A stretch of DNA of 64,000 nt. Origin: Stenocarpella maydis (taxonomy: Eukaryota > Ascomycota > Sordariomycetes > Diaporthales > Diaporthaceae). The notes beneath the pieces are model-generated. The model made no database searches, had not been told where the DNA came from, and saw only the letters and a list, made by a program, of their open reading frames with translations. Where the stretch lies: positions 62,001 to 126,000 of the forward strand of contig NQMI01000080.1 of NCBI GenBank assembly GCA_002270565.1. Direction: 5' to 3'. The position numbers and the translations under genes were made by a program. Positions within the stretch are counted from its first letter, which is position 1. The number at the start of each line of letters is the position of its first letter. Positions 1-64,000 of this stretch are shown in pieces.

Positions 1-822
1 GGTGGCTTTTCCTGTGGCTGATATCAAGGGGGCGACACATACTCGCCATCCTCGCCCAGGGCCATCCTCGAGACCTCCTCGAGCGCGTACATGAGCATCA
101 GCTTGGAGTAGTTGTACATGGGGCTCGTCAGGCCGGCCTCGAAGTTGTCCTCGTAGGAGTAGTGCGCCAACACACCGCCCTCGTCCTCGGCGTAGGATGA
201 CCACGGCCCGATGTCGACCGACATGTGCAGGCCCGAGCTGACAAAGACCGCCCTCGCGGGTGCCGCCCTCTTGTCTCGCTGCTGCTTCATCCAGGGGACG
301 AGGAGGAGGGCGAGGAGGGTCGTGCTGAGCGTGTTGACCTGGATGATCTCCTCCCTGCAGGCCTGAATCAGCATAGTTGACACGAGGACCGGCCGCCTGT
401 AGTGCAGCTTGCAGCAAAACTCACATGCCCTCCGGGCTCCTCCTGAACTGCGAGTTGGTCACGCCCGCGTTGAAGACGATCACATCGGGCCCGCCGCCGG
501 AAGCGCCGAACCGGCCCCTGACGGCCTCGGCAAAGGCCACGCACGAGGCGTAGCTGTTCATGTCCAGCTCCATGATGCTGACCTTGCCCGCGGCGGCGGC
601 GGCGGCAGATACGATCTTCTGCCTCGCGGCCTCTGCGCGCGGGGACGAGGCGCTCCTGGCCGTTATGATGACCTCGTCGGCCCCGAGCCTGAGGAAGTGC
701 ACGGCGGCGGCGAGGCCCAGGCCGGCCGTGCCGCCGGTGACGACGATGGTCTGCCGGGCGAAGGCGTCGGCTGGTGGCAGCGGGGCCGGGAAGAACTTCC
801 CGGCGAGGGCCTTCAGGGACAT
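1..822 (-). CDS. Short-chain dehydrogenase/reductase, 3' part outside window
   Basis: Predicted NAD(P)-dependent oxidoreductase of the classical SDR fold; the substrate cannot be read from the sequence. Exon 1 is 822-425. A 70-nt intron (424-355, donor GTGAGT, acceptor CTGCAG) follows, then exon 2 runs from 354 to about 43. The spliced protein has the nucleotide-binding glycine motif TGGTAGLG about 20 residues from the start, the NAG motif (FNAGV), and the active-site tyrosine-lysine pair YNYSK near the end of exon 2. I chose the Met at 822 because it gives the usual short lead-in before the glycine motif; the frame is open upstream to 975, so a longer N-terminus is possible. At position 42 a GTATGT donor is followed by an in-frame stop, so the gene probably continues beyond the left edge. 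It is divergent from RRP42, with which it shares 719 bp. Family is certain, specific function unknown. Confidence 0.85.
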
Positions 823-1541
823 TGTCCTTAGGAAGAGGAGGAAGGCGTTGACCTCGGACCTGACCAGGGATCTGCGCTTGCTCCTGCTCACGCTGTGGAT
901 GGCACCTTTCTCCGGATCGGCTGAGGGTCGTGACGGGACCTGAGATGGAGGCGCATGTTCATTTGGGGGAGGCATGATGAGGATATTATGTACAGAAGGG
1001 ATGAGCTAGCCTGGCTGGTGTGTACGAGATGGTGTACATACAACATGGGCCATTGTGAGAGGATTCCCCCGAGGTGTTGCGGGGCCGTCGAAACCAAAAC
1101 ACGCTGGGGGTCCGAAACGCGAGGAGGAGACCCTCCGAGCATCCCTTCCCATCGTCACATGCAAACCAGCGCAGGGTCCCATGGCATCGCCATCGGACAC
1201 TTTTTCAAATTCCGCATGCGCAGGACCTTTGTCATCAGACGGAGAGGGCGGCGCCGTGGGGCGGGATGCGGAGGCATTGTGGCCCCGGAGCATGTTGACG
1301 GGGTGCAGTCATTTCGTCCGGCCTTTGTAAGCACATGTGGGAGGCCAAGCACTGGCGAAGGCTTACGGAGTACGGAGTACAGAGTACACACCCCAGCAGC
1401 GCCCGTGGCAGGCGGGCCTTGTCCTGACCCTGCCCAGCTCTGCCTGCCGCCAAAAATTTCAGGTCCGAGAGCTCAAATCCCACGTTCATCCACCCGCCCC
1501 CCCCTTCCTTTGTACGTTCACATGCCCCCGCCCGCAAAGCC
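823..1541. promoter_or_regulatory. Shared upstream region, SDR / RRP42
   Basis: Non-coding 719 bp between two divergent genes. It contains a short tandem of the GGAGTAC element around 1369-1388 (three units), a motif that recurs in other intergenic regions of this window. No other feature seen; the ORFs here have no coding character. Confidence 0.5.
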
Positions 1542-2753
1542 ATGGCCTCGACGCAGCACGTCAACCTCTCGCCCGCCGAGCTGGCCTACCTCCACGCCTC
1601 GCTCTCGCTGACCCCGCCCCTGCGGCCCGACGGGCGCTCGCCGACGCAGTTCCGGCCCCTCAGCGCCGAGACGGGCATCCTCCCGGGGACCAACGGCAGC
1701 GCCCGCATCTGCTTCGCCGACGGCACCGAGGCCATCGTCGGCGTCAAGGCGGAGATCGCAAAGACTGAGGTGCGGTACGGCGCGGGCAACACGCTGCTCG
1801 ACACGGACCTGATCCACACGGGGGGTGACGATGACGGCGCCGAGGGCGCGGCCGCCGCGGGGAGGACCGGCGTCGAGGGCCAGAGCAGCTGGGTCGAGAT
1901 CGCCGTGGAGATCCCGGGCGCAAGGGACGACGACGCGAGCACCATCTACTTGGCTGAGATGTTGAGCGAGGCGCTGCTTGCAGACGGTCAATTCGCAACG
2001 AGGCTGTGTCTCAACAGGCGCTTCCATTGGAAGCTGTGCCTTGATGTCAGTCCCCTGGCTTCCTGCGGAACCCCTTCGCCAGGCAACGCAGCTTGCTAAC
2101 AATCATGAGCGCCGCAGATCCTCTTGATATCGCCACCGCTGTCCTACCCCCTGCCCCTCCTCTCCCTCACATCACACCTGGCATTGCTTGCGACACGACT
2201 GCCACGCCTGATATCTGAGGGCGACGAGGACCCGTTATTCGACGACGACTGGGACTCATCAAACTACCTGTACCCCAATGACATGGGAGCCCCCGGCACA
2301 AGGCCACCGGTGACGCTGCTGGTCATGGCCGTCGGCGACAACATCATCTTCGACCCTTCGAAGGAGGAGCTTGCCGTCGCAGACTCGGCTCTGGCAATTT
2401 CAGTAGCAGATGCCGCCGCGCCCAGCAGCGCGGGCGAGGACAGCATGGACCTTGACGGGTCTGACAAGCGCAGTCTACGGCTGTTGTCAATACGCACAAT
2501 AGACCCCCCTTCGCGACTGACACCGCCAGGCGTCCCGAGGGCGAATGATGCTGCTGCCGAGGGCCCCGGCGGCGCGCCGAAACCGCGGCCGGAGCAGCAG
2601 ATCCAGGAGACCGAACCAGTGGATGGGGTCTGGAAGGCGCCAAGGGGAGGGGCCAAATGGGGGGTCCTGAGTGCCATGATTGCGAGATCGCTGGAGCAGG
2701 GAGGCGTGGCGGCCGAGGTTCTTGACGGGCTGAAGGCTGTAGAGCTGGGATGA
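1542..2753 (+). CDS. RRP42: Exosome complex component RRP42
   Basis: RNase PH-like ring subunit of the RNA exosome, the 3'-to-5' RNA-processing complex of nucleus and cytoplasm; in eukaryotes this ring is structural. Exon 1 is 1542-2045, the intron 2046-2117 (72 nt, donor GTCAGT, acceptor GCCGCAG), exon 2 2118-2753. The product is 379 aa. The N-terminal RRP42 signature (RPLSAETGILPGTNGSA) sits near residue 40 and is followed by AIVGVKAE, as in the family. Exon 2 continues the RNase PH fold (DDDWDSSNYLYPND, then TLLVMAVGDNIIFDP) and ends in an alpha-helical tail. A low-complexity Ala/Gly/Asp loop at about residues 87-110 and an acidic/Ala-rich insert after residue 280 are probably lineage-specific. 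The ATG lies in a good context (GCCATGG). The gene is convergent with the downstream mitochondrial-protein gene. Confidence 0.92.
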
Positions 2754-3021
2754 GGTGCCCCACCCCCAAACCCCGTGGAGGGCAGAGACCAGATGACTAG
2801 CCTAGTCTGATCTACGGGACATGCGTTGGTTCATTCTGCATCAGGCGAGATGGGCGCCCGAGGGCTGAAGCCCCGCCGTGGGCGTGGGCCCTGAGAACTC
2901 GCAAGTGACGAGCCGGGCCCGTGCTCCTCGCATACTGGCCGAGCAAATGTAATGCCCGAGAGATAGCCATTCAAACAGAGCCACGGATGCAGCGATCCTG
3001 ACCGAACCACCCCCCCCCCCT

Positions 3022-3838
3022 TTAGAAGATCCCGAGCCACTTCTCCCTCTTGCCGGGCTCGGCCTGCGGCGAATGCGGGTCCTCCCTGGCCGTCCAGTTC
3101 CCGAACCCGCCTTCCTTCTCCAGGCCGTGGGCCCTGCGGTACTCGGCGCGCTTGGCAACGTCGTCGACGTTCTTCCTGCGCTTCTCGGCGAGGATGGCCG
3201 AGTTGTGGAGCTGGGTCAGCCGCCAGACCTCGTACAGGGTGCGCAGCGAAACGATCGGGTGCTCCCAGTAGTCGGAGGACTCGGGCAGCATGTCGGCGAA
3301 GGGCGTATTGCTCTTGAAGTTCTCGGTGGCCACGTAGATGGCCAGGCTGGCTAGGGTGCCCTGAGGGTGGCTATGTTAGTGACATGAAGCCTCTCCTTCT
3401 CCTGGTTCACGGGCCCGGGGGGTGGGGGGGGTTACTGACCAGTGTGATGGACAGATGAAGGCCCCGGCTGTTCCAGAACCAGTGCGCCCAAGTACCCTGG
3501 GGTGCCATCAGGCCGGGGTACTCTCTCCTCCTCCGGGACGAGACCTCGTCGCTAGACAGAGATCCGCCATAGTGTTGCTGCTGGGGGCGGTCCTTCCGCG
3601 GGAGACGGGCGCCGTGCGAGGGCGGGTTGAACCGAGCTGGCTGTTCCAGAACGATAGGCTTGCCTGGTGTCTTTGCGCCGCCCCCGGGGGTGGTGGTGGA
3701 CGCATATCGCACTCGGCGCAGCTCGGGGTCTGAAAATCGGCGGCGGCTGTTGTGGATGCCGAGGTTTGCCCGCCGCCAGATGCGCCCGGACCAGGGCAGC
3801 AGGAACCTGGGAATGGCAGATGACGAAGAGGCCGCCAT
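3022..3838 (-). CDS. Small mitochondrial membrane protein, unknown function
   Basis: Exon 1 is 3838-3440, the intron 3439-3361 (79 nt, donor GTCAGT, acceptor CCCTCAG), exon 2 3360-3022; the product is 245 aa. The first roughly 50 residues are rich in Ser, Arg and hydrophobics with almost no acids, typical of a mitochondrial presequence. Splicing joins GLHLSITL to GTLASLAIYV to form one transmembrane helix at about residues 122-144. A charged C-terminal half follows (WEHPIVSLRTLYEVWRL, then a helical Lys/Arg/Glu stretch). This layout suggests a single-pass inner-membrane protein with a soluble tail. I do not recognise the family with certainty, so no function is assigned. It is divergent from cytochrome c. 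A long C-run (3008-3020) lies just past its stop. Confidence 0.75.
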
Positions 3839-4576
3839 TTGACAAGGCCGGGTGTGGATTTGCCAGAAGGAAGGGGTGGGCGACGGGGCAGCGGCAGGTG
3901 ATGCTGTGACGATACGCGAAAGAGAAGAAGCCTGGCGACTGACGTAGCCCTGTGCAGACCTGGTCTCTTCCTTTACACCACCTTGGCGGGCGAATCATGG
4001 ACTGCCACCGGCTCGGGCGTACTACACTACGGAGTAATAAGTATGAATCGGCTCGAGCTGCTGGGCTGGGCTGGCTGGGCTGGCTGGGCTGGCTGGCTGG
4101 CCAAAGTCACTCACCTCCCCTGACCCGGATTTTTCCTTCCGCCAAATTCTCGCAGGCTCAAAAAACTCGTCCGGCCTTACAATTGCCGGGCATGTGATTG
4201 GCGGCCTCAGCCCCTGGTGGGCCCACAAGGCTCCACCCGGCTTACCGCGAGGTGCACACATGTCCTGCGTGGCTGTCGCTAGCCTTCCCGGGGCTAGCCC
4301 ATGGTGACGGTTGAACCGAGTGACGCTGAGCTCATTGACATTTTTAGTAGCCCTGCCTGCTGAGAAAGTTTGACCAGCAGCTTGTTTCGCGCTCCCTGCT
4401 AAATTTTCCTCCTTCTCCTTCGCCTGACAACAAAGCCACACCTTCTTCCCATCTCCTACTACATTTGCCGTACCTCCCGGGAGTCTTTCACTAGATCTCT
4501 TTTTCCTACAACACCACAGACGACCACCACTACTCACTGGCCTACGGTCTTTCAGACTACACACACGTTCGACAAG
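3839..4576. promoter_or_regulatory. Shared upstream region, mitochondrial protein / cytochrome c
   Basis: Non-coding 738 bp between divergent genes for two mitochondrial proteins. It holds a TACGGAGTA element at about 4028 and short GGCTGGGCTGGCTG repeats around 4062-4100. The last about 120 bp before the cytochrome c ATG are pyrimidine/A-rich, as expected for a leader. Confidence 0.45.
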
Positions 4577-5566
<990 letters not shown>

Positions 5567-5825
5567 TAGCTTTCTTTGGCATTACGGCATTAGACGGGAC
5601 AAAGACAGACGGGGGACACCTGTACTATTATAGACCTTTAGAGGGGCCTTGCACCTTTGGCTGCGCGGCGTCTTGTGTGTCTGTCGGCTTTCTATTATGA
5701 CTCTACTCTTCAAAATTTAGATGATGAATTCCCCAAGAGAGCAAGCCCTGGAGGGGTGCACTTGATGTGCTATAACTATTGCGGGCCACCCGTCCAGGTT
5801 GTGCCCAACATCTACCAGACCCCGT

Positions 5826-8103
5826 CTACAATACCTCGTCAAACTGCCTGAGGTCATACCTGCCGTCATCCTTGACACTGGGCCTGACCTCGTTGAGCGC
5901 CTTCTCCCAGTCCGCAGGCGTGATCTCGGAGTCCGCGCCAGCATCCTCACTGATATCACCGCCGCCGTGGTAGTACGTCCTCTCCAGGCTGGCCTGGGCG
6001 GCCGCCTGCATGAGGTTGCCCAGGTCCGCGCCCGAGAAGCCTATGCAGCGCTTGTCGAGGGCGATGGCGGCGAGGCGCTCGTCGGCGGCGCGCCTGTCCT
6101 CGCTGGTGGAGAAGATGGTGTTCCAGTAAATCGTGCGCAGGATGTCGACCCTCTCGTCGGCGGTGGGCAGGCCGACGAAGATGCTGGTGCCGAGCCGCCC
6201 AGGGCGGCGGATGGCCGGGTCGATGCAGTCCGGGCGGTTCGTGGCACCGACGACGTAGATGCCGGTGCGGTCGCCGACGCCGTCGAGCTCCGTCAGCAGG
6301 GCGTTGACGACGCGCGAGCTCGCGTCCGAGAGCGAGTCGTCGCGCTTGGGCACCAGGGCGTCCATCTCGTCGAAGAAGAGGATGCAGGGGGCGCTGCTCT
6401 TTGCGCGGGCGAACAGCTGCCGCACCGCCCGCTCCGACTCGCCCACGTACTTGTTGAGCAGCTCCGGGCCCTTGATGGAGATGAAGTTGGCCTTGGACTC
6501 GTTCGCCACCGCCTTGGCCACCAGCGTCTTGCCGCACCCGGGAGGGCCCCAGAGCAAGATGCCCGCCCACGACTTGATGCCCACGCGCGCGAAGCGCTCC
6601 GGGTACTTGATGGGCCCGATGATGGTCATCTCGAGCTTCTTGCGCACCTCGGTCAGCGCGCCGACGTGCTGCCAGGTCGTGTCGGGGATGGCGCTGAAGC
6701 CCTCCCGCTTGGCCGCCGGCTGCACGGTCGACACGGCCGCCCTGAAGTCCGCTTGCGTGATACCCAGCGGCCCGGTGTCCATAGCACTGGAGGCTCTCAT
6801 GATGCGAATCTCCGATTTGGCCGACCGGCTTCCTGCCTTGGCCTCCGCCTTCCACCATCTAACGAGCTCTGCCATCTCGCCGTCCGTCGTGGGGGCCTGC
6901 TCGAAAAATATCTTGGACTGCAGGTCCGTCCGCGCCCGGATGTACCTGAACACCGCAGCTGATACGACATGCTTCAGATCGGCACCGACATAGCCGGGCG
7001 TAAGCCGTGCGAGCGCCGCAAAGTCCACGTCGGCGCCCAGCGCCAGGTCCCGCGTCATAGCCCGCAGGATCTTCTCCCTCGCCGGCTCGTTGGGCATGCC
7101 GATGTCGATCTCGACGCCGAACCGCCCCCGCACCACGGGGTCGATGCTCTCGGGCCGGTTGGTGGCAGCCAGGACCACCACGTTGCCGGGCCTCTCGCCG
7201 CCGTCGTCCGGCCTGCCGCGCCGCCCGATCCTGTCCATGCCGTTGCATATCTCGGCCACGATCCTGCCCTCCATCGCCTTCTGCGCATTGTCCCTCTTGC
7301 CCGCGATCGAGTCGAGCTCGTCAAAGAAGATGAGGCACGGCGCGAGCCTCATCGCCTCGTCAAAGATGTCGCGGATGTTCTTCTCGCTCTCGCCGCTGAT
7401 CCCGCCCACCAGGCTCGGCGCCAACACGGGGATAAAGGCCACCTCGAGGTCGGCGGCCAGTGCGTGCGCGAGCGTCGTCTTGCCGCACCCGGACGGCCCG
7501 TGTAGCAGCACCCCGTCGTTGGGGCGGTACCCCAGCTTCGCGAGGCCGTCTCCGCACAACAGCGGGATCCACACGGGGCCCTTGAGCTGGTCGATAACAT
7601 CGTCGACGCCCGCAAGGTCGTCCAGGCTGACGTCCTGCGGCGGCGAGCGGTCCACCTCCTTGGGGTCCCTGCGCCTCCGCTTCGGCTTGGCCTCGCCGCT
7701 GGCCTGGCGGTCGACGGTCGGCGTGTCCACGCCCATGGTGGCCCCCTGTTGCCTTGGCCTCGGACTTCTTGAAATTCCAGTGTTTCGTGAGCTGCCTGTT
7801 CAGCAGGCCAGCATCTCTCTCCTCCCTGGCGCGTTTGGCACGCTTCTCCTGCGCCTGGATCTGCCGCTCGAGCTCCTCATCCGAGTCCTTGTCGGCTTTG
7901 GATTCCTCCCGTCGCACATCAATAACCCTCTCAATCGAGTCCTCTAGGATGCGTTTCTTTTGCCTCTTCAGGCTTGAGTTGGACCGCTGTATGAATTCGT
8001 ACACACCGCTGACGGTTAATTTGGCCCCGTCGAAGTCGTCTTCATACTTCCGTACGATTTGATAGATATCACGGTCTAGGCCCTGCCGTAAGCTTACAGG
8101 CAT
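5826..8103 (-). CDS. RIX7: Ribosome biogenesis AAA-ATPase RIX7 (NVL-type), frame broken as read
   Basis: Nuclear tandem AAA-ATPase (NVL/Rix7 family) that strips assembly factors from pre-60S ribosomal particles. The start [10 protein letters not shown] at 8103 matches the family N-terminus, followed by a basic, coiled N-domain. The D1 domain has Walker A GPSGCGKT (near 7490), Walker [10 protein letters not shown] and NRP motifs. D2 has GPPGCGKT (near 6535), ILFFDEMDA and [11 protein letters not shown]. The stop is at 5826. No intron is needed, but the frame shifts by one base near 7742-7746, where a run of five C (G on the coding strand) separates the N-terminal 119 codons from the remaining about 640. 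Reading four G instead of five gives one ORF of about 758 aa. I read this as a consensus error or a recent mutation in a single-copy essential gene. Confidence 0.9.
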
Positions 8104-9112
8104 TTTATAGTTGGTAGTTATCACAGGCGCATACTTCGTGGTGTATGTTTAGAAATGCGAGTTGGAAGTTTATAGTGGGGCCTAAAATTTTTAGACTAAG
8201 ATGTAAGATGGCAGCAATCAACCTCTGCCCACCCAGTTTTTAGTGACTACGCACCTGCCTAGGTACCTTACGGCTACCAAGTACAAGCAATAACGGCATG
8301 CCATGACTTCTTATTACGCCCTCTCAAATTAGGCCTGGGTAGCTAGAAGAAGAACTTTCACATGCCCTAAGGAAGAGCCCCCCACACACCAGAGGAAGGG
8401 CCTACATATACCTAAAGGCCCTTTATGCATTTAAAGGAAGAGCCTCTACATACTCAAAGGGTTAGGGTATTCATATAATAAAGCTTCTTCTCTCTTCTTT
8501 TACAAAGTATTTTAAAAAAAAAAAATCTTTATAATTTTCTTAAATATCTTACATTATGTACTTACGGAAAGCAAAAGCTGGTTAAGCGGATGTTGTCTGA
8601 GATGGCAGGTATGAATGGTGTAAGCCTGCCAAGTGCTAAGACAACTGACGGAAATCAACTGAATATCCGTTTCGACAACCACTACTCATGATGTGACTAA
8701 TCACAGGCTGCCCCACTTCCAAGTAGGGATAAATGAGATTTCAGTCTAACATTGTGCCAAATAAGGCCTGGTGAAAAAGCAAGCTGTGCCCCTATCGATC
8801 GGTATCTGAATGAGCACTTGGAGAACTCATATGTACTTTGCCATTGCAGCCCCTTCTATGTCATTCTAGGCATCTATCCTGGAGCCATCCCATGCCAGGG
8901 TATCGCGCCGTGAGCCAGATCGACCACTGGAGAAACCAGAGAGCCATCATCCCTAGAGTACCAGCAGACAAAAACGCCGCGCTTCCCTCCTCCCTTCCAA
9001 AAAACAAAAGTTCTATGTCTGGGCAGTTTTACCCCTGAGCAGCCTGACGGTGCTGTGCCATGATTTGCACGCTGCCATTGCTGTCGCTGCTCACAGTTCA
9101 ACACCTGTCTGG
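8104..9112. repeat. Intergenic stretch with decayed repetitive sequence
   Basis: About 1 kb without a gene. The part from about 8150 to 8570 is clearly more AT-rich than its surroundings. It holds three loose copies of a purine-rich unit (RAGGAAGRGCC at about 8368, 8392 and 8434) separated by CTACATA-type spacers, plus an A-run near 8515. It looks like a small old repeat fragment rather than regulatory DNA. From 8600 to 9112 composition is normal and nothing specific is seen; this part is the RIX7 upstream and PNS1 3' flank. Confidence 0.4.
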
Positions 9113-11486
9113 TCAATATTCTGACGCCTCATCCCAATTCTGTCTTCTCCCTCGTCCGCCAAATAGCTGCGCAGCCTCCATACAATATCCACCGCCTCCG
9201 CTCGCCATCTTCGTCTCGCTACCGTAGCATATTACCACCGCATCCACTATGGAGCTTAGTACGCCCTCCATAGCACCTAGTATACCCCAGCCAATGAAAC
9301 TGGCCACGAGGCCAACCACGTAGGCATACGCGCTGCCCTTGAACCCGGGGTTCCCGTCGGGCACGGAGATTCGCAGCTGCCTCGCAGTCATCACCCAGCC
9401 CGCAAAGCCCAGAGCCGTAGCCATGATGAACTTGGTCGCCTGCAGGAGCAGCTTCGCCAGGCGGTAGGGGAGCAGCGGGGCGCTGCCTCGTTGCCTGAAC
9501 GCGCGCGGTGTCAGGGTCGTTGTTGGCGCTTGTGGGCCGAGGAAGTCCATCTGGCTCAGGCCGCGGGCCGAGTCCACCAGAGGCTGGGAGTGGATGGCTG
9601 CGTAGGTAAGCGTGAGAGAGTTCGTCATGGCGACGATAGATGTGGGGATGAAAGTATAGAAGAAAGCGGCGATGATGCTTGCGATGCGCCGGTGGAGAAC
9701 AAGCAGGGGCATCCGGACCACCAACGCCAGCAGTGTGGACAGCGAGATAGTGCCGAATATGGTGGTCATGGAGTGGCTTAATGCAGCTGCCACGATCTCG
9801 CGAGACGCCACGGATGGTACTGCGTTGCGGTGGAAGTACCACTGTGAGACTGTGGCCGCAGTTGTGCCTCGCTGGACACCCGAGATCATAGAAAGGGTCC
9901 ACAGGTACATCAGGAGGAAATATACGCCCAACCACCAGCTTGAGGCTTGGAGGACGAACTTGGACACAGCGCCTGAGTAGGAGCCACCGAGGAAGACTCT
10001 GGTGAACATGGCCAGCCACACCCATGTCCAGCATACGATCAAGGCCAGGGTCCCCATCCCGACGAGCACCAAGGCGCTGTTTGCAGCCAGAATCCGGCTG
10101 GAGAACTCGAGAATCGCGATGGCCGAGCCGAGTGCGTGACGGCCCTTCCACACCATATAGACCCACACAATCGCGAAGACGCCAGGGACCGTTGAAGCCC
10201 AACGCATGACAACATCCTGGACGGTCGATCCGTGCTTTTCGCCCTGGAAACTCGACACAAACGGGTATATCGAAAATGAAAGCATGACAACCGGGACGGC
10301 GACCAGGATCAGGCCAACCAAGGGCCTGACAAAGTACCGCAGAGCGGCAAGCCACACGAAGGAGACAATGATTGCGACCAAGGTGTCCACGGCCAGGAGG
10401 TGAAAAGATGATTGTAGAACGGTGTATATCGTATCGCCTAGTGGCTTCTTGCCGCTGGGTGCGGAAGTATGCAGCCACACTAGTATAAAGGTGGCCAGCA
10501 TCGAGGCGAGGGCGACAAGATAGACCCAGGCGAAGAAAGCGTCGTGCTTGAAGAGCTCGCCTTCTGGGGCTGCCGGTGCAGCATCCGGTCGGTCATCGTA
10601 GGGCGAGGAACCTAACTCAGACTCCACGGTAGAGTCTCGCCGTAATGGCAGGCGAGCCGTCGAGTTGAAGCCCTTCAACCTCTGGAAAGCAGGAGCATCG
10701 TCACTGGACTGCTCCATGGTCAGGTCAGCTGGTGGCTCGCTGTCTGCTATAGTTGACTCCAGACCAACATCCTCCATCCTTGCCTTGGCGGACGAGTTGC
10801 TGCTGTTGTTGGAGACGACCCTCTCGAGGTTGCCATCGTGAGCACCTCGCCCCTTGGCGGCGCGAGCAAAACTGCTCCTGGGCCCGTTCCAGCTGCTTTT
10901 TATGCCCCTGGTCTGCCCGCGTTCCAAAAAAGCCCTGCTGTCCTGCTGCTCCTCACTATGCTCGAGTGATGCGGGGCCTCCCTCGTCCTCGGGCTCGGTG
11001 CTCTCTTCCAACCGGCTTGCCTGGAAGACCCTGCGCGACCTTTGCAGGGCATAGAGGTCTGCAGCCTCTCTATCTCTCTCGTCCTCGTCCTCTTCTTCCC
11101 GCAGCTCATCCCTCGTGCTGTGGAAAAGGGGCGCATCTTGGGGGGTGGCAAGTCTGGAGGCGAAGCTGAGGTGACCAAAGCGAGAGGTACCGGGCTGATA
11201 AGGATTTGTACTACGGCCAAGGAAAGACCTGTTTGCGTGCCCATTCCTCGATGTCCTATGCTGCCATTCGCCTGGCTGGCTGGTTGGGGGTGTATCGCCG
11301 TTATCAGGTTGGCCGTGGAAGTTAGAAAGGCGGGACTGCGACTGAGCCAGGAACCTCGAAGCGTCTGGGCGGGATTAGATGAGTACGCGGGGACAGAACA
11401 CAGAAGCATAGATAGAGCGCATTAGGCAGGGCGCACACAAGCAAATCACAGATGGCTTGGGGAGAGAGCTCACATTCTGAGAACAT
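9113..11486 (-). CDS. PNS1: PNS1, choline transporter-like (SLC44/CTL) membrane protein
   Basis: Plasma-membrane protein of the CTL/SLC44 (DUF580) family; the transported substrate in fungi is not settled. A 13-nt first exon (11486-11474, ATG TTC TCA GAA T) is followed by a 109-nt intron (11473-11365, donor GTGAGC, branch-like CTAAT, acceptor CCCAG). Exon 2 is 11364-9113. The product is 754 aa, beginning MFSEYASRFLAQSQSR. Residues 1 to about 260 are hydrophilic, with an acidic run (EEEDEDERDRE), consistent with a cytosolic tail. About ten hydrophobic helices follow (for example FFAWVYLVALASMLATFILVW and VVGLVASFIGWGILGAMEGV). The conserved C-terminal block with SSIVDAVVICYG is present. The micro-exon is inferred from phase and splice sites; the body is certain. 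Confidence 0.9.
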
Positions 11487-12737
11487 GGCTGAGGTTCCTC
11501 AGCTCTTGGGCTGCTGGGCGAGCCTCGAATCAAAGGGTGGTCGTAAGTCAGGCTGGGCGGTGTGAGCGAGCGAGCGAGCGAGACGGGTCGTGCCTGGCAG
11601 AAGCGGTCGGCTGCGGAATGACGTGGGGGGATTCAACTGGAATGAATAGGAAGGGCCGGATCGCCCCTTGGGGAGAATCTGGGGACGGTAAAGGGGATGG
11701 GATATGCACAAGTAGAGATGCAGTCTGACTTTGTCAGGGCAGAGGCAGAGGCGGAGACGGGGAGAGGTCAAGGCCAAGGCAGAGAAAGAGGCATTGTAGA
11801 CTAGCAGCAGACCACAAGAGAGGCAAGGCGGGATGACTAGACTAGGTGCGGCCGAGCACGCACTCTTGAGCGTCTACCATAGTAATGCCTAATGCAGGGC
11901 AGGGATTCATGGTGGGCGTTCCCGCTCTTGTTGCTTTGACCTGGCCTCCCTGGGCCTGGCGGGCAGGCAGGCAGTCACAGGTGCGAAGTCACAGGCAGCG
12001 ATCCCGTCATTCGCAGTACCCCAGGACCTCCCTCTTGCAGATAAGCCACTTGTAACTCTGTACGGAGTACTCTGTGCCGAGTACTCTGTAGGTGGGATAA
12101 GATAGCGCCTCCCCCTGTCTCCTGCGCCTTTGTACGTGCTCCCCAGGCCGAGGTACGGAGTACACTAGGTTATCTGATAATTCCTGGGAGCTACAGGGCC
12201 TGGGCCGTCATCATCAGGTGGCTTGCTCCACCCCAGCGTGACATTGATCCCGGAAGCTCATACATGGACTAAAATACCCCGGGGTGGATCAGCGGTCCAA
12301 CGTCACTCGCGATGCTCAGCTTCCTGCCATATGTCCCGTTCCTCAATCTGGACTTGCTACTCATCCTCCCACCGTCCCTCCTCCACAACTCGTTAAACCC
12401 GTGATACACATCTTGTCCCACGCTATGCGCTCGTGCGATCCGTGCCTGCTTTCTGTCTAGTCCAACTTTTGCCCAACAAACCAAACCGGCCTTTCCAGCC
12501 GTCCTCAACCCACCACAAAAAGATCGCCACCTGTGCACTACCAGATCGAACGGCCCGCCCGCTCGGAACCCCTTGACGACTCCGGTCTCGAGACAAACCC
12601 GAAAACTCTCAAAGCCCCCGCGCTCTGGACACCTGTCCCGTGCATATACCCACGCAGACACATATACCCACGCACCCACGCGCGCGCGCGCACACACACA
12701 CACACACACCCATCAGATACCCCCCTACGCCGTCCAC
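11487..12737. promoter_or_regulatory. Shared upstream region, PNS1 / Rab GTPase
   Basis: A 1.25-kb divergent intergenic region. It contains GTACGGAGTACTC-type palindromic motifs near 12060 and 12153, a GAGCGAGCGAGCGAG run at about 11565, and an alternating (CG)n(CA)n tract at 12678-12710 just before the Rab start codon. No gene is supported here. Confidence 0.5.
12678..12710. repeat. (CG)n(CA)n microsatellite in 5' leader
   Basis: About 33 bp of uninterrupted alternating pyrimidine-purine sequence, first CG then CA, ending 28 bp before the Rab ATG at 12738. Such tracts can adopt Z-DNA and are length-unstable. Confidence 0.85.
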
Positions 12738-13559
12738 ATGTCCTCTCCGCCGTGGGACTATATCGCCAAGCTGGTCTGCATAGGGGACAGCGGCTGCGGC
12801 AAGTCGTCCCTGACCATCCGCCTCTGCGAGGGCCGCTTCGTCCAACACCACGATGTCACCATCGGGGTAGAATTCGGCTCCAGAATAGTACCAGTCGGCG
12901 CCCCGGCCAACAAGGCAATATCAGCCGCCTCCGCCGCCGGCACCCGCACAACAGACACCTCGTCTCCCTCCAGCAACGATGAAGCCTCCTCCCCCTTGAA
13001 ACCAGACCAGCCGAACGGCCTGCCAGACCCGCCACGCGCGCCACCAAAGGACGCGCAGCAGGAACCACAAAAGCACATGAAGCTGTCGCTCTGGGACACG
13101 GCGGGCCAGGAGACGTATAAGTCCGTAACGCGCTCCTACTTCCGCGGCGCGAGTGGCGCCCTCCTAGTCTTCGACATCTCGCGCAAGGCAACCTTCTCGC
13201 ATGTGACCGACTGGCTCAACGACCTGCGGCAGATCGCCGAGCCGAACATCGTCGTGATCCTCGTGGGCAACAAGGCCGACCTCGCGGGCGAGAGGCGCGA
13301 GGTCAGCGCCGAGGAGGCCGCCACCTGGGCCCGGCAGAACGGCGTCCTGCGCTACGTCGAGACCAGCGCCAAGACGGGCGAGTACGTCGAGGAGGCCTTC
13401 CTGGGCGTCGCAGAGAGGATATACCAGAACATCCAGGCCGGCAAGTACGACCTCAACGACAGGCGCTCCGGCGTCAAGGGCCACGGGGCCGGCTGGGGTG
13501 GGGCCTCGGGCGTCAAGGTCGACGCGAGGAAGAACCATGGTGGCGGTGTGTGCTGTTAA
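12738..13559 (+). CDS. Rab-family small GTPase with interswitch insertion
   Basis: Membrane-traffic GTPase, 273 aa, intronless. G1 is GDSGCGKS (residues 16-23), the switch I threonine lies in VTIGVEFG (Thr41), G3 is WDTAGQE (119-125), G4 NKAD (178-181) and G5 ETSAK (208-212). The C-terminus VCC is a geranylgeranylation signal. The IGVEFGSRIV block resembles the Rab2/Rab4/Rab14 branch, so a Rab4-like endosomal role is possible but not proven. Residues 55-112 form a Pro/Ser/Ala-rich insertion between strands beta2 and beta3, where other Rabs have only a few residues; it keeps the frame. The gene is convergent with PMT2 and divergent from PNS1. The GTPase assignment is certain, the subfamily tentative. 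Confidence 0.9.
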   Translation: MSSPPWDYIAKLVCIGDSGCGKSSLTIRLCEGRFVQHHDVTIGVEFGSRIVPVGAPANKAISAASAAGTRTTDTSSPSSNDEASSPLKPDQPNGLPDPPRAPPKDAQQEPQKHMKLSLWDTAGQETYKSVTRSYFRGASGALLVFDISRKATFSHVTDWLNDLRQIAEPNIVVILVGNKADLAGERREVSAEEAATWARQNGVLRYVETSAKTGEYVEEAFLGVAERIYQNIQAGKYDLNDRRSGVKGHGAGWGGASGVKVDARKNHGGGVCC

Positions 13560-14080
13560 TGCGGAGGCTCGGGCGACGGGAAAGCGGGCGCAACGCAGGT
13601 GTTTTCACGGGCGTCTCTCCACGGGACAACAGAAATGTTCATGCACACCGGCCCGGCAGTTTGATAACGAAAACCCGGCGGGAACCAAAAAAATCTCATG
13701 TGGAAAGTACTACGACTCCAATGTACAGCACGTAATGCATAATCAGCAAGCTGGGCTGACTCACGACATCAGGCATAGATAAATTGAGCATGGCATAATA
13801 ATAGCAGCCAGAGACGAGACGTGGTATTAGTTCTCGATGTGGGGGCAATGCCTCTCTCCCCCCCTCCACATTTCCTAATCTATTAGGCAACCCTGCCAAA
13901 TGGCCGAACATTGAAAATCCGCCCGACAGATAGGCCATCTACAGCAATATGAACCAGCCGGGCCAGTTCGACACACCCTCGAAATAGTCCGAAATGACTC
14001 TCGGCTTCATGATGTAGCGTTCTACTGTTTTTGTGTGGCCCACACGGCCACCTAGGGACTCATCAGCTGCGGCGGCTTGT
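13560..14080. other. 3' intergenic region, Rab / PMT2
   Basis: 521 bp between two convergent stop codons; it should hold both 3' UTRs and polyadenylation sites. Nothing else recognised. Confidence 0.5.
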
Positions 14081-16578
14081 CTAGTCCGTCACCCTCCAGC
14101 TGTCAAGCCACTTCATGTAGGAGTATTGCTTGTTTGGGCCGGTCATGCCCCAGCAGATTGGCATGAAGTAGACATAGAGGCCAATGGTGACGCCGTAGAG
14201 CACGCCGTATACGGAGGCCTGGACAATCTGGTTACGGTTCCGCGTGCACCAGTCCACCAAGAAGCCCGTCGTTAGGATGGCGAAGTAGAGAGCCGGGTAA
14301 TAGTGGTGAACGTAGGTGACTCGAGCCATGATGACGAATGGCAAGTAGTGCAGGAACCAACCCGCGAGTGGGTAAAGACCAGCATAGTGTATCTGATCGA
14401 TATCGGACTGGGACAGCTCCTTGATACCGCGCTGCCATCGGACAAGGTACCATAGAACAACCGCGCCAATGAGACCAAGGGAAAGTGTCGAGCCCCAGTA
14501 AACAAAGGGATTGCCCAAAAGGAAATACTTGACAATGTGATCGTCCCAGCCACACATACGCAAGCCAACGTTCTAGATCTCCCATTAGTATATCTAGGTC
14601 TCAAATCAAGTAGTAAGACCGCGTGCAACGGAACAAGGCGCCACTTACCAGAATAGGCCATTGCCACCAGTGGGAGGCCAAGTCATCCTGCTTGTCTGGA
14701 TCGGGAACCAGGGCATTGTTGGATGTCATCATCGCGACGTTGAGATGAATGAAGTCATGGAGAAAAGGCGACTTGTACTGCCCAGGTTCCGCGGGAGGCA
14801 GCTTTTCGTTCCAATGGGCCTCCACGTTCCAGTGAGTATATGTGTCCCTTGGGTTGTTCTCCTTGGTGCACGTCACTTCGATCTGTCGGAAACCCCATTG
14901 TGGCAAGTTGACGTTACCAGCTCGCAGATAGCAGCCGAGGACTTCGTGTCTCAGTCTGAACGCGGTAGTCAGTGTTCGGACCCTGCTGCGGTCCCTGGAT
15001 GCAACGTCCCGTACAACCTCTACCTTCCAGTGATCCTTGTCGTCGCCAATCGTCAAGTTACCGTAACAAGATACCTCCTTGTGGGCCTTGGTAACAGGAG
15101 CAGGGATTTCGTGCGAGTGCAGGTTGCGGCCGGTCTGGGCGTGGATCAGACGGATCACTTCGCCGTCTCCAATGAAGCGAGTTTCCTCGTTCTCGTTGTA
15201 ATCTGCGTCACGGCGGTTCGGGTAGAAGAACCAATCGTTGTTGGAATCCTTGTGGTGGTAGCAAGTGACCTGTTGTTGACCAGAACCGTCCGGATACGTT
15301 TGTACGTGCGAGTGCAAGAGCCCTCCGCCGTAACCCATGTTCTTAATGGTCGCCCGGGAGCCATAGGCTACCTCGAGAGGGCTGTTCTGCCCAACCTCGG
15401 TGCCGCGGAGGTTTGCCTGGAAGAGGGAGCTCATCTGGGCATCACCTGGTCCGCTGTCAGTGAGGACGGCAAAGTGGATGGCGAAGCTGAGCATGTAGAT
15501 CAGGAACGGGAGGACGATGAGGCCAACGACTCTCGCGGCAAGATGAGCTCCGAGTTCCGCATAGGGCATCCGAATGTTGCCGAACTTGTTCCAGAGGTCC
15601 TCAGCTGTGTAGAGGCCAACCAGCGCAGTGACGAAAAGCCCGACCAATTTAACACTAGTAACACAGCCGATGCTGAATCCCGTCATGAACAGCCAGAAGA
15701 ACCATTCGGGTTCGAAACTCTTGTCCTGCAAGCGGTGGAATTTAGCCCAGCAGAGGGTGGTGGCGACGGTGCCGCACAGGAGCATCGAATCGAGCAGGAT
15801 AAATCTGCTGATTGTGGTGTACGAGTTTTCGCAGAGAACCATGAGCGTAACTAGCCACACTGCCGGTCGCTTGAAGTTGAGTTCCTTGGCAGTCCAGTAG
15901 GCCATCGGGACGCAGATAGCACCGAAGAAGGCATTGAACTGGCGCATAAAGGTGTAGTTGACATCGGCTGGGTATGTCTCCCCAGACTTGAACTCAAAGG
16001 ACCCGTTGTAACCAGCAAGATAGCCTGAAAAGCCGACAAGAAGTTTTCCCAAGGGTGGCTACTTTGGTGTTAGAATTTCGTCTGGTGTATGGTCGCGGCG
16101 TAGGGGAACGTACGTGGACATCGAAATAGTATTCATGCTTCAGGTAGTGGGACCCGAACTTTCCAAAGCTGCCGAGATGTCAATATCAGCGAATCTTGCC
16201 AATGTGTAGGGCCAATTGGGGGGGGGATTGGGGGGGGGGCGCGCCAGCGACTGGCTTCGTCCATGTCACAATGTTGGACAGTCCAATGTTGTAGAGGCGG
16301 GTAAAGAAGGCGAGGGCGGTAAAGATGATGGGGGCGATGAGGAACTCCCACTCGTCGAGGACTTGGACAACCGATGGTTTCTGGATTCCCCCATGTTAGC
16401 AGGTGCTCTCAACATCATATGACTCGTGGACGGCCTGACGGACCTTCTTGACCTTCTCCTTGTCGTTGGCCTGAGGCTGGCCTGACAGGGCATCGGGCTG
16501 GGCGGAGGGGACGTTGCGCCGTCGCAGGGCATCGCCAACGTCTGCGCCAGAGGCCACGGCCCGTTCGTTTGCGGCCAT
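14081..16578 (-). CDS. PMT2: Protein O-mannosyltransferase, PMT2 family, frame problem at catalytic loop
   Basis: Multi-spanning ER enzyme that transfers mannose from dolichyl-phosphate mannose to Ser/Thr of secretory proteins. Exons: 16578-16414 (end uncertain), 16380-16252, 16168-16114, 16058-14649 and 14572-14081; introns 3 and 4 are 55 and 76 nt. The product is about 750 aa. PMT2 features are the VHPPLGK loop at the exon 3/4 join, GSFEFKSGETYP, and a MIR-domain lumenal loop starting GYGGGLLHSHVQTYP. The C-terminus GLRMCGWDDHIVKYFLLG is typical. Two oddities: intron 1 as drawn is only 33 nt (16413-16381), or 51 nt from a donor further upstream; and the catalytic TW-DEA-HF loop is out of frame (16252-16263), two bases shorter than phase requires. 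Both problems lie beside long G-runs (16217-16239). Confidence 0.9.
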
Positions 16579-18432
16579 GGTGGCAGCGGTCTGAGGTAAG
16601 GCCGGTCAAATATGACGGGCTGGTTGAGAGGATATGATCCCAAAAGGGTGGAAAAGGAAGTGGAGATATTAAACGTGGTAAAGGACAGTGTCGAAAAGGG
16701 GGCAAGGGGGCAGGCAAGGTAGGATCCCAAGGGCCCAGGGATCCTGCGATGAGAATGAAAAAGGCTATCGGGCAAACATGAGTTGTCGCGTGGAAGAAGA
16801 CAGGTTGCTGTCGGTGATGCTTGTGGAAGTGGACAGATTGGGGCCAAGGACAAGAGCCTGGCTGGAGGGGAAGGGATGGAAGAGCAGGCTTTGTGAAAAT
16901 AATCGTGGCCTCTACCTACACTATTACGCACGCAGCTCGGGTGCGACTAAGGAGACAGCGTCAGCTCTAGATCAGGGACGAGATTGTAGTAGTACCAGTA
17001 CTCGTGTAGCTTGCTAACAAAGGCAGGCGCTGGGTGTCAAGAAGACCCCTGCCCGAGCTGCCCGCGCTAGCGGTACCACGCAGTACGGGAGCACCTTGGG
17101 GAGCTCCAAATTGATCGCCAAGCCAAGTGGATCAGCACATCTTTTCAAAATGTTCCTACCCTCCCTTGCAGTCCTTGTGTTGAATTGACAGACCTAACAG
17201 CCAAGGATGCTAGGCCCAGGCCCGGCCCTGTCGGGTGGCCCACAGTTTCTATGCTATGTCCCATAGCATACATAGTGCTATGCTGTGGGCCAAGGCAGTT
17301 ACGTCTACTTGTCCTGCATCAAACCATTTATTCTTCTTGTCTGAATTGCCTGGGTCCCATGTCATGGCACGACTCTTTGCCTCGAGGTCTCTGGAGGCCC
17401 GATAGATCCCTCTGATACTCCAGAATCTGTTCGTCTGTTAATCTGTCAATTCTACGTGGACGCTTAGGCATGACTGGCAGCAGAAAGTGTCCAGATTTGG
17501 TAAATATTTCGAGGTCGTACGAAATCTCCCAGTTGAGACTTATCATGACGATGCTTATTGTGCGACTACTTCCTGTCCAATAATCAAGCCTTCTGTTTGT
17601 TTCCATCTCGGTGGTTTCAAGGCGTTGCAATAATAACACCTGGCCCAGGTGTGTGGTGGGCGGAGAGGAATACCCATCCAAGGGAGTGTACGAGATCTGA
17701 CCACCAAACAGCAGGGCTGCTCAACCTATCGGACGACTAGTCCTCCCATCATCATATGCCCCCCCTTCCCCCTGACTCGAGGGAGAAAGAAGGACACGCT
17801 ATGCCTATATACCCAGGTAATGCATATACGCCCCACAAGGCACATATCCAATGATGTGTAAACCAAGCAGCCAACCTAGGGAACATAGGTATATCAAGTA
17901 CACTAGACTTCTGAGAACTGCTCATCTAGAGTTTTCATCAGGTAAAGTTTCGGGCGCCGTTTGGCTCGGGGTTCTTGCACAGACTTTGCTCACTTTATGA
18001 AACATCCCACCTTCAGCTAAGCACGTACCCCGGTACCCCAGCAATATGTACCACTGCAGCGGGTGCTGGGCCGAGACCACCTGGCTTTCCCAGTAGCTGG
18101 CCGGGTGCTAAACTTGGACTGGGATAGGCTACGACATTAAACATCCAAATATCCTGGGACACTTACATTACGCCGTACTCGTAGGCTGGATTGCATACAC
18201 TACCACCACCCATTTCCCCCATACATAGTAGCAGCAGCACATCGACTCTCGGGGTGCCATTCTGCCATAAACTCCCCCCCTCCGCCGCCCAACTGCCGAG
18301 ATCCTATCAATACCACATATTCTCCTACACTACACTACAGTGACTACACTACACTAGGGTCTGTCTTTGCGAGGCACCACCTCACATGGGCCGCCGCTCA
18401 CTTCCGCATCGCCCTGCCCGACCAGGTTCCAA
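16579..18432. promoter_or_regulatory. Shared upstream region, PMT2 / CHY-RING protein
   Basis: A 1.85-kb divergent intergenic region, the longest in the genic half. It includes a strong imperfect hairpin at 17236-17292 and a CTACACTACACTACAG run near 18325-18355. A short minus-strand ORF (17472-17329) is not convincing. No gene or tRNA was recognised. Confidence 0.45.
17236..17292. repeat. Nested inverted repeat (cruciform/hairpin)
   Basis: Outer arms TGGCCCACAG (17236-17245) and CTGTGGGCCA (17283-17292) are perfect reverse complements. Inside, CTATGCTATG and CATAGCATA form a second palindrome, and TAGTGCTATG adds a third partner. It could be the tip of a small MITE-like element or a structured regulatory site; no protein is associated. 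Confidence 0.7.
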
Positions 18433-20447
18433 ATGTCATCCCTAGTATCCGACTACATCATCAACCCTGTTACCCGGTCCGTCGTCCGTCGCTTCTCGAG
18501 CCCCTTTACCTCGGCGACCACCCCCGAGCCCCGTCACCCCTTCTCACGCGGCGACTACCCGCGGGAACATGGCGACGCCATTGCGGAGTGCGACGGCCCT
18601 TCGACCCCTTTCCCCAGTCTTGGGAGATTTACAAGAACCCCCGACATAGCCCTTGGCGCCACGTCCCCGCCTCTTCTCATCCCCCAGGTGCGGAGGGGAG
18701 TCACCGCTCCAGTCACCCAACAACTGTCACGACCACTGACCGTCCCCTCCATTGGCCCCCTACGACTCGACATGGAGCGCCATGAGCTGTCCGACGCCGA
18801 GACCGCCGCCGAGCCAGACGGTGGTGCGATTGACGCCGCCGCCCCACAGGCCGAGAATGACTCCCGCACGCTACCTGCAGACGACGGCATGCGGGCGATG
18901 CGGCGGAGGATTCTCAGCATTCAGTCTAGCAACATCACCTTTGACCAGAAGAGATATCTCACCCAGCAGCTGCTTACCGAGAACTACACCAACGTCAGGC
19001 TCGCAAAGGCTGTCGCTGAGGGGAAATCCGCAACGCCGGCCCCCGCCACTGAGCCCGCCGCGGCGTCGACCTCCCGAGATATCGGCTTTGGTGTTTCAGC
19101 GCTGGAGACGCTCAAATCTTGGACTGGACTCGAGGAGAGGGCCAGGCTCCACGTCTCAGACGAAGACCGCCGCCCTACATATGTGCCCCCCACGGCCATT
19201 CTGAGCGACGAGGAAGATATGGAGGATGATGCCGACGGGCCTCTGGCCCAGTTATTGGGCTGCCTGCACTACAGGCGGAATGTCAAGCTCCAGTGCGCGG
19301 CTTGCAAGAAATGGTACACCTGCAGGCTGTGTCATGACGAGGTCGAAGAGCACATCCTGCCCCGAAAGATGACCAAACACATGCTGTGCATGCTGTGCGG
19401 TTACGCGCAAAAGGCCTCCGATACCTGTGTGAACTGTGGTGAATGCGCGGCTCAGTACTATTGCAACATCTGCAAGTTGTGGAGTGACGACGTCAACAAG
19501 CCCATATATCATTGTGATGACTGTGGTATCTGCCGGGTTGGGCATGGGCTGGACAAGGACTTCTTCCACTGCAAGGTGCGCGAGCCTCAGCAATGCTCCC
19601 TCGATTTCATACAAGGTGCTAACGTTGTGAGACACAGACTTGCCGCGCATGCATATCTATCACCCAGATTAACAACCACAAATGCATCGAACGTGCGACA
19701 GATGCTGATTGTCCTATATGCGGCGAGAACATGTTCGCCTCCCACAAGAAAGTCATCTTTATGGACTGTGGTCACTCAATCCATCGGACCTGCTTCGATA
19801 AGTACATGGCCTCATCATATAAATGCCCAATCTGCAGCAAGAGCATCGTGAACATGGAGGCCCTCTTCACAAATCTGGCAAACATCATCCGCGAGCAGCC
19901 AATGCCGGAAGAATTCGAGAACGTAACGTCGACAATACTCTGCAATGACTGCTCAGCCAAATGCACCACGCAGTACCATTTCCTGGGCTTGCGCTGTCAG
20001 ATTTGCCGCTCATACAACACAGTCGAACTGGAGCGGTCTGAGATGCCCGGCGAGAGGGCTGAGACTGACCGAGCACCGGCGACCGGATATCCAGTCCCAA
20101 CGAGCCAAGGAGTGCAGGCCCACACTTGGTGCCCATTGCACGACCGCACCAACGGGCCAGCTCTTTCCTCAGGACTGCATCCAAATAGCCCCCGTGCACA
20201 ATATAGCTTGAGCCAAGGTGCCGCAAGCGCGGCCGGCCTTCATACGCAGGCAGTCGAGGCGCCATTCCCCATGGCTGAAGACGACGATGACGAAGAACTC
20301 GACTTCTGGGGAGGGGAGGCGCGGAGCGGCCCCGAAAGTGAAGAGGACGACGACTATGAGGATGGCACAGAACCGGAAGATTCGGAAAACGAGGAGGATG
20401 ACGACAACGACGAGGACGAGGACATCATGCTGTTCGGCCACCGGTGA
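18433..20447 (+). CDS. CHY zinc-finger / RING E3 ubiquitin ligase (RCHY1/Pirh2-like)
   Basis: Predicted E3 ubiquitin ligase. Exon 1 is 18433-19575, the intron 19576-19637 (62 nt, donor GTGCGC, branch GCTAAC, acceptor ACACAG), exon 2 19638-20447; 650 aa. Residues 1-260 are low-complexity and Ser/Pro-rich. From about residue 275 come the CHY zinc finger (GCLHYRRNVKLQCAACKKWY, then CRLCHDE), the CTCHY module (CVNCGECAAQYYCNICKLW) and, after the splice, TCRACISI. A C3H2C3 RING follows (CPICGENMF, CGHSIHRTC, CPICSKS), then a C-terminal zinc ribbon (CNDCSAKC / CQIC). This order is that of human RCHY1/Pirh2. The last about 60 residues are strongly acidic (EEDDDYEDGTEPEDSENEED). The ATG at 18433 is the first in frame. 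Fungal targets are unknown. Confidence 0.92.
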
Positions 20448-20892
20448 GGAGCCGTGGGACTCGTCTATTGGAGACTTCGGGAGATTGCATTGCCATTGGT
20501 GATTTGAAAGGCGATGGCGTTTGGGAAATACCTGATATCAGAGCCAAGCGGCTGAGGCTCCGGAGGGAGGTCGATCAATTGGGTTATTAGCATACATGCA
20601 TTTGAAAGGGATTGGAAACTATGGGCTCGGCGCAGGGAATTCGGCCTCTTTGCAGGGTTGGGCGGCTCGTTTGAATGGTATGGCTGGCAACTTGCCCAGG
20701 GGCAGTATTTTGACTAGATTGCATAAGCCTGGCAGAGGTATTCACATAGCAAGTAATCGATTTGCAAACCTCTGGTGCTTCCAGAAGACTTGATACCCTC
20801 CATCGCAAACACAAATGAGTAATGGCCAAAGCACCCGGTGACCTGATAATAAAGACGCCAAACTCCGTGATCCTTCCCAGGCGCAGGTCGAA
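20448..20892. other. 3' intergenic region, CHY-RING / MZT1
   Basis: 445 bp between convergent stops. Expected to contain two 3' UTRs; nothing else seen. Confidence 0.5.
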
Positions 20893-21342
20893 TCACTGCT
20901 GCTGTTGTTGCTTGCGTGACTCCAGCTCAATCTTGGCCTCCTGCGCGCCCTTGCGCAACTCCCTGATGGCTGTCTACAATCCGTGGGTCAACGAGTGAGC
21001 GGATTATGCGAATGCCAGCTAGGGCAGTGAGAGACGACAGTGCAGGGTCGGCGGGATGGGAACGAAGAAGCAAGCAGCCACTCCCGGGAAGACTCACGGC
21101 AAGCGCCTCCGGGTTGACGCCCCGCTCGATCAGAGAGGTGCATATCGATATCTCTCGCCGGTCAAGTTGGCAATTCTGTGTGTGGTAGGATCAGCACGCG
21201 GTTCCGAGGGGGGTTTGTCGTTGTTTGGGGGGCTCCACCGCGCATGGACGGGCTTGCTCACCAGGATCTGAGAGATTTCCCACAGGAGGTCTACGGCGAC
21301 TTGCGCCGAGGCTTGTTTGTTTTCTTCTGGAGGAGGTGGCAT
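20893..21342 (-). CDS. MZT1: Mitotic-spindle organizing protein 1 (MOZART1)
   Basis: Small gamma-tubulin-complex adaptor that binds GCP N-termini and recruits gamma-TuRC to spindle pole bodies. Three exons: 21342-21262, 21175-21098 and 20973-20893; introns 86 nt (donor GTGAGC) and 124 nt (donor GTGAGT); all phase 0. The product is 79 aa. The MOZART1 core is complete: VDLLWEISQIL, then CQLDRREISICTSLIERGVNPEALA, then AIRELRKG. A Gln-rich C-terminus ends at the stop. Each exon is 27, 26 or 27 codons, so the gene is invisible as a single ORF and easily missed by gene callers. It is upstream of and on the same strand as nothing closer than SPC25 (495 bp). Confidence 0.93.
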
Positions 21343-21836
21343 ATTCTACTGGCTCTGAGTTATGTGTTGATGAAGGTGAGGTTCTGCATGAGCGCGGGTA
21401 CACTGTGTAGGGTTGGTTGTTCTTGGCCCAGCTCAATGCGATGCACGGGTCTCGTGGCGGGGCACTGGTTCATAGGGTCAGTGCAGACATGCTATGCGGA
21501 AACGACAAACGCCACCTTCGTGTTGCGGTAAATTATTATGGTTCTCTTGTTCCATACCGGTCGGTCCATTCCAAGACGTGGGTTATACATTTCCGCGTCA
21601 TATTTCATTTGCATCAGTACTCGTCTGAGCCACCACGGTTCAAGGCTACCACCTCGGCCCCGTTCCTTTTGAGGTCAGGCACTTGTGGTAGTGGGTGCCA
21701 TGAATGGGCGCAAATGCACATCGAGATAGCTTGAAACCATACATTCGTCTTGACCGTAGTTGAGCTCATTCTCAAACCACCCTGCAGTCTCGGCGTGGGC
21801 GCGCAGATCCCAGCCCTGTCGCAGTCCCGCGCCAGC
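21343..21836. promoter_or_regulatory. MZT1 upstream region / SPC25 3' flank
   Basis: 494 bp between two genes on the minus strand. Likely holds the MZT1 promoter; no specific element recognised. Confidence 0.45.
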
Positions 21837-22666
21837 TCAGCTTCTGAAGGCCTCCACGAACAGCTCCCTCATCCCCTTCAGCAACACCGCCAGCTCCCTC
21901 GTCTCATTTGTCCTCTCCAGCACCCTCTCGATGGCCTCCCGGTCCAGCTTCGGCCGACAGTGCTTCACCTCGTAGTCCCTCGACGTGGTGCTCAGCTCGA
22001 ACCACGCCTCGCGCTCCCAGTCCCTCTCGTCAATGTGCGAGAACACAAACTTGAGCCTGTCGTCCTGCCCGGCCCCCTCGATCTTCATGCACAGGTTCGT
22101 GATCCAGAAGTCCAGCTCGGGGACGTTGAAGCGCGCCTGCGCCTCCTGCTGCGCCTGGTGCGTCCGTTGCGCCGCCAGCCGCGCGTCGATCTCGCGCTGC
22201 GTCTCCTCGATCTGCTTCTGGAGGGTGTCCCGCAGCGCGAGCTGCTTGTCGCGCTCCGCGCTGAGCGAGGCGATGGCGGCTTGCATCTCGCGGGTCTCGG
22301 CCGCTTCCTTTGCGATGGTGTTTTGGTGAGTGTTCGTCTTCATCTGCACTATGTCGATGTCTTTCCTCTTCATCCTCTGGTCCTCTGTGTGGCGACCCAA
22401 GTCAGTCACGGTATCGCGGCACGTGGGGGAGCGCAAGGGAGGGGCGCACCTTGGAGCTCCGTGACTTGCATCACGAATTGGTTCTTCTCCTCCAGCACCC
22501 TCTTCCGCCCCTGCTCGATGAATGCATCGAACTTGGCCGTGAACCTGGCCATGCGATCGCGCAGCTCGTCGAACCCGAAGTTGATGCTCGGCAGGCTGTC
22601 CGCCACGGAGGGCGCGGCCATTGTTTGTCGGCTCTGTGAGCTCCTGGGCTCGAACATGGTAGACAT
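21837..22666 (-). CDS. SPC25: Kinetochore protein SPC25 (NDC80 complex)
   Basis: Subunit of the NDC80 complex; with SPC24 it anchors NDC80-NUF2 to the inner kinetochore. Exon 1 is 22666-22450, the intron 22449-22385 (65 nt, donor GTGCGC, acceptor CACACAG, phase 1), exon 2 22384-21837; 254 aa. The N-terminus is short and polar. A long coiled coil at roughly residues 70-150 is rich in Gln/Glu/Ala (for example LRDTLQKQIEETQREIDARL). The C-terminal globular domain begins LDFWITNLCMKIEGAG and includes KFVFSHIDERDWEREAWFEL, as in fungal Spc25. It is divergent from RRN6. Confidence 0.92.
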
Positions 22667-23119
22667 CTTATGGCGATATAGTTGATCTGTGAGTTGCGCA
22701 GAGTTTTACGGCGTCATTTCCAAACGATTTGAGTGCTTTGGGTGGAAGAATGTCGCACGCAGTTCCAGATGGATCGTGGGTGAATGACCAAATTGAATGC
22801 GAAAGCCGATTTCCTGTCTATCTCGACCCGTTGCCAGAGCAATAATCGAGCGTGCCGGGGTACGTACCTGCGACTGGGGTGGCTTGCTGGTTCATTGGCC
22901 AGCAAACCTTGACCCGCCAGGGGATTGATTGATCCGCCTGGTCACTTCTGCTTTTCTCAGCAGTGAACTTTTTAGTTTGAACATTTGCTGGGCATACTTC
23001 GACCACTGAATTTTTTTTTTGACTACAACGCTTTTTATCAAAAACCTGTGCTGGCATGGCCATCACTATGCATACCCCAACCTCGAATGCAGTAACTCAT
23101 TTCGAGACCGACAAAGCTT
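22667..23119. promoter_or_regulatory. Shared upstream region, SPC25 / RRN6
   Basis: 453 bp divergent promoter region, with a T-run (23012-23021). No motif I can name. Confidence 0.45.
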
Positions 23120-26100
23120 ATGGCTGAGAAAAGCCCCCAGTCGGGTGGTGGTGAGCATCACGGCGTAGCTCAGAACAGAAGATCCGACAAAAATGAAATC
23201 CACCGAGTGAACGACGTCTTATTCGGTCATGTGGGCCAAATCTCGTACCACTCTCCCCGTGATGGGGATGCAGACATTGGAGAGCTGGGATTCAGTCGGA
23301 CCATCGAGAACCGTGTGTGATCCGTCCATGGCATCTGGACTTCTCGGTTCCTAGGTTGCCATAATACTGACCACGTTCATAGCTCCGTCATTTCAACAGG
23401 TGTTGCCGTCTGAACAGTGGTTCTCGTCGACACGATCAAAACTTTATGCACCTCAGCACAGCAATTTCCAAGACATCAAGTCTCAAAAGTACTGGCTGCT
23501 CAAGACTCACCCGGAGGCTTTCCTCGGAAATATCGGCCTGCAGGCGACCATTTCGGAACAGACTCGACCCTCCCGGTTCCTTGAAAACGACGCGGGAAAC
23601 CAACAGGGATCGATTCTCGAGGTTGGAGAGATCTCTGACCTAAGAAATCCTTCTCGCCCCGCGGCACGGCCAGCATTGGCGATGACGGCTGGCGAGGCTG
23701 GGCATATGCTTCGGGTGTCCGTGATTAACTTAGAGAAGTGGACGTGGGCCGAGTCATCATTCCCAATAGGGCGACCTCAGTCACAATTCTACGGAACATG
23801 GAGCAGTGAAGGCGTCTCGATATCTAAGATACAGTTCGCCACCAAGCGGAAGCAACTTGACCCGATTCGTTGGCTCATCGTTCAAAGGTCGACGTCAACA
23901 ACTATAATCCGCCCGGAAATTCGCGCAAAGCCTGTAACTGCTGTGGTACGGACCGCCATGCTGGAGGATTCAGACCTGGAACTCATTGCACTGGACCCTA
24001 TTGTCACGCTGACAAAGGACGCAACGGGGGGAGATGAACACTCTGACTTCGCGGTCAATGTTGGCTCAGAAACGGATTCTGTGCAGATCGCGATTGTGGA
24101 CAAACGCGGGAACTGGTGGGTCTGGTTCATTGATAGCCAGGATAATCACCATGGGGGACCGCCACTTTATACGGCTATTCTGAAGAACAGAGGAAGTTGT
24201 GGCCCCTCCTCATCAAAGGGACATGCTCATCAACTGCGCCTCTCCGAGACCCTTTACCGGATTTCCTGGGTCTGCAGATCGGCGGCAGTTGATGACTGGG
24301 AGCACGACAGCAACCCATCGGAGACCCTTGGCACGGTGACCCGTTCGCTTCAGGCTGACTACCTTGCTGGCCATGCTAATTCCGGCCCGAAGTATGATGG
24401 ACTGCTCATCTGCGACGGCACAAGCTTCCAGGTCCTGGACACTGAGGGATTCAAAGTCCGTTCGTATCTCGACTTTTCCAGACGTCACGGCGCAGACGTG
24501 CTACTTGAAGCTCAATCTATCGGAGGGTCACCGTCTCATGTCCTAGTGCTAACCACAGAAAAGCTTTACGTGCTAGACACAAGCACTATCGGAGATCAAC
24601 AATCAGGGAAACCGCGTACACTCATTTCATGTCCACACTTCAGAAGCAAGACCAAACAGGCTCTGAAAATGTCTGTCGTGGGATTGCAATCTTCTGCTGA
24701 GCACGTTGGCTCTCTTGTGTTGGTATACTCAAGGTGGAGTTCCCGCGTGCAGCTATTTCACCTCACAATCAACGCCCAAAATGCGAGTGCAAGCTTCCAT
24801 CATCAGGTGGTGCAACTCCCTGGCTTTCACACCCATCTCGACGAGCTTGCAGGAATCGCATCTTTGCATGCAGTACGTCTCCGACCTTCCGCCTCAAAAG
24901 GCCACAATCGTTTAAGGGCTCCTGCTTCTTATGTTGAGGATAATGAACTTCAACTCTTTGAGCTTTTTGGATTGGCCAATGACCTGAGTTTGACCTCGAT
25001 TGTTGTTGGCATTGCTCTCGGAAGTGCTCGGTGGCCGGGATCGCCTGAAATATTGGCGAAAACCACGTGGAAGGGCACCAAATGGAGGAGCAATCTGAGA
25101 AAAAAGGAAATTCGAGATGTCGAAAGTGCCCTTGTCGTTCCTGACAAGGCCGAAGAGGTCAGACATTTAAGCTGCCAGCGTCCGACCAGGAGGTTCCCAA
25201 AAACCAACAGCATTCAGCTGAGATCCTACCTGATCATGCTCCTAACCGAGATCAACGCCGGCTTCTTTGGGAAATGCTCTTTCGAGTCTGGATGTGACAA
25301 AAGAGTCGAACCGTTTGGTTCCATCGAAGAGATGCTGGAGAAACGGGAAACCCATGAGTACGTCTCTTTGCAGCCTCTACTAGGGTTCAAAGACCCATGG
25401 CACGCTCTGGATCTCACGGAATTGGACGTCACGTGGAACCTACACCTCGGTCGGCTGAAGAGATCAACCGACGCCCAGTTCTTTGAATGCGGTACACTTG
25501 GTCTGGCGCTCGGTGTTACTGACCTCTTCGAACGCTTCTCCATCGATTGGTCCAGCGGGTTGGAGGCCGAGTCTCTCAAGGGAGCCCAATGGAGACGCAT
25601 GCAGCTTGCCTTGGAGAGGATGGCTGCTGACGTATTCTTGTCAGAGAAAGGCATATATGTGGCACCTCAATCGACTCTGAACCTTGGTTCTAGGGCTAAG
25701 CCGAGGGGGGCAAACAGTCAATCCTCAATTGATGACCTATATGGAGACGTGACGCTGTCTCGCGCGGAGTCGGAAATGACATTACCAACACATTCAGCAA
25801 CACCGTCGTCCTCTCGAGCGACGTCACAAGTCGCTGATTCTTTCGAGACGCAAGAATGTGATGACACTTCTGGGCAGGAACATGCAGCCGTAACCCGGCT
25901 GCGTATGCACCTCCCGTCGATCAGGTTCACTCCCCCGACAAAGCAAGGCCAAAGCCGCCTTATGTCTCTCTGGCCTGAGCAGAGAGGCCATGACCCCCAG
26001 ACTTACAAGTACTCGCACAAGGGGAAGGGAGCTGAAGGTCTTGAACAAGCAGCGAAACGCAGGCAAGAGAAGGAAGCGGAACGCCGGCGCCGGAAAGCTG

Positions 26101-26393
26101 AGCGGAGAGCACAACTGGGTATTAAGCTAGAGGGTTGTAGCGACTTTCCCAGTCAGGTGCATGTGCCGGATGAGATCCGATCGAGCCCGCCACCTCAAAT
26201 ATTGGCGGCGAAGAGCCAGGGACAGTATCAAGGCTTTAGGTTTGGAAGCCAAAGTCAGGCTCTGAGCCAGAGCCAGAACTTCGGTCCGTCTCAGACAATG
26301 TCCCAGCCGATACGTGGTGAGTTCGGGACTAGGTCCTCCGTCCTCCGAAAGAAGACCAAGCGAAAACCGAAGGCGACTCCAGGTCTTAGGTAG
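23120..26393 (+). CDS. RRN6: RNA polymerase I core factor subunit RRN6
   Basis: Subunit of the Pol I core factor (Rrn6-Rrn7-Rrn11) that recognises the rDNA core promoter in the nucleolus; counterpart of mammalian TAF1C. Exon 1 is 23120-23314, the intron 23315-23399 (85 nt, donor GTGTGA, acceptor CAACAG, phase 0), exon 2 23400-26393; 1062 aa. The RRN6 N-terminal block is present (LPSEQWFSSTRSKLYAPQ, then SQKYWLLKTHPEA). A beta-propeller-like region at about residues 180-560 contains repeating hydrophobic-GNWWVWF style strands. Helices follow, then a basic C-terminal tail with SQSQALSQSQ repeats ending RKKTKRKPKATPGLR, the usual terminal signature. The exon 1 protein is Gly/His-rich and would be missed without the intron. 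Followed by the PITH gene on the same strand. Confidence 0.88.
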
Positions 26394-26794
26394 GGCGCTT
26401 TATACGGCTGAGGTGATGAGCAACGTTAGGTGATGAGCAACATTGATACCCTATCGATGTTTTGGGCACACACAGTAGTCTCAGAAATTGACCGCAGAGG
26501 AAGGTTCCAGAACGAGTGAAGTTTGAATGCACTGGTCCCTCCAAGTAAGCAAATTAAAAATACTATTTCAAATGTAAGGCCCCATACAACATCTAGAGTA
26601 GTATGCTTGTTTGTAGCTAGATTGGTGACCGGTACGTACTGTTGAGATGGCGGGATCCCAAGTTGTCAAGCTGAGTGGACCAATCTGTGACTTACAAAAG
26701 TCGTCTTGGGACGTGCAATGGAACGCGCTCGCTCACCGTCACAAGTCGGCCTGCTGTTCTCCCAGACCCCCTGGATCAACAACCGGTGCACAAG
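26394..26794. promoter_or_regulatory. RRN6 3' flank / PITH gene upstream
   Basis: 401 bp between two plus-strand genes. A near-duplicate AGGTGATGAGCAACRTT occurs twice at about 26409-26445. Nothing else recognised. Confidence 0.45.
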
Positions 26795-27667
26795 ATGTCT
26801 CATTGCCACGATGAGCATGATCATCACCATCATCACGGTGATGAGCATGATCACAGTGACGATATAACCCCCGCACTGCAGCACTCCCTATACCAACACA
26901 TCGATTTCGACAATATCACGACGCTCAACGAGAGCGTCCATGGCTCGGGCAAGGCCATAACCAAGAAGGAATGGGTGGACCGGCTGAGCGATGAGCCCGA
27001 GGTTGCCAGTGATGCTGACGAGCAGCTGATCATCAACGTTCCGTAAGTCTTGCACGTCGAACAACACGCACATGCACACTTGAGAAGCCCGCTAACACGA
27101 CCCGGCCGGCCCAGCTTCGCCGGCCAGGTCAAGCTGCACTCGATCCTGATCCGCACGTCGCAGTCGGCCAGCGCGCCCAAGACGCTCAAGGTGTTCCAGA
27201 ACAGGGAGGACGTGGACTTCGAGGCGGCCGAGGACGCGCCCGCCGAGCAGGAGTTCGAGCTCTCGCAGACGTCCGAGGTGCAGGACCTGCCCGTGAAGCG
27301 CGCCAGGTTCGGCAGGGTGCAGCGCCTCGCCCTCTTCTTCCCGGACAACTTTGGCGACGGCGACGAGGACGTCACGCGCATCTCGTACCTCGGGTTCAGG
27401 GGCGAGTGGTCCCAGCTGGGCCGGGCCCCTGCTAATATCCTCGTGAGTGATTGGGCGGACCCCCCGTTGGATTTACTGGCGATGCTGTTGCCCGTCTTTA
27501 TTCCATGGCGGTGTACTTCACTCTCCACAAGACAGGTGTTGCGGAATGACTGATTCGAGATGTTCCTGCAGTACGAAGCTGCTGCAAATCCGAATGACCA
27601 CAGTGTCAAGGGTACGGATATCAACCAGGTCGGCAGTGGGATTGGCGGTCACAGACCAGGCCAGTAG
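26795..27667 (+). CDS. PITH domain protein
   Basis: Proteasome-interacting thioredoxin C-terminal (PITH) domain protein without a thioredoxin domain, related to human PITHD1 and the C-terminus of TXNL1. Three exons: 26795-27042, 27115-27442 and 27572-27667; introns 72 nt (donor GTAAGT) and 129 nt (donor GTGAGT). The product is 223 aa. The N-terminus is extremely His/Asp-rich (SHCHDEHDHHHHHGDEHDHSDD), a possible metal-binding stretch. The PITH core runs from about residue 30 to 200 with FAGQVKLHSILIR, KTLKVFQNREDVDF, YLGFRGEW and YEAAANPNDH. The C-terminus GSGIGGHRPGQ is typical. It is convergent with the CCDC25-like gene. Confidence 0.92.
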
Positions 27668-27834
27668 GTGGTGTGATTTATGTCGTCTACAGGGAGAAGT
27701 GCAACAAGAATTCACCTGCTTGCTACAGTTTCACAGTTGATAGCCAGCATCTCGGGTGCTTGTCCTAGCTGATGTTATCGTCTCCGACGGAGGATACTCC
27801 TCCCTTGTGCATATAACAAGGGCCCAGTTTGCAG

Positions 27835-28845
27835 CTACATGAAGTCGTCCTCCCAGTGCTCGTCTCGGTCCTGGTTGCTCGATGCCGCCATGTTCTCCTC
27901 GCTGAAGAGGTCCTCGTATGCGTGCTCCTTCTGGTACTTCAGTTGCTCTCTCTCCTTCTTTATCCGGGCTTCTTCCTTTTTCTGGACGGGTTGTCAGCAC
28001 CGACTGTCAGGGCTGGGGGTGGGGGCAAACGATACACACCCGTGCCAGCTGGGCGGCCTGGTCCCTCTTCCGCAGCTCCCGCTGCCGGTCATCCTTCTCC
28101 TGCTTCAGGTCGGGGTGTTTCTCAACCTTGGTCTTGTTGAGCCTGTTGATGATGGCGTTTTCCCTCTCTCGCACGAGGACCCTCTTGACCTGGCGAAGGG
28201 GTCAGAAACGGGCCTCGCCAGGAAATCGGGTTAAATAGCTAACCTTTTTGTCATTGTGGAAGGAGACCTGGCCGACCGCCATGCTGCCGTCCTTCTTGAG
28301 GTTCGACCATGGCGTGTAGATGATGGTGATGTTGTCCTTCTTGTTGCCTAAGCATCTCTAAGTACACAAGGCCGGAGTTCATAGTACGGCAGTATAGCGT
28401 ACCTTCTATGGAGTTAGCCTTGGTAAGCTGTGCCAGGTCCATGATCAGAGGTTCCGGGATATTCTCCCACGTCTCGCCCTCTCGCAGCCGCAGGTAAATG
28501 TGTGCACTTGAAAGCTTGTCCACGTGGAACTAGAAACCACACAAACAAGTCAGGCTGTGGTGCGCATTGCCCAAAAGTATACTTCTCTCATACCCTACAG
28601 TTATGGATGAGTGCTTGATTCGAGCAAGCATAAAGGCGGGCAGGCTCAAGCCAGACTCACCATACATCCTCTTCCCACCCATGCTTGATCAGGTCCTCAT
28701 CTACCAGCCGTGTGTCAGTAGTGACCAGGCTCTTAACTACGGCTGTAGGCAGAAGGCCTAGGCCTCACGCACTCTCAAACTTGTCCTTGCCGACGTAGAC
28801 ATAGGCCGGCGGGTCGACCACCGTCGACGTGAAGTAGTAGACCAT
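27835..28845 (-). CDS. CCDC25-like protein (NFACT-R / DUF814 domain)
   Basis: Small conserved protein with the NFACT-R domain also found in Rqc2/NEMF; human CCDC25 is the closest named relative. Six exons: 28845-28773, 28700-28666 (or 28661), 28529-28403, 28347-28244, 28189-28040 and 27981-27835; about 211 aa. The NFACT-R core reads [47 protein letters not shown] and [10 protein letters not shown] basic coiled coil ([20 protein letters not shown]) and an acidic tail ending DDFM follow. At the exon 2/3 join the strong GTGAGT donor would keep the expected Val-Trp but leaves the frame one base short; the GTATGG donor keeps the frame but skips those two residues. It is divergent from uL3m. Confidence 0.9.
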
Positions 28846-29248
28846 TCCGGATATGAAGACCAACGAGAATGGAAGTAAAACAAAAGAGGGTGGGGTGGCA
28901 AGTATGTGTAAGCACCTAGGTATTTGTTGTGCAGGTTAGATTCTTAGGCTCGTCGCCTTGGCCACCCTAGGTTGACAATGCTGGGGGGGGGGGGCGCTGT
29001 AAGCCTGCCTGTAAGCCTGCCTGTAAGCTACGCTGGCGCCGTATTTTATCCCCACAACATTTCCTCGATGGCCGGGGCAGGCAACCCTTCTTGCCGCGCT
29101 GCGTTCGCTGTAAGCAGGGTGCTACAGTACTTACTAGTAGACAAAGCAACGCCAGAAGTTCAAATTTCAGGTAGATTGACTGGCACATCACCCTCGCACC
29201 CACGACCTCACATCGCCGCTCGTGCGCCCCAGACGCAGCGCAGCGACA
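28846..29248. promoter_or_regulatory. Shared upstream region, CCDC25-like / uL3m
   Basis: 403 bp divergent promoter. It has a G-run (28983-28993) followed by a GTAAGCCTGCCT repeat (three partial copies, 28998-29028). Nothing else recognised. Confidence 0.45.
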
Positions 29249-30379
29249 ATGGCGCCCAACATACCCGCGAGATGCTGGGCATCAATGCCCCGACCGTCAA
29301 GGGCGCCCTCGGCCCTCCTCGCCGGCGTGCAACATCCCCAGACCACGTCGCTGGCCTTCCGACCCGCCCTCTCCGTCGCCGTCGCCGCGCAGACCACCCA
29401 GGCGCGCGGCGTCAAGTACGGCTGGAGCACCCTCCCGAAGCGGTCGAGCTTCCAGATAAAGTACAACACGGGCAACGGCCTACCCGAGCCGACGACGTCC
29501 CCCGCGGCCGCCCAGAGGCGCAAGGAGCGCAACACGCCCCTCCGGACGGGGATCCTGGCCACCAAGAAGGGCATGACGGCATACTACACCCACAATGGCA
29601 AGCGAATGGCGTGCACCGTGCTCCAGGTCGATGAGTGCCAGGTCGTCGCCCACAAGAACCGCGACACGCACGGCTACTGCGCCGTTCAGGTCGGCTGCGG
29701 CTCCAAGCGGCCGGGCAACGTCACCGCCCCCCAGCTGGGCTACTACGAGGCCAAGGGAATCCCGCCCAAGGACCACCTCGTCGAGTTCCAGGTGCGCGAC
29801 GAGACCGGGCTGGCGCCGCCCATCGGCGCGCAGCTGCTGCCGGACTGGTTCCACAAGGGGCAGTGGGTGGACGTCAGGGCGAACTCCAAGGGCCAGGGTT
29901 TCGCGGGTGGCATGAAGAGGCACGGTTTCAGCGGGCAAGAAGCGAGTCACGGTAACTCCAAGAACCACAGGACGATGGGTAGCGTTGGTCCCTCACAAGG
30001 GAGTGGTTCGAGAATCCTGCCCGGCAAGAAGATGCCCGGCCGCATGGGCAACGAGAGGGTGACCATGCAAAACATGGCGGTCCTGCGGGTGAACAATGAC
30101 CTGGGTATCATCGTGGTGAAGGGATGCGTGCCTGGACCAAAGGGCGCGCTGGTGAGGATCTCGGATGCTGTCAAGAAGGACCCACCACCACGCGAGTTCA
30201 TAGACAAGATGAACCAGGCGCTGAATGAGAGGTTCCCTAACGCCGAACAAGACCTCAGCGAGGCACGGAGGATGCATCTGGAGCTGAAGCAACTGAGGAA
30301 GGAGGGCAGGATAGCGGAGGCTGTTCAAATGGGCCTGCATGAGACCGCTGGGGAGACCGCGTCACCAATCAATGTGTAG
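29249..30379 (+). CDS. MRPL9: Mitochondrial large-subunit ribosomal protein uL3m
   Basis: Protein of the mitochondrial large ribosomal subunit (uL3 family; yeast MRPL9), intronless, 376 aa. The first about 50 residues are Ala/Arg/Ser-rich without acids, typical of a mitochondrial presequence. The mature part has the uL3 signatures TGILATKKGMTAYY, the VQVGCG beta-strand, GQWVDVRANSKGQGFAGGMKRHGF with its conserved SHG and RTMGSVG loop, KMPGRMGN, and VKGCVPGPKGALVRI. A charged helical C-terminal extension follows. I chose the ATG at 29249 (ACAATGG) because the open frame upstream begins without an ATG. Confidence 0.95.
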   Translation: MAPNIPARCWASMPRPSRAPSALLAGVQHPQTTSLAFRPALSVAVAAQTTQARGVKYGWSTLPKRSSFQIKYNTGNGLPEPTTSPAAAQRRKERNTPLRTGILATKKGMTAYYTHNGKRMACTVLQVDECQVVAHKNRDTHGYCAVQVGCGSKRPGNVTAPQLGYYEAKGIPPKDHLVEFQVRDETGLAPPIGAQLLPDWFHKGQWVDVRANSKGQGFAGGMKRHGFSGQEASHGNSKNHRTMGSVGPSQGSGSRILPGKKMPGRMGNERVTMQNMAVLRVNNDLGIIVVKGCVPGPKGALVRISDAVKKDPPPREFIDKMNQALNERFPNAEQDLSEARRMHLELKQLRKEGRIAEAVQMGLHETAGETASPINV

Positions 30380-31130
30380 GATTTGTACCCTGGCGAGCAA
30401 AATAAACACACATGAGAACATAGCAAGCAGGGAAACCCTGCTGTACCTGCTAGGCGGGCTCACAGTATACTGCTAGCATTCAAGCCCTGGTCGACGATCC
30501 AGAAGCTCTCGAAGATCCCAAAGCCTGATGGGGCACATGGCTTGAAATCGTTGGAAAACGGAACGCCCGTCTCAGATGTCTGCCCTGGCAAATTCACACG
30601 CCAGAATGTCGCATCTCTTGATCGTCAGGGATTGCTGAGGATGATAATCACGCGACGTAAAGAAGAGCTCTTCATTAAGCATGGCTTATAACACAGCACC
30701 TACTGCCTGCCAGCAAAGAATAAAGGACTGGGGTGGTGAGTACGGGACCCGTAAGCGATTCATAACGAAGCCGAGTACGCAATCCGGCCAGCTGGCATCA
30801 TTCTCTTGTCAAATCTGCAACTATCATACAGCATATTTCACAAGTCATACGCAGATTTCTCTGCTGTAAGGCGACCATCAGTGATGTCCCGATCTGTGGG
30901 CCGCCCTAGGGCTCCATGCTATCTTATGCCAGATAACTGTGCAACTGCAACGCCTCGCAAATGCTGCTCAGGCCACACTTCCATTGACACAGCCTCACAA
31001 TCCATGCTTCTTGGTGGGCGTATCGCTGAAGAGTTCGGCGGGACAGCCAATGTGTTTCCATCAAAACCCTTGGTAGGCATCCCCTGGCCTGGCGGGGCAG
31101 CTCTCTGCACCGCAAGCCCTAGGACATCAT
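30380..31130. other. 3' intergenic region, uL3m / COA1
   Basis: 751 bp between convergent stops. AATAAACACACA at about 30402 is a plausible polyadenylation region for uL3m. No gene seen. Confidence 0.45.
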
Positions 31131-31848
31131 CTAGTGCCTAAAACCCCTCGTCGTCCCCTCGTCGTCCTCATCATCCAGCCCGCCGGGCATCCTCATGGCG
31201 CGGAACGGGTCCCCGTCGTCGAGCAAGTCGATCCTCTTGCCGTCGCTCGTCTCGAGGCTCCACTCGGTGGTCTCGAAGACGCCCCTGGGGGTGGGCCTGA
31301 AGCTGGCGAAGCGCATGACGCCCGAGTTCTTGGTGCCCTTGACGGCGAAGGAGATGTCGATGCGGCCGTGCAGCTGGTTCATCTCGCCGCTGATCCAGGG
31401 GATCTGCTGCCGGAAGTAGATCTCGTCGCCGAGGTACTCGCGGGCGCGCGCGTTGTGGCGCAGCGCGTACAGCGTGGACGAGACCACGGGCGACGAGCTC
31501 TTTTGGTAGTTGAAGATGGCGACGCTGGCGGCGGCGACGATGGCGAAGAAGAGGGGCAGCGTGCGCGACCAGCGGAAGCGGTTTGCCTCGACATCTGCGA
31601 GCACGACGTGTCATTCAGTCGGTCTGCCGGCCCACCCGAGCGCGTGCGGTGGTTGAGGGAGGCCGTGTGGGCAAGCAGGATCGGCTGGGCTCACCTGGCA
31701 GCTCTCTGTCAGCCCGTCTTTCCATCAGAGGTCCATCTCCAGGCTTGGGGGCGGCGATGAGCGATCGTCTCTGTGGGAGGGCTCTCGTGGAGGCGGGCGC
31801 CCTCAGTGCCCGAAGGACTGACGCCCTACACATCGGCCTTGGTAACAT
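31131..31848 (-). CDS. COA1: Cytochrome oxidase assembly protein COA1
   Basis: Mitochondrial inner-membrane factor for Cox1 maturation (DUF1783/COA1 family). Exon 1 is 31848-31695, the intron 31694-31595 (100 nt, donor GTGAGC, acceptor CTCGCAG, phase 1), exon 2 31594-31131; 205 aa. Exon 1 is a mitochondrial presequence (MLPRPMCRASVLRALRAPAS..) followed by the conserved ELP-DVEANRF junction. One transmembrane helix lies at about residues 62-82 (LPLFFAIVAAASVAIFNYQ). The intermembrane-space domain has SSPVVSSTLYALRHN, YLGDEIYF, HGRIDISFAVKGTKNSG and the final strands. The C-terminus is acidic. It is divergent from a membrane-protein gene. Confidence 0.92.
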
Positions 31849-32214
31849 GTCTGCGACCGTGCGTGTGCAAGTTGGCCGTCGGATTGAGAACAGGCGTTGG
31901 GAATACATAGTACTAAGGTAGTCTACATGGTACTCCGTACATAGTGTACACCACAATAAAACTGGGCTGGGGCCGATCATCCCACCTCAGCCTCAGTGTG
32001 GGACCCCCAGACCCCTGTTTCTGTCACGGCCGGCAGCGGCACTTTGGGGGGAGATCGACGTCACCCAGGCTGCTGGGCCCCGGTACGTGTACACTACACA
32101 GCCGTCCGCCTCATTCTTTGGCCGTCCTCACTTACCGGCACAGGACAAGGCACCTCGCCAGAATAACAGCGCGGCTGTTTCAGCGCATTCTTCCTTACAA
32201 GACAGACAAGAACC
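31849..32214. promoter_or_regulatory. Shared upstream region, COA1 / membrane protein
   Basis: 366 bp divergent promoter. TACTCCGTACATAGTGTACAC at about 31930-31950 contains the GTACGGAGTA element in reverse orientation. Confidence 0.5.
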
Positions 32215-33066
32215 ATGGACATCAGCAAGACAAGGACGCGGCTCCGGCGCACATTCCACTACCCAACGGACGATAGTTCCACCGGAAGCACCCCCGAGGT
32301 CCTAGATGAGGAGGGTATGCCCCCTGGTCTCATTCACATGCCATGGAACACAGTCGCACATAGCCCTCCCGTGCACACGTCCGGCTGACCTTCCCGAGCA
32401 GAACAGGAGAACCTCATCCAGGCCCTCGCCGAGCAGAACGCAACCAACAACCAGCAGTACCAGATCATCCTCCTCGCGTTGCCCATCCTCTCCTGCATAC
32501 CCTACCTCCTCGCGCTCTTCCGGCCGTCCACGGCCCTCATCGCCGTGCTGGGTCTGACCTCCCTGGCAAGCACCGCCTTCCTCCTCTTCAGCCTCCCGAC
32601 GACCGAGACCGGCATCCACGCCCTGGATGCCTGGGCCAGATCCAGGTCCACAAGGCGCAGCGAGGGAGGAGACGGAGACCAATCGGCGGTGGCGTCCGGG
32701 TCAGCCAGAGGGCCCGGCGGGATCGACACGCTGAGCCAGCGCCGCCAGCGCCGGCGCCGGGCGAGCAGCTTCAGCGTCGCGCCGCAGAGGCGCCCGCTCG
32801 AAAGGCACCTGCCGCTCCTCAACGTCGCGCTCTGCGCCGTGCTGGTCCTCTACGGCCTGCTGATGCAGTACCGCGGGGGCGCGGGGGCGCCGCCCGGCGA
32901 GCACTACGACCGCGACGAGGACCAGCGCCAGCACTTTGGCTGGCTGGGCCTGGGCAACCTGCCGGCCATCGTGTACGCCGTCGTCATCACCGCGAAGCTG
33001 CTCATGGCGAGCGTCGATCCGGAGAGGGAGCTGACGGCGCTGAGGTACGACTACAAGGGGGCTTGA
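32215..33066 (+). CDS. Predicted four-helix membrane protein, unknown family
   Basis: Exon 1 is 32215-32314, the intron 32315-32401 (87 nt, donor GTATGC, acceptor GAGCAG, phase 1), exon 2 32402-33066; 254 aa. A hydrophilic N-terminus of about 50 residues ends in an acidic stretch (EVLDEEEQENL). Two hydrophobic helices follow (IILLALPILSCIPYLLALF and ALIAVLGLTSLASTAFLLF), then a basic Ser/Arg-rich loop with RRQRRRRAS, and two more helices (LLNVALCAVLVLYGLLM and LPAIVYAVVITAKLLM). The last residues read ELTALRYDYKGA. I do not recognise the family. Coding character and splice sites are good. Divergent from COA1 and convergent with PHO81. Confidence 0.8.
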
Positions 33067-33788
33067 GGGACCCGGCCGGCTCATGTTTGGCAAAATGACC
33101 TGGTATCAGCAGGGATTGCTGTTAATTTTGCACTTGTCGAATAGTTGTTTCATCAGAATGAGGTACGCCAAAGTATGAGTCGTACGATGTTAGATACCCC
33201 GCATATTCAGACTATTATCCGAGACTCTTGGGCCCTCGGGTCATATGCGGCCTCTTGCTGTCATCCACTCTATATGCCGTACTGGTTTGTTAGGTGGATT
33301 ACTGGGTGGTCTCGCGCGTTTCTTCACACCACGACATGCCAACCACACCGAGAATCATCTGGACGGCGTAACAAAGCGAGTGGCGAAAATGTGTTTGTCT
33401 TGTCGGTCAACAAAAAGTTATAGGCTTACTAGAGATAGACGGTAAGAATAACCGACAGATGCGGACAACAAAAGGTGTCTCGAATGTTGGGTTTATTGTC
33501 GCACAGTCTGCTTGCGAAGCCCATCCCTGCCTGTGACCTTGCGGGTGTAGAGCCGGCTCTGCTAACTGCGTCGCTGGTCTGTTGCCGTGTTAAATGCGCA
33601 ATCCGTCTCCTTCTGGGCAATATCAGGTCCGATGATAAATTCTTGCCGCCTTTTTCGTACAGTTTCCGGTCTCGTAACAACATCTGCTCTTCGATTTTCG
33701 CATCTTCCTGCAGAATCTTGTTCATTTCTGGTCATGATCTATGGCGCTGTTTTCCTTCTCAATTCTGCAAGGCCTGTTTACGAAGCCA
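33067..33788. other. 3' intergenic region, membrane protein / PHO81
   Basis: 722 bp between convergent stops; it should hold both 3' UTRs. No supported gene. Confidence 0.45.
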
Positions 33789-36700
33789 TTATATGTCTAT
33801 CGTGTCAGTGAATCTCAGCACACCAGTGTACTTGAAAACGCCGTCGACTCCCGGTGGCAGCTTTTCGGGCGGAGGGTTGGAGAGTGGTCCAGCTTCGGAG
33901 GATTTGTCGACTACAAGGGCGAGCCCCTGGGCCTTGATGGCGTCCACAAGTGACGGGACCATTTTCTGCCAATATCATTAGCACATGCATATATCTCATG
34001 ATGGTGAGCGCCACCGGCGGATCCAATCTGCTTACCAAGAGTCTTGAGGCAACCACCAACCCCATGAAGTTGTTGCTCTGTGCCGTCCTGACCACCTCCT
34101 TGATCGAGCTCGATCTGCGGCCATGGTTCACGGCCGCGGCCATCATCTGCGGGGGAGCCATCGAGACGTCCTCGCGGCCGAGGTCGTTGCACATGAACAC
34201 GGGGAAGTTTGGCTGTTTCCAGTTGAGGGCGGTGCAAACGCTGGGGCTATACGAGCTGAACACCACAGACCGGACGGCCGTGCTGCCTCCACTCTGCTGG
34301 GACTGTGCGCGCTGCCCGCGTGCGTGGTCGAAGACAATTCCCAGCACCGAGTCAACGAAGCTATTCAGGCCACGGCTGTTTGGCTCCTGGGGCTGTGGGT
34401 GGGCGTGGTCCTCTGGTACTTGGTAGATGAAGTGCAGGTTGACGTTCACGCTGGAGGGTAGCATATCGAGGGCCTCAGTGAGGGTGAGCCCCGCTGATGC
34501 GAGGAGTCGGTGGACTTCGTGAAGCTCGGTTCTCTGATCGAGACCTCCCGCTGCGAGGGCCTTTCTCGAAGGCGAGGTTCGAGCCATCTGCTCAAACTGC
34601 GCATGCGTCACCCATGAAAGAGGAACGGCCATGCCTTCTGTGCCTATGTCCACTGTCCGTGTAGGCCACAGAACCGCAACACCGTCCTTTGTCTGCTGCA
34701 CATATAGTCTCACGAAATTACCAACAAGGCTCGACCCGGTAACGAAGCTGCTGATGTGACGATCGAACTGCCTGGTGGCTTTCCAGTATGTCTCGAAGTC
34801 AGTGATTTCCAGGGGCTTGCCCTGGAAAGGCTTGATGACCTGCGTGGTGAAGCTGATTTGACCGATCGCGCGAAGCCTAGGATCAAACAAGGGAAGACAG
34901 CAGCTGCCAAAACTGTTCAATGAGGCCCGGAATGTGTTAGGCAAAGCTACCGTCTTCGCAATAACTTTGGCTCCATATGTCGGAAACACATCAAAATCCA
35001 GCGTGAAAGCATCGAGGTTGTCGACTTGGAAAGAAACAAGGCGGGTATCTTCTGTGAAAGGAAGGATAATGTTCTTGGGAATGAAGTCCGAAGCTTTGGA
35101 AGAGATGGTCAAACGAGCCGCGGGATATTTGCCGTCATGGAAGAACACGAGAGGTTGTTCAGCATCTGCCCCAAAGCTGATCTGTACGACAGTCTTGGTG
35201 TCCAGGAAGTTGTGTCCATATCGACGTAGTGGGATAATGGGTGGCGGCAACTCGAGATCTGGGATTCCATCTGGATCAAGTGACATGCTGTCCAGCTCCC
35301 CAGTCTGTGTCATCGGGCCCAACGAGGGCGGCAACACTTGTGTCGTCCTGGGGCTCGGTTGTTGGCTTGGTGTGATTTGGACGGATATGAGCAGATCCAT
35401 GCACTCGAGATGGCCCTCCCATGCTGCATAATACAGCGCCGAAAGATCTTTCTCATCAAGAATGTTTGCGTCCACGCCTTCATCCAGAAGTGCTCGTAAG
35501 CAAGGAACGTTTCCCTCGCTAGCAGCATGCACGAGTGGCGTCCAACTATAGAGTTTGTCAATCTGGTCGAGGTCGGCTCCGAAATGCTTTAATAAGCCCA
35601 GAAGCTCGGGGTTCCTAGCGGTTCTGGCCACGAGATGCTGAGGGTAGAGACCCTCGGCATCGGGTAGAATCTGGGCGCCTTTGGTGAGGAGTAGCTCCAC
35701 GGTAGCATATGAGCCGTGTTTGCAGGCCAAATTTAGAGGCGCATGGTCGGTGTCTGAAATCGAATTCAGCCGAGCTCCTTTCTCCACAAGCATCTGTACG
35801 CAGTCCAAGTTGTTGTGTATGATGGCATGCACCAAGGGCCGGAAATTATCGTGATCGATGAGATTGATGGTGTCGGCGTCAACTGAACTACTGTCAGCAA
35901 AACGATGATGAGACGAGTAAAGAGGCATTCTTACCAGCCAACAGCGCATCGATCATGTCCAGTCGGCCATGCATACTGGCGTAATGCAACGGCACTCTGC
36001 CGTAAACATCCGTGCGGTTAACAGCAACGCCCTTTTCCAACGCGAGGTTCAACACGAAGTAATTGCCATAGATGGTCGCTTGATGCAAGCAATTCCGCTC
36101 GTTGATGTCGTCTTCGGATTGGATATCCACCAAACCTGTGTCAAGCAGGAGCTGGAGGGATTCCTGTGGAGCCTCATTGATGGACGCGAGAAATGTCCTG
36201 GTTATCCTCTCCATCAAAGACAAATCCATGGTTGAGTTGGGCTCTACTACTTCCCTCATGCGCCCTAGGAGGTCTCTCAGGGAGTCGAGGTTCCCCGAGA
36301 GAACCGTCTCGAGGAGGATGGTGTCTGCATCGCCCTCCTCGGTGCCCAGGAGGTGATGGCTGCTAACGATGTGGTCGGGTCTTCCTTGCCCTTCAAAGCT
36401 AACATGATCCCCGTCTGCCCAAGCACCCAGCTCCTGCAGACTCGTTGTGACCTGGTCAGAAAGCTCACTGATGACCGTTGGGTTGAAGAAGGGCTGGACC
36501 TCCACAGCTCTGGAAAGATAGAGCTCCTTCGTCTTGGACTTTGAGGTCTTGTCCCATTTCTTCAAGATCTTGGAGAATGCCGTCCCATTTATGTCGACGA
36601 ATTGCTGCAACTTGTTGAGGTCATTTGCGAATTGCTGGAAGCCCTCTTGGAGGGTCGTGAATTTGGCTGACCGTCTTGATGTCCCATGGCGTGACTGGAT

Positions 36701-37390
36701 TACCTTCTTCTTGTCCAAGAGGGTCTTGAGTCGGATTTTGAGCTGAATATCAGACAGACGTCAGACGGTGTGTCAGCAATTAGAGTGCGGCTCATTCAGT
36801 ACTATACCTCTGCCTCCTTCTGGAGATAAAATGCATTGACCTTCTCGAGCTCCCTTTCCTGGTCCAAATTTAGTATCGGCGCGGTCAGACTCATTTCACA
36901 GTTCCACGACGCCCTCGTACCAGCTGAAAGAAGAAGGTTGCCTTGTTCGCCTGCAGAGCAGCCTGTGAATCTATTGTAGAGACGGGCTGAACGTGGGCAT
37001 TCTGAGCCTGGAGTGTCGGGGTTGCGGACAGCTTTTTGATGAGCTATACGAAAATACAGTTAGCAACAGGTCTCTCGCGCGCCTTCCCTGCTCGCGCAAC
37101 AGGATGGCTCGTGGAGAAATGGCTTCTCTAGTCCCAATCTACTCCTGTTTTGCGGTGGTACCCCTTCTATTCCAGAGTGGAGGCGGCGGTCGGAGGGAGG
37201 CCCGGAGGCCAGACTCACCTTTTTTAGTGCTTTGTAGTTGACAAAATTGGCAGCATACTCAGGAACCTCAAGCTGGCGCTTCTGGATCTGCTTGCCAAAC
37301 TTCCTGCTGGAGGATCAGCGAAAGCTGGGAAGAGCGCACTGCAGCAGCACAAGCCACAAGCTGAGCAGAGAGCACGGATTTGGCTTACAT
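33789..37390 (-). CDS. PHO81: PHO81 / NUC-2: SPX-ankyrin-GDPD phosphate-signalling regulator
   Basis: CDK inhibitor of the phosphate (PHO) pathway; its SPX domain senses inositol pyrophosphates and it restrains the PHO85/PHO80-type kinase. Seven exons: 37390-37389, 37303-37219, 37043-36921, 36858-36808, 36742-35935, 35882-34036 and 33965-33789; 1030 aa. Exon 1 contributes only AT of the start codon; the G comes from exon 2, giving the canonical SPX start MKFGKQIQKRQLEVPEYA. Unspliced, the ATG would be followed at once by TAA. Domains in order: SPX (about 1-200); ankyrin repeats (about 270-560, for example LHQATIYGNYF, PLHYASMHGRLDMIDALL); a C-terminal GDPD-like domain (from about 650 to near 990). 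Asp/Glu-poor motifs suggest the GDPD is regulatory, not catalytic. All introns are GT..AG and phases agree. Confidence 0.93.
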
Positions 37391-39130
37391 AGTGTGAGCT
37401 TAGAGCCGCCGACCTGGGGAGACCACAAGCCGCGACGCAAAGACTCAGTCAAGGAATATACAGTGGCGGTTGCTCTGTCGACTCGGGCAGCCTCAGACAA
37501 CGATGGGTCGGGGAAGATCAAGGACGTATCAAAGCAGTACCAGAAGGGCCCAATACGAAGGGCGGAGTATGGCTTCAACTGCTGGCCGAAGTCTCCTCTA
37601 GGGGGGAGTAGTAACGTAGTTTTCTGTGGAACCTGGCAAGGAGGATATCAGAACCAGTTCCTCGAGTTCCCGAGTTGTAGCCAGACCAGACCCGCAGGCT
37701 GATCCATCATATTGCCTATAGCGCGGCAGCACCCGCCCGTCAAATGCCTGAAAATGAGAGATGGTGGAGCGGCTTCAAAGGTCGGGGCGAAGGTCTGCAG
37801 CGGGAAAGCCCTGCGGAAAGACCACGCCATGTGTGACCACGGCACTCGTTTGTTGGTTGACTGCACCACTGGGTGACAGAGAGAGAGGGTGAGTCCGTAG
37901 ATAGAAAGCAGATTTGGTCGCAAGTGAATAGACAAAATGACCGTCACAATTTTGGATCTGTCTCACAGGAGGCAACAACGTATCGCAAGGTTGTTCGGAA
38001 GAGGGTTCTAAGACGGACTAGCCCGTAGAAACCTCCAAGACTAGCTAGCTGGCTGACACCTACGCAAGACAAGAAAACAGAAACAGAAATGAACTTACTC
38101 AGCCGGACAGTAACAAGGCGAGAAAATGGCTGGTGTGATGGGGCCAGGCGGATATGACTGGGCTGGCTTTGTTGCGGAATTGCCCCTTCGGGTGAAGCTG
38201 GGGCCTGCACGAGGGGGAGAAGAGTGGCGGATTGGAACCCTCGCTGGGCGTATTCCAAGCCTCAGCTGCTGCCGAGATGGTGTTGACAAGCTCGAAAGCC
38301 AGGTGACTGAGAGGTGGGCAGTTGTATGAGGGCAGGTAGGTCGAGGGCAGCTTGCTTTAGACGAGTGCCCTGCTCGTGCCCTGCAGTGCAGACGTCCCGG
38401 AGTAGAACGGGAAGGTCCGGGGGGGTGCCAGCGCCACGCAGAGAAGTCGTAGTTGATTTGACAGCCCCTTTGTTTCCGAGATATGCCTGCTATGCCTCTA
38501 GTGAGAAGTCCCGGATTGGTCAGTCCTTGTCGAGTTTGACATGCAGCCAGCCCATGTGTGCTGACTTGAATATCAAGACTGAAAGATGACCATGTATGTA
38601 TGTATGTATGTATGTACGTATGTATGTACGTATGTATGTACCGTGGAGGGGTCCAGCCGGTCGATCACAGAGCCGTGATGAGGTCAATCCCACCGAGTTT
38701 GTTTTCTCATGCACGACTACCGGGAAGACGAGGCGTACAGGTGTATGTTCACACCACGACTTGCTCTTCCTTGGGACGTGGGGTATGTAACTGCTGCGTC
38801 TAGGTACCGAGAACCCGAGTCAGAAAAGAAGAGAGCACAGTCGCAATCCGGTGCGTTGTTGCCCAAGAGCGAGTGGGCGCGGGTCCCAAGATCCACGAGG
38901 GCACGAGGCACGAGGCACGTTGACAGGTGCTGCGATCCCGAACACGTCAATTCCCGCTGTCGTGCCGTCCTTGAGGCTCTTTTCCTTGGTCCCTGTCCAT
39001 CACAAGTCCACGTCGGCTCCGTCCAATCACGCTCGGTCCTCGAGGAACGTGCACCTAGCTGCACTGCTCTGAGGCTGGTAGTGTACTCTGACTTGCATTC
39101 AAGAGTATCAAAACCACGCTAAGTGCGCGC
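37391..39130. promoter_or_regulatory. PHO81 upstream region and edge of genic segment
   Basis: 1.7 kb of normal GC content with no supported gene. It should contain the PHO81 leader and promoter. A (GTAT)n microsatellite lies at 38593-38640. I looked for CACGTG/CACGTT PHO4-type sites but saw none clustered enough to annotate. Confidence 0.4.
38593..38640. repeat. (GTAT)n microsatellite
   Basis: About 12 units of GTAT with two GTAC variants. Confidence 0.9.
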
Positions 39131-40106
39131 ACATTATAACACTACATTTCTAATTCACCTTAAATCCAGCTAATTCCACACACCATACTTCCACAATACC
39201 TTCAAACTAAATAAGCCTTATATAAAAATACAAGAAAAGAAACTAAATTATTTTAATATATAGTTTATTTAATTTAAAGGAATTCTAAAGATAATATAAA
39301 ATACTAAAAAGTAACTATAACTAAAAAGTAACTAGCTAATTTTCTATATAAGAAATATTTATATATCTCTTACTAAAGCCCTTAAACTAAGCCTAAAATA
39401 AATATAAATTTTAGAACAGTTTAAAATTTATATAATTTAATTATATATAATAATTACTAAGATTCCTAGCCAATAAACCTGGTATATGGGTTTATATTTA
39501 AAAGATATTTAAGTTATAAATATATTAATATATAGTTAGATATAGCTAATTAAGAGCTAATAAGGGTATTAAATATGAATATTTAAATACTTAAATTAAC
39601 TACTAAAGAGCTATTCTATCTGGATGCTATCTACTAATAAAATATATATATATATATATAATCTATCTCTTTAGCTAGCTCTAGTAATGGATTACAAGAA
39701 CTGCTAGCAATATAAGCAGTCCACCCCTATAGTTACTAGAAATGCTGCCAGTTCTATCAATTCACCCTAATTAATATGTCCCTAACTCTAACCATATATA
39801 ATTGCTAACTCTATTATTAAGAGCCTATAGGGTTGCATTCTAATATTTAATTTTAATTCCTTAGTTATTAGAATAAGTTCCTTAGGTATTATTTATAATG
39901 AGCGGTAATGAAAGGTGCTACTATATTATATCTAATTAAAAGATTAGCTAATATTCAAACTCTTCATTTGAATATCCCTTTTAACTACCTTATATAGTGT
40001 GAATCATAATACTATACTTCCCCCCCTAAGGCTTCATTCTGAAGCCCTAGACGTAGGTAGCTAACCCCTAGATCTATACTAGCTATTAGGTGATAAGGCT
40101 AACCAG
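39131..40106. repeat. AT-rich decayed repeat DNA left of element 1
   Basis: Composition drops sharply to AT-rich at about 39,130. It holds a (TA)n run near 39640-39660. Around 39775 there is TCCCTAACTCTAACC, similar to the CCCTAACCCTAACCC core of the element 1 LTR, so this may be an older, more decayed copy of that LTR. Positions 39901-40020 resemble 48057-48180. Confidence 0.5.
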
Positions 40107-40111
40107 CCTAG

Positions 40112-40557
40112 TGTAATGATCAAAGGGGTTTCCAAGTACGTTAATCTTGAAAGATCAAGGGTTTATATTCGGAATACATTGTTAGGCGGTTGTTAAGCAA
40201 TATTATTAACTTAACAATAATCACTAGCTATAAGGCTATTCAACATTAGGATTAAATACTTAGATTAACGACTAAAGAGTCTATTCTACGAAAGCTACCT
40301 AATGTAGTAATAACCATATCCTTATATATTCTAACTCTTCATTCATTATCAATAGTATTAATAGTGATCCTATTGATTAAGTATTGCTTGATAGAATTAA
40401 CAATGATCTTATCGATTATGGTGGGTCCCTAACCCTAACCCTGATAAGGTAGCATTACTGATTGGATCAGGTAGGGCGCTCCTTTTAGGGGCCACTTCCC
40501 AACCTACAGGGTTATCTTCTATAGTAGTTAGCCGCCAATATATATTAGTTTATAATA
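40112..40557 (-). repeat. 3' LTR of element 1 (heavily mutated)
   Basis: 446 bp, starting TGTAATGATC. It aligns over its length with 47488-47958. Contains CCCTAACCCTAACCC at about 40429-40443. Where the two copies differ, this one nearly always has A for G or T for C. Confidence 0.9.
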
Positions 40558-40639
40558 CTATCTCTCTTCTTACTTCTTTTATCCTTAAAAGTATTCCGTA
40601 AGTTATTTTTGCTTATCCACATTCTTATTTACTCCTTTC

Positions 40640-41320
40640 TAATTCATTATATCAGGTAGGATTATTAAGTCTTGTCCTGTAAAGTCCTTTTCTATTGTTA
40701 AGCATAAGGCTGCCCTTCTTTTTGCTATTACCTTAAAGGGTAGCATTATTCCTATACCTTATTTTTATTACAAGGAGTATAACCTAGCTAAGGACTGCAA
40801 GGTTACGGATTCAGAATTTATTTACTATTGGACCTGTGTTTACCTTAATCTATCTAATCATAATATTTAAGATCTCACTCCTAATCAGTTAAATAAGGTT
40901 ACCTTAATATACCATTAACTGGAGGAAGAGCTGGAGGCTATAGAAAAGGAGGCTTAACGGCTAAACATAAGAATTTTGCACCTTTGCAAGCAGAAGCAGT
41001 TATAATATGAAAAAATAATGCATATAGTTCATTAGGGCATTAATAATATGGAGGAGTTAGAGCGGGTGGAGAAGGAGAAGGCTAAAGTAGAGCGGAGGCA
41101 GATTGCTGCGCAGTCTGCTAAGGTTGTCCGTTAAGATTCTACTAAGGAGGCTGGTAGGATAGTAGCATAGGAGGCGTGGTTGCATTCCAAGGGTAAAGTA
41201 GGAGTTTTTAACTAGAGTTCCCTAATGGGTAATAGTACTAATTGGTCTGAATTTATAGGTACTAGTAGTAAGGATGGTAAAGGAAATGCACCTATAGGTG
41301 GCTCGTCTTAGTGCCTGATT
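40640..41320 (+). pseudogene. Antisense coiled-coil ORF in element 1
   Basis: On the strand opposite pol, between chromodomain and 3' LTR, a frame from about 40,920 reads LEEELEAIEKEA, ILHLCKQKQL, YEKIMH, then NNMEELERVEKEKAKVERRQ, with stops (TAA, TAG) where Gln/Arg/Trp codons would be expected. It looks like the decayed C-terminal half of a coiled-coil protein of about 200-250 aa. From memory, similar orphan proteins are frequent in fungal genomes; function unknown. The first part of the ORF (40.64-40.9 kb) is less clear. Confidence 0.6.
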
Positions 41321-41789
41321 TTATTACTAGGAATAGAACTTATTTGATTATTACCTGACTGGTCCTAATTCCTAGCCGTTCTTAGTTTACTAGTTATACT
41401 ATATTATTCTGGTCTTATTTTTCTGTAACTAGTATTCGCTAGGGTATAGGGTGCAGATACTAATATTTGTTTAGATGGGTTTTTGGATATAATTAGTATT
41501 TGGGTTGTTAGTTAGATAGGGCAATTGGTATTGGTATATCTTTTAAGGGGTTGGCTGGTTGCTAGCTTTTAGGCTATCCCTCTTATAACTAGTCTCTTAT
41601 TAGTTATTTTCCTTATTTCAGCCGTGAAGTCTAGGGTTCATTATATGGTTTTATTATAATATTGGTTTATTATAGTTTATTATGTGTGGGGTCTTCAGGC
41701 CGCATTCCTAGCTTCTAGAACTATTCCGTGGTAGTCCGCATATAGTATCTTTTAAGTTTATTATAATAATAGGTTAAATTTTAGGCCGG

Positions 41790-41900
41790 TTCCCATATAT
41801 TCTCACTAAAGTTATAGCCTTTCCACTTAATAAGGTATTCCATTATTCTTTAGTACTACCTTAAGTTTCTAATATTTTCCACTTTATATTCTTTATTATA
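41790..41900 (-). pseudogene. Element 1 chromodomain remnant
   Basis: Reverse-strand reading gives EYKVENI, then MEYLIKWKGYNFSENIWEPA, the chromodomain core with its WKGY and WEP motifs. It lies C-terminal to the integrase, as in chromoviruses. Confidence 0.85.
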
Positions 41901-43399
41901 TTCATTAAGTGTTTTAATCTATATTTTAAGTTTTGCATTCTTAAGTGCTAGTTTTAAGAGTGAAATATAAAAGACTGAATGCTATTTTATTCCCTTAGGT
42001 AGTAAGAGTTTATAGTTAGTATTTAAAAGTTTTCTTAAAATTTTAAAGAGGCTGATTTTCTTATAGTTAAGCTTTTCACTAGGTTGCTTAGTTTTAATAT
42101 TTTAGCAAAGGAGATAGACCTTATCTCCCTCCTTAAGAATTAATCCCTTAATTCTCTTCTAATTTATATATTTTAATATTTATTTCTATATAAAAGAAAG
42201 TTCTACTTGGATATTTTTCTGAATTTATCTAATTTATATTGCTTTTTATTCCGCTAATTCCGCTAGGGTATTATTTAGTAGTAATTTGTAATATGCCTGA
42301 GGTTTATATCTGTAGAGTATAAAGAAAGATAACTGCTTAGTTGTGCTAATAGTTACGCTATTATAGGCAAACTATGCTAGTAGTAGCAGTTCAACCTAAT
42401 TATCCTATAGTTAGTTAATATAGTATTGGAAATATTATTTTATAATCTGGTTAATTCATTCTATTTATCCATTTATTTATAGATATACTGTTGTTAAGAG
42501 TTTGTACTTTACTCTAAGTTACTTTATTAATAACTTTCAAAAGTTTAATATAAAGAGCTTATCTCTATCTAAGATGATTTTATATAGCATTCTATAATTA
42601 CTTATAATAATTCGCAAGAATATATATGCAAGTTCTTCTGCAGTGCTAGCTTTCTTATATAGTATAAAGTATGCATACTTGCTTAGTCTACAAACTACTA
42701 CCAGAATACTATTATAACATACTCTAGTTAAGGGTTCTCATAAGAGAGGTAATTTAATGATGAAGTTCAGGCTAATAGAGGACTATATAGCTATAGGTAC
42801 TAGCAGAGGTTTTAATAATTCATATAGTTTATATCTAGAGGCCTTATTTTTATTACAGGAGTTGCATTTGCTAATGATATCTTAAACCTTTCTCTTAAGG
42901 TTGGGGATCTAGTAATTCCGCTAAATTCTTTTAATTATTATTATAATACTTTAGTAGCTATACGCTGGTACTTTATATATTTCCGTAATTAACTCATCTT
43001 ATTTCTTTAAATTAGTAGGGGTTTTTCTAGTTTGGAAGTTAACTCTAATTATAGCGTTAAGTTCGCGATTGAGAATAAGGCTCCTATCCTCTTAGGTTTT
43101 AAACACTATCCATTTCATAAGTGAATCCTTTTCCTAGTAATTAGGTCTTTAGCTAAGCGCATTTACTGTAACATTCTTAACTCTATCTATATAAATAACC
43201 TTAATATTAAATTATAATAAGAACTCTATATATCTAATTTATTACTTATTAAGAGTTTTGGTTATTATAAAGGTTATAAGATTCTTATAATTTATATAGA
43301 GTTTAATCCACTTTTTAGCTCCTATAAAGTAGTGCTATTATTCCTAGAATATATATACTATAGTTATAAATTCTTTATTTAGTATAGTATAATAAGTTT

Positions 43400-44600
43400 C
43401 TGGTTTATTAAATTTCTTGCTAAAGTTTATAATAATGTATATCCTTCCTTATTCGTCTTTTTAAGTAAGTTCTCTGCTTGCGGCATTATCTGAGGCATCT
43501 ATATGGATTTCGAATTCCTTCTCTAGGTTTGCTTCCTTAAGTATGGGGTCTCCTATAACCTTATCCTTAAGTATCTGGAAAGCCTATTATTTAGTATCTG
43601 TCTACCTAAAGGCATAATCTTTCTTAATAAGGTCTGTTAATGGTTTCGCGATATTGCTATACTATATAATGAATTATTAATAGAAGTTAGTATATCTAAG
43701 GAATGCTCTAATGTCCTTAATGTTTATAGGGGTTGGCTATTCCTTAATTACTTTGACTTTTCCTTCTTGTATTTTGATTTTTCCTGGTTTAATTATGTAC
43801 CTGAGGTAGTTAACTTTTTATGCGTACTAGCTATATTTTTCTGGTTCCACTAGGAGATTAGCATCCTAAAGTTTTTGGAGAACCTTTTTAATATATTCCT
43901 TATAATTATTAAGGTTTTCTAAGAAGATAAGAATATTATTTAAGTAGGTAATAATAAAGATATTAAGGTATTTACTTAAGACTTAGTTAATTATTTTCTG
44001 GAATAATATAGGTGCATTGGTTAATTTAAAAGGTATAACCATTATTTCATGATGTCTGTAGTGTGTTCTAAATGCTATCTTTTATTCTTTTCCTTCTTTT
44101 ATTTGGATAAGGTTGTATCTGTGCTTTAAGTTGAGTGCTGTAAATCATTTTGCTCCTCTAAGTTAGTCTTGTAGTTCCTTAATAAGCGGGAGAGGGTATT
44201 GGTTTTTAATTATAATATTGTTTAATTATTAGTAGTCTATATAAAGTTATAGCTTATTATTCTTCTTTAGTATAAAGAGGATTGGGTATCCGGCTAGTGA
44301 TTGTGATAGCCTAATGAATCTCTTTTAGAGGTTTTCATTAAGGTATTCCCTAAGTGCTTTAAGTTGTTCTTCATTAAGTCTGTAGATAGGCTTAAACTAG
44401 GGTATTATTCCGGGTTTTAATGGTATTTTATAGTCCTATTGCGTGTGTTATAGTAATATAGTATTAAGTTATTCCTGGAATACTTTCTTAAATTTATAAT
44501 AGTCTTCTAGTATTTATACTAGTCTATTGGTCTTATCTCCTTCTCTCTCTTCTTTTAGGTAAAGGAGGTATTATTGTATTTCTTATGTTGTATGCTAACT
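43400..44600 (-). pseudogene. Element 1 reverse transcriptase / RNase H remnant
   Basis: Reverse-strand reading at 44,095-43,985 gives the gypsy RT block KIAFRTHYRHHE.., MVIPFKLTNAP, LFQKIIN. Near 43,935 the catalytic YLDD box reads YLNN followed by ILIFLENL, with Asp changed to Asn twice. Stops interrupt the frame throughout. Limits are approximate. Confidence 0.8.
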
Positions 44601-47487
44601 AATTATATTGGAGTGACGATCTCTTGACTGGCTTTAGTCCTTCCGTAAGGTGCTTGAGTAGCCTAGTCCTTCTCTATCTTCCTGGAGTCAGGCCTTCTAT
44701 TCGCTCCCAGAGGTATCCATGGGTTCATTTAAGTGCATTACCCATTTGCTATCCTTAGTAATATAACTCCTTCTCTTGCTATTAATTGCAACCTTCTTCT
44801 GGGGAATAGTATTATCTTAAAAGATCTAGCTAGTAGTTTAATTAATTTGGGGATTATTTTTTCTTAACTAAAGTATTCCTAAGATTAACTAATGATTTGC
44901 TATTTTAATAATATTAAATAATAGTAATTCTATATAGTTATAAATCTAAACTAAGAAGGGATTAGTCTTTATATTAATAATTCCATTACCATAAGATACT
45001 TTAGTTCTATCTATTATATTAAGTCTATAGGGTTCCCTTTTTTTATGCTATAGTAAGTAATATTTGTTTACTACCTTTAGGGAAATGAAATTCCCTTATG
45101 CTCTACTATTAATGAGTGCTAAGCATGTGTGAACTCTTAGCTTAACCTAAACCGTTAGGTGGCTATAGTTACTCATTATTGCATATAAGTACCTTATGAT
45201 ATAGTTAGTTGCTGCCTGAGGTTTTATAAACAGCCCTTCTAGTTTTTTAACTATTTATCTGCAGCTATGACCTCCTTAATACTCTTAAGATTTTGCTTTA
45301 TAATGTTCTATAATTCTTATAGGTTATCAACTAGCTATTGCATATTGTGATTCTGTTCCATTGTTATTAGAGTTTTAAGCAGTAGCCCCTGCTATCTTAG
45401 TAGATACCAGTCTTGAGCTTTATTGAGTATATGCACCTTGCAGGTTAGTTTATTACAATTTGCCTATCCGTTAGGGTTCTGGAGGCATTTTAAAGGTATG
45501 CGGGAGTCTAGCCTTATTAGGGCGCATCCCATCTTATTATGTTTTTAGTATAGGTACTAATTCTTAAAATTATTACACTTATATATATATTTGATATTCT
45601 TGCTTAGATATTATTAGGAAAACCAGCCGTGCTTAGTTTTCTCCCTTATGTATTCCTTGCATCCATTATAAACATATAATACCCAAGAGATGTCTTTATG
45701 TTTATTATATGATAAACATATATATCCTACATCTCCTGGTCTCCTGTATTCCTGGGTAGGTTATCCTATAGTTTCTTTAAAAGGCCTCCCTGCAATTATA
45801 ACTGCTATAATATTAGTTCTTGGGGCTAGAAGGGGCGCTTATCTTAGGTAGTCTTACGGTTCCTTCTATTAGGTTTGTAGCGCAAGTAGGGCCTAAGGGA
45901 TAGGTTTTCCTTCTATCCTAGGGTTAATCTGTAGGAGCTCCTTCCTATTTCCTACCGCTAGGGTTCTTCCCTGCTTCTCTAAAGCATTCTTAGGAAACTA
46001 TCCGGTGGCCTTCTTATCGCTATAATAAGTAGTATAGCTATTATTAAAGCAAGTTATCCAACTGAGTAATGCATGTTCCTTTCTGGGGTTCTAGGGATTC
46101 TTCATTAGTAGGATAGACTACTATTATGCCTTATCTTTCTAATATTTTTTGCATTAGGACTTAGTGCATTGGGAGAAGTGTAAACTATTATAGAGGTCTT
46201 CCTTATTGAGGTTATAGAAGTTGCATCCTTTATTCAGGTCTTAGTCTGGGTATACCTGATACTGATTGTATATGGTTGTTCTATAGATATAGTACTTGTT
46301 TATAAGTTTCTATTGCAATTTGGACCTGGGTGGTCCTTGTGTATTATGAGTGGCTATACTAGCTTAATGGGTAGCTTTATTAGCCTATTGGGTTCCTTCA
46401 GGTACTAACTTCCAGTCCCTATTTTTCTTTAGAGCCCGGCATTCTAAGGCAAAGTATCCCATCTTATTATAGTTATAGCATTTAATGTTTTTCTTATCCT
46501 TACATTAAGCAATATCTAGTTTTATAGGTCCTGCATACTATCCCCATTAGGTGCTTGGCTTCTAATACTTCTTTTCTATATTAGATTTATACTTATAGAA
46601 TATAATTTATTTAGAAGTTCATTCTTTTTTTTCTAAGCGTTATTTATAAACTTTATTATTAATCTGGATAGCTATTTCCATATAGCATAAAAAATCATTA
46701 GGTTGGTTTATAACTTTACTAAGTTCATTCTTTACTTCATTTTTTAATCCGCGGTAGAATATGAATTTCTTTATGTTATTAGTATAGTTGATTTTAGTAT
46801 AAATTCGCTAGAATTCTGCCACATAGTTGATTGCTAAACTACGCTATTTGTAATTCGCTAGGTCTCTTTCTACCTGCTATTCTTCATTTAGGTCCTAAAA
46901 TAGGGACCTAAGGGCATCTTTATAGCCTTTATAGCTGCTAAAAATCTGCTACATTTTAAGCTTATAGGCTTTAAATGACTCCGCATTAATAAAGTTAGTT
47001 AGGTAGGGTTCAAACTAAGCTAAAGCTTATCCTTTAAGGAAAGAGAATATATATATAACTCTTTTTCCGCTAGGCTGCATATCTAGCCTATAGAAGCACT
47101 AATAGGCCCTAACCTATATTAAGTATACCTAAAGTTATCTAGTAGTCCCATTATAGGGGGCTGGAGTATTAAGCTTAATATATTCCTTTATTTGGATTGG
47201 GGTATTAATAATATTGGCTCCAGTTTAGAGAGTAATAATCTCCTATTAAAGCTGTTTAACTTCCATATTACATTAAGCTTAACCTTCCATAAGGAGGCGT
47301 AACTACCTAACCTTATTAACCAGTTCCTAGATATAGGAGTCTATAGTCTCATTATTAGCAAGTTCATCCAGCTTATAGAGAAGGTTGCAGGTAGGGGTAG
47401 TTATTCTAGAGTTTAATATTATAAAAGGTTTTATATATAATATTGCTTAAAGTTTATATAGCAATATATAAATAAGAGTTATTAAAA

Positions 47488-47958
47488 TATAATAATTAAA
47501 GAGGTTTCTAAGTCTATTAAACCTAAAAGATTAAAAGTTTATATTTAGAATATATTACTAGGCAGTTCTTAAGTAATATTATTAACTTAACTAATAATTT
47601 TACTGCTGATCGGCGTATTTAATATTAGGTTAATACTCTAGATACTAACTAAAGAGTTTATCTCGTATAAAAAGCTAACCTGAATGTGGTGGATAAATTA
47701 CGTCATCGCTTATATGTTCGTGACCTGCTATCATTGCAATTATAATAATTATTAATAGTGATCCTATGATTAAAGTGTTACTTAATGAATTGATGAACGA
47801 TCTCTCGATCGTGGGGGGTCCCTAACCCTAACCCCTAATACGGGGGCGTTACTGATTGGATCAGGCGGGGCGCTCCTTTTGGGGGCCACTTCCCAACCTG
47901 CGGGGTTGTCTTCTGCCGTAGTCAGCCGGGCCCCGCATGTGTGTTGGGTCCATAAACA
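47488..47958 (-). repeat. 5' LTR of element 1 (right half little mutated)
   Basis: 471 bp, ending CATAAACA before the CCTAG duplication. The segment 47,810-47,958 is GC-rich and close to an unmutated state (for example GATTGGATCAGGCGGGGCGC), while the first 250 bp are AT-rich. Confidence 0.9.
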
Positions 47959-47963
47959 CCTAG

Positions 47964-49183
47964 CGTTGACCTATAAGTATATGGTTAATATAAGTAGGGA
48001 TTGAACTTAAGACCTCTATGTATTAGCATACTTAAAGAGTTTGAATATAATATAATAAGCAGTAGTAAAAGATACTACTATACTATATCTAACTAAAAAA
48101 TCAGCTAATATTTAAATGTCTTTATTTTGGAAATATTCATTTTTGAATTCATGCTTATATATAAGGTATATAATACTATTATAATTAGCTTATAATACTA
48201 TCTTTCTTCTTACTTCTTTTATTCTTAAAAGTAACTTATAAGTTATTTTTATTTATTAATCTTTAATTTATACTTCTTTAATCTATTATATTTAATTATA
48301 TTAAAAGTTCTTATATTTTAAAGTTAGCTTATAGCTTTAAGAAGATTAAATAAAGTAAATCTCTATTTCTTATTATTTATTTCTTATAATATTAGTAAGA
48401 GTCCTAATATTACCTCTAAAAAGATATCTCTTATTATTATGACTGTATTTATTAGAAGTAAGGGAATTATAATATATATAAGCTTATATTTATTTAAATA
48501 TAAGAGATTACTAAGTAGTATAATTTAGTTAAAGCTATATTTAATAAGATTAAAGAAGAATTAAAGAAGGTAATTATAAAGATATATTATTTATAAAAAT
48601 AATAATATTTACAAATAAAAAGATAATACGGGCTTTTTATTAAGGTATTGATATTATTGATGAATTAAATTATATAAAAAAGAAGAAAGCTTAGGCGGAA
48701 CACATATAGATTATTAAGTAAACTATTAAAGCTACTTATTATTTTTTTTATAAAAGACGCTAGTACTATATAGAGATATGAGATTATGGTATATATAAAT
48801 ATATATATTAATTAGCTATATATAAATATATATATATATATATTACCTAGCTATATATTACTAATATTAAGAAAGAAACTAGTTATATAATAAATCTTAA
48901 ATAAACATTATTCCATAGAATAAAATTTAGTAATTAAAATATTGTATTTTCAATATTATTTATTAAATCTTAGCTAATTATAATTACTTTAATAATAGAA
49001 ATTTGAAATTCAAGATTTTTAGATTATTTTTTAAGTCTAATATATTAAATTCCATATTTTTTGAGATTTAAGTAGTAGTTAATGAAATATGTAATTAAAA
49101 TTAGAAAACTTTACTTTATATAATAGTATTTCTTTTATACTTATTACATTATTTCCTAACTATCTAATACCCTTATTACTTAG

Positions 49184-49221
<38 letters not shown>

Positions 49222-49234
49222 TCTATATATATAT
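47964..49234. repeat. AT-rich decayed repeats between elements 1 and relic
   Basis: About 1.27 kb of extremely AT-rich DNA. On the minus strand 48075-47990 has a tRNA-like stretch with a B-box-like GTTCAATCCC (48007-47998). From 48187, TTATAATACTATC and the following 150 bp match the left-LTR end and first interior bases of element 1 (40550-40720), so an older copy of the same family lies here. Ends in (TA)n at about 49,180-49,230. Confidence 0.5.
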
Positions 49235-49253
49235 TGTTAAATAGAACCGCTCA

Positions 49254-49323
49254 GCAAGGAGTTACCCTAGACTTTGTGCAAGGAGTTACCCTAGACTTTT
49301 TAGCAAGGATTTACCCTAGACTT
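49254..49323 (+). repeat. Three tandem 21-bp units in LTR
   Basis: GCAAGGAGTTACCCTAGACT-type units at 49254-49274, 49278-49298 and 49303-49323; the third has one change (GAGT to GATT). Spacers are 3-4 bp. Confidence 0.9.
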
Positions 49324-49654
49324 GCGAGTCAGGCGTTTTTCGCTAAGTACGCCCAGTGCGTGCGTGATGCAAGATGAGTTTGGTAGCCGTAAGTTGATTA
49401 TTTTGGCCTGCATTTGCACCTTAATTTAGACCTCTGTATTACCCTTATTCCTTACTCAAATAGTATATAACTTAGTGCATTGGATAGCTTGATTTCTGAA
49501 GTTTATATGTACTTAATTTGGGTATTACTAGGGCTATGGTTGGCCGGTTGCTTGGAACCAAAGATGGTGTGTTGGAAGGGCGAATTTTCCGGCATTTGCA
49601 AATTTGCACCAGAGCCTACCGCAGCGTGCCCGCGGGTGAGACGACGTCGGAGGG

Positions 49655-49661
49655 TATATAA
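49655..49661 (+). promoter_or_regulatory. LTR TATA box
   Basis: TATATAA within GGGTATATAAGG, placed about 110 bp before the LTR end, where a U3/R promoter would be. Confidence 0.6.
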
Positions 49662-51542
49662 GGAGGGCTTACAGAAGCCCAACTTAATTCAATACAAAGT
49701 TGTCCAGACCATTGTCAATCGTCCCAATTCGCCTCAGAGCACCATACTGCGACCCTGCCGAAACACACACACGCTGAACTAAATGCTATTTTATAGCACA
49801 AATTCATCAGAAAGCCTCTAAATGGTTTCCTAAATAATCTTAATAGGAAAGATAGTTAGTAATAGGAAGATAAGGACTACTATATAGAATAATAATGAAT
49901 AATAGTAATTTAGACTGCTTAAGTACTAGAAATAATATTTAAAAAATAATAAAGACTTTATATAAGATAATAATGAATACAGAAATCCTAACAAAAGTCC
50001 TAAGAAATACTTAGGAAAGTACTAAACTATTGCGCCTAGTACTAGTATAACCAGGATTGCTATTATAGGAATACCTCTAGCACAGGCTGTAAAAGAACTG
50101 TAATAGCCTCTTATTAGAGGAACTGGAGATAAGGCCCGCCTCTAGCTATAGTATCCTAAGCATACTAAGATCTTATAGATCTTATATATCTAGTATGCTT
50201 ATTATATTTACTTTTAAGAAAAAGCTAGCTAATCTTTCTTTCCTAGAAGATTCTGCTTAGGACCCATTATAAAAACTTATAAGAACTTTAAACTTAGGTA
50301 TTAGAAGATTGCTAGCTATAATAAAATTAAGGCTTATATAATTATTAAACTTAATAGGGAGCTACTACTTAGATGCCTATAAGGACTTAATAAAGTATAG
50401 GCATATAAGTTAATTAAATGCCTTATCTATCCAAATGAGAAACTCCTCCTCTAGCATAAAGAATAGGGAACAGATAATAATTGCCTATAGAGGAATAATA
50501 GTTAATTATAGACTACTAGTCACTATATATAAGTTATAGAAGTTATATATATATTATTCTAAAAGTAGAAATTAATAAGAAAATACATAGCATATTTAAT
50601 AGTAGCACTTAGGGCAACTTTATATTACTAAGTATTATTAATAAAGATTAAATCATATAATATTAAAAGAAAGACACTTATAAATTTAGTATTATAAAAG
50701 ATATAAAAGTAAGATATAGAAATAAAGTAATTAATATAGAGACTAATTATTTACCTATTTTAATCTAAGGATATACTACTTTTATAACTTTAAATATTGT
50801 AAATATAGTATATTATAAAATAATTTTAGGACTTCTATAGCTATATACTATAGATATTTAAATTAATTAAACTATTAGCTAAATCTTTTAGGACAAAACT
50901 ATTTTCTAGAATAAGGTTGTAATTAATAATATAAGAAGGAGTTATATTACTAAGGATAGCAAATAGATAGCATACTTAAATAGACTTATAAATACTTTTA
51001 TAAGTAGATAGGAGATCTAGCTTAAGAAGAATAGAAAAGGATTAAACCTCTTAAGTACCTTATAGAAAGGCCAAAGTTAATTAGAAGATTATCACTCCTA
51101 GAAGTAAAACCTTAGTCTTTTATAAACTAACCCTTAGAAGCTCTAACTAACTAACTAATATACTATATACTAGTAATAAATATAGTAATACCTCCTCTAC
51201 TTAAAAGAAGAAAGAATAGAGATAAATATAAATAGATTAGTATAAATACTAAGAGAATATTATAAGTTTAAGAAAGTATTTTAAGAGAAACTTAATATAG
51301 TATTACTATAATATATATAATAGAATTATAAGATACCCTTAAAACTAGGAACTATACTATAGTTTAAACCTATCTATAGACTTAATAAAAAATAACTTAA
51401 GGCACTTAGGAGTACCTTAAAGAGAACCTTAAGAAAGGATTTATTAGATTATTATAATTACCAGCAAGATACTTAATCCTCTTTATATTAAAGAAGAATA
51501 GTAAATTATAACTATATATTAATTATTAGCAAGTTAATAATA

Positions 51543-51543
51543 N
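51543..51543. other. Undetermined base (N)
   Basis: Lies exactly where homology to the gypsy relic ends and the flank of element 2 begins; may mark an assembly join. Confidence 0.95.
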
Positions 51544-51642
51544 GATAATGAGTTCTAAGGGTAAAGGTTAATAGTTGTAGCAGCTTTTAAGTCTTAATAA
51601 TGCAAGTTATGCTACACTAATTAGAGATCAGCCGAGGTATAG

Positions 51643-51908
51643 TGTTCCGGGGTCTAGGGGAACCGGCATGTTTCGGAATCCGGAGGAAAACCAGCCTTGG
51701 CATCCCTCCCCCCCTCCAAGACTATAAGAAGGGGCCTTCCTGCGTTGCTTTTGAGAAATTTCTAGTCCTAGAGAATCAATCTTTTTATACCCTGTGAATT
51801 TATATCTATTAGATATATACATATATACTATAAAACTATTTCTTGTGCCCTCTTTTTCTGCCTCTCCTTTTTGATATCCTTTATTCCCCTTATAACTCTT
51901 CTATTGCA
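51643..51908 (+). repeat. 5' LTR of element 2
   Basis: Starts TGTTCCGGGG and ends about CTATTGCA. Aligns with 63749-64000 across GGAAAACCAGCCTT, the C-run, and CTTATAACTCT. This copy keeps more C and G. Confidence 0.88.
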
Positions 51909-54900
51909 TTAGGGGCTCCTCTTCTTGTTTTTTATGCTCCTCTTGGGGTGGTTGCTTGATTAGGGCTCTGGCAGAATGTGTGCCTTTTTGTGTGTGTGGA
52001 GGTTTTATTCTCTTACTCCCTCCTCTTTTGGGCCCGTTTTCACTAGTATCTGCCCTATAAATCAAACATGGGTTTCTTCAGCTAATAAGGTTTCTTCAGC
52101 CATTATAAAGTTCCTTAGCTTTTAGGCCTGGATTTCCTATTTTATTTATAAGGTTATCGGCTACTTTAGGGGAGTGAATTTTTATACTTCTGATACTATT
52201 TGATTTTGATTAGAGCTATAGCGCCCTCTCGCTCTTAATAGAGGATTTTGCTATTATGTGAAGGCTAGATTTACCCTCCTAAATCGCCTACAGTTGACCC
52301 AGTGGTAATAGGAGTAGGTATATATGAGGCTGGTCTGATCTTTATATTAAGCTAACTCTATTACTTTAGCTATATTTTAGACCCCCTTCCAGCATACCTA
52401 ATTTGGTAGTGAAGTATAGAACCTCTAGCCTAGCTATATGTTCCTAGAAAAGCTACTGAGGGATTTGTATTCTCGGGCCTTAGAAATTTATTCTGATTGG
52501 ATTTAATAGCATCTAATTAGGGCTTATTTTCTTAAAAGGAATATAAAGGATTAGTATTAAGAAGGTTTGGTGGATCCTAACCGCTTATATTATCTGAAAC
52601 TCTCTTGCCCTTAGATGTAGTACCTAAAGGTTTAGTATATTAATTCCCTAATATAGGTAAACTGGGTATAATAGAGCCCTGGTTTAATTGATTAGGCCCC
52701 TCTTTAGTTTTCTCTTTTAAGTTGTTATTATAACGTTTGGTTACCCTATTAAATACTATATCCAAGATATTATCTGATATTATATGATGTTGGGTTGGGT
52801 GATAGTGGTGCTGGATGTTACATGCTTCTATAGGGAGTTAAAGAGGTTCCTACCCTATTAATCGCTATCCTTTTGATTGGTAAGCTTGGAGCTTCTGCTA
52901 TTGTTGGCATCCCCTGCGGTTAGGATGGCTGGCATTAGTAGCATGAGGGTATTCTGAATATTTATATTATTCTCTCCTCTAGTTGCTTGCAGTTAAGTAG
53001 CTCCTGCCTGCTACTATGGTAAGACTTTATAGTATTTAATATAACCTTCTATACTAATATTATTCACTCTAATTATACCTGGTTATTCCTATATATATCT
53101 TAGTAAATTTTAAATAGTACTTAATATCTTTACTTCTTTTAGATATACTTAGTAGAGAGAAATATTTAATACCCTTAGATAGTACTTATATCTTGCCTCT
53201 TTAGAAAGCAGCTTTAGTATAGAGAAACATTTGACTTTACTGTTACTGCAAGGGACTAATTAAGACCTATTTACTCCTATATGCATCTTAGCAGACCCCG
53301 AATAGCACTTATGCTTTTGCCTTCTCTTGAGACCCCTGGTAGAGAGAAACATTTAATACCTTCAGATAGCACTTATACTAGGCCCTCTCTTAAGAATGTA
53401 AAGGTAGAGAGAAATATTTGCCTCCGTTGTTACCGCAAGGGACTGATTAAGACTTATATCCTCTATTTACCTAATAGAAGATGTTTATTCTGCTCCCCTA
53501 TTCACTGGAGGTTCTCCCTCTAGGGGAAGGGAGCAGGATATAGATAAGGCAAGGGGGCTCTCATCAAAGAAAGGTCCACCTTAAGGACGCTGGTCTCCTT
53601 AGGAACCTGCCCCCACCCCATCTGGGACCTCTAATTAGGAGCATTATACTCCTATACTACCCATTCAGGCAGCTTCTCAGCCTGTTATACTTTTAATACC
53701 CTTTGGAAATACTGCCCTTTGGGCCTTGCCATTTGTGCTTTAATTAACTCCGCGATTTAATGGAACTAATATCATTAAAGTTGTTAATTCGGTGGAGACC
53801 ATTGCCAACTAGTTCCAGTATCCATTGGATCAGGTACTTAGCTTATTCCTCCAGGTTTGCGCTACCTTGAGCCTAGTTAATGATGTTTATATGATTACTG
53901 CAGGAGAGCATGATTGGGTTGGTCAGAAAGGCCAGCTAATAGCCTACTACCAAATCCATAATGCTGCCTCTCATGCTAATCCATCTGAGGTAATTGATAT
54001 TATCTGGAGGAATTACCCTGCTAAAGATCTGGAAGCCTGGAAGTACTGGATTGCAACTTATAACTAGGTACTGGATTCCACTGATAACGGTCTGATCTTG
54101 CCAACCTAGCCGTTCTATTGAATCTTACTATCAACCCTGAAGAAGATGTTAGCCACCAGAAGTATATCTAATAAGGAGGCTAGAACCCATAACTAGAGAA
54201 CTTTTAAGATAGAACTCCTTTTTCTAATTAATAAGGAACTGGAGTACTCCCGTTAGGATGAGTATAATGATATAAGGGGGGCTGGTCTTATGACTCACCA
54301 TCCCCCTTCTATTCAGCTTATAAAGATACCTTACCTATAGCCTCAATCTACCCCAAGGACTATAGAATTATTAGTATAAACCCCCTCTTGCTTTAATTAG
54401 CCAGGATATAAGATTATCTAGAAGAATGTTTGGTTTAATGAAGACTCTTCGGTGGATGACTTGGCCTATAAGTTTGCCCAGATGGAGATTAAGTTTGTGA
54501 CTAAGAATAACCTTATGGAAAGCCTGCAGCCTGTATTGAATAAACTTGATGTAAATCAAGCGTATATTGATAGGGTGCTTAGCTATAATTAAAGCCGGGC
54601 TTGCTTAGGACTTAATGGCCCTAGTGCAATTACATCCTTAAACTTACTAGAAGCTGATTATAATTAGGAGGATGGTTTTACTGATGGATACTCTGAAGAC
54701 CATTAGTGGAATATATTTGAGCTAGCCTATTAATGGAACGGTAAGATTAGAAAGTGCTATAGATATAGCACTTCCTCTAATTATAGGGCCTACTAATACT
54801 CCAAATTGCTGGAACTCATCAAGCTCGGCCTAATCTAATCTCCTAGGTGGGAAAGTAACTCAGTGTTCCTTGGCTCTTAAGAGGATATCTGTAAAGGTAG

Positions 54901-55700
54901 GTCTGACTAGCTCAATCCTATAGCCCTAGCTTTCTATAGGGATATAGAACATTATGGCATTAAGAAGTTTGCTAGAGGCCGTCTGGAATTTTTGCTTTCG
55001 AAAGGAAGGACGGACTTACCTTGCATTTAGAAATATCAGTCTCTAATCGCCAATCGCCCCAAACTTAAGGGCGATATATCTCTTAGGGAACTAAAGAAGA
55101 TTTAGGACCCTGATCTAAGAACCAAAGTGAATTCCCTCTCTATAATATTAATTCCTAAACCCAAACCAGTATTTATTAGCAACAAAACCTAATGCATGGA
55201 AACTTTAGTACCCTTAATTGCTATAAATATTATAAAAAGGAAGAGAACGAATAAAGATAACCCTGATTGGGATATTAATAATATAATATTTAATACTAGG
55301 CCAGACTTAGAACCAGTCGTTAACTCCAACCCAAGATTACAGATAATTTCTAATGAAGAGGATATAATGCTAGAAATCCAGCAAGAGACTTCTATTATAG
55401 CTAGGGACGGGAAAAGTAAAACAAAGGGTGATCTAATAGGTCCAAGTAAGACCGAAAAATCAATTAAAGCTAAACCCAAATAAGGACCCCTAATCCCCCA
55501 GACCCCTAAAGCTAAGGCTATAAATGCCATCCTCACTATCTCAATTAAAATGCTAATTTTAGATATTCTCGCGCTTAACAAGACTAATGCTATTCTAATT
55601 AAAGAGCTCCTTACTTACAAGGATAATACCTCTCTTAATGAGTGGCCTTTCAAGCTAGTCCTAGATAAGAATGTGCCTTAAGCCATAGGTCCAAGACTTA
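51909..55700 (+). pseudogene. Element 2 gag region, decayed
   Basis: No long ORF survives. The longest clear stretch is 53825-54067 (80 codons: LVNDVYMITAGEHDWVGQKG, then WRNYPAKDLEAWKYWIATYN), which looks like a capsid segment. A Cys-containing stretch CLRCYRKG at about 53,420 and one at about 54,757 (KCYRYS) may be zinc-knuckle remnants. A 188-bp tandem duplication lies inside (53088-53463). Confidence 0.55.
53088..53463. repeat. 188-bp tandem duplication in gag region
   Basis: 53088-53275 and 53276-53463 align end to end (landmarks: CCTATAT, TAGAGAGAAA.ATTTAATACC, TGCAAGGGACT.ATTAAGAC). The first copy is more AT-rich than the second. Confidence 0.75.
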
Positions 55701-55749
55701 GTATAATCTCTACTTCATCTAAAATTAAATATAAGCAATACTTGAGCTC

Positions 55750-56275
55750 TAATTAAATGCATATCATTAGGTATAAGGTAAATTTAATATCATCTCAAAC
55801 TGCTAATATAGTGAACCATGGTTGCTATAAATCCACCTACCTAAACATTAGGATCGCTTTAGAGAGCTATAAGATCCTCCCAGCCCTACTAAATATAGGT
55901 GCTAAGATAAATCTTCTTCCTTTATCCTATTGCCGCCAGAATAAGTTATCCTATACTCCACTCTAAGATATAAACTCTACAGTTTATAATAGAGCATCAC
56001 TAGCACTAATTAGAGTAACTAAAAAGTAGGTATATATCAGCCACAACAGGATAAGGGCTATTTTCTTTATTATGGATAATAAAACACATAACACCACTTA
56101 TAATATCCTTTTAGGGATGCCTTTCTTTTTAAATATGAACTTAACTTTTAAGCGATTAAGGAGGTTCCTTTTTATATACATTACTCTTAACGGGTTGCAA
56201 GTAATATATGGGCTGGGGAGGAGGAACCAGAAGCCTTTCCAGGTAGCTGCTACTAAAGGTGCAATAGTTCCCTAA
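55750..56275 (+). pseudogene. Element 2 aspartic protease remnant
   Basis: At 55886-55907 the active-site region reads LLNIGAKINLLP where retropepsins have LLDTGA; Asp-to-Asn and Thr-to-Ile are both single transitions. The YNILLGMPFFLNMN block follows at about 56,100. Two open segments (55757-55966 and 56072-56275) are fragments of one frame. Confidence 0.75.
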
Positions 56276-56302
56276 AAATACCTTCCTTAAAGGGTAATAA
56301 TG

Positions 56303-56303
56303 N
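56303..56303. other. Undetermined base (N)
   Basis: Ambiguous base in the protease-RT interval of element 2. Confidence 0.95.
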
Positions 56304-56899
56304 TCCTCCTTCAGCCAGACTCCTCTAATTAGAGGCGGGTTACAATTAGAGCCCTAATGGACCCTCTTAAAACTAACCTTAGGTTGTCCTAAGATAATAA
56401 TATCCTTAGGAGCCTTTCAGATAAGGAAGCCAGAACCCTAGTGCTAAAATTTTTCGCCTCCTTTCTCTATATCCATAGGCCTAATATCCTATTAAGTTAC
56501 TCTAATTAGCAGTCTTTTATCCAGATGGGTGCACCCCAGAGACCTGCAACTTGATTCCATCTGGATTAAGAAAAGGGGGTAACTGCTCCAGCTATTAGGA
56601 CCCTATATAAAAGGGTAGGGGTAAAAGTCCACCCTATTGATAACTTTCCCTCTGATAGTACTATCCCTAAGGGAATTGTGAATTGGAAGCTAAGCTATAA
56701 GGCTAGGGTTAGGCATCTAATTGATGCTAGTAGAGGAAGCAAATATAACCTATGGATCAGACCCAGATTCTCCTCCATTTTAAGGGGGTCATGATTAACA
56801 CTAGAGCGCCTTCAGCACATTATTATAGGAAACTATAATGAGCTCTCTAATTAGGAAAAGTTAATGTTTACTTACCTCCTGGAGAATAGGGAAGAAGCT

Positions 56900-58320
56900 C
56901 TTGCGTGGGACTGGTCTTATATCTCCTAAATCAGTATAGATATTGCCCCTCTTTAGTTTATTAAGATAGTTCCTTACCAGGCATACTAGATGAAAACTGT
57001 TGAGCTCCCTAGAGCGTTAAGGGAGACTGCTATCAAAATGTTAAGGGAGTAAGAAGCTAGGGGCATAATTAAAGAATCCCATGCCCCCTATTAAAACCAA
57101 TAATTCCTTATTAAGAAGAAGGATAGTGGCTATTGGTTGATTAATAATGTCTCTAAGGCCAATTGAGTTATGATTAGAGACGCCTTTATTCCTCTAGCTG
57201 CTGATAAGTTTGCTAAGGAGTTTGCAATATATTAGGTTCTATCGCTCTTGGACTTTTTCTTAGGGTATAACCAGATTAAGCTGGAAGAGAAAAGCCGTGA
57301 TATTACTACCTTTGCAACTCCAATCGGGCTATTTCGATAGTATGGGCTGCCTATAAGAGCCACGAACTCAGTGGCACAGTTCATGAGATGCATGGTTTGC
57401 TTGTTTTACAACCTAATTCTAATAGTCTACCGCCCATTCCTTAACGATATTGCGGTAAAAGGGCTAGAGTCCACCTATAATAATCAGGAGCTTGATGACC
57501 TTCCTGGGGTATAGAGGTATATTGCAGAGTACATTAAGAACCTTAATGATGTGCTTTTTAATATAGAGCTTGCTAATAGTGCAATTAATGCTGCTAAATC
57601 TGAATGATGCAAAAAGCAGGCTGATATTATGGGTTATATGTGTGGGACTCTGGGCTGCTCTCCTACAGACAAGAAGATTGTTAAGATTAAGGAGTGGGAG
57701 ACCTATAAAAATGTCAGCTAGCTCCAATCATTTCTCGGCCTAATTAACTTTTACCAGATCTGGATGCCCTTTTACAGAATTATATTACGTCCTTTCTTCA
57801 ACCTGCTAAAGAAGGGTACTCTATTTATCTGGACCAAAAGCTGCTAGGAAGCTATAGACGCTCTTAAGTTAATAATCACTTTAAAACCCTACCTTATAAA
57901 TATTAACTACAATAGGGGAGAGATCATCCTTATGGTTGATGCAAGCCTGGACAGCTGGGGTGCTTACCTAATGCAGGTAAAAGACGGGATTCATCATCCG
58001 GTCTGGTATAAGAGTAGCTTATAGACTGCTGCTAAGAAGCTCTATAATGCAACAAAATGTGAGTATCAGGCTGTACTCTATACAATTAGACAGCTTCGGT
58101 TCTATATATATGGAGTTCATTTTATCCTAAAGACCAACTCAAATGTTCTTATTTAGCAGTTAAAGGGGTTAGCATCAGATATCCCTAAGGCCTATATTAC
58201 TTAATGGCTGGCTGTAATCAGGATATATAACTTCATAATCAGGCATATTAAAGGGGTTAACAATTCAGTTGCTAACTTGCTCTTAAGAAAACCTCCGGGT
58301 CCTTCAGATAAGGTAAACAG
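56900..58320 (+). pseudogene. Element 2 reverse transcriptase and RNase H remnant
   Basis: The RT reads LLDFFLGYNQIKLEEKSRDI, TTFATPIGLFR, ATNSVAQF and, at the catalytic box, YRPFLNDIAVKG (57439-57450), where FLDD is expected. RNase H begins EIILMVDASLDSWGAYLMQV (first Asp kept), with the downstream YGVHFILKTNSN. Stops stand at Gln/Trp positions. The FLDD-type RT belongs to a widespread fungal gypsy branch. Confidence 0.85.
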
Positions 58321-58499
58321 ATAAATTAAAGGGGATATTAAGAAATAGTGTAATGCTTCTCTTAACCCTATAATAGCTCCGATACCTTCTAATCAGATGC
58401 CATTACTTAAAGACAGTTATCAGTGGTTAAAGGAATCAAGGGGGATTACAAATTACCTCTACCGCGATATTCTACCTAGTCACCTCTCTAATCAGCAAT

Positions 58500-59400
58500 A
58501 AAAGGCTTTCAAGAAAAAAGCTCTTACATTTTCCCTTAAGGAAGGAGTGCTCTAACGGGAACCCAAGAAAGACCTCCCTAGAAGGAAAATTATAAACAAC
58601 CCTAATTTAAGAAAAAGAATCATCAGAAATACTCACGCTCCCCTTAATCACAAAGGGAGGGATACTACCTATTACTGGATCAGAGCAATATACTACTGGA
58701 AAGGGATATATACGGATATAGAAAAAGCGATTGCCAGATATCCTAAATGCAACAAATAAAACACCAGGATCTATAATAATAGGGTAATACCCACTACCCT
58801 AGGGCTTCCGTTTCTAAAAATTCATATTAATATTTAGCATTTACCCTCTAATTAGGGATATCAATACCTTATGGAAGGACATTATAACCTTACGGGATGG
58901 CCTAAGGCAATAGCTCTTAGGGCTGCTAACTTAAAGAACATCAAGCGATTCTTTATTAATAAGTTCCTACTTAAATAGGGCTTACCCATATTAGTAGTTA
59001 TGAATAGGGGACCTGAGAACCTTAGAGACTTTACCAAATACCTCAAACACCTCAGGGTGCATTAGATCAAAATATCCATATACAATCTTAAGGCGAACAG
59101 TATCATAAAACACAGCTACTTCAATATTACATCAGCCTTAAGAAAGATGCTAAATAGGGGTATAACTAGATGGAAAAAGATCCTTCCTTATATACTCTTT
59201 ACTAATAGAACATCCTTAAGGCGGTCGCACAAGAAGAGCCCATTCTACCTGCTCTATAGATTTAACCCAGTATTACCCATTAAAACGGAAATCCCTACCT
59301 AGCGGGTTTAAGCCTAGTCACCCCATATAACCTCCAATTAGGTACTAGAATGTTAACTGCGCTTATTACTAGACCTAAAATAAGATATTCTGCATGCCCA
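58500..59400 (+). pseudogene. Element 2 integrase remnant
   Basis: The zinc-binding end reads HAPLNHKGRDTTYYWIRAIYY, then CNK. The core keeps YLMEGHYNLTGWPKAIALRA and, near 58,995, VVMNRGPEN, where VVDGGPEN would carry a catalytic Asp. FTNRTSLRRSHKKSPFYLLY matches the conserved post-core region. Confidence 0.82.
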
Positions 59401-60025
59401 AAAGTTAGTTACTAAGCAAAGAAGAAAGGCAGCAGCTAAAGACACCCACCGGGAATTCTATAGACCCAAGCCTCTTATAAAAAATAACCTTATACTAGTT
59501 ATGGATAAGCAGAGGAAATCTAATCACTTATTATTCCAGAAGCTAACATATTAATAGTTCAGGCCTTATATCATTAATGCTATTAAGCCCAATAACATAT
59601 ATAAGCTAAGGACCCCTAATGAGATCCCTATTAACGGAACCTATCCCCCAATGCACTTAAAAAAATTCATCTATAAGAGGGGAATTTGGGAGCCAGAGGT
59701 ACCTTTTCTTTAGGAGGACAACCCTCCTAAAAGTTAACAAACTAGGAGGAAGCTATCAGAAGTAGCTAAATATAATGTCTTCCCAGATATACTAAACAAT
59801 ACACTCCATCCCACCACCCCTAATCAAGATAATAACAATTAATACCAAGACTAGTCTCTTCCTGGCCGGATGGTCCCCCAAGCATAGGTATACTCGGATA
59901 CAGACAGCTCATACAATTCAGACTTATTAGATTCAGCTAATCAAACTTAAAGAATAACACTACATATAGACATTCCACTTATCAACCCTAATAACCCCAA
60001 GCTAAAGGAATACAAATTCTAGGAT

Positions 60026-60073
60026 AAGATATAAAAAAGTTAAGATATAAAAAAGTTAAGACATAAAAAAGTT
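60026..60073. repeat. Three tandem 16-bp units
   Basis: AAGATATAAAAAAGTT at 60026, 60042 and 60058 (last unit AAGACATA..). Lies in the short spacer between integrase and the antisense ORF. Confidence 0.9.
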
Positions 60074-60237
60074 AAGATAACATTATATCTCTAATCAAAC
60101 AAGTATACTTCTCTTAGGACCACATGCAAGACAAAAATCATCAGTTCTTAATTTACTACCAAAAGAAGTATTAGCAACCTAAAAAACTGGATCCACCCCA
60201 GCCTTACCTAACCCTTCTAATCACCTTACAACCATAA

Positions 60238-61119
60238 CTAGAGATCCATAGGCTTATACTTGAACTTCCTAGGCATACATCCGGTAATCTCGCCCACAGC
60301 ATCCGCACGAGTTTCCTCATATCCTATCTTAGTAGCTGCCTCAATATACTTACCCAGCAAGAGCTCCAAAGGAGGCATATTTAAAGGCTCATTAATCAGA
60401 TCGGGACGCACATTAGTAATATAATCATAATTGCTCTCAGAAATCTTTAGCATCTTAAAATTACAAAGGTAACCCTCAATATAGTAGACACAATTAGCAC
60501 AAGCATCATCTTAAAATCCTTAAAGCAATCAGCACTCAAAGAAAGGGATCATAATAGGGACGATACCTCAGAGAGTTATTCGGTTGCAATTAGCCCCCAT
60601 CCACCGCATACAACAGTCGCACGGGTTCACATTACAACAACCAAAGAAGGCAATAAGGAGAGCCAAGCCCCAACGAAGGTCATTCCCCTAGCACAGTTGA
60701 AACATATACTTCTCATAAGGGCCACCATTTATATACTCAACAAAAACATCATTCAGACCTCCTTTAATCAGAGTGCTAAGGTAAGACTATAGGTACTTAC
60801 AAGCCTCTAGGGCTTTCAGGAAGGGAAAGAACAGTTTAAGCAGCTCAGATTTACATATTAAGGAGAGGGTCCACAGGACATAAAGACCCTTACCTCTACC
60901 CTTAAGGTTATACATCTTAATATTCATTGCAAAGGCCTTATGAAGCGGTAATTCATGGACCTAGTTTCATAAAAGGATTACATTTAGCTGGAAACAAGTG
61001 TAGATGCCCTCTTCGTAAATAGGAGGAGGATTGTACGTTTCAAAGACCCCAACAACAGGAGGTAATTGCTCCTTACCCTTTCCCTTCTCTTCTTAGCTCA
61101 ATTAAGGAGGAAAAGACAT
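60238..61119 (-). pseudogene. Antisense cysteine-rich ORF in element 2
   Basis: From ATG 61119 to TAG 60240 one frame of 294 codons runs with no frameshift, broken only by stops attributable to CAR, CGA or TGG codons. It reads SELLKLFFPFLKALEACKYL, FVEYINGGPYEKY, a Cys cluster CCNVNPCDCCMRWMGANC, a second cluster CANCVYYIEGYLC, and an intact last 71 codons (60453-60238) ending FKYKPMDL. The two clusters suggest zinc binding. It is antisense to pol, placed like the antisense ORF of element 1. I know no function for such proteins. Confidence 0.7.
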
Positions 61120-61560
61120 AGTGATAGCAAAGCTCATCTAATCAGAAAGGCTTAACAGTTTAATAACAAGATTAATAATTAATAGTTAACAATGCTATTA
61201 GGGGGAAATTGAAGAAAAGGATTAATAAGGGGGAAAGCAACTTTAAATACGAAAAATTGGAGAGGGGAGCTCTTATCAGAAGCATTCAAAGCAGCAAAGG
61301 TTGCTACCTAGCAGAAAAAAAAAGGAAATTAAGTGATTCACTAGCTCGAGTAATTCACCCATCTTGAGGCTCCCCTTCTAATAAAAGCCCACCTTTCTGC
61401 TATAACCTCTAACCCAACTACTTCTTCCACAACTACCACACCTCAGCTAATCTCTAATCAGCACAGCACAACTTACATCATCAAGACTCAAAAGCTACTA
61501 TAACCATCAACCTCTACCCTCAAAACTCATCACCTCCCCTCCATCACCTAATTTCTCCTT

Positions 61561-63660
61561 ACCTTAGCACCCTTTTCCCCAATCTAACTAATCAGAAAGA
61601 TATCTTCCTCAAGCCAGCAAACAACAAAGAAAGGTAAGGGAAAGAAGAAGGGATCCCCATTAATCCAGTTTACAACCATCAACAGTCCAAAAGGCCAAGT
61701 CAGCCCCATGAATAATCCCAACGCCCCTATGCCTACTATCGAGTACCCAAACCCTTCTAATCAGGTTAGCCTTAAAGCACGACTTTTAGCATTGCCCTTT
61801 ATCACAAATTTTAATAATATTAACCCTGCGTAGCAGCTAAGATTTCCCAACCCATGCAACATCCGCAATTAAGGAAACTAGGATCACAAAGCTAGTACAG
61901 ACCCAATAAAAGACCCATTTGAAACCAGAATCCTTAACAACAGGTTAGCACTCTCCCAAGCTTTTAACATATCAAACCTTTTAGTGCAACCACCATTCTT
62001 TCAGAACCAAAAATAGGGGTATAGTAATTATGCACAGCAGGTAGTGAACATATATTTTAAGGGCGTCAATCCCTATCCTTAGTTTAGAGACCCCCCTAGG
62101 CAGAAGAACCTATTTGGCACTCACTATAACGACTTCCTTATAACCCTTTATAATGCAAAAGGTCTCCTAGCTTAAGAGGCATGCCTGCATACTGATTATG
62201 TTCTGGGGCTTATTAATTAGCAGCTAATTGATTTTAGCAACCTAATCTTTATAGTGCCCATAACCTATAATATCAATGGAGAACCCCCCAGATCATAAAG
62301 ATACCACTTACTAAAGAACAGCTAGAGGTTCATTATTTAAGTTATATATACCCCAGGCCATTAGGTATTAAGCATCTTCAATAGGGATACCAAACAACTT
62401 AATATAATCAATACTCATCCTAATCAGAGAACTTATAATAGGATATACCCCTATATAAGGGACTGCATTGTATACTTCCTTACCCTTAGGCTACCTAAAG
62501 GATTCTTAAAATAGGCATGTATGGCAATCCAAGTGAAGGTTACGCTATAGCTGGGATTAACTACCTGTGGACTCCTTATGGCTACCTATATTGCCTTTTT
62601 CTTCCGGGAGAATTGTGGAAAGAATGGCTGGGAGTTTAGAGACTGGATTAAGATTAGGCTACTTAAATCCGCCCCTTCTAGCTTGCCTACTAAGAAAGCC
62701 TTAGCTCTTATTTAGGGTTTTGCTATTTAATTAGAAATTAATAGATCCAGGCATCCAATTAGGGGCATCCAGAATACTCTAGTTATCAGCTATAATAAGT
62801 ATAAGAGGCTTATAGCAGGAAAGAATATTATATACTCTCAAGCCGATATCTTAGGGATAAATAAGGGGGAGACTAAGTATTACGCTATACCCAATGTAGG
62901 ATCAGAACCGGGATAAAATCTGCTAAGCTTCCTTATAGCAAGATTTAATAAGGCTGATCTTTTAAGGCCTACTAATGTTTGGACTTCTAGGTTAAGCAAA
63001 ACTCCTATTACCCCTAATAGCTTAAAGAACCAGCTACCTATCCTGATATTTAAGATACCTGGTGCGGTTGTAAAGGATCTGATTATGATATCTGGGCTTG
63101 GATTTCATAAGGACCCATCCAAGATACTTGAGCCTCTGCCTCAGGCAGATAGGGCATAGATATATGGAGAAGATGGTCTTGGGATACCGAGTGAAGCGAG
63201 AACTACTCTACAGACGCCTAATCGGAACAGGGCCGGAACGCTATAGGGTAACCCTATTAAACTTCTCTTACAGTAGATGTTGGAGGCAAGCATCAGGAAT
63301 ATATCCCCAAGAGGAAACATAAATATGGGTGGGATAACCCCTAAGCAATTAGGTATCTTAAGGTCTTTATTATTATCTCTATCCTCTATTCCAGTTACAC
63401 CACTACCACATTGCCTATCGCCCGCTGCAATGAGAATCATAATGATTTAGGAGTATAATTAGAATGCAAGCAAGTGGGTGGGGACTGAGGAAGCGAATTA
63501 CTAGGTTCCCATACCAGCAATTAGTAACAGCTATTAATCCTAGGCTTATAAAAAGGCAGCTAAGCAAGAGGAGAAGGATTACAGACCGAGCATACTATAG
63601 CAGAATAAGAGTAGGGATAAGCGGGCTAGGAATTAAGAGCTATAAAGGGTTTAATAGAGC
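61561..63660 (+). pseudogene. C48/Ulp1-like cysteine protease ORF in element 2
   Basis: One frame of about 700 codons stays in register from about 61561 to 63660; the only interruptions are TAG/TAA codons explained by single transitions. A basic N-terminus (KKGKGKKKG) leads to a protease-like domain at about 62,100-62,640. The catalytic His is in YTPGH (62359), followed by TAG where Ulp1-type proteases have Trp. Asn stands 17 residues later (62410), where Asp is expected. A TAG (62548) stands at the expected Gln, and Cys in TTCG follows six residues later (62566). These spacings equal His514-Asp531 and Gln574-Cys580 of yeast Ulp1. The about 320 residues after the protease match nothing I know. 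It could process a polyprotein or act on SUMO-like proteins; both are guesses. Confidence 0.75.
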
Positions 63661-63748
63661 TAAATTTGGGTGGCTTGTTTGAAGAGGAGGAAAGGATTTT
63701 GGTATTTTAGCGGATTATTGCTTGTTTTTTATAATAGTTGGAGAGGGG

Positions 63749-64000
63749 TGTATTCAGGGTTTAGGGAAACCGGTATATTTTGGAATCTGAGGAAAACCAG
63801 CCTTAGCATTTCCCCCCCCCCCCCTCTTAAGACATAAGTAGGGGTTCCTGCATTACTTTTAGATTTCTTTAAGGAGGGAATTAATCTTTTTTACGGTTTG
63901 CTTTTTTATATCTATATAATATATATATATATGTCAGAATCTTTCTTATGCCCTTTTTCTTCCTCTCCTTTTTAGCACCCTCTATTCCCTTATAACTCTA
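63749..64000 (+). repeat. 3' LTR of element 2 (truncated by window end)
   Basis: Starts TGTATTCAGGG directly after the polypurine tract. Differences from the 5' copy are mainly T for C and A for G. The last about 10 bp should lie beyond 64000. Confidence 0.88.

What the first reader, a model, noticed from the sequence alone, without database searches (positions are those of the whole stretch)
61561..63660. LTR retrotransposon carrying a Ulp1/C48 (SUMO-protease-like) gene
Seen: inside the LTR pair of element 2, downstream of integrase and on the same strand, one reading frame of about 700 codons contains a His-(Trp)-17 residues-Asp/Asn ... Gln-5 residues-Cys-Gly pattern. The His/Asp and Gln/Cys spacings are those of yeast Ulp1. 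Known: C48 domains occur in some DNA transposons (plant MULEs, some Cryptons). I am not aware of them as a standard part of fungal Ty3/gypsy elements. Inference: a captured or ancestral extra gene that may counter SUMO-dependent silencing or process Gag-Pol. The Trp-to-stop, Gln-to-stop and Asp-to-Asn changes each need one RIP-type transition, so the parent gene was probably intact when mobile. This is my best candidate for an undescribed system.
Basis: partly seen in the sequence, partly recalled or inferred. Interest (0 to 1): 0.88.

Follow-up and report, generated by a model that had tools for sequence, protein, structure and literature searches.

The report
Fungal retrotransposon with SUMO-protease-like gene
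A high-copy jumping gene in a fungal genome carries, besides the usual copying genes, a gene for a protease shaped like the enzymes that strip the SUMO tag from proteins, plus a second unusual gene on the opposite strand, and it may use them to escape silencing by its host.

The parts
51639..51642 (.). target-site duplication ATAG, left copy (right copy at 64145-64148, beyond the window end)
51643..52042 (+). 5' LTR, TGTTCC...GTTTTCA
52044..52078 (+). primer-binding site (mutated here; end points counted by eye); in the C254 copy complementary over 35 nt, CCA included, to the 3' part of a host tRNA gene
53456..60034 (+). Gag-Pol frame (stops here; one 2195-codon open frame in the C254 copy), one CCHC zinc knuckle near 54755
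55880..56128 (+). aspartic (retroviral-type) protease domain, PF13650
   Evidence: on the C254 copy; mapped
57110..57640 (+). reverse transcriptase, PF00078
   Evidence: on the C254 copy; mapped
57830..58228 (+). RNase H-like domain, PF17919/PF17917
   Evidence: on the C254 copy; mapped
58598..59278 (+). integrase (H2C2 zinc finger PF17921; core matched to Ty3 Gag-Pol and PFV integrase in the PDB; Pfam rve not matched)
   Evidence: on the C254 copy; mapped
60229..61119 (-). antisense accessory gene, 297 aa in the C254 copy, DUF3716 (PF12511), conserved cysteines
   Evidence: mapped
61120..61599 (.). 480-bp spacer between the two divergently read accessory genes; possible promoter region (inference)
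61600..63663 (+). Ulp1-like (CE-clan) protease gene, 687 aa in the C254 copy; 30 stops in this copy
62359..62568 (+). catalytic residues: His 62359, Asn/Asp 62410, stop/Gln 62548, Cys 62566 (first base of each codon)
63740..63748 (+). polypurine tract GGAGAGGGG next to the 3' LTR
63749..64000 (+). 3' LTR (continues to 64144 outside the window)

Best explanation
The stretch is an accessory gene on the Gag-Pol strand of a RIP-mutated Ty3-type LTR retrotransposon, present at about sixty or more places in this fungal genome. It encodes a divergent cysteine protease of the Ulp1/SENP fold (CE clan). Shown: place inside the LTRs, gene order, copy number, conserved catalytic residues, fold of a relative. 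Inferred: the protein is made from the element's own RNA or from a promoter in the spacer, cleaves SUMO (or a related tag) from host chromatin or transcription factors that repress the element, and so raises transcription of new copies. The divergently read DUF3716 protein, whose conserved cysteines may bind zinc, may target or assist it. Likelihood: accessory CE-clan protease gene about 0.93; deSUMOylation of host repressors as its job about 0.4.
Against: Pfam does not match the window frame or the open copy; 4 of 7 relatives do not match either; phmmer of the open copy finds nothing in the PDB at E up to 1; the profile E-value is weak taken alone. The model is of relative P0001, not of the window protein; mean pLDDT is 50, block means are 80-89 only for residues 191-260, and 72-76 for 261-280 which hold the Cys. 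Foldseek TM-scores over the whole model are low (0.17-0.25) and poxvirus I7L ranks first there. Two of 8 sequences have Asn for the catalytic Asp. Fold cannot tell SUMO from NEDD8 or ubiquitin: a NEDD8 protease ties with Ulp1. No expression or activity data. In yeast Ulp1 held at the nuclear pore restrains Ty1, so the effect of an added protease is not a foregone conclusion.
Confidence: 0.5

Rival explanations
1. The protease matures the element's own proteins (Gag, Pol or DUF3716), as the adenovirus and poxvirus members of the clan do for virions.
For: Foldseek ranks poxvirus I7L core proteases first and beside SENP2 and Ulp1. The gene lies on the Gag-Pol strand.
Against: The element has its own aspartic protease in Pol (PF13650, E 4e-05), the usual maturation enzyme of Ty3-type elements (established knowledge). 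PDB profile hits are SUMO proteases only.
Confidence: 0.18
2. It is a deubiquitinase or deNEDDylase that stabilises element proteins or the integration complex, rather than acting on SUMO.
Against: The sequence profile favours Ulp1, SENP1 and SENP2 only, but weakly.
Confidence: 0.22
3. Captured passenger gene with no role in the element.
For: LTR elements do transduce host genes (established knowledge).
Against: Relatives keep long open frames and invariant catalytic residues at 34-42% protein identity; the gene pair keeps its arrangement in 58 of 66 rows.
Confidence: 0.07
4. A separate mobile element nested between pol and the 3' LTR.
For: Only 22 of 66 protease rows have a pol row within 9 kb, and 14 of 67 pol rows have neither accessory gene downstream. 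The pol search scored only 64 of 222 candidates.
Against: The 3' LTR begins 85 bp after the stop codon, with a PPT between; LTR sequence follows in 28 of 30 loci. Of the 14 pol rows with neither I fetched 2: both contigs end within 2 kb after pol, and one carries a piece of DUF3716 and the start of the protease gene.
Confidence: 0.03

Closest known systems
NeSL and Utopia-1_TSP non-LTR retrotransposons of nematodes
   Same: A retroelement that carries a Ulp1-like cysteine protease domain (PMC4640811, passages read).
   Different: Non-LTR, endonuclease type; the protease is an N-terminal domain of the element's protein; nematodes.
Ginger1 DNA transposons
   Same: Gypsy-type integrase together with a Ulp1 or OTU protease domain (PMC2836005, passages read).
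   Different: DNA transposons without LTRs; the protease is fused to the transposase; animals such as hydra.
CryptonF/CryptonS elements of oomycetes; Mutator elements with Ulp1
   Same: Mobile elements that carry a C48 peptidase (PMC3212892, passages read; Mutator cases cited in PMC2836005).
   Different: Tyrosine recombinase or DDE DNA transposons, no reverse transcription.
Retand plant Gypsy elements
   Same: Long pol-to-3' LTR region with an antisense accessory gene thought to be regulatory (PMC11963269, passages read).
   Different: Plants; the antisense gene is mostly TRP28, not DUF3716; no sense ORF with a known domain in that region.
Fungal Gypsy elements with extra ORFs or domains (Botrytis BcGypsy1 with brtn; 'complex transposons' of the fungal survey)
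   Same: Fungal LTR elements with additional ORFs or inserted domains (PMC8365987; PMC3248453; passages read of both).
   Different: The passages read name no C48 or DUF3716 gene; the survey explains its complex transposons by multiple insertions into one locus. Its Figure S1 was not seen.
Host Ulp1/Ulp2 and SENP proteases
   Same: Fold, His-Asp-Gln-Cys layout and spacing.
   Different: 9-16% identity in the structural alignments of Ulp1 and SENP rows; long conserved N- and C-terminal parts outside the core without Pfam match.

Membership tests
Ty3/gypsy-type LTR retrotransposon (Metaviridae) | direct LTRs with TG...CA ends and short target duplication | tested here: met
   LTRs of about 400 bp, ATAG duplication
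Ty3/gypsy-type LTR retrotransposon (Metaviridae) | PBS to a host tRNA and PPT before the 3' LTR | tested here: met
   35-nt match of the C254 PBS to the tRNA gene in L041 and GGAGAGGGG before the 3' LTR
Ty3/gypsy-type LTR retrotransposon (Metaviridae) | Pol order PR-RT-RH-INT | tested here: met
   Pfam and PDB matches in that order on the C254 copy; Pfam rve itself was not matched
Ty3/gypsy-type LTR retrotransposon (Metaviridae) | clade placement by RT tree | not tested
   no reference set built
CE-clan (Ulp1-like) cysteine protease | His, Asp/Asn, Gln, Cys in order and spacing | tested here: met
   H, Q, C invariant in 8 of 8, acid D in 6 and N in 2; strict motif of the open copy in 1 of 20000 shuffles
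CE-clan (Ulp1-like) cysteine protease | Ulp1 fold | tested here: met
Pfam Peptidase_C48 (PF02902) | profile score over the cut-off for this protein itself | tested here: not met
   no match in the window frames or the open copy; 3 of 7 relatives pass
SUMO-specific protease (Ulp/SENP function) | cleavage of SUMO precursors or conjugates | not testable with these tools
   needs an enzyme assay

The most novel reading that the evidence does not exclude
A family of fungal Ty3-type retrotransposons carries a two-gene counter-silencing module, a Ulp1-like deSUMOylase and a divergently read zinc-binding DUF3716 partner, that strips SUMO from host repressors and so drives bursts before RIP shuts the copies down.
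Probability: 0.27. Interest if true: 0.82.

Novelty: new variant of a known kind. Interest (0 to 1): 0.62.

Why it matters
SUMOylation affects transcription of Ty1 in yeast (PMC8585004), yet the listings of the eight paper searches aimed at this question name no LTR element with its own SUMO-protease-like gene. If the enzyme is active, the idea that retroelements attack the host SUMO system becomes directly testable with one gene in a laboratory yeast. It also gives a context to DUF3716, a domain named in no paper of the held library.

Tried and rejected
Rejected: (1) A 2.2-kb LTR, my first reading; one search showed an LTR of about 400 bp followed by a second, head-to-tail copy at the C254 locus. 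(2) A broken pol in the C254 copy, suggested because searches listed no long pol ORF; the frame crosses the edge of the two fetched stretches and is 2195 codons open. (3) Selection test by codon position among copies: useless, because in 30 loci the protease gene differs from C254 by 25 transversions against 10158 transitions in 61829 sites. (4) DUF3716 fold: model with mean pLDDT 32.7, not searched. (5) Relatives in IMG/VR and GTDB contigs: none confirmed. (6) A second protein search with the alignment gave the same 7 proteins. (7) hhalign of the alignment with one of the five host C48 frames (L003) gave probability 2.3 and did not align the catalytic core. (8) PHROGs and Rfam: no match. The five other C48 frames in the genome were only glanced at.

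Full report
The window. It is C291:62001-126000 of a 53.5-Mb assembly in 312 contigs. The first 39 kb have 45-67% GC and the rest mostly 25-40%. Of 29 frames of 220 codons or more listed in the first 44 kb I scanned 9, and 8 matched Pfam, for example Rrn6, a protein mannosyltransferase and an SPX-ankyrin protein. I call it a fungus from these genes, the RIP-type mutation pattern and the named relative in Diaporthe; this is inference.

The element. Self-comparison found a direct repeat 51650-52046 / 63757-64148. Aligning both ends of two copies fixed the LTRs at 51643-52042 and 63749-64144, with TG...CA ends, ATAG on both outer sides and a polypurine tract GGAGAGGGG just before the 3' LTR. Just after the 5' LTR, the primer-binding site of the C254 copy is complementary over 35 nucleotides, untemplated CCA included, to the 3' part of a host tRNA gene (L041, called by ARAGORN). 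L042 holds the same 3' part, but ARAGORN calls no gene there. So the protease-like frame at 61.6-63.7 kb lies inside a complete LTR element of 12.5 kb, not beside one.

Other copies. A DNA search with 61561-63660 gave 42 match rows, with 40 of 149 candidates scored. A protein search with X at stops gave 66 rows at 64 places, with 64 of 200 candidates scored. These are lower bounds. One row of 66, in contig C254, has no stop. There the element reads: Gag-Pol as one open frame of 2195 codons, an antisense frame of 331 codons, and the protease frame of 703 codons from stop to stop. Pfam finds an aspartic protease, RT, RNase H and the integrase zinc finger in that order; the 602-residue Gag part and the integrase core have no Pfam match. 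The best PDB match of the RT-to-integrase part is Ty3 Gag-Pol, E 2.8e-52, and PFV integrase matches too. Gag has one CCHC knuckle.

State of the window copy. Over 11689 aligned internal bases it differs from C254 at 1709, of which 1689 are C>T or G>A. The rate is 0.55 at CpA and 0.52 at CpG, against 0.06 at CpC and CpT. The protease frame has 30 stops, all at Trp, Gln or Arg codons of C254 by such changes, and no indel over 2109 bases. In the 30 loci (the window's own copy among them) the same frame differs from C254 by 10158 transitions and 25 transversions in 61829 compared sites. Transversions are commoner elsewhere: 37 in 21517 sites of DUF3716 (25 loci) and 48 in 9228 sites of the LTR (24 loci). 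Apart from RIP the copies are thus close to identical in the protease gene, which points to a recent burst; this dating is inference, and the LTR figure, with its C and T runs, agrees less well.

Gene order. Of 66 protease rows, 58 have an opposite-strand DUF3716 row upstream within 2.5 kb, 47 of these at 441-457 bp; 0 have one on the same strand; 22 have a pol row within 9 kb. The pol search scored only 64 of 222 candidates, so that last figure is low at least in part for that reason. Of 67 pol rows, 50 have DUF3716 downstream, 28 the protease, and 14 neither. Of the 14 I fetched 2: both contigs end within 2 kb after pol, and one carries a piece of DUF3716 and the start of the protease gene before its contig ends; the other 12 were not looked at. 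Of the 30 protease loci, fetched with flanks of up to 1.5 kb, 28 have LTR sequence after the gene (in four, only 75-107 bp of it), L023 ends with its contig, and L026 has none; 27 have DUF3716 sequence upstream, not L016, L032 and L033.

The second accessory gene. Antisense at 60229-61119, it matches DUF3716 over its cut-off (E 4.9e-06, on the C254 copy) and gives 131 match rows in the genome, many of them fragments. Four relatives, 42-44% identical, were found among 884 candidates, with invariant cysteines in CDCC, ECR and CANC motifs and an invariant His in all 5 sequences. One DUF3716 relative (P0011) and one protease relative (P0004) are both listed from JGI with a longest contig of 12776 bases. 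I infer that they share a contig, so the pair is kept in another organism; I could not fetch it. Zinc binding is inference.

How it may work. The element already has the aspartic protease that matures Gag-Pol, so a second protease more likely acts on host proteins. In budding yeast, inactivation of Ubc9 or of Siz1 and Siz2, like ulp1 mutation, raises Ty1 RNA, and the authors ascribe this to decreased SUMOylation of cellular factors (PMC8585004, section 8 read). An element-made SUMO protease could produce that state. The other readings are in the rivals: processing, deubiquitination, passenger.

Literature. Ten searches of the held PMC library were made; eight were aimed at accessory or Ulp1/C48 genes in such elements. 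Three of these show only part of their matches: 20 of 22, 20 of 113 and 20 of 5,554. No title or abstract start in these listings describes an LTR element with a Ulp1/C48 gene. Of the papers opened I saw found passages only, except PMC8585004 (outline and section 8); one gave no hit for the terms. Ulp1-like domains are known in nematode non-LTR elements, Ginger, Mutator and Crypton elements. The survey 'LTR Retrotransposons in Fungi' (PMC3248453) has no 'Ulp' in its held text, but it does speak of complex transposons with many additional domains, shown in a supplementary figure that I did not see. Repbase and subscription journals were not searched, so a prior description cannot be excluded.

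Noticed in passing
L037 (C254, about 29090-29124); L041, L042: The primer-binding site matches a host tRNA over 35 nt, unusually long (recalled norm 8-18 nt). ARAGORN calls L041 Asp(GTC) and nothing in L042; by eye the anticodon loop of both reads GTG with an intron, so His is more likely.
   Followed up: partly
window 52043-63748: RIP-type changes hit CpG (0.52) nearly as often as CpA (0.55), unlike classic CpA-biased RIP (recalled).
   Followed up: yes
window 51548-51638 and 61440-61530: The 91 bp just left of the 5' LTR resemble, inverted, the element's own spacer between its two accessory genes (80%).
   Followed up: no
window 44209-45112 and 50596-51549: Inverted repeat of about 950 bp, 69% identical, ending close to the 5' LTR of this element; perhaps another mobile element.
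   Followed up: no
L036, C254:40786-43000 and on: A second copy of lower GC follows head to tail, apparently sharing an LTR with the open-frame copy.
   Followed up: partly
window 53069-53463: A stretch of about 208 bp is repeated once in direct order (72%) between the 5' LTR and gag.
   Followed up: no
L001-L005: Five other PF02902 matches without stops in the genome, probably host Ulp-type genes.
   Followed up: partly
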